Assembly (NCBI RefSeq): GCF_015326965.1
Contig: NZ_CP017659.1
Span: 6,957,001 to 7,021,000, forward strand
Length of the DNA: 64,000 nucleotides
Direction: 5' to 3'
From: Paenibacillus sp. JZ16
GTDB lineage: Bacteria; Bacillota; Bacilli; Paenibacillales; Paenibacillaceae
Shown: positions 1 to 64,000 of the stretch, piece by piece
Layout: each line of letters opens with the position of its first letter
How positions within the stretch are numbered: position 1 is the first letter of the stretch
Position numbers and translations under genes: made by a program
Notes under the pieces: model-generated
Database searches by the model: none
Told to the model about the DNA's origin: nothing
The model's input: only the letters and a program-made list of their open reading frames with translations

Positions 1-249
1 GATAAAGCCATGCCGTTCATTTGGATTGGTTGTTTTATCGGTATGGTCGGCCTGGTCATGGGCTTTTATTTCACCCATCGCCGGATCTGGCTGCGTATTG
101 ATAACGGAACGCTGACACTTGGCGCACATACGAACAAGAACTGGTTTGGGCTGCGCAAGGAGGTCTCCGCGATCCTCAAGCAAATGAATATCGAAGTCGA
201 TGAAAAGTCATTGGAGAATAACAGGGGGACTAAGGATGAATCTAATTGA
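1..249 (+). CDS. resB: Cytochrome c biogenesis protein ResB, C-terminal end (partial)
   Basis: This frame is open from the first base of the window and ends at a TGA at 247-249, giving the last 82 residues of a longer protein. A hydrophobic stretch (about residues 4-25, rich in Phe, Ile and Gly) is followed by HRRIW and a short polar tail, which is how ResB/CcsB proteins end: a last membrane helix and a cytoplasmic tail. ResB works with ResC to move haem across the membrane and attach it to apocytochrome c. The 14-bp overlap with resC and the following resD and resE support the call. The N-terminal part lies outside the window, so the identification rests on context and the tail. Confidence 0.8.
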   Translation, partial: DKAMPFIWIGCFIGMVGLVMGFYFTHRRIWLRIDNGTLTLGAHTNKNWFGLRKEVSAILKQMNIEVDEKSLENNRGTKDESN

Positions 250-1489
250 TTTTAGCGGCAACGCATTTATCGTTGCCTTTACCTTGTATTGTGCGGCATT
301 TATCATGTATGCACTTGCCGTTATGGGACGACGGTTCCGCAAGCGGGACCCGGAAGCCCATTTGGCTAAATGGGGGAAAATCGCATTTGTTACGGCATCG
401 ATCGGTTTGATCGGACATCTGCTGTACTTCTTTACGAGATGGGCGGGCTCTGGTCATGTGCCTGTCAGCAACATGTATGAGTTTATGACCTTCTTGTCGA
501 TGGCAATCATGATTGCCTTCCTCGTACTTTATTTTATCTACAAAAAATCGCTGCTCGGATTGTTTGCCCTGCCGCTGGCGATTCTGATCATGGCATATGC
601 AGCCGTGTTTCCGCAGGAGGTGCAGCCGCTGATTCCATCGCTTCAGTCTTATTGGCTGGGGATTCACGTAACCTTGGCTGCGCTGGGCGATGCATTTTTT
701 GCGGTCGGTTTTATTGCCGGCTTGATGCACCTGCTCCGTACCGTTAACTTTAGCGGGACAGATAAGGGCGCACGCAGAGAACAGCGCTGGCTTGAACTCT
801 GCATGTTTGCCATCGTGATACTGATCGGATTTATTTTGTCGGTGTACAGCTTCCGTGCAAGCGGATATCAGGCTGAGTTTAACCAGACTTTGGTTGACCC
901 GAAGACAGAAAATAGTACAATAGTAAAAGTGGAATATAACATGCCACCGCTTGTTGCACCTTATAAAAGCGAGACGGAGAGCATGCAGTCCTTCTTGGGC
1001 ATGAAATCTCCACTCATGGAAGCTCCGTCCTGGATGCACGGCGTGAATGCGGGGCGTAAGCTGAATACGGTAATATGGTCGCTGATCACGGGGGTGATCC
1101 TGTACGGGTTGCTCCGCCTGATTCTGCGTAAGCCGCTAGCAAAATTCATTCAGCCTGCACTGAATAGATTGGATCCGGACGATCTGGATGAAATCAGCTA
1201 TCGCGCCATTGCGATCGGATTCCCGGTATTTACGCTGGGTGGTCTCATATTCGCCATGATCTGGGCTGAAATTGCATGGGGCCGGTTCTGGGGCTGGGAT
1301 CCGAAGGAAGTGTGGGCGCTTATTACATGGTTGTTCTACAGCGTGTACCTTCATTTACGGCTATCGCGCGGTTGGCAGGGGAAACACTCGTCCTGGCTGT
1401 CCGTTATCGGCTTTATCGTGGTCATGTTTACGCTGGTCGGCGTCAACTTGATTATCGCGGGTCTGCATTCCTATGCGGGAACCGATTAA
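236..1489 (+). CDS. resC: Cytochrome c biogenesis protein ResC (CcsA/CcmF family)
   Basis: A 417-residue polytopic membrane protein, the haem-handling partner of ResB in system II cytochrome c maturation. The family signature is the Trp-rich WD segment near residues 345-360 (WGRFWGWDPKEVW), which presents haem at the outer face of the membrane. Conserved His residues flank it, for example in GLHSYAG close to the C terminus. I chose the ATG at 236 because GGGGGAC lies just upstream; an upstream GTG at 200 would add 12 unlikely residues inside resB. The gene overlaps resB by 14 bp, so translation is probably coupled. An inverted repeat with a short T-run follows it. Confidence 0.94.
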   Translation: MNLIDFSGNAFIVAFTLYCAAFIMYALAVMGRRFRKRDPEAHLAKWGKIAFVTASIGLIGHLLYFFTRWAGSGHVPVSNMYEFMTFLSMAIMIAFLVLYFIYKKSLLGLFALPLAILIMAYAAVFPQEVQPLIPSLQSYWLGIHVTLAALGDAFFAVGFIAGLMHLLRTVNFSGTDKGARREQRWLELCMFAIVILIGFILSVYSFRASGYQAEFNQTLVDPKTENSTIVKVEYNMPPLVAPYKSETESMQSFLGMKSPLMEAPSWMHGVNAGRKLNTVIWSLITGVILYGLLRLILRKPLAKFIQPALNRLDPDDLDEISYRAIAIGFPVFTLGGLIFAMIWAEIAWGRFWGWDPKEVWALITWLFYSVYLHLRLSRGWQGKHSSWLSVIGFIVVMFTLVGVNLIIAGLHSYAGTD

Positions 1490-1517
1490 TTGTCAATAGA
1501 ATAGCAGTGAATGATCA

Positions 1518-1562
1518 ATCAGAAGGGCCCTTTCTTAATCAAGAGGGCCACTTCTGATTTTC
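1518..1562 (+). terminator. Hairpin terminator between resC and resD
   Basis: An imperfect inverted repeat (ATCAGAAG with GGCCCT at 1518-1530, complementary to AGGGCC with CTTCTGAT up to about 1558) is followed by TTTTCCC. It would end or weaken resABC transcription before resD, which suggests that resDE also has its own start. Confidence 0.65.
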
Positions 1563-1590
1563 CCTATAAAAATGAAGGAGTTGGCCGCCA

Positions 1591-2307
1591 ATGTCAGAGC
1601 ACGGAAATCGTATTCTTGTTGTTGATGATGAAGAACGGATTCGCCGCTTGTTAAAAATGTATTTGGAGAAGGAAGGGTATGAAATCGAAGAGGCGGAGGA
1701 TGGAGAAACTGCTCTTCGCAAAGCAAGCTCGGAAGATTACGGGCTCGTTATTCTGGACGTCATGCTGCCCGGCATGGACGGCGTCGAAGTGTGCACCCGT
1801 CTCCGCCAGGTGAAGTCTACGCCTATTCTCATGCTGACTGCCAAGGGTGAGGAGATAAATCGCGTACAGGGATTTGAAGTGGGAGCCGACGATTATGTTG
1901 TGAAGCCGTTTAGTCCGCGCGAGGTGATCTATCGCGTGAAGGCGATTTTGCGCCGCTCATCCGCTACGGCCTATTTGAGCAAGGAACCAAACCCAAGCAA
2001 TAGCATTGTTTTCCCTCATTTGATTATTGAACATGATGCTCACCGCGTGACGGCCGGCGGGCATGAAATCAGTTTGACGCCGAAGGAGTATGAGCTTCTG
2101 CACTACCTGGCCTCGTCCCCGGACAAAGTATTCTCCCGGGAAGAACTGCTTAAGGACGTATGGAATTATGAATTTTTCGGCGATCTTCGCACAGTCGATA
2201 CTCACGTGAAGCGGCTGCGGGAGAAGTTAAATAAGGTATCCGCGGAATCCGCAGCGATGATTACGACCGTATGGGGAGTAGGCTACAAGCTGGAGGTCCC
2301 GAAGTAA
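1591..2307 (+). CDS. resD: Response regulator ResD (OmpR/PhoB family)
   Basis: A 238-residue response regulator. The receiver domain (residues about 7-120) has the acidic pair D12/D13, the phospho-acceptor D56 in VILDVMLPG, T83 and K105 in VVKPFSP. The C-terminal winged-helix DNA-binding domain (about 140-237) has LTPKEYELL and the recognition-helix segment TVDTHVKRLREK. In Bacillus, ResD activates aerobic and anaerobic respiration genes, including resABC, ctaA and the qcr operon; qcrABC is also present in this window. Start at ATG with a GAAGGAG site. It is followed after one base by the kinase gene. Confidence 0.93.
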   Translation: MSEHGNRILVVDDEERIRRLLKMYLEKEGYEIEEAEDGETALRKASSEDYGLVILDVMLPGMDGVEVCTRLRQVKSTPILMLTAKGEEINRVQGFEVGADDYVVKPFSPREVIYRVKAILRRSSATAYLSKEPNPSNSIVFPHLIIEHDAHRVTAGGHEISLTPKEYELLHYLASSPDKVFSREELLKDVWNYEFFGDLRTVDTHVKRLREKLNKVSAESAAMITTVWGVGYKLEVPK

Positions 2308-2308
2308 C

Positions 2309-3742
2309 GTGAGTTTTTGGAGATCACTCGTCGGCAAGCTTTGGATTACGATAACCTGTTTAGTCGCGTGCGTGCTGCTGACGCTCGGATTATTTTTGCT
2401 CCCCTATATCGATACCACGTTTGCGAATTCGGATGCCATCAAACGTTTATTTACTTATGTGGCCATTATCGGTTTTTCGATGACCACCTTTTTCGGGTTG
2501 TTTCTGTTAACGAAGATTACCCAGCCCATGCAGCAGCTCATTGAGGCAGCCAATGACATCCGTAAAGGGAAATATGGCACTCGGCTAAATCTTGTGACCA
2601 GTGACGAGATTGGCGAGCTGGCCAATACGTTCAACCATATGGCAGCAGAGCTGGAAACGAATATCCGCAACTTGAACCATGAGAAGGAGCATCTGTCCAG
2701 TGTGCTGAGAAGCATGAGTGACGCGGTGATTACATTTGATAACCACGGTCAGGTCATTCTGGTGAACCCTCCAGGGCAGGAAATCATGAAAACCTGGAAA
2801 GGGCTGGAGTGGGATGATGAGCTGCAGGGCGGAGGCTGGGCGGCCGATGTCATGCCGAAACCGCTCAGTGAGCTCTATTATGCCACCGTGAACGAAGGGA
2901 AGGACCAAAGCGCTGACCTGCATGTGAAGCAGGGAATTTGGTCGGCACATATGGCCCCCTTATATTCGGATGAAGTGATCCGCGGCGCCGTTGTTGTATT
3001 AAGGGATATTACCGAGCAGGTCACGCTGGAGAAGATGCGTACGGATTTCATTGCCAACGTGTCGCACGAAATCCGGACGCCGCTGTCCATGATGCAGGGC
3101 TACAGTGAAGCGCTGCTTGACGGGATGGCGGCTTCACCGGAGGAGAGCAGGGAGCTGATACAGGTGATTCATGAGGAATCCCTGCGGATGGGCCGGCTGG
3201 TGAAGGATCTGCTTGATTTAACCCGTATGGAAGCAGGGCATGCAGAGTTGTCCCTGCGCGAGATGGATGCAGGTGAACTGTGTGAAAGGGTATACCGGAA
3301 GTTCACCGTTCGTGCCAAGGAGCGCGAGATTGATCTTCAGCTCAACAAACTTCACTCGAATCTTCTGCTCGAAGCGGCGGATGAAGATAAGCTTGAGCAG
3401 GTGTTGACCAATCTGCTGGATAATGCTTTTCGTCATACGCCTTCAGGCAAGCAGATCCGAATCATTGCCGATCGGATTACCGTATCGAATACAGAGGCGC
3501 TCCAGGTGAAGATTAGCGACCAAGGCGTCGGTATTCCGCCTGAAGATCTGCCTTTTGTTTTTGAGCGATTCTACAAGGCCGACAAAGCGCGTGTGCGGGG
3601 GGAGACGGTGGGAACCGGCATAGGCCTCGCCATCGTGAAAAATATCGTGACAGCGCATCATGGCACGATTAACGCAACAAGTGAAGTAGGCGAAGGAACG
3701 GTGTTTACGATGATCATTCCTACAAAATCGGCAGAATCTTAG
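2309..3742 (+). CDS. resE: Sensor histidine kinase ResE, with a very short outer loop
   Basis: A 477-residue membrane histidine kinase, partner of ResD. Order: TM1 about 9-33, a loop of only about 12 residues, TM2 about 46-68, HAMP about 70-120, a PAS-like region about 130-235, the HisKA box with H253 in NVSHEIRTPLS, and a HATPase domain with N, G1 (DQGVGIPPEDL), F and G2 boxes. B. subtilis ResE is about 589 residues and has a large extracytoplasmic domain, which this protein lacks; sensing would have to rest on the PAS and membrane parts. It starts at GTG one base after the resD stop, with GGAGG inside the resD end. A strong terminator follows. Confidence 0.9.
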   Translation: MSFWRSLVGKLWITITCLVACVLLTLGLFLLPYIDTTFANSDAIKRLFTYVAIIGFSMTTFFGLFLLTKITQPMQQLIEAANDIRKGKYGTRLNLVTSDEIGELANTFNHMAAELETNIRNLNHEKEHLSSVLRSMSDAVITFDNHGQVILVNPPGQEIMKTWKGLEWDDELQGGGWAADVMPKPLSELYYATVNEGKDQSADLHVKQGIWSAHMAPLYSDEVIRGAVVVLRDITEQVTLEKMRTDFIANVSHEIRTPLSMMQGYSEALLDGMAASPEESRELIQVIHEESLRMGRLVKDLLDLTRMEAGHAELSLREMDAGELCERVYRKFTVRAKEREIDLQLNKLHSNLLLEAADEDKLEQVLTNLLDNAFRHTPSGKQIRIIADRITVSNTEALQVKISDQGVGIPPEDLPFVFERFYKADKARVRGETVGTGIGLAIVKNIVTAHHGTINATSEVGEGTVFTMIIPTKSAES

Positions 3743-3764
3743 GGAATGTCTCCGCAAAAGACAA

Positions 3765-3792
3765 AACACGCTCGCAAGGAGCGTGTTTTTTT
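3765..3792 (+). terminator. Intrinsic terminator of resDE
   Basis: A 9-bp perfect stem (AACACGCTC at 3765-3773 with GAGCGTGTT at 3779-3787), a 5-base loop, and then a run of T. Confidence 0.9.
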
Positions 3793-3803
3793 GTTGAAAT
3801 AAA

Positions 3804-3842
3804 GGGGTTAATCTTGTTCTACGTGGAACAATGATTAACCCC
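3804..3842 (-). terminator. Terminator of serA (minus strand)
   Basis: A 10-bp perfect inverted repeat, GGGGTTAATC at 3804-3813 and its complement GATTAACCCC at 3833-3842. It lies just after the serA stop on the minus strand and is followed there by TTTATTT. Together with the resE terminator it insulates the convergent pair. Confidence 0.7.
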
Positions 3843-3866
3843 TTATTGTCTTATTCTGGCCTGAAT

Positions 3867-5459
3867 TTAGCCCAGCGCGATTTGCTGCGCGGTGTTCAGT
3901 TCCGACAGCCCGGCAAGCTTGACCAGAACGTCTTTAGGAACGTCTTTATCCACCGTCAGAAGCATGATGGCTTCACCGCCGATGACTTTACGTCCAACCT
4001 GCATGGAGGCGATATTGACATCGTTCTCGCCGAGCAGGGTTCCGACACGACCGATAATGCCCGGTTTGTCGTTATGGGAGATCAGAATCAGATGACCTTC
4101 CGGAGAGATATCGACCGGGAATTTATCCAGACGGACAATCCGTTCGCCGTAACCGAGCAGGAGTGTACCTGCGACAATTCGCTCCAAACCGTTTTGCGTT
4201 TTAAGCGTAACGGTAACGAGGTTGGTGAAGTCTTTGGTTTTTGGTGTCTGGGAGACAACGACGTGAAGATCACGGCTTTTTGCCAAATGCATGGAGTTTA
4301 CGATATTCACTTCGTTTCCGAGATGACGTTCCAGCACACCCTTCACGATGTACCGGGTCAAGGCCTGCGTATCGACTTCAGCCAGCTCGCCTGCATAGTC
4401 AACGTGAATCTCCTTCACCGCGTGTGCGGTGATCTGAGCCGCTACACTGCCCAATTTCTCGCCGAGCGAGAAGTAAGGCTGCAGTTTGTTCATTACGCTG
4501 GCCGCTACAAGCGGGAAGTTGACCGCATTCTTAAACGGCTCGTTGCGCAGGATATGAAGCACTTGTTCCGACACGTCAATCGCAACGTTCTCCTGAGCCT
4601 CAACGGTAGATGCACCCAAATGCGGGGTTACGATAACCTTTGGATGGTTCAGGAATGGATGATCGCTTTCAGGCGGCTCATGTTCGAATACGTCAAATGC
4701 GGCTCCGGCAACAATGCCTTCATCGATCGCTTCCACAAGGGCGCGTTCGTCAATGATGCCGCCGCGGGCGCAGTTCACGATCCGCATGCCGCGTTTCATC
4801 ATTTCGAATTGCGGTCTTGCGATCATATGGCGGGTTTCCGGCGTAAGCGGAGTATGGACCGTAATGAAGTCGGCGCTGCGGATAATGTTATCCACCGAGG
4901 AGAGTGTCACGCCCAGTTTGTCCGCACGCTCTTCCGTCAGGAACGGATCGAAAGCAAGAATGTTCATGCCGAATGCCTTGGCGCGTTTAGCCACCTCGCT
5001 GCCGATTCGGCCCATTCCCATGACACCCAGCGTTTTGTTACGAAGCTCAACGCCGAGGAAGGATTTGCGGTCCCAGGATCCGTTCACCGTTTTGGCATAG
5101 GCCTGAGGGATGTGACGGGCGAGGGCAATCATCATGGCAAACGTATGCTCCGCTGTTGTAATCGTGTTACCGTCTGGCGCATTGATAACAACGATCCCGC
5201 GCTTCGTAGCAGCCTCAAGATCAATGTTGTCAACGCCAACGCCAGCACGGCCGACAACCTTGAGATTAGTTCCCGCATTCATAATGCGTTCTGTCACACG
5301 TGTCTGACTCCGTACGAGGAGTCCGTCGTATTCACCGATAATGGCAGTGAGCTCATCCTCGTTGAGCCCGGTTTTTTTGTCTACCTGCACATCGGCGGCA
5401 TCCATTAACTGCTGGATCCCCAAATCACTGATCGGATCCGATACCAATACTTTAAACAT
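3867..5459 (-). CDS. serA: D-3-phosphoglycerate dehydrogenase
   Basis: Catalyses the first step of serine synthesis, NAD-dependent oxidation of 3-phosphoglycerate to 3-phosphohydroxypyruvate. The 530 residues have the long-form layout: a substrate and NAD-binding core (dinucleotide motif GMGRIG at 148-153; catalytic NCARGGIIDE, the DVFEHEPP Glu and the TPHLGAST His), an intervening ASB-type domain, and a C-terminal ACT domain that begins near LILISHNDKPGIIGRVG and normally binds serine for feedback control. Start ATG at 5459 with GGAGG 9 bases upstream. A T-box leader and a good promoter lie upstream, so synthesis probably rises when tRNA-Ser is uncharged. It is a single-gene transcript. Confidence 0.97.
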   Translation of the reverse strand: MFKVLVSDPISDLGIQQLMDAADVQVDKKTGLNEDELTAIIGEYDGLLVRSQTRVTERIMNAGTNLKVVGRAGVGVDNIDLEAATKRGIVVINAPDGNTITTAEHTFAMMIALARHIPQAYAKTVNGSWDRKSFLGVELRNKTLGVMGMGRIGSEVAKRAKAFGMNILAFDPFLTEERADKLGVTLSSVDNIIRSADFITVHTPLTPETRHMIARPQFEMMKRGMRIVNCARGGIIDERALVEAIDEGIVAGAAFDVFEHEPPESDHPFLNHPKVIVTPHLGASTVEAQENVAIDVSEQVLHILRNEPFKNAVNFPLVAASVMNKLQPYFSLGEKLGSVAAQITAHAVKEIHVDYAGELAEVDTQALTRYIVKGVLERHLGNEVNIVNSMHLAKSRDLHVVVSQTPKTKDFTNLVTVTLKTQNGLERIVAGTLLLGYGERIVRLDKFPVDISPEGHLILISHNDKPGIIGRVGTLLGENDVNIASMQVGRKVIGGEAIMLLTVDKDVPKDVLVKLAGLSELNTAQQIALG

Positions 5460-5617
5460 GGTTTCTCTTCCTCCTTAAAATCCTCTATAAAATGCGGTAC
5501 TGCAATATTGAATAAGGATTACGCGGGGCGTATTCCGTTATACACCAAAGATTCCAAGTAAAGCTGCAAGAGGTCTATACAGGTTTGACGCGGTGTCGTG
5601 GCAAAGAGACAGGAACA

Positions 5618-5893
5618 TAAAAAAACTCCCAATCCGCATACTACCTCCGTAGTAAGGGACGAGAGTTATTCGTGGTGCCACCCTTATTCGCTGCCATGTT
5701 GCGGCAGCCTCAAGCGGTCTGTTCAGACCATGATTGGTAACGGATATCATCCGATTTGCGCCTACTTCAAGTTTCAGCGAAATATCTCAGGAACGCTCAA
5801 GAATACTTTTACGCCACCGATTTACACCAACCATCGGCTCTCTGAGGACGTTACAGCATCTCTTTTCCATCATCGGTTTTCACAGATTAATTT
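5618..5893 (-). promoter_or_regulatory. T-box riboswitch leader of serA
   Basis: Read on the minus strand, the region has the conserved T-box core AGGGTGGCACCACG (5684 down to 5671), preceded by hairpins that fit stem III (GCTGCC/GGCAGC and GGTCTG/CAGACC) and by a stem I apical part with AGAGAGCCGATGG. After the core comes a competing terminator: AACTC near 5667 pairs with GAGTT before a run of seven T at 5625-5619. Such leaders bind a specific tRNA and read through when it is uncharged. A UCC triplet at 5792-5790 is a possible serine specifier; this assignment is inferred from the gene and the local fold, not proven. Confidence 0.93.
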
Positions 5894-5899
5894 TTTCAT

Positions 5900-5928
5900 A
5901 ATGTATCATGGCTCTAACATTGTGTCAA
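5900..5928 (-). promoter_or_regulatory. SigA-type promoter of the serA leader
   Basis: On the minus strand TTGACA (5928-5923), a 17-base spacer, and TACATT (5905-5900). Transcription would start near 5893, just before the T-box stem I. Confidence 0.75.
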
Positions 5929-5983
5929 TAGGTGTTTATTCCGTTCATGGGCCTTAAAGCAGGGGAAGAATCAAGGGATAGCC

Positions 5984-6013
5984 TTGAATGTCATGCCGTT
6001 AATTTGCTATGAT
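5984..6013 (+). promoter_or_regulatory. Candidate promoter for the CPBP protease group
   Basis: TTGAAT, an 18-base spacer and TATGAT, about 95 bases upstream of the CPBP start. It is a moderate match only. The rest of 5930-6108 shows nothing else I can name. Confidence 0.4.
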
Positions 6014-6108
6014 GCATATGCCCGCCTATGATTGAATGATTCTGATATTACTATGGTTGTATACGATGATAATCTTAAAAATCAAGATGAAAGACAGGCC
6101 CATCTTCT

Positions 6109-6708
6109 ATGAAAAAATTTAAAATACGCGTAAAAAGAATCGAAGCCCACCAATTAAACGATCGGCTGCTGCTTATTAATCTGTATCTTACCCAAGCATT
6201 GACACTTATTGCAGGGTTGATCTGGATCCTGTTTCAGCAGAGGAATCCGTTTGGGCTCTTTGTCATTCCGAAGGATATCGAGTTCGTTTATTGGGGGCTC
6301 GGGCTTGCTGCTGCCATGCTGGTAGTGGATTTTGTATTATCCCGGTTTGTGTCAGAGGATAGTATGGACGATGGCGGAATCAATGAAATGCTGTTCCGCA
6401 AAAGGCCGGTTTGGCATATTTTTGTTATAGCTTTGGTTGTATCCATCTGCGAGGAGTTATTGTTTCGGGGAGCCATCCAGCATGCGTTCGGACCGTACTG
6501 GACGAGTATTTTGTTCGCGCTTATTCATGTCAGATATTTAAAGCATTGGCTTCCAACCGGGTGGGTTTTCTTAAGCAGTTACGGTCTGGGCTACGTCTAT
6601 ATTCAAACGGGTACCATTTGGGCACCAATCCTGTGCCATTTTCTGATTGATTTCATATCAGGAATGTTGATTCGGTTTCGGAGGAAAGAGGAACATGAAC
6701 GAACTTAG
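6109..6708 (+). CDS. CPBP family intramembrane glutamic endopeptidase
   Basis: A 199-residue membrane protein of the CAAX-protease/bacteriocin-processing (CPBP, Abi) family. Visible motifs are EELLFRG at residues 115-121 (motif 1, EExxxR), FALIHV (motif 2, FxxxH) and HFLID near the C terminus (motif 3), all within or next to predicted helices. These residues form the active site in this family. The physiological substrate is not predictable. The ribosome binding site is weak. The gene overlaps the next one by 14 bp and forms a three-gene group with it and a metallophosphoesterase. Confidence 0.85.
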   Translation: MKKFKIRVKRIEAHQLNDRLLLINLYLTQALTLIAGLIWILFQQRNPFGLFVIPKDIEFVYWGLGLAAAMLVVDFVLSRFVSEDSMDDGGINEMLFRKRPVWHIFVIALVVSICEELLFRGAIQHAFGPYWTSILFALIHVRYLKHWLPTGWVFLSSYGLGYVYIQTGTIWAPILCHFLIDFISGMLIRFRRKEEHERT

Positions 6709-7105
6709 CAGAATGCAGCGACATCAGAGCCGAAATAAAAGCCGCAAAAACAAGTCAACGGCTCAAACAGAAAAAAGACCGGCAGCGAAGTCGCGACAAG
6801 CGGATGAAACGCGGAGCCGATCTAAATCGCCACCCCGAGCAAGCTCCGTGGAGCAAAAGTCCCAGAGCAGCACGACAGCGGACGGTTTGAGCCGTTCGAG
6901 ATCGACCCGGTCACGTCAGCGTCAAACAGAGGAAGAAGTGTCTGCTCCAAAACGCACGAATACATATTCCTCGTACCGCGTAAGAATGAGCAAATGGTTT
7001 GTGAACTCATTGATCGTCATTTTCATATTGTTAATGGTAGGTCTTCTGTGGTGGGGACTTATCGGAGCACCTCCATTAAAGGAGTTGTTAAAGGAGTTAC
7101 TATGA
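6695..7105 (+). CDS. Basic Ser/Arg/Lys-rich protein with one C-terminal membrane segment
   Basis: 136 residues, not recognised. Residues about 1-90 are low in complexity and strongly basic (many Arg, Ser, Lys and Gln, with SRSRSTRSRQR-like runs), likely disordered and cytoplasmic. One hydrophobic helix (about 105-125, LIVIFILLMVGLLWWGLI) sits near the end. This looks like a tail-anchored membrane protein that could bind acidic polymers; that is inference only. A good GGAGGAAAGAGG site precedes ATG 6695. It overlaps the CPBP gene upstream and shares ATGA with the metallophosphoesterase downstream, so the three are probably co-translated. Confidence 0.75.
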   Translation: MNELSRMQRHQSRNKSRKNKSTAQTEKRPAAKSRQADETRSRSKSPPRASSVEQKSQSSTTADGLSRSRSTRSRQRQTEEEVSAPKRTNTYSSYRVRMSKWFVNSLIVIFILLMVGLLWWGLIGAPPLKELLKELL

Positions 7106-7920
7106 GTGTGTTGATGTGGATAGCAGGTGCTGCGGCACTCGGAGCAGGCGCTATCGGCTGGATGAGGGCTGAGGCCAGGGGCTATCGGGTGCGTGAGGAA
7201 GAAGTCGTATCCGAACGTATCCCTCACTCGTTTGACGGGTTTCGGATATTGTTCATCACCGATATACATCGCAGACAATTGTCAGAAGAAAAGCTATTAT
7301 CCAATCTTTCATCGGTGGATTGCGTACTGCTTGGCGGAGATATCACGGAAAAAGGAGTGCCCCTTCAGCGGTTGAGGCATAACATGTCGGTGCTGGTCCG
7401 TATCGCACCCGTCTATGCCGTCCTGGGGAATCATGATCTCAATGCAGGCAAGGACGCTGTCCGTAAAGCGTTGCGGGAGAGCGGCGTTATGCTGCTGAAT
7501 GACAAGACCGTTACGTTACAACGGAGTAACGAGTTAATTGTTCTCAGCGGTGTAAGGCAGCCAGCCAGCCGGAAACACCCTTACACAAGATTTCGGGGGA
7601 ATGCAGCCGAAGACCAGTATCACATCATTCTGGTGCATGATCCGATATGGATCAAGGACAAGGATGTGGTGCATGGGGATCTGGTGCTTGCAGGACATAC
7701 CCATGGGGGACAGATCGTGCTGCCGTTGGCCGGAGCCGTTCGTCTGACGCGCTTCTACAAGAAGTTTAAATCCGGATGGTATGCACTGCCGAGAAAGACG
7801 GGCGAAACCGAACATTCTTCCAGGATGCTGATCAGCCGGGGATTCGGTACTTCCCATATCCCGCTGCGCTTGCAATGTCCCGCAGAATACCATGTGATTA
7901 CATTACGCAAAAAACCTTAA
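7102..7920 (+). CDS. Membrane-anchored metallophosphoesterase
   Basis: 272 residues: an N-terminal hydrophobic anchor (about 3-20) followed by a calcineurin-like phosphoesterase domain. The metal-binding motifs are present in order: D54-x-H56 (ITDIH), G78-G-D80, G109-NHD112 and G198-HTH201 followed by GGQI. This matches the YkuE/YaeI-like group of membrane-associated phosphodiesterases; the substrate is unknown. Start at ATG 7102 (AAAGGAG upstream and an ATGA overlap with the previous stop); an in-frame ATG at 6994 would read through the upstream gene. The stop codon lies within the terminator stem. Confidence 0.88.
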   Translation: MSVLMWIAGAAALGAGAIGWMRAEARGYRVREEEVVSERIPHSFDGFRILFITDIHRRQLSEEKLLSNLSSVDCVLLGGDITEKGVPLQRLRHNMSVLVRIAPVYAVLGNHDLNAGKDAVRKALRESGVMLLNDKTVTLQRSNELIVLSGVRQPASRKHPYTRFRGNAAEDQYHIILVHDPIWIKDKDVVHGDLVLAGHTHGGQIVLPLAGAVRLTRFYKKFKSGWYALPRKTGETEHSSRMLISRGFGTSHIPLRLQCPAEYHVITLRKKP

Positions 7921-7958
7921 TTCGATCGTCAGATGGTGACGGCAGAATTAAGGTTTTT
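7911..7958 (+). terminator. Terminator after the metallophosphoesterase, possibly bidirectional
   Basis: A perfect 13-bp repeat: AAAACCTTAATTC (7911-7923) and GAATTAAGGTTTT (7945-7957). T-rich flanks on both strands suit both this gene and the convergent deacetylase gene. Confidence 0.85.
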
Positions 7959-7971
7959 GTGTTTTCCCGGA

Positions 7972-8883
7972 TTATCTTATTTTAGGTTCGATTTGTCGCG
8001 GATCCACGAAGCCATATCCTTTGGCTTCAAGCTTGGTAAGTAAGGTATCGAGGGCCTCTACGGTCCACGGAAGCTCGTGCATCAGAATGTTGCTGCCGGG
8101 GTGAAGCTGCTCGAGCACATTGCTGACTACGGCTTCGGGCTTGTTTTTGCTTTTGCTTTCCCAATCCAGCGAACCGTTGGACCAGGTCATGAACAGCAGG
8201 TCATGACTAAGGGCAACTTCCTTGACGATATCTCCGCCTGAGCCGAACGGAGGACGGAAAAACTTCGGTTCCGATCCGGTCGCTTCCTTGACGATTTGCT
8301 GCACATCGCCGATCTGTTTCTTTACCGTCTGTTTATTTTCTTTTTTCAGGTCGATATGGTCCCAGGAATGATTCCCAATGATTTGACCGCGGTCATGGAT
8401 CAGCTTCAGCAGTTCAGGATGTTCCTTTGCGCGGTATCCATTCACGAAGAAAATCGCTTTGGCGTTATGTTTGTCGAGCGTATCGATCATTTGGCTGATC
8501 ATTTTTTCTTCCTTGGGACCGTCGTCAAATGTGAGCAGCACCACTTTTTCGGGTACGGTATCATCATTGGGGACGATGCGATACACCTTATTCATGTGAT
8601 ACTTCGGTTCAGTCGGCGCCTCGGCATCGGGACTCTTGACAGCTTCATCCGATGGGTCCGCGGGAGTATCTACTTCAGGCTCGGTTTCAGGCTTGTCCGT
8701 GTCGGTTGACTTGTCGGTACCTTCTTTCGGAGCGGACGCCTGTCCAGAGGTTTCATTTTGCTGCGTTGCTCTGTCATTACCGACTTCCGTGGCCGTGCCT
8801 TGCTTCTGATCAACTCCGTTGTTGCCGCAAGCGCTGAGCATAAGGCAGCAAGCCAGCAGAAGTACTGTTCGTGTTCTAACCAT
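7972..8883 (-). CDS. Polysaccharide deacetylase lipoprotein (NodB domain)
   Basis: 303 residues. Signal peptide with lipobox LSAC (Cys19), then a Thr/Asp/Glu/Pro-rich linker to about residue 95, then a carbohydrate esterase 4 (NodB) domain. Motifs: LLTFDDGP (D120, D121), GNHSWDH (H172, H176) for metal binding, RPPFG (210-214), SNGSLDW, and ILMHEL. Enzymes of this family remove N-acetyl groups from peptidoglycan, chitin or related glycans at the cell surface. Its position is monocistronic between convergent and divergent neighbours. The exact substrate cannot be read from sequence. Confidence 0.92.
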   Translation of the reverse strand: MVRTRTVLLLACCLMLSACGNNGVDQKQGTATEVGNDRATQQNETSGQASAPKEGTDKSTDTDKPETEPEVDTPADPSDEAVKSPDAEAPTEPKYHMNKVYRIVPNDDTVPEKVVLLTFDDGPKEEKMISQMIDTLDKHNAKAIFFVNGYRAKEHPELLKLIHDRGQIIGNHSWDHIDLKKENKQTVKKQIGDVQQIVKEATGSEPKFFRPPFGSGGDIVKEVALSHDLLFMTWSNGSLDWESKSKNKPEAVVSNVLEQLHPGSNILMHELPWTVEALDTLLTKLEAKGYGFVDPRQIEPKIR

Positions 8884-8976
8884 GATTCCATCTCACTTTC
8901 CTGTATTTATGTAGCATGAGTTCCTGGCGGTGCGAGAACAATAATCTCGAGTTTATCATAGAAGGAGGTATCATTT

Positions 8977-9351
8977 GTGAAGACTTCGTCATTTCTATAT
9001 GGTGTCATTATCGGCGCCGTTGCATGCCGGATGATTTCCCGTAATAACAGCAGGTTCTTCTCCTCAATGATGAAAGATGCGAATCTTGGTCGATTCGCGG
9101 ATACCGCGATGAGTAAAATTCAGGGCACGAAGAGCCAGCAGTATTCCGGCTCGAGCCAAGAAAGCGTGTCTCCCAGTTCAGGCCGACATGATTCCACTCA
9201 TTCCAATGGAACTGCAGGGGTACAGACATCGACTCATTCGAAGGCTGCCAACCTGAAGCAAGTCAAGGATTTTATCCGAAACAACCCTGATGTCAAGAAC
9301 GAAGTCGAACAGATTTTGAAAGAAACCCACACCGTCATACCGGGTTTGTAA
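8977..9351 (+). CDS. Small membrane-anchored protein of unknown function
   Basis: 124 residues, not recognised. The N terminus is a short hydrophobic segment (FLYGVIIGAVACRMI, about 6-20) followed by a Ser/Gln/His-rich, probably disordered middle (45-90) and a charged C-terminal helix (LKQVKDFIRNNPDVKNEVEQIL). The layout resembles small YtxH-like stress or envelope proteins, but without clear homology. The start is a GTG with an excellent GAAGGAGG site 6 bases upstream. Divergent from the deacetylase, with its own terminator. Confidence 0.7.
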   Translation: MKTSSFLYGVIIGAVACRMISRNNSRFFSSMMKDANLGRFADTAMSKIQGTKSQQYSGSSQESVSPSSGRHDSTHSNGTAGVQTSTHSKAANLKQVKDFIRNNPDVKNEVEQILKETHTVIPGL

Positions 9352-9368
9352 ACGGCATGAACCATTTT

Positions 9369-9419
9369 GAATCATTCTCGGGGACCGGCCACACGAATCC
9401 CTGTGAATGATTCTTTTTT
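9369..9419 (+). terminator. Terminator after the small membrane protein
   Basis: GAATCATTC (9369-9377) pairs with GAATGATTC (9405-9413), followed by TTTTTT. Confidence 0.8.
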
Positions 9420-9552
9420 CTTCAGTTACATATTTACGTGCATTTGTGGGTATTAAATGATAAAATCAATTATATAAAACCATTTTTATCACGTCATAAT
9501 CCAGACATCATAATTTGTTATAAACTTTTGTTTACGTAAGGAGGATCCTGTC

Positions 9553-10164
9553 ATGAAAATAGAGCGTTTGAGTCAAGATAAGATACGGATTTTCCTCACG
9601 TTTGACGATCTGAGTGAGCGTGGGATCCAGAAGGAAGAGATGTGGCAGGAAATACCGAAAGTTTATGACCTGTTTACGGAGATGATGGATCAGGCATACA
9701 GTGAGCTCGGATTTGATGCCACCGGACCTCTTGCCGTTGAGGTGTTCGCACTGCCTGCCCAGGGCATGGTGGTTATTGTGACGAGAGGGAAATACGATCA
9801 TCATTTCGGCGGCTTGTCCGAAGAAGATATGCCGGACGAGATTTATGAAATGGAAGTAACGCTGGATCAAAGTGATACTATCGTCTATGTTTTTCAGGAT
9901 TTTGAAGTGCTCATTGAAGCATCGCATATGTTGAAGGACCTTGTAGGCGGAGCGGGTAAGCTCTATCACTATATGGATAAATGGTTTTTGTACTTCGATC
10001 CTGAGGAATTGGATAGCGAGAAGCTGCCGGCGGTTATTGCAATGCTGGCTGAATTCGGTGAATCCTCTTCAGTAACGGAGGCTATGCTGGATGAATACGG
10101 TAAGAAAGTAATGCCTCAGCACGCGATTGAGGTTATCTGTACACACTTCCAGCGTCAGCAATAA
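9553..10164 (+). CDS. mecA: Adaptor protein MecA
   Basis: A 203-residue MecA-family adaptor, which delivers substrates such as ComK to the ClpC-ClpP protease. The N-terminal target-binding domain starts MKIERLSQDKIRIFLTFDDL, typical of the family, with the characteristic RGIQKEEMW. An acidic linker (SEEDMPDEIYEME) leads to a C-terminal ClpC-binding domain (about 105-203, VFQDFEVLIEASHML to the end). AAGGAGG upstream of the ATG. It could be the YpbH-type paralogue rather than the main MecA; only one is seen here. Confidence 0.93.
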   Translation: MKIERLSQDKIRIFLTFDDLSERGIQKEEMWQEIPKVYDLFTEMMDQAYSELGFDATGPLAVEVFALPAQGMVVIVTRGKYDHHFGGLSEEDMPDEIYEMEVTLDQSDTIVYVFQDFEVLIEASHMLKDLVGGAGKLYHYMDKWFLYFDPEELDSEKLPAVIAMLAEFGESSSVTEAMLDEYGKKVMPQHAIEVICTHFQRQQ

Positions 10165-10179
10165 TTAAGGTGGGCGTGC

Positions 10180-10917
10180 GTGCCGGACTTCAGGCCCGCA
10201 ACTAACGGAAGGGGAATTTTAGTGCTGGTGTTCTCGGTAATTGCGTCAGCTTTGGCGCCGGGAATCGCATTGCTCACGTATTTTTACCTGAAAGATAGGT
10301 ATGATCAAGAGCCCCTGCACATGGTGATCAAGGTGTTCATGTTAGGGGTTCTGATCGTTTTCCCGGTTATGATTTTGCAGCGGGGAATGATACTATGGCT
10401 TGGCGACAATCCGGTAGTCAACTCATTGCTCGTTTCGGCGGGTGTTGAGGAATTTCTGAAATGGTTCGTAATGTATCATATTATTTTTAACCATACGGAA
10501 TTTGACGAGCCTTATGACGGCATCCTTTATGCAGTGGCGATATCGCTTGGATTTGCTACGGTAGAGAATTTGCTTTACGCTTGGTACAGCCAGGCAGCCT
10601 TTGGACCGATGTTCCTGCGGGCACTGCTGCCCGTATCGGGACACGCGATGTTTGGCGTCATCATGGGATACTACATGGGACATGCGAGATTCACGGAAGG
10701 AAAACGAAGAAGGTTCTTCCTCGTTCTATCCTTGTTCCTGCCTTGGATGTGGCATGGTTTGTACGACCTGATTCTGAGTCTGCTGACCCACACATGGGTA
10801 TGGTTCATCGTACCGCTTATGGTGCTGCTATGGTATGGCGGCATGGGCAAAATCTCTAGAGCTAACAACCGTTCTCCTTTCCGATTCATTAAGCGGGAGG
10901 AAGAGGTTAACACTTAA
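10180..10917 (+). CDS. prsW: PrsW family intramembrane metalloprotease
   Basis: 245 residues, polytopic. In Bacillus, PrsW makes the site-1 cut in the anti-sigma factor RsiW. Family motifs are visible: VEEFLKW (E90, E91, K94), FATVENLLY, SGHAMFGVIMGYYMG and WHGLYDLIL. The start is GTG 10180 with AAGGTGG 7 bases upstream. Gene order (prsW then ypeB) matches B. subtilis ypdC-sleB-ypeB except that sleB is absent. An ECF sigma/anti-sigma pair occurs later in the window (45775-47015) and is a conceivable target, though that link is inference. Confidence 0.92.
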   Translation: MPDFRPATNGRGILVLVFSVIASALAPGIALLTYFYLKDRYDQEPLHMVIKVFMLGVLIVFPVMILQRGMILWLGDNPVVNSLLVSAGVEEFLKWFVMYHIIFNHTEFDEPYDGILYAVAISLGFATVENLLYAWYSQAAFGPMFLRALLPVSGHAMFGVIMGYYMGHARFTEGKRRRFFLVLSLFLPWMWHGLYDLILSLLTHTWVWFIVPLMVLLWYGGMGKISRANNRSPFRFIKREEEVNT

Positions 10918-10990
10918 CAAATCAGGGCACACTTCATTCTATAGACCTCGGCTGACAGCCAGGGAATCATAGAAAGGGAGGTGTCTTTTT

Positions 10991-11137
10991 TTGCGTGTAA
11001 AAGTGAAAATTCTTTGCAAAGATTGCGGTGAACGTTTTGTGCTGCGGGGAAAAAAGGAACAGGGCCGGATCGAAACCGGATTTAAGCAGTGTCTGTGCAA
11101 CAACCGCGATCACTTCGAGATTGAGGAAGATTTCTGA
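10991..11137 (+). CDS. 48-residue Cys-rich, zinc-ribbon-like protein
   Basis: A short gene starting at TTG 10991 with GGGAGG about 9 bases upstream and ending TGA 11135-11137. The protein is basic in the middle and acidic at the end. It has C9-x2-C12 (LCKDCGERF) and C34-x-C36 (QCLCNN), with a nearby His41, an arrangement that could bind one zinc ion like a rubredoxin knuckle. The function is unknown. It occupies the position where Bacillus has sleB. The strong ribosome binding site, codon pattern and Cys pairs make it likely real. Confidence 0.65.
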   Translation: MRVKVKILCKDCGERFVLRGKKEQGRIETGFKQCLCNNRDHFEIEEDF

Positions 11138-11226
11138 GGGATGAAGGAATTATACAGAAATGCATAAGACTTCTTTCTTCTAGTCAAACTAACGGCAGTG
11201 AGTAGAAGAAAGGAGACTATCGCATC

Positions 11227-12576
11227 ATGTACAAACGATTAAGCGCTATCCTGTTTCCTGTGGCCACAATTTTATTGATCGGGGCTCTGGTATGGGGTTA
11301 TCAAGAGAATAAAGAGAAAAACGCCATATTGATTAATGCCGAGAACCAATACCAACGGGCATTCCATGACTTGTCGTACAATATGGACAGGATTCATGCC
11401 GAGCTCGGCAATACGCTCGCGGTGAGCTCTACCTCCCAAGGGATGCATCGCAAGGGCTTGATGAATGTATGGCGCCTAACCAGCGAGGCTCAAAATGAGA
11501 TCAGCCAGCTGCCGCTTACGCTCCTTCCCTTCAACAAGACCGAAGAGTTCCTTTCCCGAATTTCTAATTTTGCTTACAAAACAGGTGTGCGTGATTTAAC
11601 GAAGGAGCCGCTCAGTGAGAATGAGGTCAAAACGTTGAAATCCTTGTACGCCAACTCCGGCGAAATCACGAAGGATTTGCAGCATGTGCAAAACAAGGTT
11701 ATCACAAACAGTTTGCGCTGGATGGATGTAGAGACGGCACTGGCTACCAATAAAGTCGAAGATAATTCCATTATTGACGGCTTCAAAACGGTGGATAAGA
11801 AGGTGGAGTCCTACCCTGAGCTTGACTGGGGACCATCGGTAAGCAGCATCTATAACCGCCGCTCCGTGAAGCAATTGGCAGGCATGCCGATATCGGAAGA
11901 GGATGTGAAACGCAAAGCGCTGAAGTTCTCGGATGGAGGCAATGATGCCAAAGTGCAAGTGACGAAGAACGGAAACGGCACCGAGTGGGTATCGTATACA
12001 GCAAAGGTACAGCATCCGAATGGTCATATGCTCAGCATGGACTTTACCGAAAAAGGCGGCCAGCTGATCTCCTATACGGATGAGCGGAATGTGGGTGCCA
12101 AGCAAGCGTCCGTTCAAACTGCAATCGACAAAGCCCAGCAATTTCTGACGAAAAAAGGCTATTCCGACATGACGGTGGTTTCGGCGGACCAATATGACAA
12201 CCTGGCTAACTTTTCCTTTGTTCGTGAAGAGGATGGCGTGCTGATTTATCCTGAAAAAATCACGGTTCGTTCGGCTATGGACAATGGGGATGTCATTGGA
12301 TTCCAGGCCAGCGATTTTGTATACGAGCATCAGATCAAGCGAGAAATCCCGCAGCCGAAACTTAGTCTTGCCGAAGCGGAGAAGGTCTTGAATCCTGAGT
12401 ATAAAGTGCTCTATCACCGTAAAGCCTTAATCAAAAACGACCGCTCCGAGGATACTCTGTGTTATGAATTCGGCGGGCGGATTAATGGAGCCCAGTATCG
12501 GATTTACATTAACTCGGATACCGGCCTTGAGGAAACGGTCGAGGTCGTGAAGGATGCACAGTCAGGAATTAAATAA
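11227..12576 (+). CDS. ypeB: Germination protein YpeB
   Basis: 449 residues, the same length as Bacillus YpeB. It has an N-terminal membrane anchor (about 7-25, ILFPVATILLIGALVWGY), a helical N-terminal region, and C-terminal PepSY-like repeats (about 220-449, with segments such as DKAQQFLTKKGYSDMTVVS). YpeB is a spore inner-membrane protein that stabilises the cortex-lytic transglycosylase SleB and is needed for cortex breakdown on germination. AAAGGAGA precedes the ATG. SleB is not encoded beside it here, so it must be elsewhere or replaced. Confidence 0.93.
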   Translation: MYKRLSAILFPVATILLIGALVWGYQENKEKNAILINAENQYQRAFHDLSYNMDRIHAELGNTLAVSSTSQGMHRKGLMNVWRLTSEAQNEISQLPLTLLPFNKTEEFLSRISNFAYKTGVRDLTKEPLSENEVKTLKSLYANSGEITKDLQHVQNKVITNSLRWMDVETALATNKVEDNSIIDGFKTVDKKVESYPELDWGPSVSSIYNRRSVKQLAGMPISEEDVKRKALKFSDGGNDAKVQVTKNGNGTEWVSYTAKVQHPNGHMLSMDFTEKGGQLISYTDERNVGAKQASVQTAIDKAQQFLTKKGYSDMTVVSADQYDNLANFSFVREEDGVLIYPEKITVRSAMDNGDVIGFQASDFVYEHQIKREIPQPKLSLAEAEKVLNPEYKVLYHRKALIKNDRSEDTLCYEFGGRINGAQYRIYINSDTGLEETVEVVKDAQSGIK

Positions 12577-12597
12577 GTAAAGCACTGTATGATGCAA

Positions 12598-12633
12598 GCC
12601 GGGTTCAGGAGATTTCCTGAACCGGCTTTTTTT
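12598..12633 (+). terminator. Terminator of ypeB
   Basis: GCCGGGTTCAGG (12598-12609) pairs with CCTGAACCGGC (12616-12626), with one bulged G, followed by seven T. Confidence 0.9.
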
Positions 12634-12777
12634 GTTTGGATGAAGTAACTAAAAGCAAGGTGGAGAGTCCCGAGTTCCCGAGGATGGACATGAATCGACC
12701 TTGATTTGAAGATTTTGTCCTATGGGCCGTGGGATCCCGTGATATAATGGAACATAATGATTATGATGAATTAGTGG

Positions 12778-13440
12778 GTGAGCGCATTGTATCCAAAGAT
12801 TAACGATGTCCTCTATATCCAGTTGGATACGGGGGATGAGAAGGAAGCTAATATTGTTTATAAATCCCGCATTTCCGACATGGATGACGAATCGATGTAT
12901 ATGGAGGTTCCGCTGCAGGAAGGGACGGGCAAGCTGAAAAAGCTGTATATCGGGGACGAGCTGTCCGCATTTTTTTTAACGGAAGGCGGAGTCAAGAATT
13001 TCTTCAATTCCCACGTCCTTAGCCACCATGAGGATATTATCCGTCTGGTTCGCATCAAGAAGCCGGAGCAGGATCAAATTACGAAGGTGCAGAGAAGAAG
13101 CTTCCTACGGGTGCAAGCCGAGCTCGAGGTAGCCGTTATGACCAAAGACGGCGGCCAGTTTTTAGCCAAAACCGACGATGTTGGCGGCGGTGGCGTATCC
13201 TTTCATCTGCAGCCGGATCAAACGTTTGCGGAAGGGAGTATATTGTCTTGCTGGATCCTCATCCCGTTTAAGAACGGATCCGTGGAGCATGTCCCGTTTG
13301 AAGGCGAGGTTGTAAGGGTGAAGGAGCTCCCAACCAACCGAAGCATCGTTATGCTGAAGTTTAATCAGATTGCAGATATGGAACGCCAGAAGCTGATTCG
13401 TTATTGTTTTGAGAGACAATTTGATTTTCGCAACCGTTAA
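12778..13440 (+). CDS. ypfA: PilZ domain protein, YpfA/DgrA-like flagellar brake
   Basis: About 220 residues. An N-terminal YcgR-type beta domain (about 5-95) is followed by a PilZ domain (about 104-215) with the c-di-GMP-binding RxxxR region QRRSFLR (R106, R107, R111). The second binding motif, normally D/N-x-S-x-x-G, reads D134-V-G-G-G-G-V with Gly in the Ser position. In Bacillus the orthologue binds c-di-GMP and slows the flagellar motor, and it sits between ypeB and cmk as here. Start: GTG 12778 is listed, but TTG 12787 is equally good or better because GGGTGAG lies just upstream of it. Confidence 0.85.
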   Translation: MSALYPKINDVLYIQLDTGDEKEANIVYKSRISDMDDESMYMEVPLQEGTGKLKKLYIGDELSAFFLTEGGVKNFFNSHVLSHHEDIIRLVRIKKPEQDQITKVQRRSFLRVQAELEVAVMTKDGGQFLAKTDDVGGGGVSFHLQPDQTFAEGSILSCWILIPFKNGSVEHVPFEGEVVRVKELPTNRSIVMLKFNQIADMERQKLIRYCFERQFDFRNR

Positions 13441-13504
13441 TGCATAAAAGGGACAAGCCGGTGGCACACTATCCGAAAATTTTGTGCGGGAGGAACTGTC
13501 AGCC

Positions 13505-13792
13505 ATGTCAGAAGTCGTAAACGATCACGACCAACTGCTCGAAAAAACAGGACTGGAAGTTAAGGAATCCGAGCAGGGACAAGCCCTGCATGACCGCTAC
13601 GGGCACATGCTGCTTAAGCTGCTAATCGGACTAGTGCTTGCTTTGGTGATCACCCAGCTCCTATTGCATTATGAGCCTAGCCGGCCCTATATCTCGCCAA
13701 TTCAGCAGATGGAGGGTGTTCCCGTTAACGAGCCAAATGTAAACGATTGGATGGGGGAAAACACCCCTTCTCTTTTGCATCACTCTAGCTAG
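13505..13792 (+). CDS. Small single-pass membrane protein (95 aa)
   Basis: Not recognised. Residues 1-35 are polar and acidic, one hydrophobic helix covers about 36-55 (LLKLLIGLVLALVITQLLL), and a Pro-rich outer tail follows. It lies where B. subtilis has ypfB, another small membrane protein, but I cannot claim orthology. Start ATG 13505 is chosen from the GGGAGGA site 10 bases upstream; an in-frame GTG at 13484 lies upstream of that site. Confidence 0.7.
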   Translation: MSEVVNDHDQLLEKTGLEVKESEQGQALHDRYGHMLLKLLIGLVLALVITQLLLHYEPSRPYISPIQQMEGVPVNEPNVNDWMGENTPSLLHHSS

Positions 13793-13803
13793 TGTGGTAT
13801 AAT
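13775..13803 (+). promoter_or_regulatory. Candidate promoter for the cmk operon
   Basis: TTGCAT, a 17-base spacer and TATAAT with an extended TG before it. The -35 box and spacer lie in the end of the preceding gene. The start would be near 13810, almost on top of the following terminator hairpin. Confidence 0.6.
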
Positions 13804-13812
13804 TTTCACGTC

Positions 13813-13834
13813 GCAGGCGGGCGCCTGCTTTTTT
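13813..13834 (+). terminator. Short terminator before cmk
   Basis: GCAGGC (13813-13818), loop GGGC, GCCTGC (13823-13828), then six T. It probably ends transcription from upstream while the overlapping promoter restarts it. Confidence 0.75.
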
Positions 13835-13968
13835 CTTGAAATATAAGATTACGCCTTAGTTTCATCTGCGCTGTCTTATATATTTTCACTAGAGAAACGG
13901 TGATCCCGTCCGCAACGGATGGTAAGCCCTTTCGATTTCGAGGTAGATGTTTGAGGAGGAATGCCCCG

Positions 13969-14649
13969 TTGGTTACGCAGGGGACAGGTTATCGCGACAG
14001 AATTAATATTGCCATCGACGGTCCGGCAGGCGCGGGTAAAAGCACCGTAGCGCGTATGGTAGCCAGCAGGCTGCAGTACATCTACGTGGATACCGGAGCC
14101 ATGTACAGGGCAGTCACCTGGTTCATGCTGAACCAAGGGATTTCTCCAGAAAATCCCGAAAAAGTGCTTCAACATGCACAAAATATGGTGATTGAATTAA
14201 AACCGCATGAAAATGGTCAAATGGTCTGGCTGAACGGGGAAGACGTCACGCCGTATATTCGTTCACATCAGGTTAGTGCAGTGGTATCCCAATATGCACG
14301 AATCGAGGGTTTGCGGATAAAGCTTGTCCGTTTACAGCAGCAAATGGCGGAAGATAAGGGCGTTGTCATGGATGGACGTGACATCGGCACAACCGTTTTG
14401 CCGGATGCTGAGGTGAAGATTTTCATGACGGCCAGTGTCAAGGAACGAGCTCTCCGCCGCTTCAATGAGTTGAGTGATGAAGGCATATCGCTGGAACAAC
14501 TGGAAAGAGATATCGCAGAACGTGACAGGCTTGACCAGGAACGTGAAGTGTCGCCCCTCCGATGCGCAGAGGATGCCATCATACTGGATACGACACATAT
14601 GGATATCAATCAGGTTGTGGAGGCAATTCTTTCATATTGCGAAACTTAA
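13969..14649 (+). CDS. cmk: Cytidylate kinase
   Basis: Phosphorylates CMP and dCMP with ATP. 226 residues from TTG 13969, close to the 224 of B. subtilis. The P-loop GPAGAGKST is at residues 18-26, followed by VDTGAMYRAVTW (substrate binding), MDGRDIGTTVLPDA, and the lid segment with RRFNEL. TTG 13969 is chosen because GAGGAGGA ends 8 bases upstream and the downstream sequence has the family start; an ATG at 13961 is out of frame. It is the first gene of cmk-plsC-rpsA, as in Bacillus. Confidence 0.95.
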   Translation: MVTQGTGYRDRINIAIDGPAGAGKSTVARMVASRLQYIYVDTGAMYRAVTWFMLNQGISPENPEKVLQHAQNMVIELKPHENGQMVWLNGEDVTPYIRSHQVSAVVSQYARIEGLRIKLVRLQQQMAEDKGVVMDGRDIGTTVLPDAEVKIFMTASVKERALRRFNELSDEGISLEQLERDIAERDRLDQEREVSPLRCAEDAIILDTTHMDINQVVEAILSYCET

Positions 14650-14670
14650 GTGGGATGGGGAGAAATGGGC

Positions 14671-15261
14671 ATGATTTATGTTTTTTGCAGAGCGGTGGTC
14701 CGCGGTTTGTTCGCTATTCTCTACAGATTTGAATCTGTCGGCGTACATAACATTCCTTCAGAAGGCGGCGTGCTAATCTGTAGCAATCATATTAGCATTC
14801 GAGATCCGATATCTGTGGGCATTCACGTCAAGCGCCAGGTTAAGTTCATGGCCAAAGCGGAACTGTTCAACATTCCGGTGTTCGGATGGCTGGTTCGTCA
14901 GCTTGGAGCATTTCCGGTCAAGCGCGGGGGAGTAAGCAAAGATTCGATCAAAACCGCCCTCACGATTCTGCGTACGGGCGAGATCATGGGTATCTTTCCT
15001 GAGGGTACGCGCAATTCCGATTCAACTGCGGCCAAACGGGGTGCAGCTAGTTTCGCTCTCCGCAGCGGGGCGACGGTCATACCGGCTGCGATCATTGGAG
15101 ATTACAAGCTTTTTCGCAAAGTGAAAATCATCTATGGTGCCCCTGTGGATCTATCACGGTTTGAAGGTGACAAGTCACCGGAAGCGCTGGATGCAGCAAC
15201 CGAGTTGATCATGGCCAAGATTCACGAAATGCGCGCAAGCGGCAAGCCAACCGTGAACTGA
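14671..15261 (+). CDS. plsC: 1-acyl-sn-glycerol-3-phosphate acyltransferase (PlsC family)
   Basis: 196 residues. Transfers an acyl chain to lysophosphatidic acid, giving phosphatidic acid for membrane lipid synthesis. The catalytic HX4D motif is seen as NHISIRD near residue 43, and the phosphate-binding FPEGTR motif is near 110. A hydrophobic N-terminal segment places it at the membrane. Start: ATG 14671 has GGGGAG 8 bases upstream; ATG 14665 and GTG 14650 are alternatives. The gene follows cmk within 21 bp, and the same pairing is common in Firmicutes. Confidence 0.9.
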   Translation: MIYVFCRAVVRGLFAILYRFESVGVHNIPSEGGVLICSNHISIRDPISVGIHVKRQVKFMAKAELFNIPVFGWLVRQLGAFPVKRGGVSKDSIKTALTILRTGEIMGIFPEGTRNSDSTAAKRGAASFALRSGATVIPAAIIGDYKLFRKVKIIYGAPVDLSRFEGDKSPEALDAATELIMAKIHEMRASGKPTVN

Positions 15262-15382
15262 TTTATTTCGTTCCATGCATAAAAAGCATGGGGAGATTGG
15301 AAAGATACTACAGCAATTATGTTTTGAACTTCGCGAATGCGAGTTTAAATAAATGGGGTTTGAATTGAGGAGGTTATTTGAC

Positions 15383-16600
15383 ATGTCGGAAGAAACAAGA
15401 AATGAAGAGGCTGTAGAAAACCAAGAGCAGCTGGACCAAATCGTATCCTTGAAAAAAGGGGACACCGTGAAAGGGACGATCGTCAAACTGGAGGACAACC
15501 AAGCTTATGTAAGCATTGGATATAAATATGACGGCGTAATTCCTGTTCGCGAACTGTCTTCTGTGCAGCTTGATAACGCATCTGATGCGGTTCAGGTTGG
15601 CCAAGAGGTAGAGTGCAAAGTCGTTAGCATTAACGACGACAAGGAAAGCCTCGTTCTTTCCAAGCGCGCGATCGACACTGAGAATTCGTGGGAAGAGCTT
15701 GAGAAGCATTTTGCGGATCAGGACGTATTCGAAGTAACGGTGGCTGACGTTGTTAAAGGCGGACTCGTAGCCGATGTGGGTGCACGCGGATTTATTCCTG
15801 CATCCATGGTAGAGCGTCATTTCGTTGAAGATTTCAGCGACTACAAAGGCCGCACGCTTCGCGTGAAAGTGAAGGAACTGGACCGCGAGAACAACAAAGT
15901 GATCCTTTCCCAGAAGGATGTTCTTGAAGAAGAGTTCGAAGCCAACAAACAAAAAGTGATGTCCGAGCTTCAAGATGGCCAAGTGCTGGAAGGTACAGTA
16001 CAACGCCTTACGCAATTCGGAGCATTTGTTGATGTTGGCGGGGTAGACGGTTTGGTTCACGTATCCGAGATCGCTTGGAGCCACGTCGACAAGCCTGCCG
16101 ATGTACTGTCCGAAGGCGATCAAGTGCGTGTGAAGGTACTGAAAGTAGATCCTGAAAAAGGCAAAATCAGCCTCAGTATCAAAGCAGCCGCTCCAGGTCC
16201 TTGGGAAACAGCCGGCGAGCAATTCAACACGGGCGACATTGTAACAGGCGTTGTTAAACGTTTGGTTACTTTCGGTGCTTTCGTTGAACTGGCACCAGGT
16301 GTTGAAGGTTTGGTTCATATCTCCCAAATCTCCCACAAGCATATCGGTACACCGCAAGAAGTATTGAAAGAAGGCCAAGAAGTTCAGGTTAAAGTGCTTG
16401 ATATCAACACTTCTGAGCAGCGTATCAGCCTGAGCATCAAAGAAACGGAAGAAGCGCCTGCTCAAGCTCCACGCGCTGAAAAACCGTCCAAAGGTCCTAA
16501 AATCGACCTGAAAGACAACCCGAACGTTTCTTTGAACAATCAAGGCATGAGCGTTACGCTTGGAGAGCGTTTCGGCGATAAGCTGAGCAAATTCAAGTAA
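15383..16600 (+). CDS. rpsA: S1 RNA-binding domain protein, RpsA/YpfD homologue
   Basis: 405 residues with four S1 domains, starting about at residues 20 (KGDTVKGTIVKL), 105 (DVFEVTVADVV), 190 (DGQVLEGTVQRLTQFGAFVD) and 275 (TGDIVTGVVKRLVTFGAFVE). In Firmicutes this four-domain S1 homologue is not essential as E. coli S1 is, and its binding to ribosomes is weaker, but it is named rpsA. Start ATG 15383 with GAGGAGG 9 bases upstream. The acidic first 18 residues are typical. Ends in a strong terminator. A small hairpin (CCATGC/GCATGG near 15274-15292) lies in the leader. Confidence 0.93.
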   Translation: MSEETRNEEAVENQEQLDQIVSLKKGDTVKGTIVKLEDNQAYVSIGYKYDGVIPVRELSSVQLDNASDAVQVGQEVECKVVSINDDKESLVLSKRAIDTENSWEELEKHFADQDVFEVTVADVVKGGLVADVGARGFIPASMVERHFVEDFSDYKGRTLRVKVKELDRENNKVILSQKDVLEEEFEANKQKVMSELQDGQVLEGTVQRLTQFGAFVDVGGVDGLVHVSEIAWSHVDKPADVLSEGDQVRVKVLKVDPEKGKISLSIKAAAPGPWETAGEQFNTGDIVTGVVKRLVTFGAFVELAPGVEGLVHISQISHKHIGTPQEVLKEGQEVQVKVLDINTSEQRISLSIKETEEAPAQAPRAEKPSKGPKIDLKDNPNVSLNNQGMSVTLGERFGDKLSKFK

Positions 16601-16647
16601 GCCCGGGAACAGTTTTGTTCGGTCTATTGACCTATCATAACGAAGTC

Positions 16648-16686
16648 GGCGAACCCAGAAATCTGGGTTCGCCATTTGTTTTTTTA
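16648..16686 (+). terminator. Terminator of the cmk-plsC-rpsA operon
   Basis: A 12-bp perfect stem (GGCGAACCCAGA at 16648-16659 with TCTGGGTTCGCC at 16662-16673), then ATTTGTTTTTTT. Confidence 0.9.
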
Positions 16687-16811
16687 GGGGACGAACGTTT
16701 ACGGATGTTGTAACATGGGGTAGAGCATAATAGAAATAAAGATGAAAGGTTAGCCAATTGTAACGTTTTTTGCTATGATGATAATCGTAAGAATTGACAG
16801 GAGGAGTGACT

Positions 16812-18134
16812 ATGGCAAGACCCGTAGTGGCTATCGTTGGACGGCCTAACGTCGGTAAATCCACCATATTTAACCGATTGATTGGCGACAGATTAGCCAT
16901 CGTTGAAGATAAACCGGGTATTACCCGTGACCGGATTTACGGTAGTGCCGAATGGAATGGTAAAGCGTTCAGCGTCATTGATACCGGCGGTATCGAAATC
17001 GACGGCGATGACATGATATTGAAATCCATCCGCATGCAGGCCGAGCTTGCAATTGAAGAAGCGGACGTCATCGTATTTATGTGCGATGCCAAGACAGGGG
17101 TTACCCAATCGGACGAGGAAGTTGCACAGATTCTGTTCCGTTCAGGTAAACCTGTCATACTAAGCGTAAACAAAGTGGATAATTTGAAGCGTGTTGATGA
17201 TATCTATGAGTTCTATTCCCTCGGATTTGGCGATCCTGTCGGAATATCGGGCAGTCACGGCACAGGGATCGGCGACCTGCTGGACGTTGTGGTCGAGAAT
17301 CTGCCGGAACTCGAAGACGATGGATATGACGAGGATGTTATTCGAGTTGCCCTGATTGGCAGACCGAATGTGGGCAAGTCCTCTCTGGTCAATGCCATTT
17401 TGGGAGAAGAGCGCGTCATTGTCAGTGACGTAGCCGGTACCACTCGCGATGCTATTGACACGCCGTTTGAGAAGGATGGGCAGCGGTATGTGCTCATCGA
17501 TACGGCTGGTATGCGCAAACGCGGGAAAGTTTATGAGACCACGGAGAAATACAGTGTCATGCGCGCCATGCGTGCCATCGAGCGTGCGGATGTCGTTCTC
17601 GTCCTCATCAACGGGGAAGAAGGCATCATCGAGCAGGACAAGCATATTGCCGGTTATGCCTATGAGGCCGGTAAAGCCTCTTTGTTCGTTGTGAACAAAT
17701 GGGATATGGTCGAGAAGGATGACAAAACGATGCAGCAGTTCGAGAAAAAGATCCGCGATCATTTCTTGTTCATGACCTATGCGCCGGTTGTTTTCCTGTC
17801 GGCCAAAACAAAGCAGCGTTTGCAGAAGCTGCTCCCTGTCGTTAAGCATGTGGCTGATCAGCATTCGCTGCGCGTGCAGACGCATCTCCTTAACGATGTC
17901 ATATCCGATGCGATTGCCATCAATCCGCCTCCAACGGATAAGGGAAGAAGATTGCGTATTAACTATTCGACACAGGTTGCAGTCAAGCCGCCGACCATGG
18001 TCGTATTCGTCAACGATCCGGAATTGATGCACTTCTCATACGAGCGTTACCTTGAGAACAAGATTCGGGCCGCGTTTGACTTTGAAGGTACACCCATCAG
18101 GATATTTACTCGAAGAAAGTCTGATGAGAGTTAG
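16812..18134 (+). CDS. der: Ribosome biogenesis GTPase Der (EngA)
   Basis: 440 residues with two tandem GTPase domains and a KH-like C-terminal domain. G1 motifs GRPNVGKST and [10 protein letters not shown]3 DTGG and DTAG, and G4 NKVD and NKWD are all present. Der acts in 50S subunit maturation. Start ATG 16812 follows GGAGGAG; the in-frame ATG at 16794 is not preceded by a good site. It heads der-plsY-gpsA as in many Firmicutes. Confidence 0.97.
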
Positions 18135-18145
18135 GGGAGAATAGC

Positions 18146-18772
18146 TTGATTTTGGAGATCGTAGCGATAGTAGTGAGTTATTTACTCGGATCAGTAAGCT
18201 TCAGCGTACTGCTTGCCAAAATCCTGAAAGGGATTGACATTCGTCAGCATGGCAGCGGCAACGCCGGGGCAACCAATACCCTTCGCGTCCTGGGAAAGGG
18301 ACCTGCCATACTGGTATTGGCTTTGGATGTAATTAAGGGCATCGCTGCGGTTTGGATCGGACGATGGCTCGGGGGAGACAATGCGTGGCTGCCGGGATTG
18401 TGCGGTATTGCGGCCATTATCGGTCATAACTGGCCTCTATACTTCCGCTTTCGAGGCGGCAAAGGGATTGCAACAGCCATTGGGGTGCTTGCTACGCTTT
18501 GCTTTATACCAGCGTTTATAGCAGGCATTATCGCAATTCTATCCATTGTTTTTACCCGTTATGTATCTTTGGGTTCCCTTATATTTGTAGTGCTTACCCC
18601 TGTTTTTCTATTGATCGCGGATTATTCGTGGCCGATCTTTTGGACGAGCTTGATCATATGCATATTCGCCTTCTGGCGGCATCGCTCGAACATCGTGAAG
18701 CTTGTGCAGGGGCGTGAAAACAAGCTGGGGTCCGGAAAAGGAAAGGACAAAGGAGGGAAGCGCGTTGTCTGA
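18146..18772 (+). CDS. plsY: Acyl-phosphate--glycerol-3-phosphate acyltransferase PlsY
   Basis: 208 residues, a polytopic inner-membrane enzyme that uses acyl-phosphate to acylate glycerol-3-phosphate. Family motifs: GSVSFSVLLAK, the glycine-rich GSGNAGATNTLRVLGK (about residue 37), GHNWPLYFRFRGGKG (about 97) and a Lys/Gly-rich basic tail. Start TTG 18146 with GGGGAG 8 bases upstream. The downstream gpsA makes its substrate, glycerol-3-phosphate, and overlaps it by 8 bp, a functional pairing. Confidence 0.95.
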   Translation: MILEIVAIVVSYLLGSVSFSVLLAKILKGIDIRQHGSGNAGATNTLRVLGKGPAILVLALDVIKGIAAVWIGRWLGGDNAWLPGLCGIAAIIGHNWPLYFRFRGGKGIATAIGVLATLCFIPAFIAGIIAILSIVFTRYVSLGSLIFVVLTPVFLLIADYSWPIFWTSLIICIFAFWRHRSNIVKLVQGRENKLGSGKGKDKGGKRVV

Positions 18773-19805
18773 CAAAGTCGCTGTTCTGGTGGCAGGCAGT
18801 TGGGGAACCGCTTTGGCAAGTGTTCTCGCTTCAAATGATCTGGATGTGGTCGTCTGGACAAGAACGGAGGAACAGACTCGTGAAATCAACGAGTCGCATA
18901 CCAACACCCGTTATTTACCCGGAGTGGAGCTACCACCGAATATTCGCGCTACAACCGATATGAAAGAGGCAGTCTCTTCGGCTGCAGCCGTAGTTATTGT
19001 TGCGCCTTCGTCCGCGATGCGGGAGGTGACGGGCCAGCTGAAGCAGTACTGGACCGAAGATATGCTGGTGATTCACGCAACCAAAGGATTTGAGATCGAA
19101 TCCTTGAAGCGGATGTCCACGGTCATATCCGAGGAGCTTGGCTGCGAGGAAGGCCGCGTAGTGGTATTATCAGGACCAAGCCATGCGGAGGAAGTGGTCA
19201 GACGCTGCCCGACAACGGTTGTTGTGGCGTCTTTGGATGCCGAGGCGGCAGTAGCCGCTCAGGATTTGTTCATGAACACGTATTTCAGAGTGTACACGAA
19301 CCGGGATATGATCGGTGTAGAGCTGGCCGGGGCTTTGAAGAATATCATAGCTTTAGGGGCCGGGATGTCCGACGGACTCGGTTTTGGTGACAACGCCAAG
19401 GCAGCGCTTATTACGAGAGGTTTGGCAGAAATTTTGCGAATCGGCATGGAAATGGGCGCGAATCCGCTGACGTTTGCCGGGCTTGCGGGAATCGGTGACC
19501 TCGTGGTTACCGCCACCAGCCAGCACAGCCGAAACTGGCGAGCTGGTTCGATGCTTGGTCAGGGGAAGAAGTTAGATGAGGTTCTGGGCTCCATGGGTAT
19601 GGTTGTGGAAGGAATACGCACGACCCAAGCCGCACATGCCATTTCCGAGAAATACGGCGTACAGATGCCGATTGCCGACCAACTGTACCATGTGTTGTTT
19701 AAAGACCGGAATCCCCGGATCGCCGTAGAAGCCTTGATGGGCCGGGATCCCAAAACAGAGATGGAAATGATGCCGCTTGAAACTTGGGAGCAATGGCACA
19801 CCTAG
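18765..19805 (+). CDS. gpsA: Glycerol-3-phosphate dehydrogenase [NAD(P)+]
   Basis: Reduces dihydroxyacetone phosphate to glycerol-3-phosphate for phospholipid synthesis. 346 residues from TTG 18765, with AGGAGGG 7 bases upstream, overlapping plsY by 8 bp. Conserved features: HATKGFE, the catalytic lysine region AGALKNIIALGAGM, and GLAGIGDLVVTATS. Oddity: the N-terminal nucleotide-binding glycine motif, usually GAGSWGTA, here reads V9-A-G-S-W-G, so the first Gly is Val. I also noted a possible start further upstream at 18702, which lacks a site. Confidence 0.95.
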   Translation: MSDKVAVLVAGSWGTALASVLASNDLDVVVWTRTEEQTREINESHTNTRYLPGVELPPNIRATTDMKEAVSSAAAVVIVAPSSAMREVTGQLKQYWTEDMLVIHATKGFEIESLKRMSTVISEELGCEEGRVVVLSGPSHAEEVVRRCPTTVVVASLDAEAAVAAQDLFMNTYFRVYTNRDMIGVELAGALKNIIALGAGMSDGLGFGDNAKAALITRGLAEILRIGMEMGANPLTFAGLAGIGDLVVTATSQHSRNWRAGSMLGQGKKLDEVLGSMGMVVEGIRTTQAAHAISEKYGVQMPIADQLYHVLFKDRNPRIAVEALMGRDPKTEMEMMPLETWEQWHT

Positions 19806-19868
19806 CTTATTCACCATTCCGATGATTGACTCATATATTGATGTGAGGATGTCGGAGGAGGGGTGGAA

Positions 19869-20144
19869 ATGAGCAAAAGCTTTCACAAGGATGTACTCAA
19901 TGCGATTAACAAGAAAAGCGGCAAGAAAATTTCTTCAGGGGCTGTCAATAAGCTGGCTAGCACGGTTAAGCCGTCTACAATGCAAAATGAAGCCCAGCTC
20001 CGCCAGCTGATCAAGCAGGTATCTTCGATGGCGAACATACCTGTTAGTGAGGACACGATCCAGGAGATTGTCGGCGCGGTGAAGAAGAGTGGCATGAATC
20101 CGAGCAATATGGAAGCCTTGATGAAAATGATGATGAACAAATAA
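19869..20144 (+). CDS. spoVIF: Stage VI sporulation protein F (SpoVIF)
   Basis: 91 residues, mostly helical and soluble. The pattern FHKDVLNAINKKSGKK, then ASTVKPSTMQNEAQLRQLIKQVSSMANIPVSEDTIQEIV matches the SpoVIF (YjcC) family, which in B. subtilis affects spore coat assembly and late sporulation through GerE. Here it lies downstream of gpsA. GGAGGAGGGG precedes ATG 19869 by 6 bases; a GTG at 19863 is also in frame. Own terminator follows. Confidence 0.85.
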   Translation: MSKSFHKDVLNAINKKSGKKISSGAVNKLASTVKPSTMQNEAQLRQLIKQVSSMANIPVSEDTIQEIVGAVKKSGMNPSNMEALMKMMMNK

Positions 20145-20161
20145 GATACGATGATGATGTT

Positions 20162-20207
20162 GAACAAAAGACGCTCCGGATTGGATAGCGGCTTTTGTTC
20201 TTTTTTT
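20162..20207 (+). terminator. Terminator of spoVIF
   Basis: GAACAAAAG (20162-20170) pairs with CTTTTGTTC (20192-20200), followed by seven T. Confidence 0.9.
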
Positions 20208-20286
20208 CGACATACCTGAGGTGAGGCGCTATCATTTTCGTGATATAATAGGTTGAAATTGATGAGAGATTGGAGAGTTTCGTGAC

Positions 20287-20466
20287 ATGGATCCGATGCA
20301 AAAGATGTGGCTGTCCCTAGTCGCGTTATTGATTATGGCACTGTCCGTCATAGTAGTTACGCTTGCGCGAAGCAAGACCAAGGGGTTTCTGCGCGGCGCG
20401 CTGTCGTTCGTGGCCTTTATGATGATGATTTTCGGTTTTATTATTGGACTGGCCTCCATCATATAA
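20287..20466 (+). CDS. yphE: DUF2768 small membrane protein, YphE-like (59 aa)
   Basis: A 59-residue protein with two hydrophobic helices (about 9-27 and 37-58) joined by a short basic loop (RSKTKGFLRG). Size, topology and position just after gpsA fit the DUF2768 family to which B. subtilis YphE belongs. The function is unknown. A TATAAT box about 45 bases upstream (in GTGATATAATAGG) and GGAGAG before the ATG support expression. Confidence 0.7.
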   Translation: MDPMQKMWLSLVALLIMALSVIVVTLARSKTKGFLRGALSFVAFMMMIFGFIIGLASII

Positions 20467-20508
20467 CGTAGGAAGCCAATCCGGGACGATACGGTAAAGG
20501 GGTGCAGC

Positions 20509-21093
20509 ATGACGCTGAATGATCTGCCGGAATTGGAGAGTGTGTTAGCTACCGCCATTCACAAGCTGAATCAGGTACCTGTGGCTTGGCTGCTCGGTGG
20601 AAGCTGCAGCTTGCTCCTTCAGGATGTAACTTTGGACAAACCGCCGAGAGATATCGATATATATACCGATACTGGGGGCGTACAGCCTTTACATGAGTCG
20701 CTGGCTTCTATGGCCGTGGATGCTCCCCGCTTGGACCAAGAAGGGATATATTCTTCGATTCTGAGCCACTATGAAATAGAGAAAGTCCCGATTGAACTGG
20801 TCGGCGGATTTGAAGTGAAATCAAACGGATCCTCCTACTGTGTTGAGATCGATCAATTGCTGTATCCTGCAGCACTAGAGAGTCAAATACAGGGCGCCAC
20901 GGTACGGCTGATGCCGTTATCCCATGAACTTGTGTTTAATGTGCTTCGGGACAGGCCGGATCGATACGACGCCATTGCGGAAGTGATTCTGCGGGACATG
21001 GACCATCATATGCCGCTTCTTCAGCAGTTATTAAGCCGGAACCAGCTGCATGGGGAACATCGAATGGTTTTGAAACGATTAACCGGACTTTAA
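20509..21093 (+). CDS. Nucleotidyltransferase-fold protein of unknown substrate
   Basis: 194 residues. The N-terminal part carries the nucleotidyltransferase fingerprint: GGSCSLLL (about residues 30-37) followed by PRDIDIYTD (about 47-55) with the acidic D-x-D. A third acidic position may lie in VEIDQLL (about 114). The C-terminal half is helical. It resembles minimal nucleotidyltransferases or the kanamycin-nucleotidyltransferase/AbiEii-like fold, but the substrate cannot be inferred. No toxin or antitoxin partner is seen. GGGGTG site before the ATG. Neighbour of a ferredoxin gene. Confidence 0.6.
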   Translation: MTLNDLPELESVLATAIHKLNQVPVAWLLGGSCSLLLQDVTLDKPPRDIDIYTDTGGVQPLHESLASMAVDAPRLDQEGIYSSILSHYEIEKVPIELVGGFEVKSNGSSYCVEIDQLLYPAALESQIQGATVRLMPLSHELVFNVLRDRPDRYDAIAEVILRDMDHHMPLLQQLLSRNQLHGEHRMVLKRLTGL

Positions 21094-21164
21094 CCGGAGT
21101 ACTGAGTAAAAGCAGCCAAGGAATATGGCAGAAGGTGTACATAAGAAAAGGAGCGCGTTTATCG

Positions 21165-21524
21165 TTGGACTACGAGGTAATATTTCAACCGGATCAGAAA
21201 AAGGTCAAGGTTCGTCCGCACACAAACGTTCTGGATGCCTCGCGTCGGGCCGGTGTACGTATTCCTACCCGCTGCGGAGGCAAGGCCGGTTGTTTGATGT
21301 GCAAGATCATCGTCCCGAGCGAGGAACGCGATCATTGCTCCGCTCCGGAGCCCAATGAAATCAGGAAGCTGGGGACCTCGATGATTGAACAAGGCTACCG
21401 GCTATCCTGCCAGACGAGAATCACGAATCATATCAAGGTAATGATTCCCGAGGATCCGCTCAAAGCTGCGATACGCAAACAGCTGGAAGCGGCGAGAAAT
21501 CGGGAGTCCGATGACTTTATTTAA
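21165..21524 (+). CDS. [2Fe-2S] ferredoxin
   Basis: 119 residues with an adrenodoxin-type spacing of cluster ligands: C37-x5-C43-x2-C46-x35-C82, in TRCGGKAGCLMC and LSCQTR. It is a small soluble electron carrier; partners are unknown. The C terminus is extended and basic/acidic (KQLEAARNRESDDF). Start: TTG 21165 is preceded by AAAAGGAG 11 bases upstream; an in-frame GTG at 21135 is the alternative and adds 10 basic residues. It is followed by an unusual inverted-repeat-bounded intergenic element. Confidence 0.85.
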   Translation: MDYEVIFQPDQKKVKVRPHTNVLDASRRAGVRIPTRCGGKAGCLMCKIIVPSEERDHCSAPEPNEIRKLGTSMIEQGYRLSCQTRITNHIKVMIPEDPLKAAIRKQLEAARNRESDDFI

Positions 21525-21531
21525 AGCGCGA

Positions 21532-21886
21532 GTTCAAAAAGATCGGTTTTCAGCACCGAGGCTTATGCTTCCGATGTGCGTTTTTTCAAAACGCTTCAGT
21601 TGAGTGAAGCTAGGGACGTCAGGAGCGGAGCGTACGTTGTTTGTACGTGAGCACCTGAAATGTTTCCGCAGGAAACATACTTCGAAAGCATCTGCGTAGG
21701 CCCGGCTGAATTCAAGATTCGATGCCGAGTGGCTTCTTGATTCACTTCGTGTTAGATATAGGATTTATAAGTTATCAACGGAGTTGATGAAATTCTATAT
21801 CGCAAGAAAACCTACTTCTGAATCGCGGTCGCTCTGCCTTGAATTTGCCTCGATTGGTTTTCTAATCAAAATCCGACTTTTTGAAC
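21532..21886. repeat. 355-bp non-coding element with terminal inverted repeats
   Basis: The spacer is bounded by imperfect 19-bp inverted repeats: 21532-21550 begins GTTCAAAAAGATCGG and the complement of 21868-21886 begins GTTCAAAAAGTCGG. Inside are several perfect small hairpins: GCTTCA/TGAAGC near 21592-21609, TGTTTCC-GCA-GGAAACA near 21660-21676, and a larger one closed by GATATA/TATATC near 21753-21802. No open frame of note is present. This looks like a MITE-like or structured repeat element rather than a gene. Other copies cannot be checked here. Confidence 0.6.
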
Positions 21887-21914
21887 AACCTCTTATAGCG
21901 AAGGATGATGTTAG

Positions 21915-22673
21915 TTGAGTATGAACACTTGGATGACCCAAGCGGCATGCCGTTCGAAGCGGATGTCTGCCGTCTTAGTCCTGGTGCTGTTTCCGATGTT
22001 GCTGACAGGCTGTCTATATCCTGACGAGAAATTGCAGGAGAACAAGGTTTCATATAGGGAAAGTGTCAAGCGGATACAATCGGCCGTAGATGATTTTTAT
22101 AAAGAACAGGGCATTTTGCCGATGATTACGGCAGGTCCGGAAATTCCACGGTATGAGAAATACCGGGTCGACCTTGATCAGCTGAAGAACCGGGGATACA
22201 TTGACCAAATCCCGGATACGGCATTTGAGAATGGCGGCAGTGGATATTTTCTCATTATTAATGAGGAAACGGAGCCAACCGTGAAGGTTATGGACTTGAA
22301 CACGGCCCAGAAGGTGAATGACGTTCAGAGAGCGGTTAATTTGTACAAAATGGCGCATGACAACGCGCTTCCCGCAGGGGAAGCCCTCTACCCGGGATAT
22401 ACCGCGGTGGACCTGTCCAAGACCGAAGCCAAATCCGTTAGATTAATGAGTGTATACTCAGGTCAGGAGATGACCTTTATGATGGATGAAGAGGGAACGG
22501 TGTACGCCGATTATGCCTTTGATATTATGCAGGCGATCCAGAAGAACGGTTCCGATCCGCAAGAAGGAGAGGATTTGCGGGTGTTTCTGGAGAAGGAATC
22601 CTATTATGTCCCGGTAAAATCCGTACCTTATACATGGAAGGATGGGCAGCCCGTTGCTCAGCCGCTATCCTAA
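21915..22673 (+). CDS. yphF: YphF-like lipoprotein
   Basis: 252 residues with a signal peptide and lipobox LLTGC (Cys about 33), then a mixed alpha/beta domain starting LQENKVSYRESVKRIQSAVDDFYKEQ. Size, lipobox and position between the yphE-like gene and spoIVA match B. subtilis YphF, a lipoprotein without known function. The segments VDDFYKEQGILP and VNLYKMAHDNALP look like two repeated units, each a helix followed by a strand. Start TTG 21915 (AAGGATG upstream) or ATG 21921. Confidence 0.75.
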   Translation: MSMNTWMTQAACRSKRMSAVLVLVLFPMLLTGCLYPDEKLQENKVSYRESVKRIQSAVDDFYKEQGILPMITAGPEIPRYEKYRVDLDQLKNRGYIDQIPDTAFENGGSGYFLIINEETEPTVKVMDLNTAQKVNDVQRAVNLYKMAHDNALPAGEALYPGYTAVDLSKTEAKSVRLMSVYSGQEMTFMMDEEGTVYADYAFDIMQAIQKNGSDPQEGEDLRVFLEKESYYVPVKSVPYTWKDGQPVAQPLS

Positions 22674-22678
22674 ACCTA

Positions 22679-22706
22679 TACCCGCCGTTATCGGCGGGTA
22701 TTTTTG
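22679..22706 (+). terminator. Terminator of the YphF-like gene
   Basis: TACCCGCCG (22679-22687), a 4-base loop, CGGCGGGTA (22692-22700), then five T. Confidence 0.9.
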
Positions 22707-23279
22707 TTGACCCTGCATGGTTACCGATATATGCCTGAAGAACGAGCACACGAAAGCATAGAGGCGGTTTGCATTTTTTCCTTGAGAACCTTCTTTGATA
22801 GATATTTTTGAAAATGGTTGAATCTCTTTGGAATATCTATTAAAGTGCGCGCATATTCATAATCTGAAAGAGTAGTGCGGGCAAGAGCCGGTTGCCCACA
22901 TCATGAGGCATACGAAAACGTCTGAAGGCGCGCAGCATGAAGACAAACCCGCGCCCCAGCGGTAGTTTTTCTTTACGGTATTCGATGGCGGTGTCTAGTT
23001 CGTATAGGCCTATTCGATATCTTAAAAAAAACTGGACGGACTTTAAGGGGCAACCGTCATATTTTTGAACCCGGTACATATGATGTTACTAGTCCAAATG
23101 CATGTACGAGTTACGCCGCTTTGCCGTTTCCATCAAAACTCATGGAATACCGGCGGCGGGATGCTGGCGACATTGTAAAGGCTGCTCATCTGTTGCAATG
23201 GCTTTGGCTATGAGTGGAACACGAAGCGGATGCTCTTAAAGCATTTTTCCTTCGGAGTAATTTGAGGAGGGGATCTCTT
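22707..23279. other. 570-bp spacer upstream of spoIVA
   Basis: No convincing gene. A perfect 9-bp inverted repeat, ATAGATATT (22798-22806) and AATATCTAT (22832-22840), lies in an AT-rich part. A minus-strand open frame at 22840-23079 has no ribosome binding site and no recognisable sequence. A candidate SigE promoter lies at 23057-23084. The leader from there to spoIVA is about 190 bases. Confidence 0.5.
23057..23084 (+). promoter_or_regulatory. Candidate SigE promoter of spoIVA
   Basis: TCATATT (23057-23063) fits the SigE -35 consensus KMATATT in full; CATATGAT (23077-23084) partly fits the -10 consensus CATACANT. The spacer is 13 bases, one short of the usual 14-15. Expected because spoIVA is a mother-cell gene under SigE in B. 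subtilis. Confidence 0.45.
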
Positions 23280-24758
23280 TTGGAAAAAGTGGACATTTTT
23301 AAGGACATTGCCGAACGGACCGGAGGGGACATTTACTTAGGTGTTGTCGGTGCCGTCCGTACGGGAAAATCAACCTTCATCAAGCGGTTTATGGAGACGG
23401 TTGTTCTCCCGAACATTACGAACGAGGCGGATCGAGTAAGAGCTGTCGATGAGCTGCCTCAAAGTGCTGCTGGGAAAACAATCATGACAACCGAGCCGAA
23501 ATTCGTGCCGAACAACGCGGTACAGATCAAAGTTACGGAAGGTCTTGAGGTCAACGTCAGACTGGTGGATTGTGTAGGCTACGCCGTTGAAGGCGCTAAG
23601 GGCTATGAAGATGAGAATGGTCCGAGAATGATCTCGACGCCATGGTTCGAAGAGCCGATTCCGTTTCAGGAGGCGGCAGAAATCGGAACCCGCAAAGTCA
23701 TTCAGGAACACTCCACGCTTGGCGTCGTTGTCACCACAGACGGAAGCATTGCGGAAATTCCGCGCAGCTCTTATGTTGAGGCTGAGGAGCGCGTCATCGA
23801 GGAACTGAAGGAAGTCGGCAAGCCATTCGTGGTGGTCATTAACTCGACTCGTCCACGCAGCGAAGAAGCGCTTCAGCTGCGCAATGAGCTGGCAGAGAAA
23901 TACGACATTCCGGTGATGACACTGAGTGCAGCCACGATGACCGAAGATGATGTAACCGGCGTTCTTCGTGAAGTATTATATGAGTTCCCAGTGCATGAAG
24001 TGAACGTTAATCTTCCTAGCTGGGTTATGGTGCTTAACGAGAACCACTGGCTGCGCAGCAACTATGAGAACTCGGTCAGAGATACCGTGAAAGATATCCG
24101 CCGTCTGCGTGACGTGGATCGGGTGGTCAGCCAGTTCATGGAGTATGACTTCATCAACCATGCCGGCCTTAGCGGCATGAATATGGGTCAGGGCGTTGCC
24201 GAGATTGATCTCTTTGCACCTGACGAACTGTATGACCGGATCTTGATGGAGGTTGTGGGTGTCGAGATTCGCGGTAAAGATCATTTGCTGCAGCTGATGC
24301 AGGAGTTCTCCCACGCCAAACGGGAATACGACCGCTTCGCAGAAGCGCTTGAAATGGTTAAAACGACAGGTTACGGTATTGCTGCTCCTTCCCTGGCTGA
24401 GATGGCGCTGGATGAGCCTGAGCTTATCCGTCAAGGCACTCGCTTCGGGGTAAGATTGAAAGCGACCGCGCCTTCCATCCATATGATTAGAGTCGACGTG
24501 GAATCCGAGTTCTCGCCGATTATCGGCACAGAGAAGCAGAGCGAAGAGCTTGTGCGCTATCTGATGCAGGATTTCGAGAACGATCCGATCAAAATTTGGG
24601 AATCCGACATCTTCGGACGCTCGCTGCACTCGATCGTTCGTGAAGGAATTCAAGGCAAAATCGCGATGATGCCTGACAATGCAAGATATAAATTGCAAGA
24701 AACTTTGGGTCGCATCATCAACGAAGGTTCCGGCGGTTTGATCGCGATTATTCTTTAA
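23280..24758 (+). CDS. spoIVA: Stage IV sporulation protein A, spore coat ATPase
   Basis: 492 residues, identical in length to B. subtilis SpoIVA and very similar throughout, beginning MEKVDIFKDIAERTGGDIY. It forms the basement layer of the spore coat by ATP-driven polymerisation on the forespore surface. The Walker A motif GAVRTGKST is at 24-32. The C terminus INEGSGGLIAIIL is the conserved tail that contacts SpoVM. Start TTG 23280 follows GAGGAGGGG by 7 bases; the longer reading from 23214 has no support. Terminator follows. Confidence 0.98.
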   Translation: MEKVDIFKDIAERTGGDIYLGVVGAVRTGKSTFIKRFMETVVLPNITNEADRVRAVDELPQSAAGKTIMTTEPKFVPNNAVQIKVTEGLEVNVRLVDCVGYAVEGAKGYEDENGPRMISTPWFEEPIPFQEAAEIGTRKVIQEHSTLGVVVTTDGSIAEIPRSSYVEAEERVIEELKEVGKPFVVVINSTRPRSEEALQLRNELAEKYDIPVMTLSAATMTEDDVTGVLREVLYEFPVHEVNVNLPSWVMVLNENHWLRSNYENSVRDTVKDIRRLRDVDRVVSQFMEYDFINHAGLSGMNMGQGVAEIDLFAPDELYDRILMEVVGVEIRGKDHLLQLMQEFSHAKREYDRFAEALEMVKTTGYGIAAPSLAEMALDEPELIRQGTRFGVRLKATAPSIHMIRVDVESEFSPIIGTEKQSEELVRYLMQDFENDPIKIWESDIFGRSLHSIVREGIQGKIAMMPDNARYKLQETLGRIINEGSGGLIAIIL

Positions 24759-24785
24759 GTGAGTGCAGGTAAGGTGTTGAATACG

Positions 24786-24827
24786 CAGTCGCTAACGGGT
24801 CTAAAGTCCCGATTAGCGGCTGTTTTT
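24786..24827 (+). terminator. Terminator of spoIVA
   Basis: CAGTCGCTAACGGG (24786-24799) pairs with CCCGATTAGCGGCTG (24808-24822) with one bulge, then TTTTT. Confidence 0.85.
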
Positions 24828-24859
24828 CGTGTTTTCTTTGGTCTGGCAAAGCAAAACGC

Positions 24860-24888
24860 TTGAAATTATGAGATGGCTGTATTACTAT
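24860..24888 (+). promoter_or_regulatory. Candidate promoter of hup
   Basis: TTGAAA, a 17-base spacer and TACTAT. A second possible -10 (TATAAT near 24950) lacks a good -35 partner. Confidence 0.4.
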
Positions 24889-25017
24889 AAATTTGTTCCG
24901 CGTCATGCATTCTAAACGCGAGATAGGGGTAAAATACCCGATTGCACGTATAATTTGCGGTAAAACGGAAACAGTGAATAGCAAGTGGAGCACATTCCTT
25001 GTTAGGGAGGTGAAAGA

Positions 25018-25290
25018 ATGAATAAATCGGATCTGATTACACAAGTAGCTGAATCTACTGAGCTTTCCAAGAAGGATGCAACTAAAGCGGTTGATGCCGT
25101 TTTCGATGCAATCTCCGAAGCATTGCAAAGTGGAGATAAGGTACAGCTGGTCGGCTTTGGCAACTTCGAGGTTCGCGAGCGTTCCGCACGCAAAGGCCGC
25201 AACCCGCAAACAGGTGAAGAAATCGAAATCCCTGCGAGCAAAATTCCTGCATTTAAACCTGGTAAAGCGCTCAAAGACGGAATCAAATAA
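25018..25290 (+). CDS. hup: DNA-binding protein HU
   Basis: A 90-residue HU/HBsu-type histone-like protein that bends and compacts DNA as a dimer. Family motifs: [11 protein letters not shown] at the start, [25 protein letters not shown] (the beta arm with the conserved RNPQTG tip) and the tail [11 protein letters not shown]. Strong site AGGGAGGTG before ATG. In Bacillus hbs lies between spoIVA and folE-mtrB; here mtrB follows directly. Confidence 0.98.
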
Positions 25291-25318
25291 AGATTTCTAC
25301 ATATTACCTAAGAGCACA

Positions 25319-25348
25319 GGTCGTGAATTCGTTCACGGCCTTTTCTTT
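25319..25348 (+). terminator. Terminator of hup
   Basis: GGTCGTGAA (25319-25327), loop TTCG, TTCACGGCC (25332-25340), then TTTTCTTTT. Confidence 0.85.
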
Positions 25349-25374
25349 TAGCTTACGGTGAGGAGGTCTGAAAA

Positions 25375-25599
25375 ATGGAAAACGTTCAAAACGGGGATTA
25401 TTTTATCGTCAAAGCGCTGGACCATGGCGTGCAGGTGATCGGCCTTACCCGCGGTCAGGACACCCGGTTTCATCATACCGAGAAGCTGGACAAAGGCGAG
25501 GTCATTATCGCACAGTTCACGGATCATACGTCTGCGGTGAAAATACGCGGCAAAGCAGAGGTCATGACCAAGCACGGGAAAATTGAATCCGGCATCTGA
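25375..25599 (+). CDS. mtrB: trp RNA-binding attenuation protein TRAP
   Basis: 74 residues, clearly TRAP. The core [27 protein letters not shown] is near-identical to the B. subtilis protein, as are the RNA-contacting positions: the Lys of EKLDKGE and the K-x-R of AVKIRG. TRAP forms an 11-mer ring that, when tryptophan-bound, wraps (G/U)AG-repeat RNA and promotes trp leader termination. A matching repeat array lies upstream of trpE at 36733-36792. folE (mtrA), its operon partner in B. subtilis, is absent here. GAGGAGG before the ATG. Confidence 0.97.
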
Positions 25600-25621
25600 A
25601 TAGGATTAATATCTATGGCTA

Positions 25622-25650
25622 AGCCCCACCAAATTGGTGGGGCTTTTTTA
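25622..25650 (+). terminator. Terminator of mtrB
   Basis: AGCCCCACC (25622-25630), loop AAATT, GGTGGGGCT (25636-25644), then TTTTTT. Confidence 0.93.
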
Positions 25651-25774
25651 TGTTTGATGTTTCTATGGATGAATTGTGTGTTAACGAATTGTTAAAGGTA
25701 TCCTTGTTGGATACGAGAACGTTGTATATACTAGCGGAAATGAATAAAAATACGAAAGGATGTTTGAAGAAATC

Positions 25775-26347
25775 ATGGCTAAACAATACAGAGACGGACA
25801 GTATATCGTGGTCCCTGAAAATCCGGTATCCATGTTTTTGTTCAGCAGTACGCGCTCGGCGTGGATATGGCTGCTTGTGAGGCTGTATCTCGGATACGCC
25901 TGGTTAACGTCGGGATTGAAAAAGCTGACGGCTGAAGCCTGGACGGGAAGCGAAGCCGGAGCGGCCATTCAGGGATTTGTCGGGGGAGCGCTGGCTAAGG
26001 CGGAAGAGGGGAAGGACGTCACGGGATGGTATGCTTCTTTTCTCGAAGGATTTGTGCTCCCTAACGCCAAGCTGTTTTCGTATATGGTGGCCTTCGGTGA
26101 GGTATTGGTCGGACTCGGGCTGATATTGGGTCTGCTGACGGGGATTGCCGCGTTTTTCGGCGGATTAATGAATGCCAGCTTTTTATTCGCGGGCACGGTA
26201 AGCTCCAATCCATTATTGTTTATCCTGGCTACCTGGCTCGTAATGGCCTGGAAAGTGGCGGGCTGGTATGGTCTGGACCGCTGGGCGCTGCCGCTGCTGG
26301 GTACGCCTTGGAGCCGCAGGCGGAAGGATCAGAACATCCCGGAATAA
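25775..26347 (+). CDS. DoxX-family membrane protein
   Basis: 190 residues with about four hydrophobic helices. The segment LVRLYLGYAWLTSGLKKL, then GEVLVGLGLILGLLTGIAAFFGGLMN matches the DoxX/DoxD superfamily, whose archaeal member is the small subunit of thiosulfate:quinone oxidoreductase. Bacillus homologues are linked to respiration or thiol stress, but the role here is undetermined. It lies next to quinone biosynthesis genes. ATG 25775 is preferred; ATG 25760 overlaps the AAAGGA site. Confidence 0.78.
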   Translation: MAKQYRDGQYIVVPENPVSMFLFSSTRSAWIWLLVRLYLGYAWLTSGLKKLTAEAWTGSEAGAAIQGFVGGALAKAEEGKDVTGWYASFLEGFVLPNAKLFSYMVAFGEVLVGLGLILGLLTGIAAFFGGLMNASFLFAGTVSSNPLLFILATWLVMAWKVAGWYGLDRWALPLLGTPWSRRRKDQNIPE

Positions 26348-26430
26348 ATGTGATCTTGCTCCAAAAGTAACATTCGTCACATTTGTAAACTCGTTTGTCA
26401 AGTACAATTCCAACAGACCACGGCCATGAA

Positions 26431-26468
26431 ATCCTTTAATCTGAAATCAGATCAATTGGATAAAGGAT
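26431..26468 (+). promoter_or_regulatory. Hairpin covering the ribosome binding site of the MenA-like gene
   Basis: ATCCTTTA (26431-26438) is perfectly complementary to TAAAGGAT (26461-26468), which contains the ribosome binding site AAAGGA. A second perfect stem (ATCTG/CAGAT, 26439-26452) stacks inside. The fold would hide the site before ATG 26476, so translation may be controlled. Confidence 0.55.
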
Positions 26469-26475
26469 GATGGTC

Positions 26476-27438
26476 ATGGGAATCCGGGCTTTTTTTAAAC
26501 TGGTGGAAATACAGACAAAGGTAGCCAGCATGATTCCGTTCCTGTTCGGCACTTTGTATGCGTTGTTTCGTTTTCAGCAGTTCGATGGGTATCATTTTGC
26601 CCTGATGCTGGCATCATTGCTGTCGTTTGATATGGCAACGACGGCCATCAATAACTATTACGACTATAAAAAAGCGATTAAAAAGAACGGGTTCGGTTAC
26701 GAGCAGCACAATGCCATTGTACGTTATAACCTCAAGGAGCCTGCGGTCGTCTCCGTCATCATCGTACTGCTATTGACAGCCGTTGGTGCAGGGATTGCGC
26801 TGTTCTTATCTACGGGCTGGTTAATCCTGCTGCTGGGGGGATTGTCTTTTGCCGTAGGGATATTATATTCGTTCGGACCGATTCCGATCTCGCGGATGCC
26901 GCTAGGCGAGCTGTTCTCCGGATTGTTTATGGGATTTGTCATCCTATTTATTTCGGCATGGATCCATGCCGAGGGTGGCCATCTGGCGGTTCTGGATCTC
27001 CAGGGCGGCGTTCTGTCCCTTCAGGTGAACCTTCCCGAGGTACTGCTGCTGCTGGTGGTATCACTGCCGGCCATTCTGGGGATTGCCAACATCATGCTGG
27101 CCAACAACATCTGCGACATGGATGAGGATATGGAGAACAAGCGGTATACGCTGCCCGTATATATAGGATTCAGGCCATCTCTAAAGCTGTTCCGAATTCT
27201 GTACTGCCTTGCTTATCTGGATCTGGTGGCTCTTCTCCTGATGAAGGTGCATCCCGTGTTAATTCTTCTGGTGTTCGTCACCCTTGTCCCGGTTTATAAA
27301 AAAAGCGCACTGTTCACCGCCCATCCTTCCAAAGAGAAGACATTTGTGATCGCGGTGCAAAATTTCGTCCTCATGAATCTGGCGAGGATCGCTGCGCTGG
27401 GAGTAGCCGTGGCATGGACATCTCGATCGTTATTCTAA
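26476..27438 (+). CDS. UbiA-superfamily prenyltransferase, MenA-like
   Basis: 320 residues, polytopic. The two aspartate-rich motifs of aromatic prenyltransferases are present: NNYYDYKKA (first motif, about 59-67) and NNICDMDEDMENKRYTLPV (second, about 213). Sequence style is that of MenA, 1,4-dihydroxy-2-naphthoate polyprenyltransferase, which attaches the isoprenoid tail in the classical menaquinone route. A second UbiA-type prenyltransferase lies 3 kb downstream (29827), so one of the two may have another substrate. Start ATG 26476, since the AAAGGA site overlaps the earlier ATG at 26467. Confidence 0.82.
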   Translation: MGIRAFFKLVEIQTKVASMIPFLFGTLYALFRFQQFDGYHFALMLASLLSFDMATTAINNYYDYKKAIKKNGFGYEQHNAIVRYNLKEPAVVSVIIVLLLTAVGAGIALFLSTGWLILLLGGLSFAVGILYSFGPIPISRMPLGELFSGLFMGFVILFISAWIHAEGGHLAVLDLQGGVLSLQVNLPEVLLLLVVSLPAILGIANIMLANNICDMDEDMENKRYTLPVYIGFRPSLKLFRILYCLAYLDLVALLLMKVHPVLILLVFVTLVPVYKKSALFTAHPSKEKTFVIAVQNFVLMNLARIAALGVAVAWTSRSLF

Positions 27439-27462
27439 ACCGAATCGGCTCGTTTTACCTGA

Positions 27463-27486
27463 AGCAGGCATAGCCTGCTTTTTTTC
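27463..27486 (+). terminator. Terminator of the MenA-like gene
   Basis: AGCAGGC (27463-27469), loop ATA (27470-27472), GCCTGCT (27473-27479), then seven T. Confidence 0.9.
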
Positions 27487-27550
27487 TTTATACAATGAGG
27501 TATGGACTCATGAGGAGCAGAAGAAACTAGGAATAGAGGAGGTTTAGGAC

Positions 27551-28093
27551 ATGAAGCACTGGCAATCCGTACGAGCCGTACTCCTGCCCGCGGCGATAGC
27601 ATTTATCATGCTCGCAATGTTAATGGGTCTTCAATCGCAAGCCCGTTATAAGGTCGGCGCTGTGGCAGCGGCGATTCCCTATCACAGTCGGGAGTTAAGC
27701 GATGCCAAACTCGTGGACTCCCTAATGAATCTTCCTCTTCATCTGAAAATAAGCCGGGCAGATTATGATGAAGGCGCCCTGACGCTGGATATCAAATTAA
27801 GCGACCCCCCGGAAACGGCCGCCGAGGTATATGAGGATATCGCCAGCATTATGTCATTTACCTTCGAAGGAACGGATAATGTGCAGCAGTTGTATCTAAG
27901 GGTGGTAGCCATCGATCGCTGGGGAGGGAAGCGGTATCTGCTGCTGGCTTCGAACATGAACAAGGATGCCTGGGACTTGCGCAATGCAGAAGCTCTAACC
28001 CAGCTTGAGAACGGCGATGTTCCGCCATCCGTTGCGGCCCCTCTTAACCTGACATTTACGAATCTTTGGCTAAAGCAGTTCAGCAGGCCTTGA
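27551..28093 (+). CDS. Membrane-anchored protein of unknown function
   Basis: 180 residues, not recognised. An N-terminal anchor or uncleaved signal (about 8-27, VLLPAAIAFIMLAMLMGL) precedes an extracytoplasmic alpha/beta domain with SLMNLPLHLKISRADYDEGALTLDIKL, a pattern that resembles secreted DUF-type domains in Bacillales. GAGGAGG before ATG. It sits directly upstream of hepS and may be part of that transcript. Confidence 0.7.
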   Translation: MKHWQSVRAVLLPAAIAFIMLAMLMGLQSQARYKVGAVAAAIPYHSRELSDAKLVDSLMNLPLHLKISRADYDEGALTLDIKLSDPPETAAEVYEDIASIMSFTFEGTDNVQQLYLRVVAIDRWGGKRYLLLASNMNKDAWDLRNAEALTQLENGDVPPSVAAPLNLTFTNLWLKQFSRP

Positions 28094-28205
28094 AAGGGGT
28101 AAAATAGTAGATAGCAGGGCATGTACGTGCCTTGAACATGTGTTATAATAGATTGGATTGTGGGCTCAATTGGACAAAAGAACATCAAGTGCACGGAGGC
28201 TGAGA

Positions 28206-29066
28206 ATGAAATCGTATCGCGTACCAGAACTGGCAGAGAAATATTTAAATTATGATATGATTCAGAACCACACGGAACTTCCGAATTTTCCGGATGCCCG
28301 TGTTCATTTGCTATACATATTTTTAAAGGATTCGGGACGAAATCTTGCCGGACATGAAGAATTGTACGCACTGGTTACCTCACTGGTTCAGGTGGGACTC
28401 GATACGCATGAGAGCATCGACGTTACGGAGGGCAATCAAGGAGAGGCGATGATGCGATCCCGGCAGTTAAAAGTGCTTGCAGGGGATTATTTCAGCAGCC
28501 GTTTTTATCAACTCCTTGCCTTAAAGGGCGAAATTGCTGTCATCTCGCTTCTTAGCAAGGCTGTCAGCGATGTTAATGTGATGAAGATGAGATTATACGG
28601 CAAAATGAAAAAAACGCTGCTGCCTTCTGAAGAATATCTACGGCTAACGGTACAGCTGAATATGCAGCTGTTTCTTTCTTTTACTCCGCTGCTTGAAGTG
28701 TCCGTACAAGAAACATGGGAGAAGCTGCTCAAGGAAATTACGGAATGTGAGACGCTTGTGCAGGAGATGGAACGCTGTGCGACGCCTGAAGTCGGCAGAT
28801 GTGGTTACGTGTACTGGCATCTGATCGAGTCAGGGAGCGACGAGGAACGGAAGATGCTGGTTGGCAAGAAAACGGATATGAAGGACTGGAGGAAGCTGAT
28901 CCTGAAGCACAAGGTTTCGGAGAAACTGCTGGACAAGCTGCGCGAGTCCGTAAATGCCGTACAGCTGCTGCTGGCAAACCGTGTAGGAGAGAGCCCGTAC
29001 GCCGGTATGCTGGACCCGTTCCTGAAACGGCTAAGCACGTACCGGTGCGTCGTAAGTGAAGGGTAG
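28206..29066 (+). CDS. hepS: Heptaprenyl diphosphate synthase component 1
   Basis: 286 residues, the regulatory, non-catalytic subunit of the two-part enzyme that makes the C35 isoprenoid tail of menaquinone-7. The DSGRNLAGHEELYALVTSLVQVGLDTHESI segment is the HepS signature; the later MRSRQLKVLAGDYFSSRFYQLLA is also typical. No Asp-rich catalytic motif is seen, as expected. Start ATG 28206 with CGGAGG 5 bases upstream; the in-frame start at 28158 has no site. It opens the hepS-menG-ubiA-ubiX-hepT block. Confidence 0.88.
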   Translation: MKSYRVPELAEKYLNYDMIQNHTELPNFPDARVHLLYIFLKDSGRNLAGHEELYALVTSLVQVGLDTHESIDVTEGNQGEAMMRSRQLKVLAGDYFSSRFYQLLALKGEIAVISLLSKAVSDVNVMKMRLYGKMKKTLLPSEEYLRLTVQLNMQLFLSFTPLLEVSVQETWEKLLKEITECETLVQEMERCATPEVGRCGYVYWHLIESGSDEERKMLVGKKTDMKDWRKLILKHKVSEKLLDKLRESVNAVQLLLANRVGESPYAGMLDPFLKRLSTYRCVVSEG

Positions 29067-29075
29067 GGGGATGCT

Positions 29076-29834
29076 GTGGATAATCAAACAACCAAGTTAG
29101 ACATGAGTAAGCATGACGGCAAAAATCCAAAAGAGCAATACGTCCATTCCGTCTTTGAAAGCATTTCGGGAAAATATGATATGATGAATGATATTCTCAG
29201 CTTTCGAAGACATAAAGCTTGGCGCAAGTTTACGATGAAGAAGATGAACATGCGCCATGGCGATACGGCCATCGATCTATGCTGCGGTACTTGCGACTGG
29301 ACGATTAGTATGGCACAGGCAAGTGAATCCGGACACATAGTTGGACTCGATTTCAGTGAGGGGATGCTGAATGTCGGCCGGGGCAAGGTTGCCAAACATG
29401 GGCTGGACCAACAGGTGGAGCTGGTTCAGGGAAACGCCATGAGCCTGCCGTTCGAAGACAATCAGTTCGACTACGCGACGATCGGTTTCGGTCTTCGCAA
29501 TGTACCGGATTACATGCAGGTTCTGCATGAGATGAAACGCGTGGTTAAGCCTGGCGGGATGGTTGTATGTTTGGAACTGTCCAAGCCGACTTGGCAGCCG
29601 TTCAAAGGCATTTATTATTTCTACTTTCAACAAGTGCTGCCTCGGATGGGGAAACTGGTAGCCAAGCGTTACGAGCAGTATAAGTGGCTGCCAGAATCGC
29701 TGGCGTTGTTCCCAGGACGAGAGGAGCTTGCCGAAGCTTTCCGTCAGACCGGACTTCAACAGGTTCAGGCCTATCCCTTGACTGGTGGCATAGCAGCCTT
29801 ACATATTGGGATCAAGGAGAATCTGGATGTTTAA
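29076..29834 (+). CDS. menG: Demethylmenaquinone methyltransferase
   Basis: 252 residues. Methylates demethylmenaquinone with SAM as the last step of menaquinone synthesis. Class I methyltransferase motifs: DLCCGTCDW (SAM-binding motif I), GLDFSEGML and GFGLRNVPD, the UbiE/MenG signature, plus the N-terminal [17 protein letters not shown]. Start GTG 29076 with AGGGGGA upstream. It overlaps the next prenyltransferase by 8 bp. The C terminus ([12 protein letters not shown]) is standard. Confidence 0.96.
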
Positions 29835-30699
29835 GAAAATAGGAACTTATCTTGAAATGATTAAAGTGGAGCATACACTGTTTGCTCTGCCTTTCGCTTT
29901 TATGGGGGCGATTCTAGGATCGGCCGTCGTGTTTGACCAGCTACCATCCTGGGGAGATATCGGATGGATCTTTCTTGCCATGTTCGGTGCACGCAGCGCT
30001 GCGTTCGGATTGAATCGGCTCACGGATCAGCATATCGATGCCAAGAACCCCCGCACCGCAAGTCGCGCCATTCCGGCAGGCCTGCTAAAACCGCTGGAAG
30101 TTATCTTATTCATTATTCTGTCTTTCGCGGTGTTTTTCTGGGCCACTTACATGCTGGATCCGTTTGCATTCCGTTTGCTGCCTATCGCTATTTTTATGCT
30201 TATTATTTATTCATATACCAAACGGTTTACTTGGCTTTGCCATCTGGTGCTCGGGCTTACAACGGCGCTTGCTCCGCTTGGCGGATGGGTTGCGGTAACC
30301 GGTCAAATCGACTGGAAGGCCATTGTATTCTATATCGCGCTTGCGTTCTGGACGGCGGGATTTGATATTGTTTACGCGTGCCAGGATGAGAAGTTTGATG
30401 CAAAAGAAAAGCTGTACTCGATTCCTTCCCGGTTCGGTTTGCATAAAGCGTTGTGGTTCGCACGCGGTTTTCACGTAGTAACGGCTATCGGCTTTATCAT
30501 TCTTTTCTTTGTCACACCGGTTGGCTGGTGGTATCTGATCGGCATGGTCATCGCCTGCGGAATTTTGTTCTATCAGCATTACATCTTGTCGCCAAACGAT
30601 ATGAGCCGTCTGCAAACCGCCTTTTTTACGATGAACAGTACACTGAGCATCATTCTGTTTGTATTCACTCTGATTGATTTGGTGGTGCGGTATATCTGA
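29827..30699 (+). CDS. mqnP: UbiA-family prenyltransferase, probable menaquinone MqnP type
   Basis: 290 residues, polytopic. Motif 1 is N63-RLTD67-QHI-D71, the canonical NRxxDxxxD of UbiA, and motif 2 is [11 protein letters not shown]. This is the UbiA (4-hydroxybenzoate polyprenyltransferase) subgroup, distinct from MenA. In bacteria that use the futalosine route, a UbiA-like enzyme, MqnP, prenylates the dihydroxynaphthoate precursor, and it is commonly encoded with UbiX/UbiD-like genes, as here with ubiX directly after. Start ATG 29827 has AAGGAGA 6 bases upstream. The futalosine assignment is inference from context. Confidence 0.8.
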
Positions 30700-31301
30700 T
30701 GAAATCCTTGCGCAGAAAAAGCTGGGTTGTCGGGATAACGGGAGCCAGCGGCAGCATATACGGAGTTCGCCTTACGGAGAGCCTGCTCTCGCTGGGCTAT
30801 GATGTGCAGTTGATCATTTCCAATGCGGGATGGCGTGTTCTGAAGGAGGAAATGGGCTTTCAGGCAGGCAACCGCGAAGAAGTGCTGGCCGAGAAATTCG
30901 GCGGATATGAGGGGAGTGTCATCTACCATCCGATCTCCGACATCGGGGCAACGATAGCCAGTGGATCTTACCTTGTGGAAGGCATGATCATCATGCCATG
31001 CTCTATGGGGACATTATCCTCGGTCGCTCACGGCTCTTCCGACAATCTGATGGGACGCGCCGCGGATGTGATGATGAAAGAAGGCCGTCCTCTGGTGCTT
31101 GTCCCGAGAGAAACGCCTCTGCATGCGATTCACCTGGAGAACATGCTGGCGCTGGCCAAACTTGGCGTCAAAATCATTCCCGCGATGCCTGCGTTCTATT
31201 ACGGACCGAAGACCATTGATGATATCGTGAATTTTCTGGTCGGCAAGGTATTGGACAGCTTGCGCATTGATCATCAATTGTATACGAGATGGGGAGAATA
31301 G
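30699..31301 (+). CDS. ubiX: Flavin prenyltransferase UbiX
   Basis: 200 residues with the UbiX Rossmann start GITGASGSIYGVRL and the ATIASGSYLVEGMIIMPCSMGTLSSVAHG segment. UbiX makes prenylated FMN, the cofactor of UbiD-type decarboxylases. Together with the preceding UbiA-type gene this fits decarboxylation of prenylated 1,4-dihydroxy-6-naphthoate in the futalosine menaquinone route (MqnL/MqnM type). No UbiD partner is encoded in this window. The start overlaps the upstream stop by one base (TGATG). Confidence 0.93.
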   Translation: MKSLRRKSWVVGITGASGSIYGVRLTESLLSLGYDVQLIISNAGWRVLKEEMGFQAGNREEVLAEKFGGYEGSVIYHPISDIGATIASGSYLVEGMIIMPCSMGTLSSVAHGSSDNLMGRAADVMMKEGRPLVLVPRETPLHAIHLENMLALAKLGVKIIPAMPAFYYGPKTIDDIVNFLVGKVLDSLRIDHQLYTRWGE

Positions 31302-31432
31302 CAGGCCGGGCCGCATCCAAGGAGCTAGCGCTGTTGTTATGACGACTTAACGAACCTGTGCTACGATTTGGACGAACGACAACAAAGAAGGGTTACGCTT
31401 ATATTTCAAGTTCGTAGGTGAGCTAGGCCTGC
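31301..31432. other. Structured 190-bp spacer before hepT
   Basis: This non-coding gap breaks an otherwise tightly packed operon. GCAGGCC (31301-31307) pairs with GGCCTGC (31426-31432), and nested within it CTACGA (31361-31366) pairs with TCGTAG (31412-31417). No terminator-like T-run and no clear promoter were found between 31302 and 31491. It may be a processed or regulatory RNA part of the leader of hepT. Confidence 0.4.
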
Positions 31433-31491
31433 TAAGATCGCAAGGTAGTGCCGGAGTGATGGAATGAGAATCTAAGCATACGGGTGAAAAG

Positions 31492-32466
31492 ATGAAACGA
31501 TTTGACATATTCGGAACCTTAAAAAAAGATATGGACGTTATTGAGAAGGAACTCTATCTCAGCGTCGAAGGCGACAGCCCAGAGCTAACCGAGACTTCCT
31601 TGCATCTGCTTAGAGCAGGAGGCAAGCGACTCCGTCCTGTTTTTGTGCTGATGGGCGGTAAGTTCGGCGACTATGACATTGACAAGCTGAAGCATGTGGC
31701 CGTCCCGCTCGAGATGATTCACAGTGCATCGCTCGTTCATGATGACGTGATCGATGATGCGGACACGCGGCGAGGTAAGCCAACGGTAAAGGCGAAGTGG
31801 GACAACCGGATTGCCATGTATACCGGCGACTATATATACGGCAAGGCGCTGGAGTTGACGACCCAACTGAAGCAGCCAGAGATTCATCAAATTCTCGCCA
31901 AGGCCATGGTCGAGATGTCCATCGGGGAAATGGAGCAGATTCGTGATTTCTTTAATACTGATCAGGACGTCAGAAGGTACCTTCTGCGTATTCGCCGCAA
32001 AACGTCGCTCTTGATTGCCGTCAGCTGCCAGCTCGGAGCACTGGCTGCGGATGCGGACCGCAAGGTCGCAAACAGCCTGTATCGATTCGGATATAACGTC
32101 GGCATGGCCTTTCAGATTCAGGATGATCTTCTGGATCTGTGCGGGACGGAGAAGCAGATTGGCAAACCGCCGGGGAGCGATATGAGGCAGGGGAATATTA
32201 CGCTGCCCGTTATATTTGCTCTCGAAGATAGCAAACGGAGGGAGTCGCTGCTGCAAGAGCTGGATCGGATTCATGCACTGAATGGCCAGTGTGATGTGAC
32301 TGACGCCGTGAAGCTTGTAACCTCAAGCGATGGTATATCGAGATCTGAGGCGCTCGCTGATCGGTATATCCGTAAAGCATTGGCCGCATTGGATACATTG
32401 CCTGACATCAAGACCAAAAAACAGCTTAGAGATATCGCAAATTTTATTACAAAGCGGTCATATTAG
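31492..32466 (+). CDS. hepT: Heptaprenyl diphosphate synthase component 2
   Basis: 324 residues, the catalytic subunit paired with HepS. The first Asp-rich motif DDVIDDADTRRG (about 84-95) and second DDLLDLCG (about 212-219) are the FARM/SARM regions of trans-prenyltransferases. GGKRLRPVFVLMGG binds isopentenyl diphosphate. Makes the menaquinone side chain. ATG 31492 follows a rather weak site. As in B. subtilis it precedes ndk. Confidence 0.95.
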   Translation: MKRFDIFGTLKKDMDVIEKELYLSVEGDSPELTETSLHLLRAGGKRLRPVFVLMGGKFGDYDIDKLKHVAVPLEMIHSASLVHDDVIDDADTRRGKPTVKAKWDNRIAMYTGDYIYGKALELTTQLKQPEIHQILAKAMVEMSIGEMEQIRDFFNTDQDVRRYLLRIRRKTSLLIAVSCQLGALAADADRKVANSLYRFGYNVGMAFQIQDDLLDLCGTEKQIGKPPGSDMRQGNITLPVIFALEDSKRRESLLQELDRIHALNGQCDVTDAVKLVTSSDGISRSEALADRYIRKALAALDTLPDIKTKKQLRDIANFITKRSY

Positions 32467-32568
32467 CCTTAACCATGAGGTTGCTTTCTGTTAAAATACG
32501 GGTACAAACATGTAACATCACCTGAGCATGGAATGATTGTTCAATATCCTAGAATGAGGGGAAGCGTG

Positions 32569-33865
<1,297 letters not shown>

Positions 33866-33886
33866 AGACAGCTAATCATAACGCAT

Positions 33887-33924
33887 AAGCGCTTTTCAAT
33901 CCGAAGGATGAGAGGCGCTTTTGC
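33887..33924 (+). terminator. Terminator of cheR
   Basis: AAGCGC and following bases (33887-33902) pair with GGATGAGAGGCGCTT (33906-33920) with a few mismatches, then TTTG. Moderate strength. Confidence 0.6.
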
Positions 33925-34033
33925 TTGTCTTGAGGCATTCTTGTCAAAGCGTTAGACCTATACTATAATGAGCAGAAGATATTTACGGAGTTTAGCGGTT
34001 TAACGCTTAAAAGTTTAAAGGGGGAAAAGCATC

Positions 34034-35203
34034 ATGAGCTTACGCTTTTTAACTGCCGGGGAAACGCACGGTCCTCAGCTGACAACTATAATCGAAGGAC
34101 TTCCAAGTAATTTGGAGCTTGATTTCGAAGCATTGAACTTTCAGCTTCATCGGAGACAGAAGGGATATGGCCGGGGACGCCGCATGCAGATCGAGAAGGA
34201 TACCGCGCAAATCCTAGGAGGTGTGCGTCACGGCTATACAACCGGTGCGCCCATCGCGTTGGTCGTGCAGAATAATGACTGGAAGCATTGGCAGAACATT
34301 ATGAACGTGGAGCCGATTGAGGGCAACGACGAGGTGAAAAGACGGGTACACCGTCCAAGACCGGGACATGCCGACTTAAACGGCGGTTTGAAATACAATT
34401 TGAAGGATCTGCGTAACGTGCTGGAACGCTCCAGTGCCCGTGAAACCACAGTTCGCGTAGCGGTAGGTGCTATCGCGAGACAATTCCTGGCACAATTCGG
34501 CGTTAAAGTGGCAGGCCAGGTCATCCGGATTGGCGAGATCGAAGCTCCCCCGCACAATCTTTCGATCGATGAGCTGATCGAGCGTACGGAAGCCTCCTCG
34601 GTTCGCGTGGTGGACGAAGAGACCGAGAAGAAAATGGAAGCCTACATAGACCAGATCAAAAAAGAAGGCGACTCCATCGGCGGCATCGTGGAATGCATCA
34701 TCGAAGGCGTGCCGGTCGGATTGGGCAGCCATGTCCAATATGACCGCAAGCTGGATGGCCGCATCGCACAGGGCGTGATGTCGATTAATGCCTTTAAGGG
34801 CGTTGAGGTCGGAATCGGATTTGAAGCGGGCCAATTGCCCGGTTCCCAGGTACATGACGAGATTATGTACAGCGAAGAGCGCGGATACCACCGTGCAACC
34901 AATCGCCTGGGCGGATTTGAAGGCGGGATGACCAACGGCATGCCGATCGTCGTTCGAGGCGTCATGAAGCCGATTCCGACGCTGTACAAGCCGCTCCAAA
35001 GCGTGGATATCGATACAAAGGAAGCTTTCACGGCTCAGGTTGAACGCTCGGATGCCTGTGCGGTTCCGGCCGCCAGCGTTGTCATGGAGCATGTTGTGAC
35101 ATGGGAAGTAGCGAAGGCTTTCCTTGAGAAGTTTGGCGGTGATTCGATGGAAGAAATTCATGCGAATTACCAGAACTACCTGAAGCAGCTGGAGAACTAC
35201 TAA
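34034..35203 (+). CDS. aroC: Chorismate synthase
   Basis: 389 residues. Converts 5-enolpyruvylshikimate-3-phosphate to chorismate with reduced FMN. Conserved start [14 protein letters not shown], the [15 protein letters not shown] segment, the [14 protein letters not shown] and RSSARETT motifs, and [10 protein letters not shown]. Ribosome binding site AAAGGGGG. B. subtilis calls this gene aroF. The first gene of the aro-trp supraoperon. Downstream aroB starts 2 bases after the stop. Confidence 0.97.
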
Positions 35204-35204
35204 T

Positions 35205-36299
35205 ATGAGAACACTTCAGGTAGAGCTGGGAGAGCGTTCCTATCCGATTTATATCGGAGCTGGCATTTTGGATACCATCGGTGAGCTGAGCGCGAAGCAT
35301 GGAATTACACGCAAGAGCCCGCATTTGATTGTAACGGATGATAAAGTAGCGCCTCATTATTTGTCTCAAGTGGAGGAGCAGTTAAAATCGGAAGGATACA
35401 CGGTTATTTCCCATATTGTCCCTTCCGGTGAATCCTCCAAATCGCTTCAGGTCTATGAAGAGGTAATGACTACAGCAATCAACGGCAAGCTGGATCGCAG
35501 CTCGGCAGTATTTGCGCTGGGTGGAGGCGTTGTTGGTGATTTGGCCGGATTCGTCGCGGCAACGTATATGCGCGGCGTGACGTTTGTTCAGATCCCGACC
35601 ACCATCCTGGCCCATGACAGCAGCGTTGGCGGCAAAGTGGCGGTCAACCATCCGTTAGCCAAAAATATGATCGGCGCGTTCCATCAACCCGTTATGGTGG
35701 TTTACGATGTGAACACGCTGATGTCATTGCCTCCGCGCGAGGTGTCTTCTGGTCTTGCAGAGATGGTGAAGCATGGTTTGATCCTGGACCGTGATTTTGC
35801 CTATTGGTGCCGGGAGAATGGGCAAAAGCTGCTGAGCCTGGATCCTGATACGTTGATATATGGCCTGGAGCGCGGCTGCGCGATCAAGGCGAACGTCGTA
35901 TCCCAGGATGAGCGGGAAGGCGGTTTGCGTGCCATCCTTAATCTCGGGCATACCATCGGTCATGCCATTGAAGCCGTTGGCGGCTACGGACGCTTCTTGC
36001 ACGGCGAGGCGATTGCCATCGGCATGGCAGGCTCGGCCCGCCTTGCCGAAAAGCTTGGCAGACCGGCGGATCTGCACAATGAGACGGTGAGCATGCTCCA
36101 GGCGGTGAATCTGCCGGTAACCTTGCCGGGTGACGTCTCGGTTGAGCGAATTATGGACGCTATGCAGCATGATAAAAAGTTTGCCGAGGGAAATATGGTA
36201 TTTATCGTACCGGAATCCATCGGCTCCGTCAGCATCGTTAAGGATGTACCGGTAGAAGCTGTTCGATCCGTGGTTGAACAGTTGAAGGGAGAGGGATAG
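35205..36299 (+). CDS. aroB: 3-dehydroquinate synthase
   Basis: 364 residues. Second step of the shikimate pathway: DAHP to 3-dehydroquinate, needing NAD and a divalent metal. NAD-binding GGGVVGDLAGF and PTTILAHDSSVGGK, and the metal ligands in SGLAEMVKHG, LNLGHTIGHAIE and FLHGEAIAIG are all present. It follows aroC with two bases between, and the gene is followed after 3 bases by aroH. Confidence 0.97.
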   Translation: MRTLQVELGERSYPIYIGAGILDTIGELSAKHGITRKSPHLIVTDDKVAPHYLSQVEEQLKSEGYTVISHIVPSGESSKSLQVYEEVMTTAINGKLDRSSAVFALGGGVVGDLAGFVAATYMRGVTFVQIPTTILAHDSSVGGKVAVNHPLAKNMIGAFHQPVMVVYDVNTLMSLPPREVSSGLAEMVKHGLILDRDFAYWCRENGQKLLSLDPDTLIYGLERGCAIKANVVSQDEREGGLRAILNLGHTIGHAIEAVGGYGRFLHGEAIAIGMAGSARLAEKLGRPADLHNETVSMLQAVNLPVTLPGDVSVERIMDAMQHDKKFAEGNMVFIVPESIGSVSIVKDVPVEAVRSVVEQLKGEG

Positions 36300-36302
36300 T
36301 TC

Positions 36303-36677
36303 ATGATGAATCGGGGAATCCGGGGGGCGACAACCGTCACCCGCAACGATGAGCAGGAGATTGTACAGGAAACGCTGAGGCTCCTTGAAGAGATGGTGAG
36401 ACGCAACGAGCTTCAGCCGGAGTATATCAGCAATATATGGATTACGATGACACAGGATCTGGACGCGACGTTTCCGGCCAAAGCGATACGCCAGCTGGAA
36501 GGCTGGGATCTGGTCCCATTGATGTGTTCGGTTGAAATACCGGTTCAAGGCAGTCTGCCGCGCTGCATCCGGTTTATGATTCAGGTCAATACGGATAAAA
36601 GCCAGAGCGAGATTAAGCATGTGTATTTGAATGAAGCCAAGCGGCTGCGACCGGATTTATCAGGCTCCAACGCCTGA
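36303..36677 (+). CDS. aroH: Chorismate mutase, AroH type
   Basis: 124 residues. Rearranges chorismate to prephenate. Trimeric AroH fold: RGIRGATTV carries the active-site Arg, SVEIPVQGSLPRCIRF has the essential Glu and Arg, and VYLNEAKRLRPDL the Tyr. Start ATG 36303 or 36306; GGGAGAGGG upstream. The last gene before the trp leader and its promoter, so aroCBH may read through into trp. Confidence 0.95.
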   Translation: MMNRGIRGATTVTRNDEQEIVQETLRLLEEMVRRNELQPEYISNIWITMTQDLDATFPAKAIRQLEGWDLVPLMCSVEIPVQGSLPRCIRFMIQVNTDKSQSEIKHVYLNEAKRLRPDLSGSNA

Positions 36678-36692
36678 TGTAGAAATTTAGGG

Positions 36693-36722
36693 TTGCAGTA
36701 ACAGGGCTTCATCCTGTATAGT
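36693..36722 (+). promoter_or_regulatory. Promoter of the trp operon
   Basis: TTGCAG, an 18-base spacer and TATAGT. The start would be near 36729, just before the first TRAP triplet. Confidence 0.7.
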
Positions 36723-36732
36723 GATATCAGAA

Positions 36733-36792
36733 TAGCTGAGTAGAGTTAGGTTTTACAGATGAGTTGAGTTGAGAAGAGCTGAGGCATTTTAG
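36733..36792 (+). promoter_or_regulatory. TRAP-binding site in the trp leader
   Basis: Triplets in a 5-base register: TAG 36733, GAG 36738, GAG 36743, TAG 36747, (weak CAG 36756), GAG 36761, 36766, 36771, 36776, 36781 and TAG 36790. That is ten GAG/UAG triplets plus one weak position, close to the 11 expected for one TRAP ring. mtrB is encoded in this window. The early part, GTAGA and GGTT, can pair with the 5' strand of the downstream terminator, which gives the antiterminator logic. Confidence 0.9.
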
Positions 36793-36975
36793 GCAATAAC
36801 ATAATCGGGATTAAGGATGAACTTGATTTCATGATGAATAGTACAGCATGTTCACGGCTGGTTACAAGCCTATTTCTTGTATCCGTCAATGGAACAATAG
36901 CCGCTGTAGTTCGTTGTTGAATGGGCTCTGAATTCCTTGACCGCGCTCTTTTTTCATAGACTTATTCTGAACGTT

Positions 36976-37002
36976 AACCTCTACTTCGGTAGAGGTTTTT
37001 TT
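36976..37002 (+). terminator. Attenuator terminator of the trp leader
   Basis: A 9-bp perfect stem, AACCTCTAC (36976-36984), loop TTCG, GTAGAGGTT (36989-36997), then five T. It lies 31 bases before trpE and would form when TRAP covers the GAG repeats. The 180 bases between site and terminator hold a possible 29-codon open frame at 36831 with only a weak site. Confidence 0.92.
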
Positions 37003-37033
37003 GTTGTATACCATCAATTAAGGAGGGATTGAC

Positions 37034-38587
37034 ATGGCGAATCCATCAATGGAGCAAGTGGTGGCTATGGCAGGTGAATATAACCTGATTCCGGTAGCGA
37101 TCAGACTGTTAGCCGACATGGAAACCCCGATTCGCATTTTTCAACGATATGCGGAACGGAAGCGGGCATTTTTACTTGAAAGCGTTGAGGGCGGAGTACA
37201 GTGGGCACGGTATTCGTTTATTGGAACAGACCCCTTCTTAATGATTACGGGTAAAAAAGGAAAGATCGAAATTGAAAGGAACGGAGAGCGTTCCCTGCTG
37301 AAAGGAAAGCCTGTCGAGGAGTTAAAGGCGCTGCTGCGAACGTACCGCAGCCCGCAGCTGAAGGAGATGCCACCTTTTACCGGAGGGGCTATCGGATTTT
37401 TTGGATATGACCTGCTCCAATATTATGAGAAGCTTCCGGCACATGCGATGGACGATCTCGGAATGGATGATATCCGGTTCATGTTTTGCGATCAAGTCAT
37501 TGTCTTCGACCATGTGAAGCAGCAGATCATGCTGGTTGGCAACGTACATGTGAAGCCGGGGGATTCGGACGAAACCATCCGGCAAAGCTATCGGGATGTA
37601 TGCCGTACCTTGGAAGCCGCAGCCGAGCAGCTGCAAGAACAGGGACCGCGGGAGAACGTGAACTCCAAAGGCATTCCGGCGGATGTTGATATGGGCGACA
37701 TTAAATCCAATATGACAAAAGAGAAGTACCTCTCCAATGTGGAGCAAGCAAAGGAATACATTCGTGCTGGTGATATTTTTCAGGTGGTATTGTCCCAGCG
37801 CTTCCATATTGAGACCGAAGTATCGCCGCTTCACGTATACCGGGTGCTGAGAACGCTAAATCCTTCACCGTATATGTACTACCTCAAGATGGACGACGAC
37901 ATTATCGTAGGAACCTCCCCGGAAGCCCTGGTGAAGGTGGATGGAAGAAGATTGGAAACAAGACCGATTGCAGGTACCAGACCTAGAGGCAGCGATGAGG
38001 CCGAAGATCAGGCGCTAGCCGAAGATCTGCTGCAGGACGAGAAGGAACGAGCCGAGCATTTGATGCTGGTGGACCTGGGCCGCAATGATCTGGGCCGCGT
38101 GTCAGAGTTCGGCACAGTGAAGTGCGACACGTTCATGGAAATTGAAAAGTATTCCCACGTGATGCATATGGTATCCAGCGTTTCCGGTCAGCTGAGAGAG
38201 GATAAGGATTTCTTCGATGCTTTTCTGTCCTGCTTGCCGGCAGGAACGGTATCCGGTGCTCCGAAGCTAAGGGCCATGGAAATTATTGCGGAGCTGGAAC
38301 GGGAAGCAAGAGGCGCGTATGCGGGCGCCATCGGTTATCTCGGCTTCGGCGGCAATATGGATTCCTGCATCACGATCCGTACGATCATTTTTCGTCAGGG
38401 CAAAGCTTATGTCCAGGCGGGGGCCGGCATCGTATGGGATTCGGTACCGGAGAAGGAATATGAAGAAACCATCAACAAAGCCAAAGGGATGCTGAAGGCG
38501 ATCCGCGTCGCGGAAGCGATGTTTCCGTCCAGCACGGGGGCTAACGATTTAATTAATCAGGATTACCTGTACCAATACACACCTTAA
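37034..38587 (+). CDS. trpE: Anthranilate synthase component I
   Basis: 517 residues. Makes anthranilate from chorismate with an amidotransferase subunit. Core motifs: VLSQRF, MYYLKMDDDIIVGTSPEALVKV, the TRPIAGTRPRG loop, DLGRNDLGRVS, LPAGTVSGAPKLRAMEI and GAIGYLGFGGNMD. The N-terminal LLES region for tryptophan feedback binding reads FLLESVEGG. AAGGAGGG before the ATG. No trpG is present in the operon, so the glutaminase must be shared (pabA type) and encoded elsewhere. Confidence 0.98.
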   Translation: MANPSMEQVVAMAGEYNLIPVAIRLLADMETPIRIFQRYAERKRAFLLESVEGGVQWARYSFIGTDPFLMITGKKGKIEIERNGERSLLKGKPVEELKALLRTYRSPQLKEMPPFTGGAIGFFGYDLLQYYEKLPAHAMDDLGMDDIRFMFCDQVIVFDHVKQQIMLVGNVHVKPGDSDETIRQSYRDVCRTLEAAAEQLQEQGPRENVNSKGIPADVDMGDIKSNMTKEKYLSNVEQAKEYIRAGDIFQVVLSQRFHIETEVSPLHVYRVLRTLNPSPYMYYLKMDDDIIVGTSPEALVKVDGRRLETRPIAGTRPRGSDEAEDQALAEDLLQDEKERAEHLMLVDLGRNDLGRVSEFGTVKCDTFMEIEKYSHVMHMVSSVSGQLREDKDFFDAFLSCLPAGTVSGAPKLRAMEIIAELEREARGAYAGAIGYLGFGGNMDSCITIRTIIFRQGKAYVQAGAGIVWDSVPEKEYEETINKAKGMLKAIRVAEAMFPSSTGANDLINQDYLYQYTP

Positions 38588-38606
38588 ACCGAAGGAGGAG
38601 AACGTA

Positions 38607-39647
38607 ATGAACGTCATGGAAACGATGCAATCCAGCCTTACGAAGCTGATTCAAGGTCAAGATCTGAGCCGGGAGGAAGCGCGCGGGGTCATGCAGTCCA
38701 TTATGGAAGGCCAGGCAACCCATTCCCAAATCGGGGCGCTGCTTACGGCCATGAGAATGAAGGGGGAGACGGTCGAAGAGATCACCGGCTTCGCCGAGGC
38801 GATGCGTGGTGCGGGCGGGCGCGTCGTTACCGAGCGAAACCAGCTGCTGGATACATGCGGCACCGGAGGATCCGGGATTCATAAGTTTAACATTTCTACC
38901 GTATCCGCCATTATCTCCTCCTCGGTTTCGGTCAGAGTGGCCAAACACGGCAACCGCTCGGCATCGGGACGGGCGGGCAGCGCCGATGTGCTCGAGGCGC
39001 TGGGCGTGAATATCCACTTGACGGCAGAGCAAGCGACAGCCTGTCTGAATGATATCGGAATTTGTTTCCTGTTTGCCCAGATCTATCACCCTTCGATGAA
39101 ATATGCCGCAGCTCCTCGCAAAGAGCTCGGGGTTCGAACCGTATTTAACATGCTGGGGCCTTTGACAAACCCGGCCGGCGCAGATCGGCAGATGCTCGGG
39201 ATATACGATATGAACAAAACGGAAACCATCGCACAGGTGCTTAAAGAGCTTGGTTTAAAGCGGGCCATGGTGGTAACCAGCCATGACGGCTTGGATGAAA
39301 TTAGCATCTCTGCACCTACGCGCGTATCCGAGCTTCGTGGCGGAGAAGTCCGAACGTATGACATTCATCCGCATGACCTGGGACTGTCGGTTCATCCGAT
39401 GAGCGATATTCTGGGCGGCGATGCAAAAGAGAACGCGGCTATCATCGGATCCGTGCTGCGCGGTGAGCGCAGTGCTTATCGGGATATCGTGCTTGCCAAT
39501 GCCGGTGCCTGCATCTATGTGTCTGGGCTTGCGGATAGTTTGGCCGAAGGTGTGCAGCGCGCTGCGGGAGCGATCGATTCAGGGCTGGCTCAGTCCAAGC
39601 TGGAGCAGCTGATCTCAAGAACGGGGGAAATGAGTTATGTATCTTGA
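38607..39647 (+). CDS. trpD: Anthranilate phosphoribosyltransferase
   Basis: 346 residues. Transfers phosphoribose from PRPP to anthranilate. The LDTCGTGGSGIHKFNISTVSA signature binds PRPP, followed by KHGNRSASGRAGSADVLEALG and HPSMKYAAAPRKELGVRT (metal/PRPP). AAGGAGGAG before ATG 38607. It overlaps trpC by 11 bp, indicating coupled translation. Confidence 0.98.
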   Translation: MNVMETMQSSLTKLIQGQDLSREEARGVMQSIMEGQATHSQIGALLTAMRMKGETVEEITGFAEAMRGAGGRVVTERNQLLDTCGTGGSGIHKFNISTVSAIISSSVSVRVAKHGNRSASGRAGSADVLEALGVNIHLTAEQATACLNDIGICFLFAQIYHPSMKYAAAPRKELGVRTVFNMLGPLTNPAGADRQMLGIYDMNKTETIAQVLKELGLKRAMVVTSHDGLDEISISAPTRVSELRGGEVRTYDIHPHDLGLSVHPMSDILGGDAKENAAIIGSVLRGERSAYRDIVLANAGACIYVSGLADSLAEGVQRAAGAIDSGLAQSKLEQLISRTGEMSYVS

Positions 39648-40446
39648 TCGAATAGTAGAAACGAAACGTAGAGAAGTTGCTCAGCTGCGAGATACATTCA
39701 GCATCTCGGAGGCAGAGAGGCAAATAGCGGATTTACCGCCGACTCTCGGCTTTGGGAAGGCGTTGTCGACGGGGCGTAAACGCAGCATGGGGTTAATTGC
39801 CGAGGTGAAGAAGGCTTCGCCGTCCAAAGGGCTAATTCGTCCGGACTTTGATCCGGTTATGATCGCCAAAGCATATGAGGCAGCCGATGCCGACTGTCTT
39901 TCCGTGCTGACCGACAAGGACTATTTTCAGGGTAGTGGAGAGTATTTGAAAGCGGTAAGGGCGGCCGTCAACATTCCTTTGCTGCGGAAGGATTTCATTA
40001 TCGACGAGACTCAGATTTACGAGGCGCGACTGTTAGGTGCGGACGCGGTTCTCTTAATAGCGAGCATACTGGAGCCTGAGCGGATTGCGGAGTTTATAGA
40101 CATCGCCGGCTCGATTGGCTTGGATAGCCTGATTGAGGTCCATGATGGACAGGAGCTGGAATCGGTTCTTGGGCTGGGAACAGCTCAGCTGATCGGAATA
40201 AATAACCGCAATCTGCGGACCTTTGAAACATCGCTGCAGACAACAGCCGATATCGCGGCACAAGTACCGCAGGGAATTACCTTGATCAGCGAAAGCGGAA
40301 TATCAGGTCCAGCCGATATTTCCTACTTGCATTATGTTGGGGCACATGGTGTTCTGGTAGGGGAGCATTTCATGCGCCAGCAGGACGTGTTCCGCGCGGT
40401 AAACGATCTAATGGGACCCTTGCCGATCGCTGCAGACGTAGAATAA
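39637..40446 (+). CDS. trpC: Indole-3-glycerol phosphate synthase
   Basis: 269 residues, TIM barrel. Forms indole-3-glycerol phosphate with loss of CO2. The catalytic Lys and Glu are in LIAEVKKASPSKG and the other active-site residues in LLRKDFIIDETQIYEA, IGINNRNLRTFE and LISESGI. A GGGGGAAATG start region inside trpD shows translational coupling. Monofunctional, separate from trpF as in Bacillus. Confidence 0.97.
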   Translation: MYLDRIVETKRREVAQLRDTFSISEAERQIADLPPTLGFGKALSTGRKRSMGLIAEVKKASPSKGLIRPDFDPVMIAKAYEAADADCLSVLTDKDYFQGSGEYLKAVRAAVNIPLLRKDFIIDETQIYEARLLGADAVLLIASILEPERIAEFIDIAGSIGLDSLIEVHDGQELESVLGLGTAQLIGINNRNLRTFETSLQTTADIAAQVPQGITLISESGISGPADISYLHYVGAHGVLVGEHFMRQQDVFRAVNDLMGPLPIAADVE

Positions 40447-40461
40447 AGGGGATATTGGGTG

Positions 40462-41133
40462 ATGAGTACAGCGCTAAAAATATGTGGACTTCAAAGCGTT
40501 GAAGTGCTAAAATCTATGATAAACTTACCTGTGGATTATATCGGATTCGTATTTGCCAAGAGCCGGCGGAAGGTATCTCCGCAGCAGGCTGCACAGCTTA
40601 TGCAAGTATTGCGGGAATGGGATCATAACAAGATTCCCGCCGCTGTCGGCGTCTTGGTTAACCCTGATTTGAATGAGCTGGAAGAGCTTCTACGAGAAGC
40701 AGCGCTCGACATCGTGCAGCTGCATGGTCAGGAATCGCCGCAATTTTGCCGGGAAGTGAAGGAGCGCTTCCCGGTTTCCGTTTTTAAGGCGATATCGATC
40801 GGGAGTGACCGCCCGGAATCGGAACGTCTGTCAGCACTGGATCCGTATGCGGGCTGCATCGACGGATTGCTGATCGATACGTATGATCCGGTGTATGGCG
40901 GAGGTTCTGGCAAGACATTTGCCTGGGATCTCATCCCACCTTACCAGCAATGGGCGAAACGGCAAGGGATCCCCTTGTTTGTAGCCGGCGGATTGGATTC
41001 GGATAATGTATCGCATTTAATAGGCCAATACGCTCCCTACGGCGTGGATGTATCCAGCGGCGTTGAGAGCGAGCCTGGCGTGAAGGACATAAACAAAGTG
41101 ATGGCATTCATAGAAAGGGTGAAGGGGAAATGA
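40462..41133 (+). CDS. trpF: Phosphoribosylanthranilate isomerase
   Basis: 223 residues. Isomerises phosphoribosyl anthranilate to the carboxyphenylamino-deoxyribulose phosphate. KICGLQ (catalytic Cys) near the start, [30 protein letters not shown] and the phosphate site [12 protein letters not shown] 40462 has AAGGGGA 9 bases upstream; GTG 40459 is also possible. The stop overlaps the trpB start. Confidence 0.96.
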
Positions 41134-42326
41134 CACAACTTCCTGACCGTAATGGACGTTTTGGAGTGTTTGGTGGCCGGTTTGTGCCGGAAACGCTCAT
41201 GAACGCTTTAATAGAGCTTGAACAAGAGTATATTCGCTTTTCGGAGGATCCTGCCTTCAAAGAGGAGATCGCTTATTTGCTTAAACAGTATTCCGGACGG
41301 GAAACGCCCTTATATTATGCTGAACGACTCAGCAAACACCTCGGCAAGGCTAAAATTTATCTGAAGCGGGAGGATTTGAACCACACAGGCGCCCACAAAA
41401 TCAACAACGCCATTGCTCAAGGCGTGCTAGCCAAGCGTATGGGCAAAGGCAAGGTCATTGCCGAAACGGGCGCCGGGCAGCATGGAGTTGCCACTGCAAC
41501 CGTAGCCGCTCTGCTCGGTCTCGAATGCAAGGTGTTCATGGGCGAAGAGGATACCAAGCGGCAGCAGTTGAATGTATTCCGCATGAAAATGCTCGGAGCC
41601 GAAGTGATTCCGGTGACGTCGGGAAGCCGAACGCTGAAGGATGCCGGCAACGAGGCGCTTCGCTACTGGGTCAGCAACGTTGAGGATACCTTCTATGTGC
41701 TTGGTTCCGCAGTAGGTCCGCATCCGTATCCGATGATGGTCCGGAACTTCCAGCGGATCATCGGTGACGAGACCCGCAAGCAGATTCTGGAGACGGAAGG
41801 AAGACTTCCAAACGCGATTCTTGCACCAATCGGGGGAGGAAGCAACGCGATCGGCATGTTCTACCCGTTCCTGGAAGATAAGGAAGTCGGTCTAATCGGT
41901 GTCGAAGCGGCCGGGAAAGGGATCGATACCGATTATCATGCGGCCACCATGTCCAAAGGGACCCAAGGCGTATTCCAGGGATCGATGAGTTATTTGCTTC
42001 AGGATGAGTATGGACAGGTTCAGGAGGCACATTCCATTTCTGCCGGTCTGGATTACCCCGGCGTTGGGCCAGAGCATTCCTACTTAAAAGATATTGAGCG
42101 CGTGCAGTATGTGCCTATAACCGACCAAGAGGCATTGGATGCCTTGCAGCTCTTATGCCGAACGGAAGGCATCATTCCTGCGCTGGAATCGGCGCATGCC
42201 GTGGCGCAAGCCGTAAAAATGGCCTCCGCGTGGACTGAGGACGATATCGTCGTCATTAATTTGTCCGGTCGCGGTGACAAGGACGTGGAGTCCATCATGG
42301 CTTACACGGGAGGGAAATCCGAATGA
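41130..42326 (+). CDS. trpB: Tryptophan synthase beta chain
   Basis: 398 residues. PLP enzyme joining indole and serine. The PLP Lys is in [27 protein letters not shown] and [13 protein letters not shown] are the phosphate and cofactor loops. Overlaps trpF by 4 bp and trpA by 4 bp (ATGA). Works as an alpha2-beta2 complex with TrpA. Confidence 0.98.
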
Positions 42327-43129
42327 ACCGAATTGACCAGACCTTTGCGTTGTTGAATCAACAAAACAAGACGGCCCTGATTCCTTATCTGACCGTTGGG
42401 GATCCGGATGTGAAAGCGACGCTGGATATCATACATGAGCTTGAAATGGCGGGAGCCGACATTATCGAACTCGGCGTTCCTTATTCTGATCCCCTCGCCG
42501 ATGGCCCGGTCATCCAGCGTGCTTCCGAGCGTGCCCTGAAGAGCAAGGTGAACATCCGCACTTGCATGGAGACCGCGCGCCTGGCGAGAGAACGAGGCAG
42601 TAAGCTGCCGTTCATTCTGTTCACCTATTACAATCCGGTTCTGCAGACCGGACTGGATGTGTTCTTCGAAGAAGTGGTAAGGCATGATATCAGCGGGCTG
42701 ATTATTCCAGATCTGCCGGTGGAAGAATCCGAAGAGGTTCGGAAACGGGCTCATGCTGCGGGCGTTCACCTGATTCCACTGGTGGCACCTACTTCCCATG
42801 AGCGGATTGCGAGCATCGCTTCGGAAGCGACCGGCTTTGTGTATTGCGTATCCTCGCTTGGCGTGACAGGCGAGCGCAACGATTTTTATGCAGGAGTGGA
42901 GTCATTCCTTGAAACGGTGAAGCAGTACAGCAATGTGCCCATCGCGATTGGTTTTGGCATTTCGTCCGGCGAACAGGTTGCCAGATTCTCTAAAATCTGC
43001 GACGGCGTCGTTGTTGGCAGTGCCATAGTACGTCAGATCGAGTCTACTATTCCCCTCCTTGAGAAGGAAGAGACAAGACAGCAGGGACTTTTGCAAATCA
43101 GGGAGTTTGTGGCACAATTAAAGGGATAG
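42323..43129 (+). CDS. trpA: Tryptophan synthase alpha chain
   Basis: 268 residues, TIM barrel. Cleaves indole-3-glycerol phosphate to indole, channelled to TrpB. Catalytic Glu and Asp in [19 protein letters not shown], plus [25 protein letters not shown] and [10 protein letters not shown]. The last trp gene; hisC follows after 41 bp. Confidence 0.97.
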
Positions 43130-43170
43130 TGTTGTGTTTAAGCAGTTATGAAAGGTGAGGCGAATATCGA

Positions 43171-44268
43171 ATGAAACCGAAAGCGCAAATTGTTAATCTT
43201 CCTGTATATCAACCCGGGAAGCCCATCGAAGAAGTCAAAAAAGAACTAGGCCTGGATGTGGTCATTAAGCTGGCCTCCAACGAGAATCCGTATGGCTGCT
43301 CACCGCGCGCAACCGAAGCCATTACCGCTGAGCTGGCAACGCTCAGCCTGTATCCGGATGGAAGTTCGGCCGATTTAACGGCGGAGCTTGCTGATCAGCT
43401 TGGTATTGAACGCAATCAGATTATTTTCGGATGCGGATCCGATGAAATCATCGCCCTCATTATTCGTGCGTTCCTGGAGCCGGGAGACGAAACCATTATG
43501 GCCGATCAGACCTTCTCGGTGTATAAAACGAATGCGGATATTGAAGGTGCGACAAGCATTGAGGTGCCACTGGTTAACGGGAAGCATGATCTGCCGGGCA
43601 TGGCAAAAATCGTTACGGACAAAACCAAAATCATTTGGGTGTGCAATCCGAATAATCCGACCGGAACCATCGTTTCCGAGAACGAGCTGGTATCTTTCCT
43701 GGATGAAATCCCTGCTCACGTGATGGTTGTGCTTGATGAAGCTTATTATGAATACGTAACGGACGCTTCGTATCCGGCCAGCATCAAGTTAATGGAACGT
43801 TATCCGAATCTGGTCGTTCTGCGTACCTTCTCCAAAATATACGGCCTGGCTGCTCTTCGCATCGGCTACGGCATCGGGCAACCTGAGGTTATCTCCTTGA
43901 TTAACCGAGTGCGTGAGCCGTTTAATACAGGACGCCTGGCCCAAGTGGCCGCGAAGGCCGCCTTGAAAGATCAGGAATTCGTAGCTAAATGCCGTCAATT
44001 GAATGCTGAGGGAATCACTTATGTGCAGCGGGAGTTTGATCGTCTTGGATTATCCTATTTTCCTGCGAACGGGAACTTCATCATGGTGGATGTGAAGAGA
44101 CCAGGTACCGAAGTGTTCAAATCCCTGCTGAGCAAAGGCATCATCGTACGTCCGGGTTTTGAGGTTTACCCGAACTATATTCGCGTAACCGTTGGCTCTG
44201 AAGAACAAAACAAGGCTTTCATCGGCGCATTGGAACAAGTGCTCCAAGAAGTGAATGCTCCAGCTTGA
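43171..44268 (+). CDS. hisC: Histidinol-phosphate aminotransferase (also aromatic)
   Basis: 365 residues, class II aminotransferase. PLP Lys in RTFSKIYGLAALRIGYG; CNPNNPTGT binds cofactor; LASNENPYG at the start contacts substrate. In Bacillus the same gene in the trp-tyr supraoperon serves histidine and also tyrosine/phenylalanine synthesis. No other his genes are near, in line with that double role. AGGTGAGG before the ATG. Confidence 0.96.
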   Translation: MKPKAQIVNLPVYQPGKPIEEVKKELGLDVVIKLASNENPYGCSPRATEAITAELATLSLYPDGSSADLTAELADQLGIERNQIIFGCGSDEIIALIIRAFLEPGDETIMADQTFSVYKTNADIEGATSIEVPLVNGKHDLPGMAKIVTDKTKIIWVCNPNNPTGTIVSENELVSFLDEIPAHVMVVLDEAYYEYVTDASYPASIKLMERYPNLVVLRTFSKIYGLAALRIGYGIGQPEVISLINRVREPFNTGRLAQVAAKAALKDQEFVAKCRQLNAEGITYVQREFDRLGLSYFPANGNFIMVDVKRPGTEVFKSLLSKGIIVRPGFEVYPNYIRVTVGSEEQNKAFIGALEQVLQEVNAPA

Positions 44269-44315
44269 TCTAATAACATAACAATAATCGCAGCTTGAAA
44301 CGAGTGAGAGAGAAC

Positions 44316-45410
44316 ATGACCATGCAAATTTCTATTTTCGGCGTCGGCTTGATCGGCGGTTCGTTAGCATTAAACTTCAAAGGTAAACCAGGCATAACCG
44401 TTACCGGTTATGCCCACACGCAGGAATATGCCGACCAGGTAATCGCCAAGGGCGTTGTCGATAAGGTTACGCTTTCGGTGGAAGAAGCTGCCCAGGACGC
44501 GGACGTCATATTTTTGTGCGTTCCGGTAGGAAGTCTCGAGATGTACATAAAACGTCTGAGTGAATTGCGGCTTAAACCCGGATGCATTATTACGGATGTA
44601 GGCAGTACCAAAGCAAGTATTGCCGAATGCGCATCCCAACTTGCCCTTAAGGATGCCTATTTTATCGGTGGACATCCGATGGCCGGCTCGGAAAGATCCG
44701 GTGTCGGCGCTGCCTCCACCGTCTTATTCGAGAATGCATATTATGTGCTTACTCCGCCGGATGATGTCCCTCAGGAGAAGCTGGACATCCTTGTGGAGCT
44801 TCTGTCATATACGCGTGCTCACATTGTAAAAGTGGAGCCAAGGCTGCACGATGAGATTGTTGGAGCCATCAGTCATCTGCCTCATGTGATCGCAGTGGCC
44901 TTGGTGAACCAGATCAGCTCCTACAATGACGATAATCCGTTGTACCGTACGCTGGCTGCAGGGGGCTTTCGGGATATTACCCGTATCGCGTCCAGCGACC
45001 CGGTCGTTTGGCGGGACATTCTATTAAATAATCGCAATGTCATGCTGCCGCTGTTACGAGACTGGAACGAAGGAATCCAGCGATTTATGGACATGCTGGA
45101 GTCGAAGGACGGGGCTGCTATTGAAGAGGCTTTCCGCAGAGCGGGGGAATTCCGCAGCGTGCTGCCGGAGCGAAGGAAGGGAATGATCGTTCCCCAATAT
45201 GATTTGTATCTGGACGTGCCTGACCATCCGGGTATCATTGGCCGCATAGCGACGGATTTGGGGACGAACAGCATCAACCTCAGCAACATGCAGATTATCG
45301 AGAGCCGGGAAGATGTGCCTGGTGTGATGAGGCTTTCCTTCCGCAATGAAATCGAACAGGAGCGGGCGAAAGAGCTTCTGCTGTCGCAAGGACACTCGGT
45401 GTACCAGTAA
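44316..45410 (+). CDS. tyrA: Prephenate dehydrogenase with ACT domain
   Basis: 364 residues. NAD-dependent conversion of prephenate to 4-hydroxyphenylpyruvate. Rossmann motif IFGVGLIGGSLAL at the start, DVGSTKASI, GGHPMAGSERSG with the catalytic His, and a C-terminal ACT domain (LYLDVPDHPGIIGRIATDLG) that usually mediates tyrosine feedback. ATG 44316 or 44322; a TTG at 44295 is also in frame, and the ribosome site is weak (GAGAGAG). In B. subtilis aroE follows; here it does not. Confidence 0.95.
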   Translation: MTMQISIFGVGLIGGSLALNFKGKPGITVTGYAHTQEYADQVIAKGVVDKVTLSVEEAAQDADVIFLCVPVGSLEMYIKRLSELRLKPGCIITDVGSTKASIAECASQLALKDAYFIGGHPMAGSERSGVGAASTVLFENAYYVLTPPDDVPQEKLDILVELLSYTRAHIVKVEPRLHDEIVGAISHLPHVIAVALVNQISSYNDDNPLYRTLAAGGFRDITRIASSDPVVWRDILLNNRNVMLPLLRDWNEGIQRFMDMLESKDGAAIEEAFRRAGEFRSVLPERRKGMIVPQYDLYLDVPDHPGIIGRIATDLGTNSINLSNMQIIESREDVPGVMRLSFRNEIEQERAKELLLSQGHSVYQ

Positions 45411-45412
45411 TT

Positions 45413-45438
45413 TTCCGGTTGTTTTTAAACAACCGGAA
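45413..45438. repeat. Perfect 12-bp inverted repeat after tyrA
   Basis: TTCCGGTTGTTT (45413-45424), two T, AAACAACCGGAA (45427-45438), starting 2 bases after the tyrA stop. There is no T-run behind it, so it could be an RNA 3' stabiliser or a weak terminator of the supraoperon, or a protein site just upstream of the next promoter. Confidence 0.7.
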
Positions 45439-45456
45439 ATAAATGCGTTTTCAGTG

Positions 45457-45485
45457 TTGACAAAATGAAAACGTATACATATAAT
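45457..45485 (+). promoter_or_regulatory. Consensus SigA promoter without an adjacent gene
   Basis: TTGACA (45457-45462), a 17-base spacer, TATAAT (45480-45485): a perfect match in both hexamers and in spacing, the best promoter in the window. A terminator lies just 55 bases after the likely start at 45490-45492. Confidence 0.85.
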
Positions 45486-45489
45486 AAAA

Positions 45490-45571
45490 GTACAGTATGG
45501 TTTCTCTCCACTCCTATCCAAAATATTGCACTGTGTGCAACCGCCTTCAATGTTGAAGGCGGATTTTTTTT
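45490..45571 (+). ncRNA. Candidate small RNA of about 80 nt
   Basis: Between the consensus promoter and the terminator is a short non-coding stretch with three parts. A pyrimidine-rich, unpaired 5' region (45501-45519, with CTCTCCACTCCTATCC) could pair with AGGAG-type ribosome binding sites. A 6-bp hairpin follows (TTGCAC/GTGCAA, 45526-45540). The intrinsic terminator CCGCCTTCAA/TTGAAGGCGG (45541-45562) ends in seven to eight T. No start codon with a ribosome site occurs in it. It may instead be a leader of the sigma factor gene 200 bases downstream. Confidence 0.6.
45541..45571 (+). terminator. Terminator of the candidate small RNA
   Basis: A 10-bp perfect stem, CCGCCTTCAA (45541-45550) and TTGAAGGCGG (45553-45562), then A and eight T. 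Confidence 0.92.
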
Positions 45572-45611
45572 GTCTTTTTTCCTATCCGTGGCAAAGCTGC
45601 TGCCACAAACC

Positions 45612-45639
45612 TGAACTTTTCTCCAATATGTGCTATAAT
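45612..45639 (+). promoter_or_regulatory. Candidate promoter of the ECF sigma operon
   Basis: Extended -10 TGCTATAAT (TATAAT at 45634-45639) with a poor -35 (TGAACT, 16-base spacer). No clear ECF-type autoregulatory promoter (AAC near -35) was recognised. Confidence 0.45.
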
Positions 45640-45774
45640 GCTAGAGTGCTAGTGTAGAAGATTTGGGGAAATTGCCAAATACATAGAATAGTCAGACATC
45701 TTGTGGCGTAACTATATATGGTTTGACGGTACTTTTGCACAAATCCTTGAACATTGCATCCGGAGGGAGATGTA

Positions 45775-46416
45775 ATGGACAGGGAAGAGGCACCGGATGG
45801 TGAAGGAGGAACGAAAAATCATATGACGGATTCCCAACTAATCCAAGAAATTAAGCAAGGCAATACCGAACTTTATTCCGAATTAATGCGGCGTTATCAG
45901 AGAAAAATATTAGCATTTGTCTATCATATGTTAAAAAGTTCGCACATGGAGCTTATGGCTGAAGATTTATGCTCGGAAACATTTTATAAGGCATTCCGGA
46001 GTTTGCACTCATTCCGGGAAGTGGATGCATCCTTCTCGACCTGGCTCTATACCATAGCCCGCAACACCGTTCTCAGCGAACTGCGCAAGCATCGGAGCGG
46101 CACATTGCCGCTGGAGGAGAGCGGGGTCGTGCCTGTGGCTCCGCTGGAGGTTGCTCCGGAGCAGGCAATCCTACGCAGTGAACGAGTACATATGGTAAGG
46201 GAAGCAATTAATAATTTGCCGGAGAAACAGAGATCGGCGCTGATTCTGCGGGAATATGATCAACTGGATTATCAGGAAATCGCGGATATTTTAGGTCAAA
46301 GCGTCAGTTCGGTTAAGTCATTGTTGTTCAGAGCTCGCGGCAGTGTCAAAATTCAGCTCGAACCCTATTTTTATGAGCCGGTTATTGAGGATCTGAGAGG
46401 GATGAAGAACAGATGA
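45775..46416 (+). CDS. ECF-type RNA polymerase sigma factor
   Basis: 213 residues. Region 2 spans about residues 30-100 (YSELMRRYQRKILAFVYHML, then the -10 recognition helix AEDLCSETFYKAFRSLHSF), and region 4 about 145-200 with NNLPEKQRSALILREYDQLDYQEIADILGQSVSSVKSLLFRARG. That is a group 4 sigma. Start ATG 45775 follows CGGAGGGA by 6-8 bases. It overlaps the anti-sigma gene by ATGA. SigW-like in style, but I cannot name the specific family; not part of the B. subtilis order here. Confidence 0.9.
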   Translation: MDREEAPDGEGGTKNHMTDSQLIQEIKQGNTELYSELMRRYQRKILAFVYHMLKSSHMELMAEDLCSETFYKAFRSLHSFREVDASFSTWLYTIARNTVLSELRKHRSGTLPLEESGVVPVAPLEVAPEQAILRSERVHMVREAINNLPEKQRSALILREYDQLDYQEIADILGQSVSSVKSLLFRARGSVKIQLEPYFYEPVIEDLRGMKNR

Positions 46417-47015
46417 CTTGCGATGAAGCCCAAGAGCTGATGGAAACTGTCTGGGATTTGCCGGACAATGATCTGCGGCGACAACGGCTGATAGCACATG
46501 TTCAAACCTGCAGCTCGTGTGCAGCGGAGTACGAAATGTGGGTGGAAAGCCAGAACATGGTTCACGTTCTGGAACATGAGATCCCCGACATGGACGCTGA
46601 ACAGATCAACCGCAACGTGATGGACCGCATCTATCGGGATTTCCCATGGTTGGTGGAGGAAACGTCTAAGAGTCGGGCGGTAAGCCGAGTGTTCCGCAAG
46701 CGGCTGACACTTATGATTGCCGGTTTTTTAGCTCTGTTTGTATGCAGCTTCGTTTATTTTGCAGCAACCGGCAATCAGCCGGAGCCAGTTCCGGAAGCGG
46801 TAACGACAGGGATCATTCCTACGGGGGTGGCTGATACGGCCCAAACCCTGAACTCTCAGGACGATTACAAGATTCCGAAAACCAACAGCGGCATTATTGA
46901 TCCTTTTGTGGTTGATATGAGCCCGACCCAGCCAGAATATTGGATGATACTATCCCTATTGGGCATTGGATTCGCCATGTTTTTCCTGAAAAAATTAAAT
47001 CGAGTCAGAAGATAA
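46413..47015 (+). CDS. Zinc-finger anti-sigma factor, membrane-bound
   Basis: 200 residues. The N-terminal cytoplasmic zinc-binding domain has H29-x3-C33-x2-C36 (HVQTCSSC), the ZAS signature of anti-sigma factors. A membrane helix follows at about 93-112, then an outer Pro/Thr-rich loop and a second hydrophobic helix near the C terminus (about 173-190). It should hold the upstream sigma factor inactive until a stress signal leads to release, perhaps by intramembrane proteolysis (PrsW is encoded in this window). Direct proof is absent. Confidence 0.88.
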   Translation: MTCDEAQELMETVWDLPDNDLRRQRLIAHVQTCSSCAAEYEMWVESQNMVHVLEHEIPDMDAEQINRNVMDRIYRDFPWLVEETSKSRAVSRVFRKRLTLMIAGFLALFVCSFVYFAATGNQPEPVPEAVTTGIIPTGVADTAQTLNSQDDYKIPKTNSGIIDPFVVDMSPTQPEYWMILSLLGIGFAMFFLKKLNRVRR

Positions 47016-47044
47016 AAAAGAGGTTAGGATGGAGGAGATGCGGC

Positions 47045-47632
47045 ATGCAAATCGGCTTGGTTCGTCATGGTTTAACGGATTGGAATGCGTTAGGCAAAAT
47101 CCAAGGTCAAACGGACATTCCACTGAATGAGGAAGGTCGTCGTCAAGCCCGTTTGCTTGGGGAACGACTACTGCAGGAGCCATACCGGTGGGACTTTGCC
47201 GTTAGCAGCGGACTTTCCCGTGCTGAAGAAACCGCCAGGATCATCTCGTCCATGCTGAACATTCCATTGATGCCGCCCGATGACCGTTTGCGCGAGCGCA
47301 AGTACGGTCAGGTGGAAGGTCTGACAGCGGAAGAACGTGAATCCCGGTTCGGTGCCGATTGGCACCTGCTCGATTTGGGACAGGAGACGGATCTGGAGCT
47401 TCAATCCAGGGGGCTTGTCTTTTTGGATGATATGTGGCATAAACACCCAAACGCTAATATTCTGGTTGTCAGCCACGGTGGTTTTTTAGCGCAGCTCTAC
47501 AAGCTGGTGTGCCGCGGCGTTCTAAGCGAGCGGATCGGCAATTTGTCGCTCACCGTCCTGGAGAGAAAAGATGATGACTGGTCGCCCCTGCTGTTTAACT
47601 GTACCAAGCATCTGTTGACAAAACAGTCGTAA
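47045..47632 (+). CDS. Histidine phosphatase family protein (phosphoglycerate mutase-like)
   Basis: 195 residues. Phospho-His motif LVRHGLTDWN at residues 5-14, SSGLSRAEETA, the acid/base Glu region DRLRERKYGQVEGLT and VVSHGGFLAQL are visible, the histidine phosphatase core. Members act on phosphosugars, alpha-ribazole phosphate or other small phosphates; the substrate is not resolved. ATG 47045 after GGAGGAGATG. Terminator follows. Confidence 0.9.
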   Translation: MQIGLVRHGLTDWNALGKIQGQTDIPLNEEGRRQARLLGERLLQEPYRWDFAVSSGLSRAEETARIISSMLNIPLMPPDDRLRERKYGQVEGLTAEERESRFGADWHLLDLGQETDLELQSRGLVFLDDMWHKHPNANILVVSHGGFLAQLYKLVCRGVLSERIGNLSLTVLERKDDDWSPLLFNCTKHLLTKQS

Positions 47633-47655
47633 CATGGAGATTCATTAATGAAGTA

Positions 47656-47686
47656 AGAGCCTTCCCCGCGGGAAGGCTCTTTTTTG
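47656..47686 (+). terminator. Terminator after the histidine phosphatase gene
   Basis: An 11-bp perfect stem AGAGCCTTCCC (47656-47666) and GGGAAGGCTCT (47670-47680), then six T. Convergent with the methyltransferase gene. Confidence 0.93.
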
Positions 47687-47702
47687 GTATTAGGATGAAG
47701 TT

Positions 47703-48461
47703 TTACGCTTGCGCTATTAAAATAAACCGATGCTGCTGCACCTCGAAATAGCCCTTGGTCCGGATTTCCTGATGAATCTGATATAAAGGCTCAAGGTACC
47801 GTTCCACCGTGAAATCGGGAATCTGCCAGGGAATCGCTTGCAGGTAATAGACCAGTGCACCGATGTCATAAAACCGTTGCGGTGAAAAGGCTTCCCGGCT
47901 GAAGGTGACGTTGAAACGGTGATCCTGCAGTTCTTGGACAGCGGTTGCCAGATCCCAATGCGCGAACTCTTCATTTAACGGAACGCCAAACCATTCGTTG
48001 ATTCCATAACAGTCGGTTCCCCCAGATTGCTGGGTTATGAACACGCCCTGATCGTTAAGAATTCTTTGGATTTCCGCTGCGGAATAGGACTCGTGCTGAT
48101 TGATGATCAGATCAAAAAAATGATCCTTCAAAGGCAGCGAGGAATCCTCTTCAAAATAGACGACTTTTACGCCAAGCGGCTCAAGTTTTTGTCGTGCAAT
48201 CGGTACGTTTGGTTTATACCCTTCAGTGGCATAAACCGTTTTCGGCAGTGGATGAAGGGAGGATAGGAACTCTCCTCCGCCTGTCCCCATATCCAGCATC
48301 GTAGCGGCATCTCGCATGAACGGAATGACCATGCTGCCTAAAGACCAGGGGAGGGCATGGGACTGCATGCGGCCTGATGCTGTAATTCGCGAGAAGTCCC
48401 ATCCTGAAAAATGTTGATCGATATCTTGAATTAAGGCCATAAACGCTGTATCTTTTATCAT
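47703..48461 (-). CDS. SAM-dependent class I methyltransferase
   Basis: 252 residues. The methyltransferase motif I is MLDMGTGGGEFL (about 55-66), followed by YATEGYKPN (motif II), and DLIINQHESY. The N-terminal and C-terminal parts do not identify a substrate; such proteins are often annotated as small-molecule or rRNA methyltransferases. TTGGAGG about 8 bases before ATG 48461. It lies on the opposite strand to neighbours and may be an insertion into the conserved order. Confidence 0.8.
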   Translation of the reverse strand: MIKDTAFMALIQDIDQHFSGWDFSRITASGRMQSHALPWSLGSMVIPFMRDAATMLDMGTGGGEFLSSLHPLPKTVYATEGYKPNVPIARQKLEPLGVKVVYFEEDSSLPLKDHFFDLIINQHESYSAAEIQRILNDQGVFITQQSGGTDCYGINEWFGVPLNEEFAHWDLATAVQELQDHRFNVTFSREAFSPQRFYDIGALVYYLQAIPWQIPDFTVERYLEPLYQIHQEIRTKGYFEVQQHRFILIAQA

Positions 48462-48823
48462 TTCACATAACCTCCAAGCTTTTATTAAGAGTGTTGTTTC
48501 ATTGTTGAAAAGCTCTTAATGGAGGTCCACGGATTCGATTCGCACCTAGTTATATTTCATGTTCTGGGGTTCTCATGATCCTATCCTCCTGTAGTGATTC
48601 AATCATTTCCTTCATATAAAGCGGTTTTTTCATTTTATTTAGATGTAATTCATCATAAGCGAAATCTCTGCAGCAATCAGTAAGTATTCTATCATTTAAT
48701 AAGAGAGCATAGTCATTTCTATATACAAAAAAAATAAAAAATATTTCGTTAAACCGAAGTGTATCAGGTATCAAATGTCCAAAACCTTCCCATAATGGTT
48801 GTAAAACGGCGAGGCGATGGAAG
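48462..48823. other. 360-bp spacer between divergent genes
   Basis: A hairpin TTAAGAG/CTCTTAA (48485-48491 with 48513-48519, with a further inner stem TTTCA/TGAAA) lies 25-60 bases upstream of the minus-strand methyltransferase. On the minus strand AGGAGGAT precedes ATG 48573 followed by only eight codons and a stop, a possible leader peptide. The AT-rich part 48600-48780 holds nothing I recognise; a minus frame over 48550-48873 is probably not a gene. Confidence 0.4.
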
Positions 48824-49975
48824 ATGAATCTAGCGGATATGCTCACATATGCCGATATTGGACAGCTTAGCAATATAGCGAATCACTATGATTGTGACGC
48901 TAAGCGGAATTCAAAGCATGAACTGATCCAGAGTATTCTGTCCAAGCTCGGACGCAGAGAGTTTTTCGAGGAGCAGGTCAGCAGCTTGTCACCAAGCGAT
49001 TTGCGTTTTCTGAACAACCTGGCATTTGACACCCGAACAGGCTATAGCCTGGAAGAATTGACGGCTGCGATCCGTCATTCGGCGGAATTGGAGGAGAAAG
49101 AGGAACAAGCTTCTTCAAACAAGAAAGCTGCCGCCGCCAAAACGGAAAGTCCGCGTGAGGCGGTCGCACGTTATCGCCGAAGCGGCTGGTTGTTTAACGG
49201 CTTTACCCATTCCACCAAGTACTTGTTTCAAGTGCCTTCGGATATGAAGGAGCGGTTTCGTGACGTGCTGCGTGAACGGCTTCATCAAAATCTGGAGCGA
49301 TTAAGTGATGACCCGGAAGTGTACCGGGATGAGCAGGGGCTCGCCGCAGAAGATCTCATGCTGATTCTTAAATACGTCGGCAGACATGATATCGAGTTGA
49401 ATCAGGAAGGATTCATGTATAGGCGAAATCAGCAGCAGCTCATGAGTACACTGCATATTTCCGAGCCATTGATTACCAAGGGAGCGTGGAGGTTCGGGTA
49501 TGGACGCTCGTGCATTGAATATCCCGATCGCTTTGCGCTGCTGTACGATTATGCTTACGCTAAAAAATGGATCAGGGAAAACAACGCCCGGTTGATCCTG
49601 ACTGAAAGCGGAACTGCGCTTATGGAAGAAGGAAATCAAGTTAGCGTGATACAGATATTCCGCTTTTGGTTAAGACTTTATAAAGGCGCAATTCCCAATA
49701 TCAATTCTCTTGTATACTGGATCAGTCAATGCGCAAGAGATTGGGTCACCGCAGCCTCTCTTTACGAATCGCTGGGCTGGCTAATCCGTCCTTTCTATTA
49801 TGACAGTCCACAAAATATTTTGGAGCAGCGGATTATCCGCATGCTGATGCATTTGGGGATGCTCAGAATAGGAGAGAGCCAGACTATGGGGACTACGTAC
49901 AAAATGACGGCGCTTGGCTTGAAGGCCGCGGAAGCCGGCTTACATATCAGCGATTCGAATGATTTGATTCTCTAG
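48824..49975 (+). CDS. Unrecognised 383-residue protein
   Basis: Not recognised. Soluble and alpha-rich, no signal peptide and no membrane helix. Residues 1-40 resemble a short helical domain (ADIGQLSNIANHYDCDAKRNSKHELIQSIL); a charged, Ala/Lys/Glu-rich linker is at 88-112; and the last third contains segments such as YKMTALGLKAAE that look like a winged helix. It sits in the place of B. subtilis ypiA (a TPR protein) but shows no TPR pattern. The style recalls helicase-associated domains; I do not assign a function. The ribosome site is weak (GGAAG). Confidence 0.75.
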   Translation: MNLADMLTYADIGQLSNIANHYDCDAKRNSKHELIQSILSKLGRREFFEEQVSSLSPSDLRFLNNLAFDTRTGYSLEELTAAIRHSAELEEKEEQASSNKKAAAAKTESPREAVARYRRSGWLFNGFTHSTKYLFQVPSDMKERFRDVLRERLHQNLERLSDDPEVYRDEQGLAAEDLMLILKYVGRHDIELNQEGFMYRRNQQQLMSTLHISEPLITKGAWRFGYGRSCIEYPDRFALLYDYAYAKKWIRENNARLILTESGTALMEEGNQVSVIQIFRFWLRLYKGAIPNINSLVYWISQCARDWVTAASLYESLGWLIRPFYYDSPQNILEQRIIRMLMHLGMLRIGESQTMGTTYKMTALGLKAAEAGLHISDSNDLIL

Positions 49976-50080
49976 GTTGTTTGGTTACATTCGCAGCAGC
50001 CGCAAAAAGTTTTGGAAGTAGAAGCATTTAAAGGGAAAGAATATAAGGTATACGCAAATTTAGTTTGGAGGTGCATCCTA

Positions 50081-50260
50081 ATGGATAAGATGAAGGTTAC
50101 TTACGAGGTTATGTTAGGTCTGGCGGCCGAAATGGTGTGGGACGAAGCATTGCGCAAGCATCGGAGTGAAGAGCTGTATAAAGAAATTGACGAAGCGCTG
50201 GCTTCCGGCGACGAAGTGGCTTTCCGAAACCTGACGGATGAACTGAGGACTTTGAATTGA
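50081..50260 (+). CDS. IDEAL-domain miniprotein (59 aa)
   Basis: 59 residues. The C-terminal half YKEIDEALASGDEVAFRNLTDELRTL is the IDEAL domain, otherwise found at the C terminus of YpiB (UPF0302). Here the domain stands alone without the UPF0302 part. ATG 50081 with TGGAGGTG 7 bases upstream. Position, before ypiF and the qcr operon, equals that of ypiB in B. subtilis. Function unknown. Confidence 0.8.
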   Translation: MDKMKVTYEVMLGLAAEMVWDEALRKHRSEELYKEIDEALASGDEVAFRNLTDELRTLN

Positions 50261-50291
50261 AGAAATGCTTTAGCGCATTTCTTCTTTTTTT
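50259..50291 (+). terminator. Terminator of the IDEAL-domain gene
   Basis: GAAGAAATGC (50259-50268) pairs with GCATTTCTTC (50275-50284), then seven T. The stem begins within the stop codon. Confidence 0.93.
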
Positions 50292-50363
50292 TGCTTTACC
50301 CGCCCTTGCACTCGTATAATGATAACGAAATGATGATGAGTGAGCAGAAAGGATGTACCTTGC

Positions 50364-50789
50364 ATGAAATTTAGTGAAGTGGACGAGCAGACTTGGCCGG
50401 AACTTAAACCTTTTTTTGATACCTGCCTGATTCCGTTTACCGGATTATCGGGTATGGAAACGCCGTGGGAGGTGACAGCTGCGCTTGAACGGCTGCGGGA
50501 TTTTATGGATTTGGCTGAAATTCCGTTTAAGGGAAGATTGGTTACATATCCTGCTGTACAATATGGAAATACTGAAGATATAAAGCTTCTAAATGAAGTT
50601 TGTCACAATGTCAAATCCAGCGGGTTTAAATTTGTTGTTATTATGACTGCGGATGTTGAGCTCTCCAAAGAGGATGTGCCTGATAGCACGCTGGTCCTGT
50701 CCCGGCGCAGGTTGGAAGGCAGCGAAGGCATCCCACTGTCAGCCATCGTTGCCGGGCAAATCAGTGAAATGTGGCAGCAGGAAAGCTGA
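50364..50789 (+). CDS. ypiF: YpiF family protein (DUF2487)
   Basis: 141 residues. Start MKFSEVDEQTWPELKPFFDTCLIP and the region PWEVTAALERLRDFMDLAEIPFKGR fit the YpiF/DUF2487 family, found directly upstream of qcrABC in Bacillus. The function is unknown; the conserved linkage suggests a role with the bc complex. ATG 50364 with AAAGGA about 10 bases upstream. Confidence 0.85.
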   Translation: MKFSEVDEQTWPELKPFFDTCLIPFTGLSGMETPWEVTAALERLRDFMDLAEIPFKGRLVTYPAVQYGNTEDIKLLNEVCHNVKSSGFKFVVIMTADVELSKEDVPDSTLVLSRRRLEGSEGIPLSAIVAGQISEMWQQES

Positions 50790-50838
50790 GTCTAAATGTG
50801 ACAAAAAACCAACAATTTATGAAAGGGCTATTGGAAGC

Positions 50839-50892
50839 GAACCCAAATTTGGGGTTCAAATTCTTGACGGTCTTGGGAGCCTAAGATATTAT
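50839..50892 (+). promoter_or_regulatory. qcr promoter with an upstream inverted repeat
   Basis: TTGACG (50864-50869), a 17-base spacer and TATTAT (50887-50892). Six bases before the -35 is an inverted repeat GAACCC-N7-GGGTTC (50839-50857), which may be an operator. In B. subtilis this operon is controlled by ResD, CcpA and AbrB; which, if any, binds here is open. Confidence 0.65.
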
Positions 50893-50970
50893 TAGTATGT
50901 CCTAGTAAGTCGTGTGATTTTAATCATTGATGACACTTAAGAACGGTTGACAAAGGGGGTTGAACACAGA

Positions 50971-51516
50971 ATGAGCAGCAACCACAATGACGAGCATGAA
51001 GAATCGCACAATCCACCCCGACAGAAAGAGATGTCCCGCAGACAATTTCTTACATACACGTTGGGCGGTGCCACAGCTTATATGGCTGCTGGAGTAGTTT
51101 TGCCAATGCTTCGCTTTGCTGTTGATCCGATTCTTCAAAATAAAGAAGAAGGGTCTTTTGTAAAGGTCGCGGAAGAGAGCAAAATTACCAACGATCCACA
51201 GGAATTCCATTTCGAGCTCAAACAGCAGGACGGCTGGTACAACAGTACAGCTACTTTGACGGCGTGGATTCGTAAGAACGATCAGGGTGAAATTGTAGCG
51301 CTTTCACCGATCTGTAAGCATTTGGGATGCCTTGTTGGATGGAATAACAACAAAAATTTCCCTGATGAATACCACTGCCCTTGCCACGGTGCGCGTTATA
51401 CACCGGACGGTAAGAACCTGGCAGTAGCGCCGAAGCCGCTTGACCAGTACGAGACGAAAATCGAGAACGGCTGGATTTACCTCGGCGCCATCGTGCCAAA
51501 TACCGTAGTTAAATAG
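50971..51516 (+). CDS. qcrA: Rieske iron-sulfur subunit of the menaquinol:cytochrome c reductase
   Basis: 181 residues. Cytoplasmic N-terminal tail, then RRQFLTYTLGGATAYMAAG (twin-Arg-like/membrane anchor), then a Rieske domain with C115-K-H117-L-G-C120 and C136-P-C138-H139-GARY, which bind the [2Fe-2S] cluster. First gene of qcrABC. ATG 50971; the AAGGGGG site is 12 bases upstream, a little far. A separate in-frame TTG at 50947 is less likely. Confidence 0.96.
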   Translation: MSSNHNDEHEESHNPPRQKEMSRRQFLTYTLGGATAYMAAGVVLPMLRFAVDPILQNKEEGSFVKVAEESKITNDPQEFHFELKQQDGWYNSTATLTAWIRKNDQGEIVALSPICKHLGCLVGWNNNKNFPDEYHCPCHGARYTPDGKNLAVAPKPLDQYETKIENGWIYLGAIVPNTVVK

Positions 51517-51531
51517 GAGGCGTAGATTCAG

Positions 51532-52203
51532 ATGTTGAAGAATGTCTACAACTGGATTGATGAACGTCTCGATATCACGCCGATTTGGAGAGACGTTGCA
51601 GACCACGAGGTACCGGAACACGTAAACCCGGCGCATCATTTCTCCGCGTTTGTGTACTGTTTCGGCGGCTTGACGTTTTTTATCACAGTCATCCAGATTC
51701 TGTCGGGGATGTTCCTGACGATGTATTATGTACCGGATATCATAAACGCTTACAACAGTGTTGAGTACCTGCAAACGCAGGTTGCTTTCGGACAGATTGT
51801 CCGCGGTATGCACCACTGGGGCGCAAGCTTGGTAATCGTGATGATGTTCTTGCATACGATGCGCGTGTTCTTCACCGGCTCTTACAAAGCGCCGCGTGAA
51901 ATGAACTGGGTTGTTGGTATGCTCATTTTCTTTGTTATGCTCGGTCTTGGTTTGACAGGTTACCTGCTGCCATGGGATAACAAAGCTTACTTCGCTACAA
52001 AAGTTACATTGGAGATTGCGAACTCCGTACCTTGGCTTGGACCTATCATTAAAGAATTGCTGCAAGGCGGTACGATCGTAGGCGCCGAAACGTTGACGCG
52101 TTTCTTCGCGATTCACGTATTCTTCCTTCCGGCTGTCCTTCTTGCTCTACTGGTAGGACACTTTATCATGATCCGCAGACAAGGTATTTCCGGTCCACTA
52201 TAA
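51532..52203 (+). CDS. qcrB: Cytochrome b subunit (b6-like) of the bc complex
   Basis: 223 residues, polytopic. Four helices with haem ligands His in MHHWGASLVIV and FFAIHVFFLPAVL, and HAFSAF-like NPAHHFSAFVYCFGG. Also GYLLPWDNKAY. The conserved Cys that binds the extra haem ci in b6-type proteins lies in the N-terminal part (FVYCFGG). Paired with QcrC as a split cytochrome b. GGAGG precedes the ATG by about 9 bases. Confidence 0.96.
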   Translation: MLKNVYNWIDERLDITPIWRDVADHEVPEHVNPAHHFSAFVYCFGGLTFFITVIQILSGMFLTMYYVPDIINAYNSVEYLQTQVAFGQIVRGMHHWGASLVIVMMFLHTMRVFFTGSYKAPREMNWVVGMLIFFVMLGLGLTGYLLPWDNKAYFATKVTLEIANSVPWLGPIIKELLQGGTIVGAETLTRFFAIHVFFLPAVLLALLVGHFIMIRRQGISGPL

Positions 52204-52224
52204 GAAGAAGGGAGGCGCATATTT

Positions 52225-53112
52225 ATGGCACATGGTCATAAATCTGATGAGAAAGTAGTTTATGTCGGCGATTCACGTGTGAAAAAAGGCAGCGGTTGGG
52301 TTACGCCGCCGGATTACACCGCTTATCCCGGCAAATCAGAAGCGTTCATTCCTAACTTCTTGTTGAAGGAATGGATGGTTGGTGTAGTTGTACTGGTCGG
52401 TTTCCTTGTGCTGACCATCTCGGAGCCGGCTCCGCTCGGTTATCCGGCGGATCCGGGAGCTTCAGTAATCCCGATGCCGGACTGGTACTTCCTGTTCCTG
52501 TATGAATACCTGAAGCTTCCATACGCTTCCGGTGATTATGTAGTACTGGGTACGATTGGTGTTTCGGGTGTTGCCTTCGGCGCATTGCTCCTTGTTCCTT
52601 TCCTTGATACGGGGAAAGAGCGGCGGTTCTACAAGCGGCCTATTACTTCGGCCCTTATGATTCTGTCGTTATTTGCAGTCATCTATCTGACGAACGCAGC
52701 CTGGACGCACTATGTGCATGAGCTGGAAGCTACTGGACAGAAGCCTGAGCATATTCAGCGTGAAGAAGAAGCTCACGAGAAACGTGCAGCCGGTCTTCCG
52801 ACCTCAAATGCGAAGCAGCCAGAAGACAGCATTGTAGCGATCGTTGATAAGGATAATCCCGCGATGGAAACCTTTAAGACAGCTACCTGTATCTCTTGTC
52901 ATGCTGCAGATTTGAAAGGGGCATCCGGTCCGTCGCTTCGCGGTGTCGGGGATACCCACACAAAAGAAGAGATCATGGCTATTATTGAAAATGGCCAAGG
53001 CGGCATGCCGGCTATGAAAGACATAGCTCTTGGTGCTGGAGTAACCGAAGAACAACTCGATCAGCTGGCTGATTGGCTTGCAAGCCAAAAGGCAGAAGCA
53101 GCTGCAGAGTAA
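52225..53112 (+). CDS. qcrC: Cytochrome b/c fusion subunit QcrC
   Basis: 295 residues. N-terminal part (about 1-175) is subunit IV-like with three helices and MPDWYFLFLYEYLK; C-terminal part (about 205-295) is a cytochrome c domain with C222-IS-C225-H226 and the distal Met in GGMPAM. Bacillus-type fusion of subunit IV and cytochrome c. It needs the ResBC maturation machinery, found at the start of the window. Confidence 0.96.
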   Translation: MAHGHKSDEKVVYVGDSRVKKGSGWVTPPDYTAYPGKSEAFIPNFLLKEWMVGVVVLVGFLVLTISEPAPLGYPADPGASVIPMPDWYFLFLYEYLKLPYASGDYVVLGTIGVSGVAFGALLLVPFLDTGKERRFYKRPITSALMILSLFAVIYLTNAAWTHYVHELEATGQKPEHIQREEEAHEKRAAGLPTSNAKQPEDSIVAIVDKDNPAMETFKTATCISCHAADLKGASGPSLRGVGDTHTKEEIMAIIENGQGGMPAMKDIALGAGVTEEQLDQLADWLASQKAEAAAE

Positions 53113-53124
53113 GATGCACAGACG

Positions 53125-53154
53125 AACCTGACCGCATGGCGGTCAGGTTTTTTT
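53125..53154 (+). terminator. Terminator of qcrABC
   Basis: An 11-bp perfect stem, AACCTGACCGC (53125-53135), loop ATG, GCGGTCAGGTT (53139-53149), then five T. Confidence 0.94.
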
Positions 53155-53250
53155 AAATGTTAAATATAGATGAAATGTATGTGGGGATTAGGTATAATCG
53201 GCATTAGTCGTAAAATGAACAATACAAGGAACAGGACAGGAGGACGGAGC

Positions 53251-53883
53251 TTGTCGATTTCGTATTTTTGGAGCCGGGAATTTCTAAGCAAGCGATCGAT
53301 TCTCTGGTTGCTGCTCATATGCAACATCCTTGGAACGATTTATGGATACATATGGTATGGTGGTCAAATGGTCGATACCGTGGATCATGGCTTGCTATGG
53401 CAGGTCATATTCGTACCGGACAGCCCGACGGCCAGTTTATTCTTCAGTTTAGCGCTTCTGCTGCTCCTTTACCCGCCTCGGGGGCTTGGGGGCTCTTTGT
53501 TTCAGCAATTCATTGAGGCGCTGGCGGTCGTTACTTCGGTAAAGTATGGAATATGGGCTGTTGCTATCATATTTGCCGGACAAGCCCAAGGGGATGTGCT
53601 GGCATGGCAGGATTGGATGCTCGTTGCTTCACATACGGCGATGGCGGTGGAAGCGTTATTGTTCGTACGATTGTTTCATTATCGCTGGACAGCGCTCACC
53701 GGGGCCATTGCATGGACACTGTTGAATGACACCGTAGATTATACGTACGGCGTATTTCCTTGGCTGCCGGGTCAATTATATGATGACCTTTCAGCAGTCG
53801 AGTTGTTCACCTATCTTTTGACTCTCTTCAGCGGTTTTGCCGGCTGGATCTTCATGAAATACGGGAATTCCAAACACCGTTAG
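53251..53883 (+). CDS. ypjA: YpjA family membrane protein (DUF1405)
   Basis: 210 residues with five or six hydrophobic helices. Starts SISYFWSREFLSKRSILWLLLICNILGTIYGYIWYG and has the family segments VDTVDHGLLWQVIFVPDSPTAS and NDTVDYTYGVFPWL, matching DUF1405/YpjA, whose gene follows qcrC in Bacillus. Function unknown. Start TTG 53251 with ACAGGAGG 7 bases upstream. Confidence 0.88.
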   Translation: MSISYFWSREFLSKRSILWLLLICNILGTIYGYIWYGGQMVDTVDHGLLWQVIFVPDSPTASLFFSLALLLLLYPPRGLGGSLFQQFIEALAVVTSVKYGIWAVAIIFAGQAQGDVLAWQDWMLVASHTAMAVEALLFVRLFHYRWTALTGAIAWTLLNDTVDYTYGVFPWLPGQLYDDLSAVELFTYLLTLFSGFAGWIFMKYGNSKHR

Positions 53884-53949
53884 CCGTGTAGGCAACGCGG
53901 TTCTATGAGCATCCCTTCTGCCATACATATACGGTAGGAGGGATGTCCC

Positions 53950-54807
53950 ATGTTTCGAACCTTTCCGAAGCTCCTGCTGTGTCTGTCTGCACTGCTTATG
54001 CTGGTTACCGTCAGCATGGGTGATTCTGTATGGGCTACCCCGGCAAATGAACAGTCGGAGACTTCGCCCGCCGCATCCATACAGGCCAAGGCGCTGAACA
54101 AGGAAGTAGAGCAGCTATACCGTCATGTGGAGGAAGGCAATGTACAAGCCGTGCTGGAGGATATTCGCCGGGTATCCGGGTTGTTTGAGGCTTCGTCATT
54201 TCAGGGGTTGACCGGTGTAGAAGGTATTCATGTTTTGGCTGAGAGTATTTTGGAGATGAAAGAAGCCACGGCACGGGCTACGCAGGAGCCGCAGCACTGG
54301 ATGGTGTCCGCAGGTAAACTCCGTATGGCAACCGATAGCCTGATCCATGTCAAAGATGCGTTATGGCTGCAATATTACAAGGTCATACGTGAAGACCTGA
54401 GGGTCATGGGGGAATATGCTGCTCAGCAGGATCAGGCTGGCATGAGACGAGCGTATGCCAGCCTCAGTGAACATTATGAACTCATCCGTCCTTCCGTTGT
54501 CATACAGCGAAAGCCTGAGGATGTCAACATGATGGAGTCCTGGATATCCTATGCAGGGGGTCTGGTGTCATCGGGGGACACGGCACAGGTGCAAAAAGTG
54601 GTTTCGCAGGGCGAGGAAATGATCAACACGTTGTTTGGCAAGAAAAAGGATGAACCTGCCCTAGCTCCGCTGGGAGAGGTCAAGGAGCCATGGACCTGGC
54701 AGCTGGTCATCGGCGCTTTCATTTTGGCGGCATTAACGTTTGCGGGATACCGCAAATACCGTGGTCAGCAGTATAGCTCAAAACCGATGTTCCCTCGCAA
54801 AATGTAG
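53950..54807 (+). CDS. ypjB: Sporulation protein YpjB
   Basis: 285 residues. A signal peptide at 1-30 (LLLCLSALLMLVTVSMGDSVWA), an alpha-helical outer domain (LNKEVEQLYRHVEEGNVQAV and LRMATDSLIHVKDALW), and a C-terminal membrane helix (about 252-271) with a basic cytoplasmic end. Size, topology and position match YpjB, expressed during sporulation in Bacillus. ATG 53950 with GGAGGGATG. Confidence 0.85.
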   Translation: MFRTFPKLLLCLSALLMLVTVSMGDSVWATPANEQSETSPAASIQAKALNKEVEQLYRHVEEGNVQAVLEDIRRVSGLFEASSFQGLTGVEGIHVLAESILEMKEATARATQEPQHWMVSAGKLRMATDSLIHVKDALWLQYYKVIREDLRVMGEYAAQQDQAGMRRAYASLSEHYELIRPSVVIQRKPEDVNMMESWISYAGGLVSSGDTAQVQKVVSQGEEMINTLFGKKKDEPALAPLGEVKEPWTWQLVIGAFILAALTFAGYRKYRGQQYSSKPMFPRKM

Positions 54808-54835
54808 GCGGGAATCCATAGCAGTTCCGATTGTG

Positions 54836-54853
54836 GCCCGGTACGAACCGGGC
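54836..54853. terminator. Hairpin between convergent ypjB and the YitT-family gene
   Basis: GCCCGGT (54836-54842), loop ACGA, ACCGGGC (54847-54853), a perfect 7-bp stem that touches the end of the minus-strand gene. No clear T-run on either side, so strength is uncertain. Confidence 0.45.
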
Positions 54854-55722
54854 TATTCCTCTTTAAATCCTTCGCCATGCACATCATTGACATCATTAAT
54901 GATAATAAATGCCCGAGGGTCTAACGATTTGGCGATTCCCGTTAAGCGGCGAATTTCCTGCCGGGATACGACGCAGTATACCATATGCTTGGCTTGCTTG
55001 GAGTAGGCGCCGATGGCGGGGATTAGCGTAACCCCACGATCCATCTCGGTTGATATGCGATGGGCAAGTTCGGGCGCCTGATCGCTGATGATGGTGAAGG
55101 CTTTGGCGGCATAAGCGCCTTCCTGAATGAAATCGATGACCTTGGAAGCGATGAATACGGCGACGAGGGTATACAATATCCGCTCGAGCGGGATAAAGAA
55201 TAAGGATAGCCCGATGATCAAGATATCCAGGGATAGAATAATTTGGCCCATGCTGAAGCCGAATTTCCGGTTAATAATTCTGGCAATAATGTCTGAACCG
55301 CCCGTCGTACCGCCAAACCGGAACACAATGCCAAGCCCAGCCCCCAATGTGACACCTGCGTAGAGCGCAGCAAGAATATAATCCTGTTCGGTGTGAAACG
55401 GCACAACATAACCGCGGTCGATCAACGCTTCAAACAGCCACAGAAACAGGGTTAATGAGGCAATGCCGAGACCTGTGTAAACAGACTGGCGTTTACCGAG
55501 AATTTTCATGCCGACCAAGAATAACGGGATATTGAGCGCCATGGTTGAGATGGACGGCGATATGTTAAAGGCATAGTTAAGCAGTACGGTAATGCCGGTG
55601 ACGCCCCCCTCCATGAGCTCATTCGGAATGATGAAATACATAAGGCCGAATGCGTAAATGGCGGAGCCGGCGATGATCGGAATGATCGTTTGAAGCTGAT
55701 GGAGCAATTTGGACGTTTTCAT
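54853..55722 (-). CDS. YitT family membrane protein (DUF161 and DUF2179)
   Basis: 289 residues from ATG 55722. Five to six helices (DUF161 repeats) in the first 200 residues, including FGLMYFIIPNELMEGGVTGI and GGTTGGSDIIARIIN, followed by a cytoplasmic DUF2179 domain (from about 205, KAFTIISDQAPELAHRISTEMDRGVTLI). In B. subtilis YpjC is the local member of this family. Function unknown. The longer frame to 55866 has no ribosome site. Confidence 0.88.
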   Translation of the reverse strand: MKTSKLLHQLQTIIPIIAGSAIYAFGLMYFIIPNELMEGGVTGITVLLNYAFNISPSISTMALNIPLFLVGMKILGKRQSVYTGLGIASLTLFLWLFEALIDRGYVVPFHTEQDYILAALYAGVTLGAGLGIVFRFGGTTGGSDIIARIINRKFGFSMGQIILSLDILIIGLSLFFIPLERILYTLVAVFIASKVIDFIQEGAYAAKAFTIISDQAPELAHRISTEMDRGVTLIPAIGAYSKQAKHMVYCVVSRQEIRRLTGIAKSLDPRAFIIINDVNDVHGEGFKEE

Positions 55723-55947
55723 AAGACCCCTCGCATTCCCGATGGTGGATATTACCCTTATGTCTGGGTTGCTCGTACACCTACCTAGTATGTGCCGATC
55801 ATGTCCCAGCCATAAAAAATTATTTGTTTTCAAATCCGCTTTACGATAACATAGGTTTAAAACCAATCGCTCGTCATGAGAGAATGCTGCTTCCAGCTTG
55901 GATTTACAAGTTGAGGCAGACTGTGCAGTGAAGGGAGTTATAGAGTC

Positions 55948-56277
55948 TTGGGAAAATCAATGGCTGAAATGCAGCAGGAAGTCGATCAATACATATCACA
56001 ATTCAAGGAAGGTTATTTCAGTCCTTTATCCATGATGGCCCGGATGTCCGAAGAGGTGGGCGAGCTCGCCAGAGAGGTTAATCATCAGTTCGGGGAAAAA
56101 CCGAAGAAAGCGGATGAAGCAGACAATTCCATCGAAATGGAACTTGGAGATATATTGTTTATTACGATTTGTTTTGCCAATTCCCTTGGCATTGATCTCG
56201 CGGAAGCGCACGCGAAAGTCATGCATAAATTTGCGACGCGTGATGCCGATCGTTGGACGAAAATAAACACCGATTAG
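55948..56277 (+). CDS. ypjD: MazG-like nucleotide pyrophosphohydrolase YpjD
   Basis: 109 residues. MazG-type helical domain with metal motif SEEVGELAREVNH (E-x2-E) and ELGDILF (E-x2-D). Hydrolyses nucleoside triphosphates to monophosphates, probably as a house-cleaning enzyme. TTG 55948 with AAGGGAG 10 bases upstream; ATG 55960 is an alternative. Conserved next to dapB in Bacillus. Confidence 0.92.
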   Translation: MGKSMAEMQQEVDQYISQFKEGYFSPLSMMARMSEEVGELAREVNHQFGEKPKKADEADNSIEMELGDILFITICFANSLGIDLAEAHAKVMHKFATRDADRWTKINTD

Positions 56278-56326
56278 GCTGTTGCTACATATGCTGTACC
56301 AAACCCGCTGTGGGGAGGGACAGCCC

Positions 56327-56866
56327 GTGAAACCTGAAAGTTATATACAAAAAGCATATCGATGCATACTTCAGAATGATTTCGAAGAGGCGTTACGTTG
56401 GTTTGAGCAAGCGATCATTGCGAATCCGGGAGATGCGGAAGTGCATTACCGATGCTCCATTACCTACGGCAGAAGCAACAAACTGGAGATGGCGATTACA
56501 CACGCGGAAGAAGCCGTCAGGCTGCAGCCGGACAAACCGGAATATGCGCTTCACTTACAGCATATCAAGGCGGCGGAACTGGTGCAGCGTGCCAGAAAAA
56601 TGGTCGAGAATCGCAAGGATGTAACCAAGTCTGAGCTCTATCAGGCCGTGTCTCATCTGAAATCAGCCGTAGCGATGGACCCTTTATACGCCCAGGCCTA
56701 CGTATGGCTTGCTCTGGTCTACAGCGAACTTGATGAGCATGCGCGCGCCATTTCCACGCTAAAAGAGGTCATTTCATTGTACCCGCAGGAGAGTGGGCTT
56801 CAGCATATTATGGAGGAACTCAAACAGCGTTTGAAATCATATATGCAGGATACAGCATCGGATTGA
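56327..56866 (+). CDS. Tetratricopeptide repeat protein
   Basis: 179 residues with about four TPR-like units: YIQKAYRCILQNDFEEALRWFEQAI, NPGDAEVHYRCSITYGRSNKLEMAITHAEEAV, LYQAVSHLKSAVAMDP, and AYVWLALVYSELDEHARAISTLKEVI. A protein-protein interaction module; partner unknown. GTG 56327 follows GGGGAGG by 8 bases; an in-frame ATG at 56282 is less likely. It overlaps no gene and lies 18 bp before dapB. Confidence 0.85.
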   Translation: MKPESYIQKAYRCILQNDFEEALRWFEQAIIANPGDAEVHYRCSITYGRSNKLEMAITHAEEAVRLQPDKPEYALHLQHIKAAELVQRARKMVENRKDVTKSELYQAVSHLKSAVAMDPLYAQAYVWLALVYSELDEHARAISTLKEVISLYPQESGLQHIMEELKQRLKSYMQDTASD

Positions 56867-56883
56867 AAGTGAGGACATGTAGA

Positions 56884-57687
56884 ATGGCAAACAAATGGAC
56901 AGTTGCGGTCGTCGGTGCCGGCGGCCGTATGGGTAAAGAAGTAGTGAAGCTTGTTTTGGGCGATGATGAACTGGAACTGGTTGCCGCTGTAGGCCGATCG
57001 GATGCGGGTGCTGATGCAGGGACGCTTGTGGGTCTTCCTGCCTGCGGCATTACGGTGACCTCCGATCTGGAGATGGCGCTGGTTGAATCGAAACCGGATG
57101 TCATGGTTGATTTTACAGCACCGCAGTTTGCCTATATCAACACGGCTCTGGCCATTAAGCACGGCGTGCGTCCGATCATGGGCACAACCGGCTTCACGCC
57201 AGAGCAAATCGAAGAGTTGGACAAGCTGTGTGTGGAGCAGAATATCGGCGGTTTGATCGCACCGAACTTCTCCATCGGAGCGATCCTGATGATGAAGTTT
57301 GCTGCTGCGGCTGCCAAATATTTGCCTCATGTTGAAATCATTGAAACTCATGGTGACCAGAAGCTTGATGCGCCTTCCGGAACATCGATCAAAACAGCAG
57401 AAATGATTGCCGCAAACCGCGAGGAGATCCGGCAGGGCAATCCGAAGGAAGAAGAGGTCATCGAGGGCGCCAGAGGCGGGTATTATAACGGCTTCCGGAT
57501 TCACAGTGTTCGTCTGCCGGGTGTATTTGCCCAGCAGGAAGTTATATTTGGCGGTTACGGGCAGAGCTTGAAGATTCGACATGATTCCTATGAGCGTGCA
57601 GCTTACATGCCAGGCGTGAAGATGGCTATAGAGAAGGTAATGGGATACACCGGCTTGGTCTATGGATTTGATCATTTTATCGACTAA
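56884..57687 (+). CDS. dapB: 4-hydroxy-tetrahydrodipicolinate reductase
   Basis: 267 residues. NAD(P)H-dependent step of lysine and dipicolinate synthesis. VVGAGGRMGKEVV is the nucleotide site at 9-21; GTTGFTPEQ and PNFSIGAILM are conserved. The signature normally written HHDQKLDAPSGT here reads H156-G157-DQK160-L-D-APSGT: the first His (catalytic position) and the Lys are kept, and the second His is Gly. ATG 56884; GAGGA 8 bases upstream. Confidence 0.96.
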   Translation: MANKWTVAVVGAGGRMGKEVVKLVLGDDELELVAAVGRSDAGADAGTLVGLPACGITVTSDLEMALVESKPDVMVDFTAPQFAYINTALAIKHGVRPIMGTTGFTPEQIEELDKLCVEQNIGGLIAPNFSIGAILMMKFAAAAAKYLPHVEIIETHGDQKLDAPSGTSIKTAEMIAANREEIRQGNPKEEEVIEGARGGYYNGFRIHSVRLPGVFAQQEVIFGGYGQSLKIRHDSYERAAYMPGVKMAIEKVMGYTGLVYGFDHFID

Positions 57688-57705
57688 CATAGGGGAGAAA
57701 TTACT

Positions 57706-58125
57706 ATGAATATTGCATTTATCGCTCATGACCGTAAAAAAGAGGAAATGGTCAATTTTGTTATCGCGTATGAAAATGTATTCGAAGATCATAATCTTTA
57801 CTCAACGGGAACGACGGGAACCCGTATTATGGAGCAAACCAAGCTTAGCATTCACCGTTTTGCTTCAGGGCCGCTTGGCGGCGACCAGCAGATTGGCGCA
57901 CTCGTTGCGGACAATGAGATGGATCTGATCATTTTTTTGCGGGATCCTTTGATGGCACAGCCTCATGAACCGGACATTAACGCACTGCTTCGTTTGTGCG
58001 ACGTGCAGGGAATTCCGCTTGCTACCAATGTGGCAACGGCCGAGATTCTTGTTAAAGCGCTGGACCGTGGCGATTTTGCATGGCGGGAACTCGTTCATAA
58101 ATACAAACCGGGTGTGGATAGCTAA
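57706..58125 (+). CDS. mgsA: Methylglyoxal synthase
   Basis: 139 residues. Converts dihydroxyacetone phosphate to methylglyoxal. [25 protein letters not shown] (phosphate loop), [12 protein letters not shown] with the catalytic Asp, and [15 protein letters not shown] are diagnostic. Same place as in Bacillus, between dapB and the bacillithiol genes. The last base of its stop overlaps the bshB1 start. Confidence 0.97.
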
Positions 58126-58832
58126 TGAACAGCCAACTGGATATTTTAATCTTCGGAGCACACGCAGACGATGCCGAGATCGGGATGGCAGGAACGATTG
58201 CGAAGCATACGGCAGCGGGACTGTCGGTCGGGATCTGTGATCTGACGCAGGCCGAGATGTCGTCCAACGGCACGGTCGACCTTCGCAAGAAGGAGGCAGA
58301 CCAAGCTGCCCGGATTCTGGATCTCAAGGTCCGTACGAATCTGGGACTGCCGGACCGCGGCTTATTTGTGACGCCGGAGAACATTGAAGCGGTCACAGCC
58401 GAGATTCGCAAGTTTGCTCCCTCGATTGTGTTTGCTCCTTACTGGGAGGATCGCCATCCGGACCATGTGGCTTGCAGCCGATTGGTTGAGGAAGCGGTAT
58501 TTAATGCCAAGCTTCGTCGTTACATGCCCGAGCAGCCGCCGGTTAAGGTGGACGAGCTTTATTTTTATTTCATTAATGATATCGGAAGAACGGACCTGGT
58601 CGTTGACGTTACGGATCATTACGCCGTTAAGGAGCAGGCCCTGTCTTGTTACCGTTCCCAGTTCCAAAAGGCTGAAGAAGATGCAGTCTCTACCCCGCTG
58701 ACCGAGGGGTACATAGAGCGTGTGCGGGCCAGGGATTCACTGCTTGGAGCGCGCAGGCTTATTCCTTATGCAGAAGGTTTCGCTTGTAAAAGTCCGTATG
58801 TTGTTCATCTATTCGGCTCCAAGCAGGCATAA
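58125..58832 (+). CDS. bshB1: N-acetyl-alpha-D-glucosaminyl L-malate deacetylase 1
   Basis: 235 residues, LmbE/PIG-L fold. Second step of bacillithiol synthesis: removes acetyl from GlcNAc-malate. Zinc site in FGAHADDAEIG (H, D, D) and in RHPDHVA. LTQAEMSSNGTVDLRKKEAD is typical of BshB1. Overlaps mgsA (TAATG) and is followed by bshA. Methylglyoxal and its detoxification with bacillithiol explain this pairing. Confidence 0.95.
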   Translation: MNSQLDILIFGAHADDAEIGMAGTIAKHTAAGLSVGICDLTQAEMSSNGTVDLRKKEADQAARILDLKVRTNLGLPDRGLFVTPENIEAVTAEIRKFAPSIVFAPYWEDRHPDHVACSRLVEEAVFNAKLRRYMPEQPPVKVDELYFYFINDIGRTDLVVDVTDHYAVKEQALSCYRSQFQKAEEDAVSTPLTEGYIERVRARDSLLGARRLIPYAEGFACKSPYVVHLFGSKQA

Positions 58833-58863
58833 TATATAGAGGCGTACGTAAAGGAGGCCTGAC

Positions 58864-60027
58864 ATGAATCAACAACCATTAAAAATCGGCATTACCTGTT
58901 ACCCTTCATTGGGCGGGTCGGGCGTGGTGGCGACAGAGCTGGGGAAACTCCTAGCCGAGCAAGGCCACCAGGTTCATTTTATTGCTCACAGCATTCCGTT
59001 CCGGTTAGGAACTTTCCATAAAAATATTTTTTATCATGAAGTTGAAGTAAACGACTACTATGTGTTCCGATACCCGCCATATGATTTGTCGCTAGCGACA
59101 AAGATGGCTCAGGTAGCCAAAATGCAGCAGCTTGATGTGCTTCATGTGCACTATGCGGTGCCGCATGCCGTGTGTGCCTTCTTGGCAAAGCAGATGGTCG
59201 GAGATCAACTGAAGGTCGTCACGACGCTGCATGGAACCGACATCACGGTTCTGGCGCAGGATGAATCGCTGAAGGACCTGATTCGGCTCGCCATTAACGA
59301 AAGTGATGCCGTTACGGCTGTCTCTCAGGATCTCATTCGAGAAACGCGGGAGCTGCTGGATATAAGCCGGGATATTGACCTTACCTACAATTTTGTGGAT
59401 CCCCGGGTGTATTATCCGCGGGATTCGAAATCGCTGCGTAAAGATTATGCAGATGAGAATGAAAAGATTTTGATGCATATTTCCAACTTCCGTCCGGTTA
59501 AACGGGTAGCAGACGTGCTGGAAATATTCGCCCAGGTCCAGGAACAGGTACCGGCGAAGCTGCTCCTTGTCGGGGAAGGGCCGGAGCTTCCGAAAATCCA
59601 ATGCCGGATCAATGAGCTGGGACTCGGCAGCAAGGTGCATTTTCTAGGCAAACAAGATGAAATTGCACACGTGATATCGATGGCCGATGTGCTGCTGCTT
59701 CCTTCCGAGAAAGAAAGCTTTGGCCTGGTCGCTCTGGAAGCGATGGCCTGCGGAGTGCCTACCGTCGGCTCCACGGCAGGCGGGATTCCCGAGTTGATTA
59801 CCCATGGCGAAACCGGCTATTTGGCTCCAATCGGAGACACCTATTCAATGGCCCAGCATGTGCTTGAAATATTAAAGGATGAAGCGCTTAGTGAGCGGCT
59901 TCGCAAGGCTTGTCTCCATCGTTCCAAAACGATGTTCTGCAATGAATTGATACGGGGCAAGTACGAAGAAATATATTACCGAGTATTGGGACGGGAGGTT
60001 AGCGAGCTGAAGCCGGTCTGCGGCTAA
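58864..60027 (+). CDS. bshA: N-acetyl-alpha-D-glucosaminyl L-malate synthase
   Basis: 387 residues, GT4 glycosyltransferase. Links GlcNAc from UDP-GlcNAc to L-malate in the first step of bacillithiol synthesis. N-terminal GITCYPSLGGSGVVATELGK loop, HYAVPHAV, TTLHGTDITVL, the ISNFRPVKRV segment and the ExxE motif ESFGLVALEAMACG. AAAGGAGG 6 bases before the ATG. Confidence 0.96.
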   Translation: MNQQPLKIGITCYPSLGGSGVVATELGKLLAEQGHQVHFIAHSIPFRLGTFHKNIFYHEVEVNDYYVFRYPPYDLSLATKMAQVAKMQQLDVLHVHYAVPHAVCAFLAKQMVGDQLKVVTTLHGTDITVLAQDESLKDLIRLAINESDAVTAVSQDLIRETRELLDISRDIDLTYNFVDPRVYYPRDSKSLRKDYADENEKILMHISNFRPVKRVADVLEIFAQVQEQVPAKLLLVGEGPELPKIQCRINELGLGSKVHFLGKQDEIAHVISMADVLLLPSEKESFGLVALEAMACGVPTVGSTAGGIPELITHGETGYLAPIGDTYSMAQHVLEILKDEALSERLRKACLHRSKTMFCNELIRGKYEEIYYRVLGREVSELKPVCG

Positions 60028-60070
60028 GCTCGACCCTCTCGTTGTTTTTCGGATAAAGGAACGGGAAACT

Positions 60071-61369
60071 ATGGCAGATATGTTTAATTCAATACGATGG
60101 CGCAACGCGGATCCTGATATGGCTGAGCGGAGTGCGGACGTGGTCCGGACTCTGCTTCGGCATGGACATGAAGCGTATTGGGTCGGTGGCTGTGTCCGTG
60201 ATGAATACATGGGACGCAAGGTCAGTGATATGGATATAACTACCTCCGCCTTGCCCGAGGTCACCTGTTCCATCTTTCCCAAGGTTATTCCTACAGGAAT
60301 CAAGCATGGGACCGTGACGGTGCTGATGGAAGGCCAGTCTTTCGAAGTGACGACCTATCGCGTGGAGAGCGGTTATGAGGACCACCGTCATCCAACGGAG
60401 GTTGCTTTCGTCGAAGAAGTAACGGAGGATTTGCGACGACGTGATTTTACGATGAACGCAATGGCCCGAGGGATTGATGGCTCCTGGGTGGATCCGTTTG
60501 GCGGACGGGCGGATATTGACAGGCAGGTGATCCGCTGCGTGGGCGATGCACGCCTCCGTTTCCGCGAAGACGCCCTGCGCATGGTTCGCTGCATCCGTTT
60601 CGCTTCCGTATTCGGGTTCTCCATCGCTGTGCATACTTGGAGAGGGATTCTCTCGGAGAGAGACACCTTAAGTTGGATTGCGATGGAGCGCATTCGCAGT
60701 GAATTTGAAAAGATCCTAACAGGTCCGGCCCCCTTGCGCGGACTGGAGCTGTTTGTCCGCAGCGGCTTGTACGCCCGAATGAAGGCGCCCTTTCCATATA
60801 CCGGACATGACATGAAAGCGATAGAAGCCATGAATGGGATCAAGCAGGAGCAACCTACGATCCGCTGGGCGCTGCTGCTGCTTGCCTGCGGCATTTCAGC
60901 CCAGGAAGCAGAGGAGCTGCTACGATCGTGGACGTTCTCCAATAAGCAGCGGGAAGCCATCGTTAAGCTGTTAGCGCTTCATGAGTCCTATCGGCAAAAG
61001 CAGGAAGTGGAAGCTGCCGAGAGTCACAGGCACCTATGGATTAAGCTGGTCCTCGTCCACGGAGCCGAGGCAGCTCAAGGCTGGTTGCAGCTGCAGAAGG
61101 CCTTGAACCAAACGGGAGCAGCCTCAGCTTCATTAAGCGTAATTGAACAGCTTGACGGTTGGCTCCGGGAACTCCGAATTCGGAGTTTGAAAGATTTGGC
61201 CATCACCGGAAACGAACTGCTTGAAACGCTGGACAAGCGTGGAGGCCCATGGCTCGGAGAACTTCTCGGGCAATTGCTGGAGAAAGCGGCGGCAGGTTTA
61301 ATTAACAACGATAAGGAATCGTTGATTGAAGAAGCAAAGCGGGTGGTAATTCATAATGAAGGATTATGA
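60071..61369 (+). CDS. cca: CCA tRNA nucleotidyltransferase
   Basis: 432 residues, class II. Adds CCA to tRNA 3' ends. Catalytic GGCVRDEYMGRKVSDMDITTSA has the GG-x-VRD and DxD; DLRRRDFTMNAMA, the DIDRQVIRCVGDARLRFREDALRMVRCIRFASVFGF segment and ERIRSEF (substrate specificity) are present. The C-terminal helical domain is intact. Overlaps birA by 14 bp. Confidence 0.96.
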   Translation: MADMFNSIRWRNADPDMAERSADVVRTLLRHGHEAYWVGGCVRDEYMGRKVSDMDITTSALPEVTCSIFPKVIPTGIKHGTVTVLMEGQSFEVTTYRVESGYEDHRHPTEVAFVEEVTEDLRRRDFTMNAMARGIDGSWVDPFGGRADIDRQVIRCVGDARLRFREDALRMVRCIRFASVFGFSIAVHTWRGILSERDTLSWIAMERIRSEFEKILTGPAPLRGLELFVRSGLYARMKAPFPYTGHDMKAIEAMNGIKQEQPTIRWALLLLACGISAQEAEELLRSWTFSNKQREAIVKLLALHESYRQKQEVEAAESHRHLWIKLVLVHGAEAAQGWLQLQKALNQTGAASASLSVIEQLDGWLRELRIRSLKDLAITGNELLETLDKRGGPWLGELLGQLLEKAAAGLINNDKESLIEEAKRVVIHNEGL

Positions 61370-62345
61370 TCAAGACAATACGCTTCTGAAAATGTTCCAG
61401 GAGCATTCCGGGCAATTTTTGTCCGGAGAAGAGATCAGTCGTAAATTGTCCATCAGCCGGACAGCCGTATGGAAGCAGATCAATAAGCTCCGTCAATGGG
61501 GATATGATTTTGAGGCCGTTCCGCGGCTTGGCTACCGCATGATCGATGAACCGGACAAACTGAGCGTGGAGCAACTGACAGCGGGGATGACCAGTCAGAC
61601 CTTCGGTAAACCGCTGAAGCTCCTTGACAAAACGTCATCTACTCAGGAAGATGCCCGTCAATTGGCGGAAGAAGGGGCAACCGAAGGCACGCTTGTGATT
61701 TCGGAAGAGCAGACAGGCGGTCGCGGGAGGATGGGAAGAAAATTCCATTCTCCAAGAGGCAAAGGCATATGGATGAGCCTGGTGCTCAGACCGAAGCAGC
61801 CGCTGCATCTAACCCAGCAGCTGACCTTATTGACAGGCGTTGCGGTATGCCGTGCGATTGCGAAGTGCGCCGGTGTGCAGACCGATATTAAGTGGCCAAA
61901 CGACATTCTGTTTCAGGGCAAAAAGGTTTGCGGCATTCTGCTGGAGTCTGCAACAGAAGACGAAAGGGTGCGCTACTGCATAGCCGGAATCGGAATCAGT
62001 GCCAATCTGAAGGAATCGGATTTTCCGGAGGAGCTGCGCGGCGTTGCGACTTCGATTCGCATGGCTGGCGGAGCAACCGTCAACCGGACAGGGCTGATTC
62101 AGTCCATTATGGCGGAGATGGAGGTTTTATATGAATTGTACAACGAGCAGGGCTTCGAGCCTATTGCCTCTCTCTGGGAAGCATTATCCGGCACGGTGGG
62201 CAGGGAAGTTCAAGTGCAGACGGCCCGTGACCGTTTTAGCGGGATTGCCACAGGACTTAACCGGGACGGCGCGCTGCTGGTTCGCAATCATGATGACGAG
62301 CTAATCCCCGTATATTCCGGTGAAATTCTTTTTGATACCAGGTAA
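61356..62345 (+). CDS. birA: Biotin operon repressor / biotin-protein ligase
   Basis: 329 residues, bifunctional. N-terminal helix-turn-helix (LSGEEISRKLSISRTAVWKQINKLRQWGYDF), central biotin ligase domain with EQTGGRGRMGRKFHSPRGKGIWMS (biotinyl-AMP loop) and IKWPNDILFQGKKVCGIL, and a small C-terminal SH3-like domain. It represses biotin genes and biotinylates acetyl-CoA carboxylase; no bio genes are nearby. Start ATG 61356 inside cca. Order cca-birA-panB as in Bacillus. Confidence 0.96.
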   Translation: MKDYDQDNTLLKMFQEHSGQFLSGEEISRKLSISRTAVWKQINKLRQWGYDFEAVPRLGYRMIDEPDKLSVEQLTAGMTSQTFGKPLKLLDKTSSTQEDARQLAEEGATEGTLVISEEQTGGRGRMGRKFHSPRGKGIWMSLVLRPKQPLHLTQQLTLLTGVAVCRAIAKCAGVQTDIKWPNDILFQGKKVCGILLESATEDERVRYCIAGIGISANLKESDFPEELRGVATSIRMAGGATVNRTGLIQSIMAEMEVLYELYNEQGFEPIASLWEALSGTVGREVQVQTARDRFSGIATGLNRDGALLVRNHDDELIPVYSGEILFDTR

Positions 62346-62355
62346 ATGAAACATG

Positions 62356-62384
62356 GTGAAATCGTGGCTCAAATTTGTTATACT
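62356..62384 (+). promoter_or_regulatory. Promoter of panB
   Basis: GTGAAA (62356-62361), a 17-base spacer, and extended TGT-TATACT (-10 at 62379-62384). Start near 62391. Confidence 0.6.
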
Positions 62385-62390
62385 ATGACC

Positions 62391-62630
62391 AAGAGGCGGT
62401 ATCGCCATGAGCGAATTGCACTCTTCAGCAAGTGGCAATGAACATTTTTTTAGAACACCTTCATAACTGTTATGCCGGTTACGTTGGATTCTGCTCTGAG
62501 CCGAAAGGACCGAGACAGAAGGGACGATCGCGAGTGACTCTTTTTTGCCTTTCGGACTTTTTAGCAAGTATGTGCTAAAAGGTTTTTTTTATTGTGTCTA
62601 ACTTATTTACACAAAGGAGGCTGTGTCACA
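62391..62630 (+). promoter_or_regulatory. Structured 240-nt leader of panB, candidate pan-type element
   Basis: Non-coding leader between the promoter and panB. Several small stems: an outer AAGAG/CTCTT (near 62390-62436) enclosing GGCG-GTAT-CGCC, and CATAAC/GTTATG near 62463. It ends with an intrinsic terminator (62557-62590) that stops 23 bases before the ribosome site. Leaders of panB in Firmicutes are known to carry the pan RNA motif; I cannot verify that motif here, but an attenuation mechanism is likely. Confidence 0.55.
62557..62590 (+). terminator. Terminator inside the panB leader
   Basis: CTTTTTAGCA (62557-62566) pairs with TGCTAAAAGG (62573-62582, one G-U), followed by eight T. 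Because panB starts only 40 bases later, it is an attenuator of panBC rather than the end of birA. Confidence 0.85.
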
Positions 62631-63518
62631 ATGGCAGGCAAACAACCACTGAACATCGTAAAGATGAAGAACATGAAGAAGAAGGGTGTACCGATCACCA
62701 TGCTGACCGCGTATGATTATCCTTCCGCCAAACTGGCGGAGGAAGCGGATATTGATATGATATTGGTAGGAGATTCCCTCGGTAATGTCGTGCTTGGCTA
62801 TAACTCCACCATTCCGGTTACGCTTGACGACATGGTATACCATACCCGTGCAGTCGCTCGTGGGGCGGAAGAAACGTTCATCGTAGCGGATATGCCGTTT
62901 ATGACCTACCACGGAGATATTGATGAAAGTCTCCGCGGGGTGCGGAGATTGATGCAGGAAGGCCATGCGCATGCCGTCAAAATGGAAGGCGGAGAAGAAA
63001 TCGCCGGCACCGTGAAACGGATTGTACAGTCCGGCGTACCGGTGCTGGGCCATATCGGGCTGACGCCTCAGTCGGTGAATCAGATTGGCGGCTACCGCAT
63101 ACAGGGCAAGGATGCCCAAGACGCGCAGCGGCTCATGAATGATGCGAAGGCACTTGAAGCGGCTGGAGCATTTGCCATTGTATTGGAGCTGGTTACGGAA
63201 GAGGCGGCAGCAGAAATATCCAAAGCGCTGAGCATACCGACGATTGGCATCGGAGCGGGCCGCTACTGTGACGGTCAGGTGCTGGTATTCCATGATATAT
63301 TGAAGTACGCGTCCCCTTATCGGGACAAACGTTTCGTGAAAACCTACGCCGATGTCGGTTCCATCATCCGTGAAGGCATCACGCAGTACGTGAAGGAAGT
63401 GAAGGACCGCTCATTCCCGGCCGAGGAGCATGTTTTTAAGGCCGAGAATCATGCAGCTTCCGAAACGACAAGCACATTATATGGGAGTCAAAAGGAGAAG
63501 GTGGGCACGACATCATGA
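62631..63518 (+). CDS. panB: 3-methyl-2-oxobutanoate hydroxymethyltransferase
   Basis: 295 residues. First committed step of pantothenate synthesis: ketopantoate from 2-oxoisovalerate and methylene-[36 protein letters not shown] and VKMEGGEEI, then [21 protein letters not shown] and the catalytic Glu in [15 protein letters not shown] are diagnostic. ATG 62631 has AAAGGAGG 10 bases upstream. The gene overlaps panC by ATGA. Confidence 0.97.
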
Positions 63519-64000
63519 AAGTGATTCGCACCATTGCGGAATTAAGATCAGAACTTAAGGACCGCCGAGAATCCGGCAGTGGTCCGGTAGGACTTGTGCC
63601 TACGATGGGTTATTTGCATGAAGGGCACGCCAGCCTGATGCGCAAGGCGCGGGAAATGGCAGGTACGGTGGTCGCCAGTATCTTTGTCAATCCGATTCAA
63701 TTCGGACCGGGTGAGGATTATGAGACCTACCCTCGGGATGAGGCACGCGATCTGGCGTTGGCGGAATCCGAAGGGGTGAATGTGGTTTTTATTCCCACGG
63801 TTCAGGAAATGTATCCCCAGCCGACCAAAACGAAGATTGCCGTATCGGAAATTACGTCATTATTGTGCGGGGCCTCCCGTCCCGGGCATTTTGACGGTGT
63901 TACCACGGTTGTTAATAAATTGTTTAATATCGTAAAACCTGACTATGCTTTCTTCGGAATGAAGGATGCCCAGCAGGTGGCCGTGATTGAGCAAATGGTG
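63515..64000 (+). CDS. panC: Pantothenate synthetase, N-terminal part (cut by window end)
   Basis: The first 162 residues are in the window; the rest lies beyond it. Joins pantoate and beta-alanine using ATP. Motifs [19 protein letters not shown] (ATP-binding, HxGH-type), [36 protein letters not shown] and FFGMKDAQQ are intact. Start ATG 63515, sharing ATGA with panB. panD is expected next by comparison with Bacillus. Confidence 0.95.

Follow-up and report, generated by a model that had tools for sequence, protein, structure and literature searches.

A candidate CcpA-controlled small RNA gene with a conserved anti-ribosome-binding-site seed in Paenibacillus and other Bacilli

Introduction

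SR1 of Bacillus subtilis, a small RNA (sRNA) of approximately 205 nt that encodes SR1P, is repressed under glycolytic conditions. The operator of CcpA, termed cre, has the consensus WTGNAARCGNWWWCAW, which is printed in published papers. Two sRNAs, RosA and RsaI, have been published as CcpA-repressed (PMC8216469, PMC9266662). According to these sources, RsaI (RsaOG) of Staphylococcus aureus is made at low glucose, is conserved in Staphylococcus and not in Bacilli, and possesses G-rich sponge regions (PMC9266662, PMC8216469), while its C-rich stretch pairs with Shine-Dalgarno sequences, among them the one of glcU_2 (PMC9266662). RosA of B. subtilis is described as a stand-alone CcpA-repressed sRNA that acts as a G-rich sponge of RoxS and FsrA (PMC8216469). 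In Paenibacillus, an RNA-seq study reports 27 intergenic sRNAs, most of them with no assigned function (PMC5670726).

The RNA described here, predicted in Paenibacillus sp. JZ16, may be one of those 27; none of the literature matches listed describes it, a text search with the letters of its seed gave no bacterial paper, and the gene apparently has not been described so far. Its working mode is likened to that of RsaI or RoxS, although by the tests run it is a member of neither family. With RsaI it shares a C-rich stretch and a predicted repression by CcpA, but it has no RsaOG match and its cre is often located in the terminator. With RoxS/RsaE it has in common a C/U-rich stretch, predicted to be mostly unpaired in the new RNA, a terminator, a wide range in Bacilli and the proposed blocking of ribosome-binding sites (RBSs), whereas it differs in structure and apparently in transcriptional control. 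Like RosA it appears as a stand-alone sRNA with predicted CcpA repression, yet a G-rich stretch is lacking from its invariant part and none of the 45 carriers tested gave a RoxS match, so that, by the published descriptions of RosA and RsaI, the new RNA is neither of the two. In comparison with SR1 it is short, approximately 80 nt, and carries no coding signal, the common trait being repression in the presence of sugar, which is proposed for the new RNA.

Results

Anatomy of the locus and the predicted transcript

The window analysed is a 64-kb stretch of DNA in which the sequence TTGACA-N16-18-TATAAT occurs once, at 45457-45485 of the forward strand, and in none of 100 shuffles. With its 17-base spacer and a 12/12 match to the sigma-70-type consensus, this is the sole perfect promoter of the window, in agreement with a preliminary description made from the letters alone, which had ranked it as the best one and noted that no gene follows it. 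There is indeed no long gene inside the transcript, and the downstream neighbour, an ECF sigma factor gene on the same strand (45775-46416), begins outside it. The usual upstream neighbour is tyrA (44295-45410, forward strand), which encodes prephenate dehydrogenase and is named here by sequence recognition, not by a family search. The predicted sRNA of approximately 80 nt occupies 45491-45571 of the forward strand, its start being inferred from the -10 box and from the onset of invariance described below.

The pyrimidine stretch, hairpin and terminator are all present where the preliminary description had placed them. The 20-nt seed core GGTTTCTCTCCACTCCTATC (45499-45518, forward strand), mostly unpaired in predicted folds and complementary to RBSs, is followed by the 6-bp hairpin 1, located at 45526-45540 (forward strand), the sequence of which varies between lineages, and by an intrinsic terminator at 45541-45571 (forward strand), where the stem covers 45541-45562 and is followed by an A and eight T up to 45571. 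The 10-bp perfect terminator claimed earlier holds as an inverted repeat in the DNA, but folds as a 9-bp stem with a 4-nt loop. The predicted fold of the 80-nt RNA has an energy of -22.4 kcal/mol (z -3.86), and 0 of 200 shuffles are equally stable. The preliminary description nevertheless understates the locus; it overlooked a perfect cre within the promoter spacer, and the proposed CcpA control and the candidate sugar targets discussed below are new with respect to it.

Directly after tyrA, at 45412-45439, lies the inverted repeat TTTCCGGTTGTTTTTAAACAACCGGAAA without a T run, which is probably the tyrA terminator. Elsewhere in the window, the Rfam search reports a T-box leader at 5652-5882 (reverse strand) and a pan motif at 62393-62522 (forward strand), both at gathering score.

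Conservation and phylogenetic range

A 161-bp segment of the locus finds a match in 100 of the 100 genomes searched in the genus, and the pyrimidine stretch is invariant. The alignment comprises 102 genus loci (two genomes twice), and invariance was counted, ungapped, on a single copy from each of 100 genomes. Between -8 and +20 relative to the seed, where the predicted transcript has its initial 29 nt, 100/100 copies are identical. The -35/-10/cre region is 84-100% conserved in the genus, except for two positions that the cre leaves free, and most other flanking positions are conserved at 32-80% (genus loci, ungapped); the invariant block stops short of the terminator. Since the invariance starts at the expected transcription start (approximately 45491), selection appears to act on the RNA.

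With at most 3 mismatches, the 24-mer core is found in 295/295 genomes and 19/19 genera of the family, 145/149 genomes and 36/38 genera of the order, and 126/299 genomes and 56/118 genera of the class, where a few of the 3-mismatch matches may be due to chance; the backwards control pattern has 0 matches in the same three genome sets. Among 299 genomes drawn across the phylum, the 20-mer with at most 2 mismatches matches six, five of them from Paenibacillaceae. The sole match outside the class (G847, 2 mismatches) was rejected, as the control pattern also has one match in this genome set, and the G847 locus has no likeness to the 24-mer at up to 4 mismatches. A named collection yielded 117 stretches with a variant pattern designed to exclude most Paenibacillus, and the taxa of the 80 that were listed include Aneurinibacillus, Shouchella clausii, Halalkalibacterium halodurans, Halalkalibacter, Fictibacillus, Pseudalkalibacillus, Alteribacillus, Geomicrobium, Marinococcus, Melghirimyces, Kroppenstedtia, Ammoniphilus and others. 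The sRNA with a C/U-rich anti-RBS seed, as originally proposed, is thus strongly supported by genome comparison, and that a real, independent sRNA gene is present is about as sure as such comparison can make it.

A few lineages have the RNA in a second copy, flanked by promoter-like and terminator-like sequences (L199-L202, in genomes G469, G626 and G658). In Alteribacillus, two Bacillaceae-1 RNAs flank the new sRNA (L213:5601-5668 and 6171-6238).

Predicted RNA structure

The seed is mostly unpaired, with no more than 6 of its 20 nt paired in 234 of 265 distinct predicted transcripts, each of which begins at the seed's GG and ends at the T run (35-106 nt, a few ending at an early T run). Covariation, which had been proposed as a check for both hairpins, is seen in the terminator as the compensatory exchanges A-U to G-C and C-G to U-A in an alignment of 41 sequences, 10 of which have one terminator pair broken. 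For hairpin 1 it is seen in one of two alignments: a G-C to A-U exchange is present in the second (35 sequences), whereas in the first set the hairpin shows no variation. A hairpin that would display the seed in a 17-nt loop, closed by GG..CC pairs in 180 of the 197 distinct forms, was also considered. Its outer stem shows no covariation, with 3.28 pairs against 3.26 with swapped arms, and in the CCAT subset 1558 of 2000 swaps were equally good; as this is no better than swapped arms, a seed-presenting hairpin is not claimed.

In some lineages the spacer between the -35 and -10 boxes contains a string of 7-11 nt that is reverse-complementary to the seed, for example GGAGTGGAGAG (loci L136, L138, L139, L165, L166, L167 and L172). 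A lineage with the altered seed CCACCCC has GGGGTGG in this spacer.

The cre site and CcpA

The cre ATGAAAACGTATACAT in the promoter spacer (45465-45480, forward strand) matches the consensus at 14/14 informative positions, the positions over which all cre sites were scored. It is the only perfect cre in the whole window; at least one occurs in 6 of 100 shuffles. A weaker cre-like site precedes the -35 box (45439-45454, reverse strand, 12/14), and a site at this offset is present in 8/102 genus loci. Within the 155 bases around the seed a perfect cre is found in 155 of 294 distinct segments versus 2 of 6568 background windows taken from these loci, and a cre of at least 13/14 in 223 of 294 versus 29 of 6568, the 294 segments being related and hence not independent.

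Counted by lineage at a threshold of at least 12/14, a promoter cre is present in 101/102 genus loci (the exception, L099, reads N there), in 30/30 loci of genus g13 and in 10/10 from other families of the order. Among the 14 loci of family f32, 13 have the promoter cre and all 14 a terminator cre. Both positions are likewise occupied in 5/6 Shouchella loci, in both Alkalicoccobacillus loci and in one of the four Halalkalibacter, and a terminator cre is found in Halalkalibacter (4), Alteribacillus (2), Salibacterium (2), Sinobaca (1) and Geomicrobium (3). No cre of at least 12/14 was detected in 11 of the 20 class samples L165-L184, in Melghirimyces, Kroppenstedtia and 9/10 Aneurinibacillus-type loci, nor in some Fictibacillus and Pseudalkalibacillus loci. 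The cre therefore shifts position between lineages yet remains at the gene in many. A ccpA gene scores above the curated cut-off in 39/45 carriers, Paenibacillus sp. JZ16 included, and has some match in 44/45; the sole carrier without any ccpA match (G454) has no cre of at least 12/14 at its RNA.

In many alkaliphile genera (L213-L270 and others) the cre forms part of the intrinsic terminator itself, approximately +52 to +62 from the seed, where CcpA could be a roadblock to elongation or form a loop with a site further upstream.

The gene has its own promoter, its own terminator and a cre at the gene, the features by which a CcpA-controlled sRNA gene is recognised, and on these sequence features it is very likely under CcpA control. 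CcpA can also activate, and the sign of control is here inferred to be repression because the cre overlaps the promoter.

Complementarity of the seed to candidate targets

The complement of the seed reads as an ideal RBS with a spacer and the beginning of a start codon. A long-duplex search of the JZ16 genome gave 13 matches, one of which is the RNA gene itself, versus 9 for a control pattern, and a single mRNA forming a long duplex in JZ16 was rejected, none rising above the control. A 9-mer RBS search in seven genomes yielded 17-21 matches in six and 5 in the smallest; the genes matched in more than one, closely related, genomes are cggR and those for a U32 peptidase, a solute-binding protein and a lactonase. 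The cggR gene, which heads the glycolytic operon and encodes a glycolytic regulator, was first chosen because it matched in JZ16. Over 30 genomes (two of them non-carriers), the complementarity between its RBS and the seed is not better than for shuffles (56 of 300 shuffled seeds as good). Within Paenibacillales 32 of 1000 shuffles were as good (22 genomes), and with one genome per genus the real seed beats 984 of 1000 shuffled seeds, 16 being as good. In six carriers outside Paenibacillales 515 of 1000 were as good, and cggR as a class-wide target was rejected on account of this result and that over 30 genomes.

A 12-mer RBS scan of 295 family genomes found 112 places in 87 genomes, while the backwards pattern, a weak control, gave approximately 26 matches. 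Of these places 69 were read, the last 19 being chosen partly for strings matching known cggR ones. The cggR gene stands at 15 of the 69, in 14 of 19 sampled genomes of genus g6, which are close relatives, and in G113 of genus g15, and the products are 62-72% identical to JZ16 CggR (BLASTP). A PTS IIA gene is found at three places in two genera, two of them with a perfect 19-nt seed match: in G009 and G060, the IIA gene of a cellobiose-type PTS carries AGGAGTGGAGAGAAACCATG, where 19 perfect pairs reach into the start codon, and in G273, from another genus, the RBS string differs by one base. The cellobiose-type operon consists of a regulator, IIA, IIB, IIC and a GH1 enzyme, as named by sequence recognition. 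Sugar ABC permeases also recur (read in 3 genomes, the same string present in 9), as does a class II aldolase (3), and non-sugar genes at such matches include those for an NRPS, a HesB-like protein and RND and MFS transporters. Seed matches of 16 nt precede genes for an amidohydrolase-like protein in G152 and for a lipoprotein-like one in G109. Paenibacillus is generally rich in sugar genes, and their enrichment among the matches is an impression. Respiration or aromatic genes, which had been suggested as targets, are not prominent among the seed-target matches read. The complementarity makes blocking of RBSs by the RNA likely, with cggR and the cellobiose-type PTS IIA gene as candidate targets.

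Insertion of phage-like elements within the seed

In two genomes a phage-like element is inserted within the sRNA seed, approximately 34 kb long in G052 (junction loci L103/L418 and L100/L419) and 40 kb in G062 (L104/L421 and L101/L420), the phage-like genes having been recognised by eye. On the tyrA side of the element the promoter and the seed are kept and are followed by a different hairpin and terminator, presumably supplied by the element, and on the far side GTCTCCACTCCTATCC and the usual 3′ end are left. A large serine recombinase adjoins the first junction in both genomes. As the seed is kept and the terminator replaced, the RNA gene appears to serve as an attachment site in a way that leaves a full-looking RNA gene, similarly to integration into tRNA genes, where the small RNA gene also looks restored after the insertion. 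Carriage of the RNA by viruses or plasmids was considered and rejected: the 20-mer and the junction string have no exact match in IMG/VR and none in plasmids, and a phage search gave one match (E 0.05) to the promoter part only.

Discussion

The reading that we regard as probable, proposed mechanism included, is that of a free-standing gene for an approximately 80-nt, CcpA-repressed and RBS-blocking trans-acting sRNA. When a preferred sugar is present, CcpA on the cre of the promoter spacer would block transcription, and once that sugar is exhausted the RNA would be made. Its 5′ pyrimidine stretch would then pair with RBSs of the type AGGAGUGGAGAG(AAACC)AUG and block the start of translation, above all in genes for sugar uptake and glycolysis, with cggR and the cellobiose-type PTS IIA gene as the best candidates. 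As the promoter carries a cre, the RNA probably adjusts sugar utilisation once favourable sugars are depleted.

The preliminary description had also considered that the transcript is an attenuated leader belonging to the ECF sigma gene; read-through of the terminator would then let the promoter serve 45775 onward. The ECF gene does lie downstream on the same strand in JZ16, and tyrA upstream with the ECF gene downstream is the arrangement in 23/102 genus loci; relative to tyrA/ECF, however, the RNA gene is inverted in 44 of the 102 loci (two genomes twice), has the same orientation in 37 and is undecidable in 21 short loci. Genus g13 also has it inverted in 8/30 loci, and in the 117 named stretches, with tyrA or aroA as the reference, 29 are inverted, 60 have the same orientation and 28 are undecidable; elsewhere it stands beside other genes, and the invariant block ends before the terminator. 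The inversions largely refute such a leader, which we now hold to be highly improbable, and mark the RNA gene as a unit of its own, with a tendency to remain where the aromatic gene cluster ends, the order being tyrA, RNA and ECF gene in the clade of JZ16, whereas the RNA follows aroA in several other lineages. Translation of the seed region itself, as a tiny gene with an ATG at 45497 (MVSLHSYPK...), would account for the ATG being kept in 307/315 loci, but an SD-like string precedes it in 12/316, 162 different peptide continuations of 8-50 residues follow beyond residue 8, and third codon positions are no less invariant than first and second ones. Given the rarity of SD-like strings and the divergence of the continuations, the small ORF was rejected and is scarcely credible. 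The RNA might instead act as a decoy or sponge, or as a site for an RNA-binding protein, with its UCC repeats at 5-nt spacing titrating a partner rather than blocking mRNAs. Conservation of 20 nt across much of the class is long for a seed, and no long duplex was found in the JZ16 genome, both of which suit a decoy; yet the complement of the seed is an ideal RBS with spacer and start-codon beginning, and RBSs of this kind are found repeatedly, in different genera, at cggR and at a PTS gene, which renders a decoy unlikely.

The relation to known families bears on a further possibility, namely that the RNA is a divergent orthologue or a direct functional replacement of RoxS/RsaE, a genome having one or the other. 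No Rfam family reaches its gathering score at the RNA in the window or at the RNA in 18 related loci, and membership in a known family was rejected, since relaxed limits give sub-threshold matches only, such as speF (17.7 bits versus 37) and PyrR (23.4 versus 54). Specifically, RsaOG has no match in 45380-45780 at E≤10 nor in the 18 loci at gathering score, and RF01820 has none in 45380-45780 at E≤10 and none at the RNA in the 18 loci. Even so, both RoxS/RsaE and the new RNA have an unpaired C/U-rich stretch that blocks, or in the present case would block, RBSs of central metabolism; there is also a similarity between the RoxS segment UUUCUCCCAUCCCC and UUUCUCUCCACUCC of the new RNA. Furthermore, RF01820 at E≤0.001 is found in 0/45 carriers and in 19/35 non-carriers (12/35 above gathering score), a split with a Fisher probability of 3.5e-9 that ignores phylogeny and may reflect few events in the tree. 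The 80 genomes of this survey were hand-picked, the filters were stricter and lose weak matches, B. subtilis being positive as a control, and 16/35 non-carriers have neither RNA. Shared C/U-rich strings are also cheap, and B. subtilis RoxS is controlled by Rex, and by CcpA via the sponge RosA (PMC8216469). An orthologue or direct replacement hence seems rather unlikely, though still a serious candidate, and the resemblance of the unpaired segments is taken as a likeness of function only; of the likeness to RoxS noted in the preliminary description, the kind of seed stands, while RoxS/RsaE itself was not found in any of the 45 carriers tested.

With the CcpA-repressed, RBS-blocking sRNA as the preferred reading, a wider proposal can be put forward tentatively, at somewhat less than even probability. 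In Paenibacillales, Brevibacillus-like bacteria, Fictibacillus and alkaliphiles, an undescribed family, present across much of the class, of one 80-nt RNA directly under CcpA may link the sensing of sugar to the translation of glycolysis and uptake genes, as RoxS/RsaE together with RosA or RsaI do in B. subtilis and Staphylococcus, while its operator moves between promoter and terminator hairpin. The single perfect cre, the 20-nt seed and the named candidate targets provide experimental handles, and lineages with the operator in the promoter, in the terminator or in both are natural variants for study. As the new RNA and RoxS/RsaE have so far excluded each other, it can be tested whether bacteria exchange sRNAs in the same regulatory post. 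If the proposal is true, a core post-transcriptional regulator of carbon use has escaped notice in many of the Bacilli despite its near-frozen sequence.
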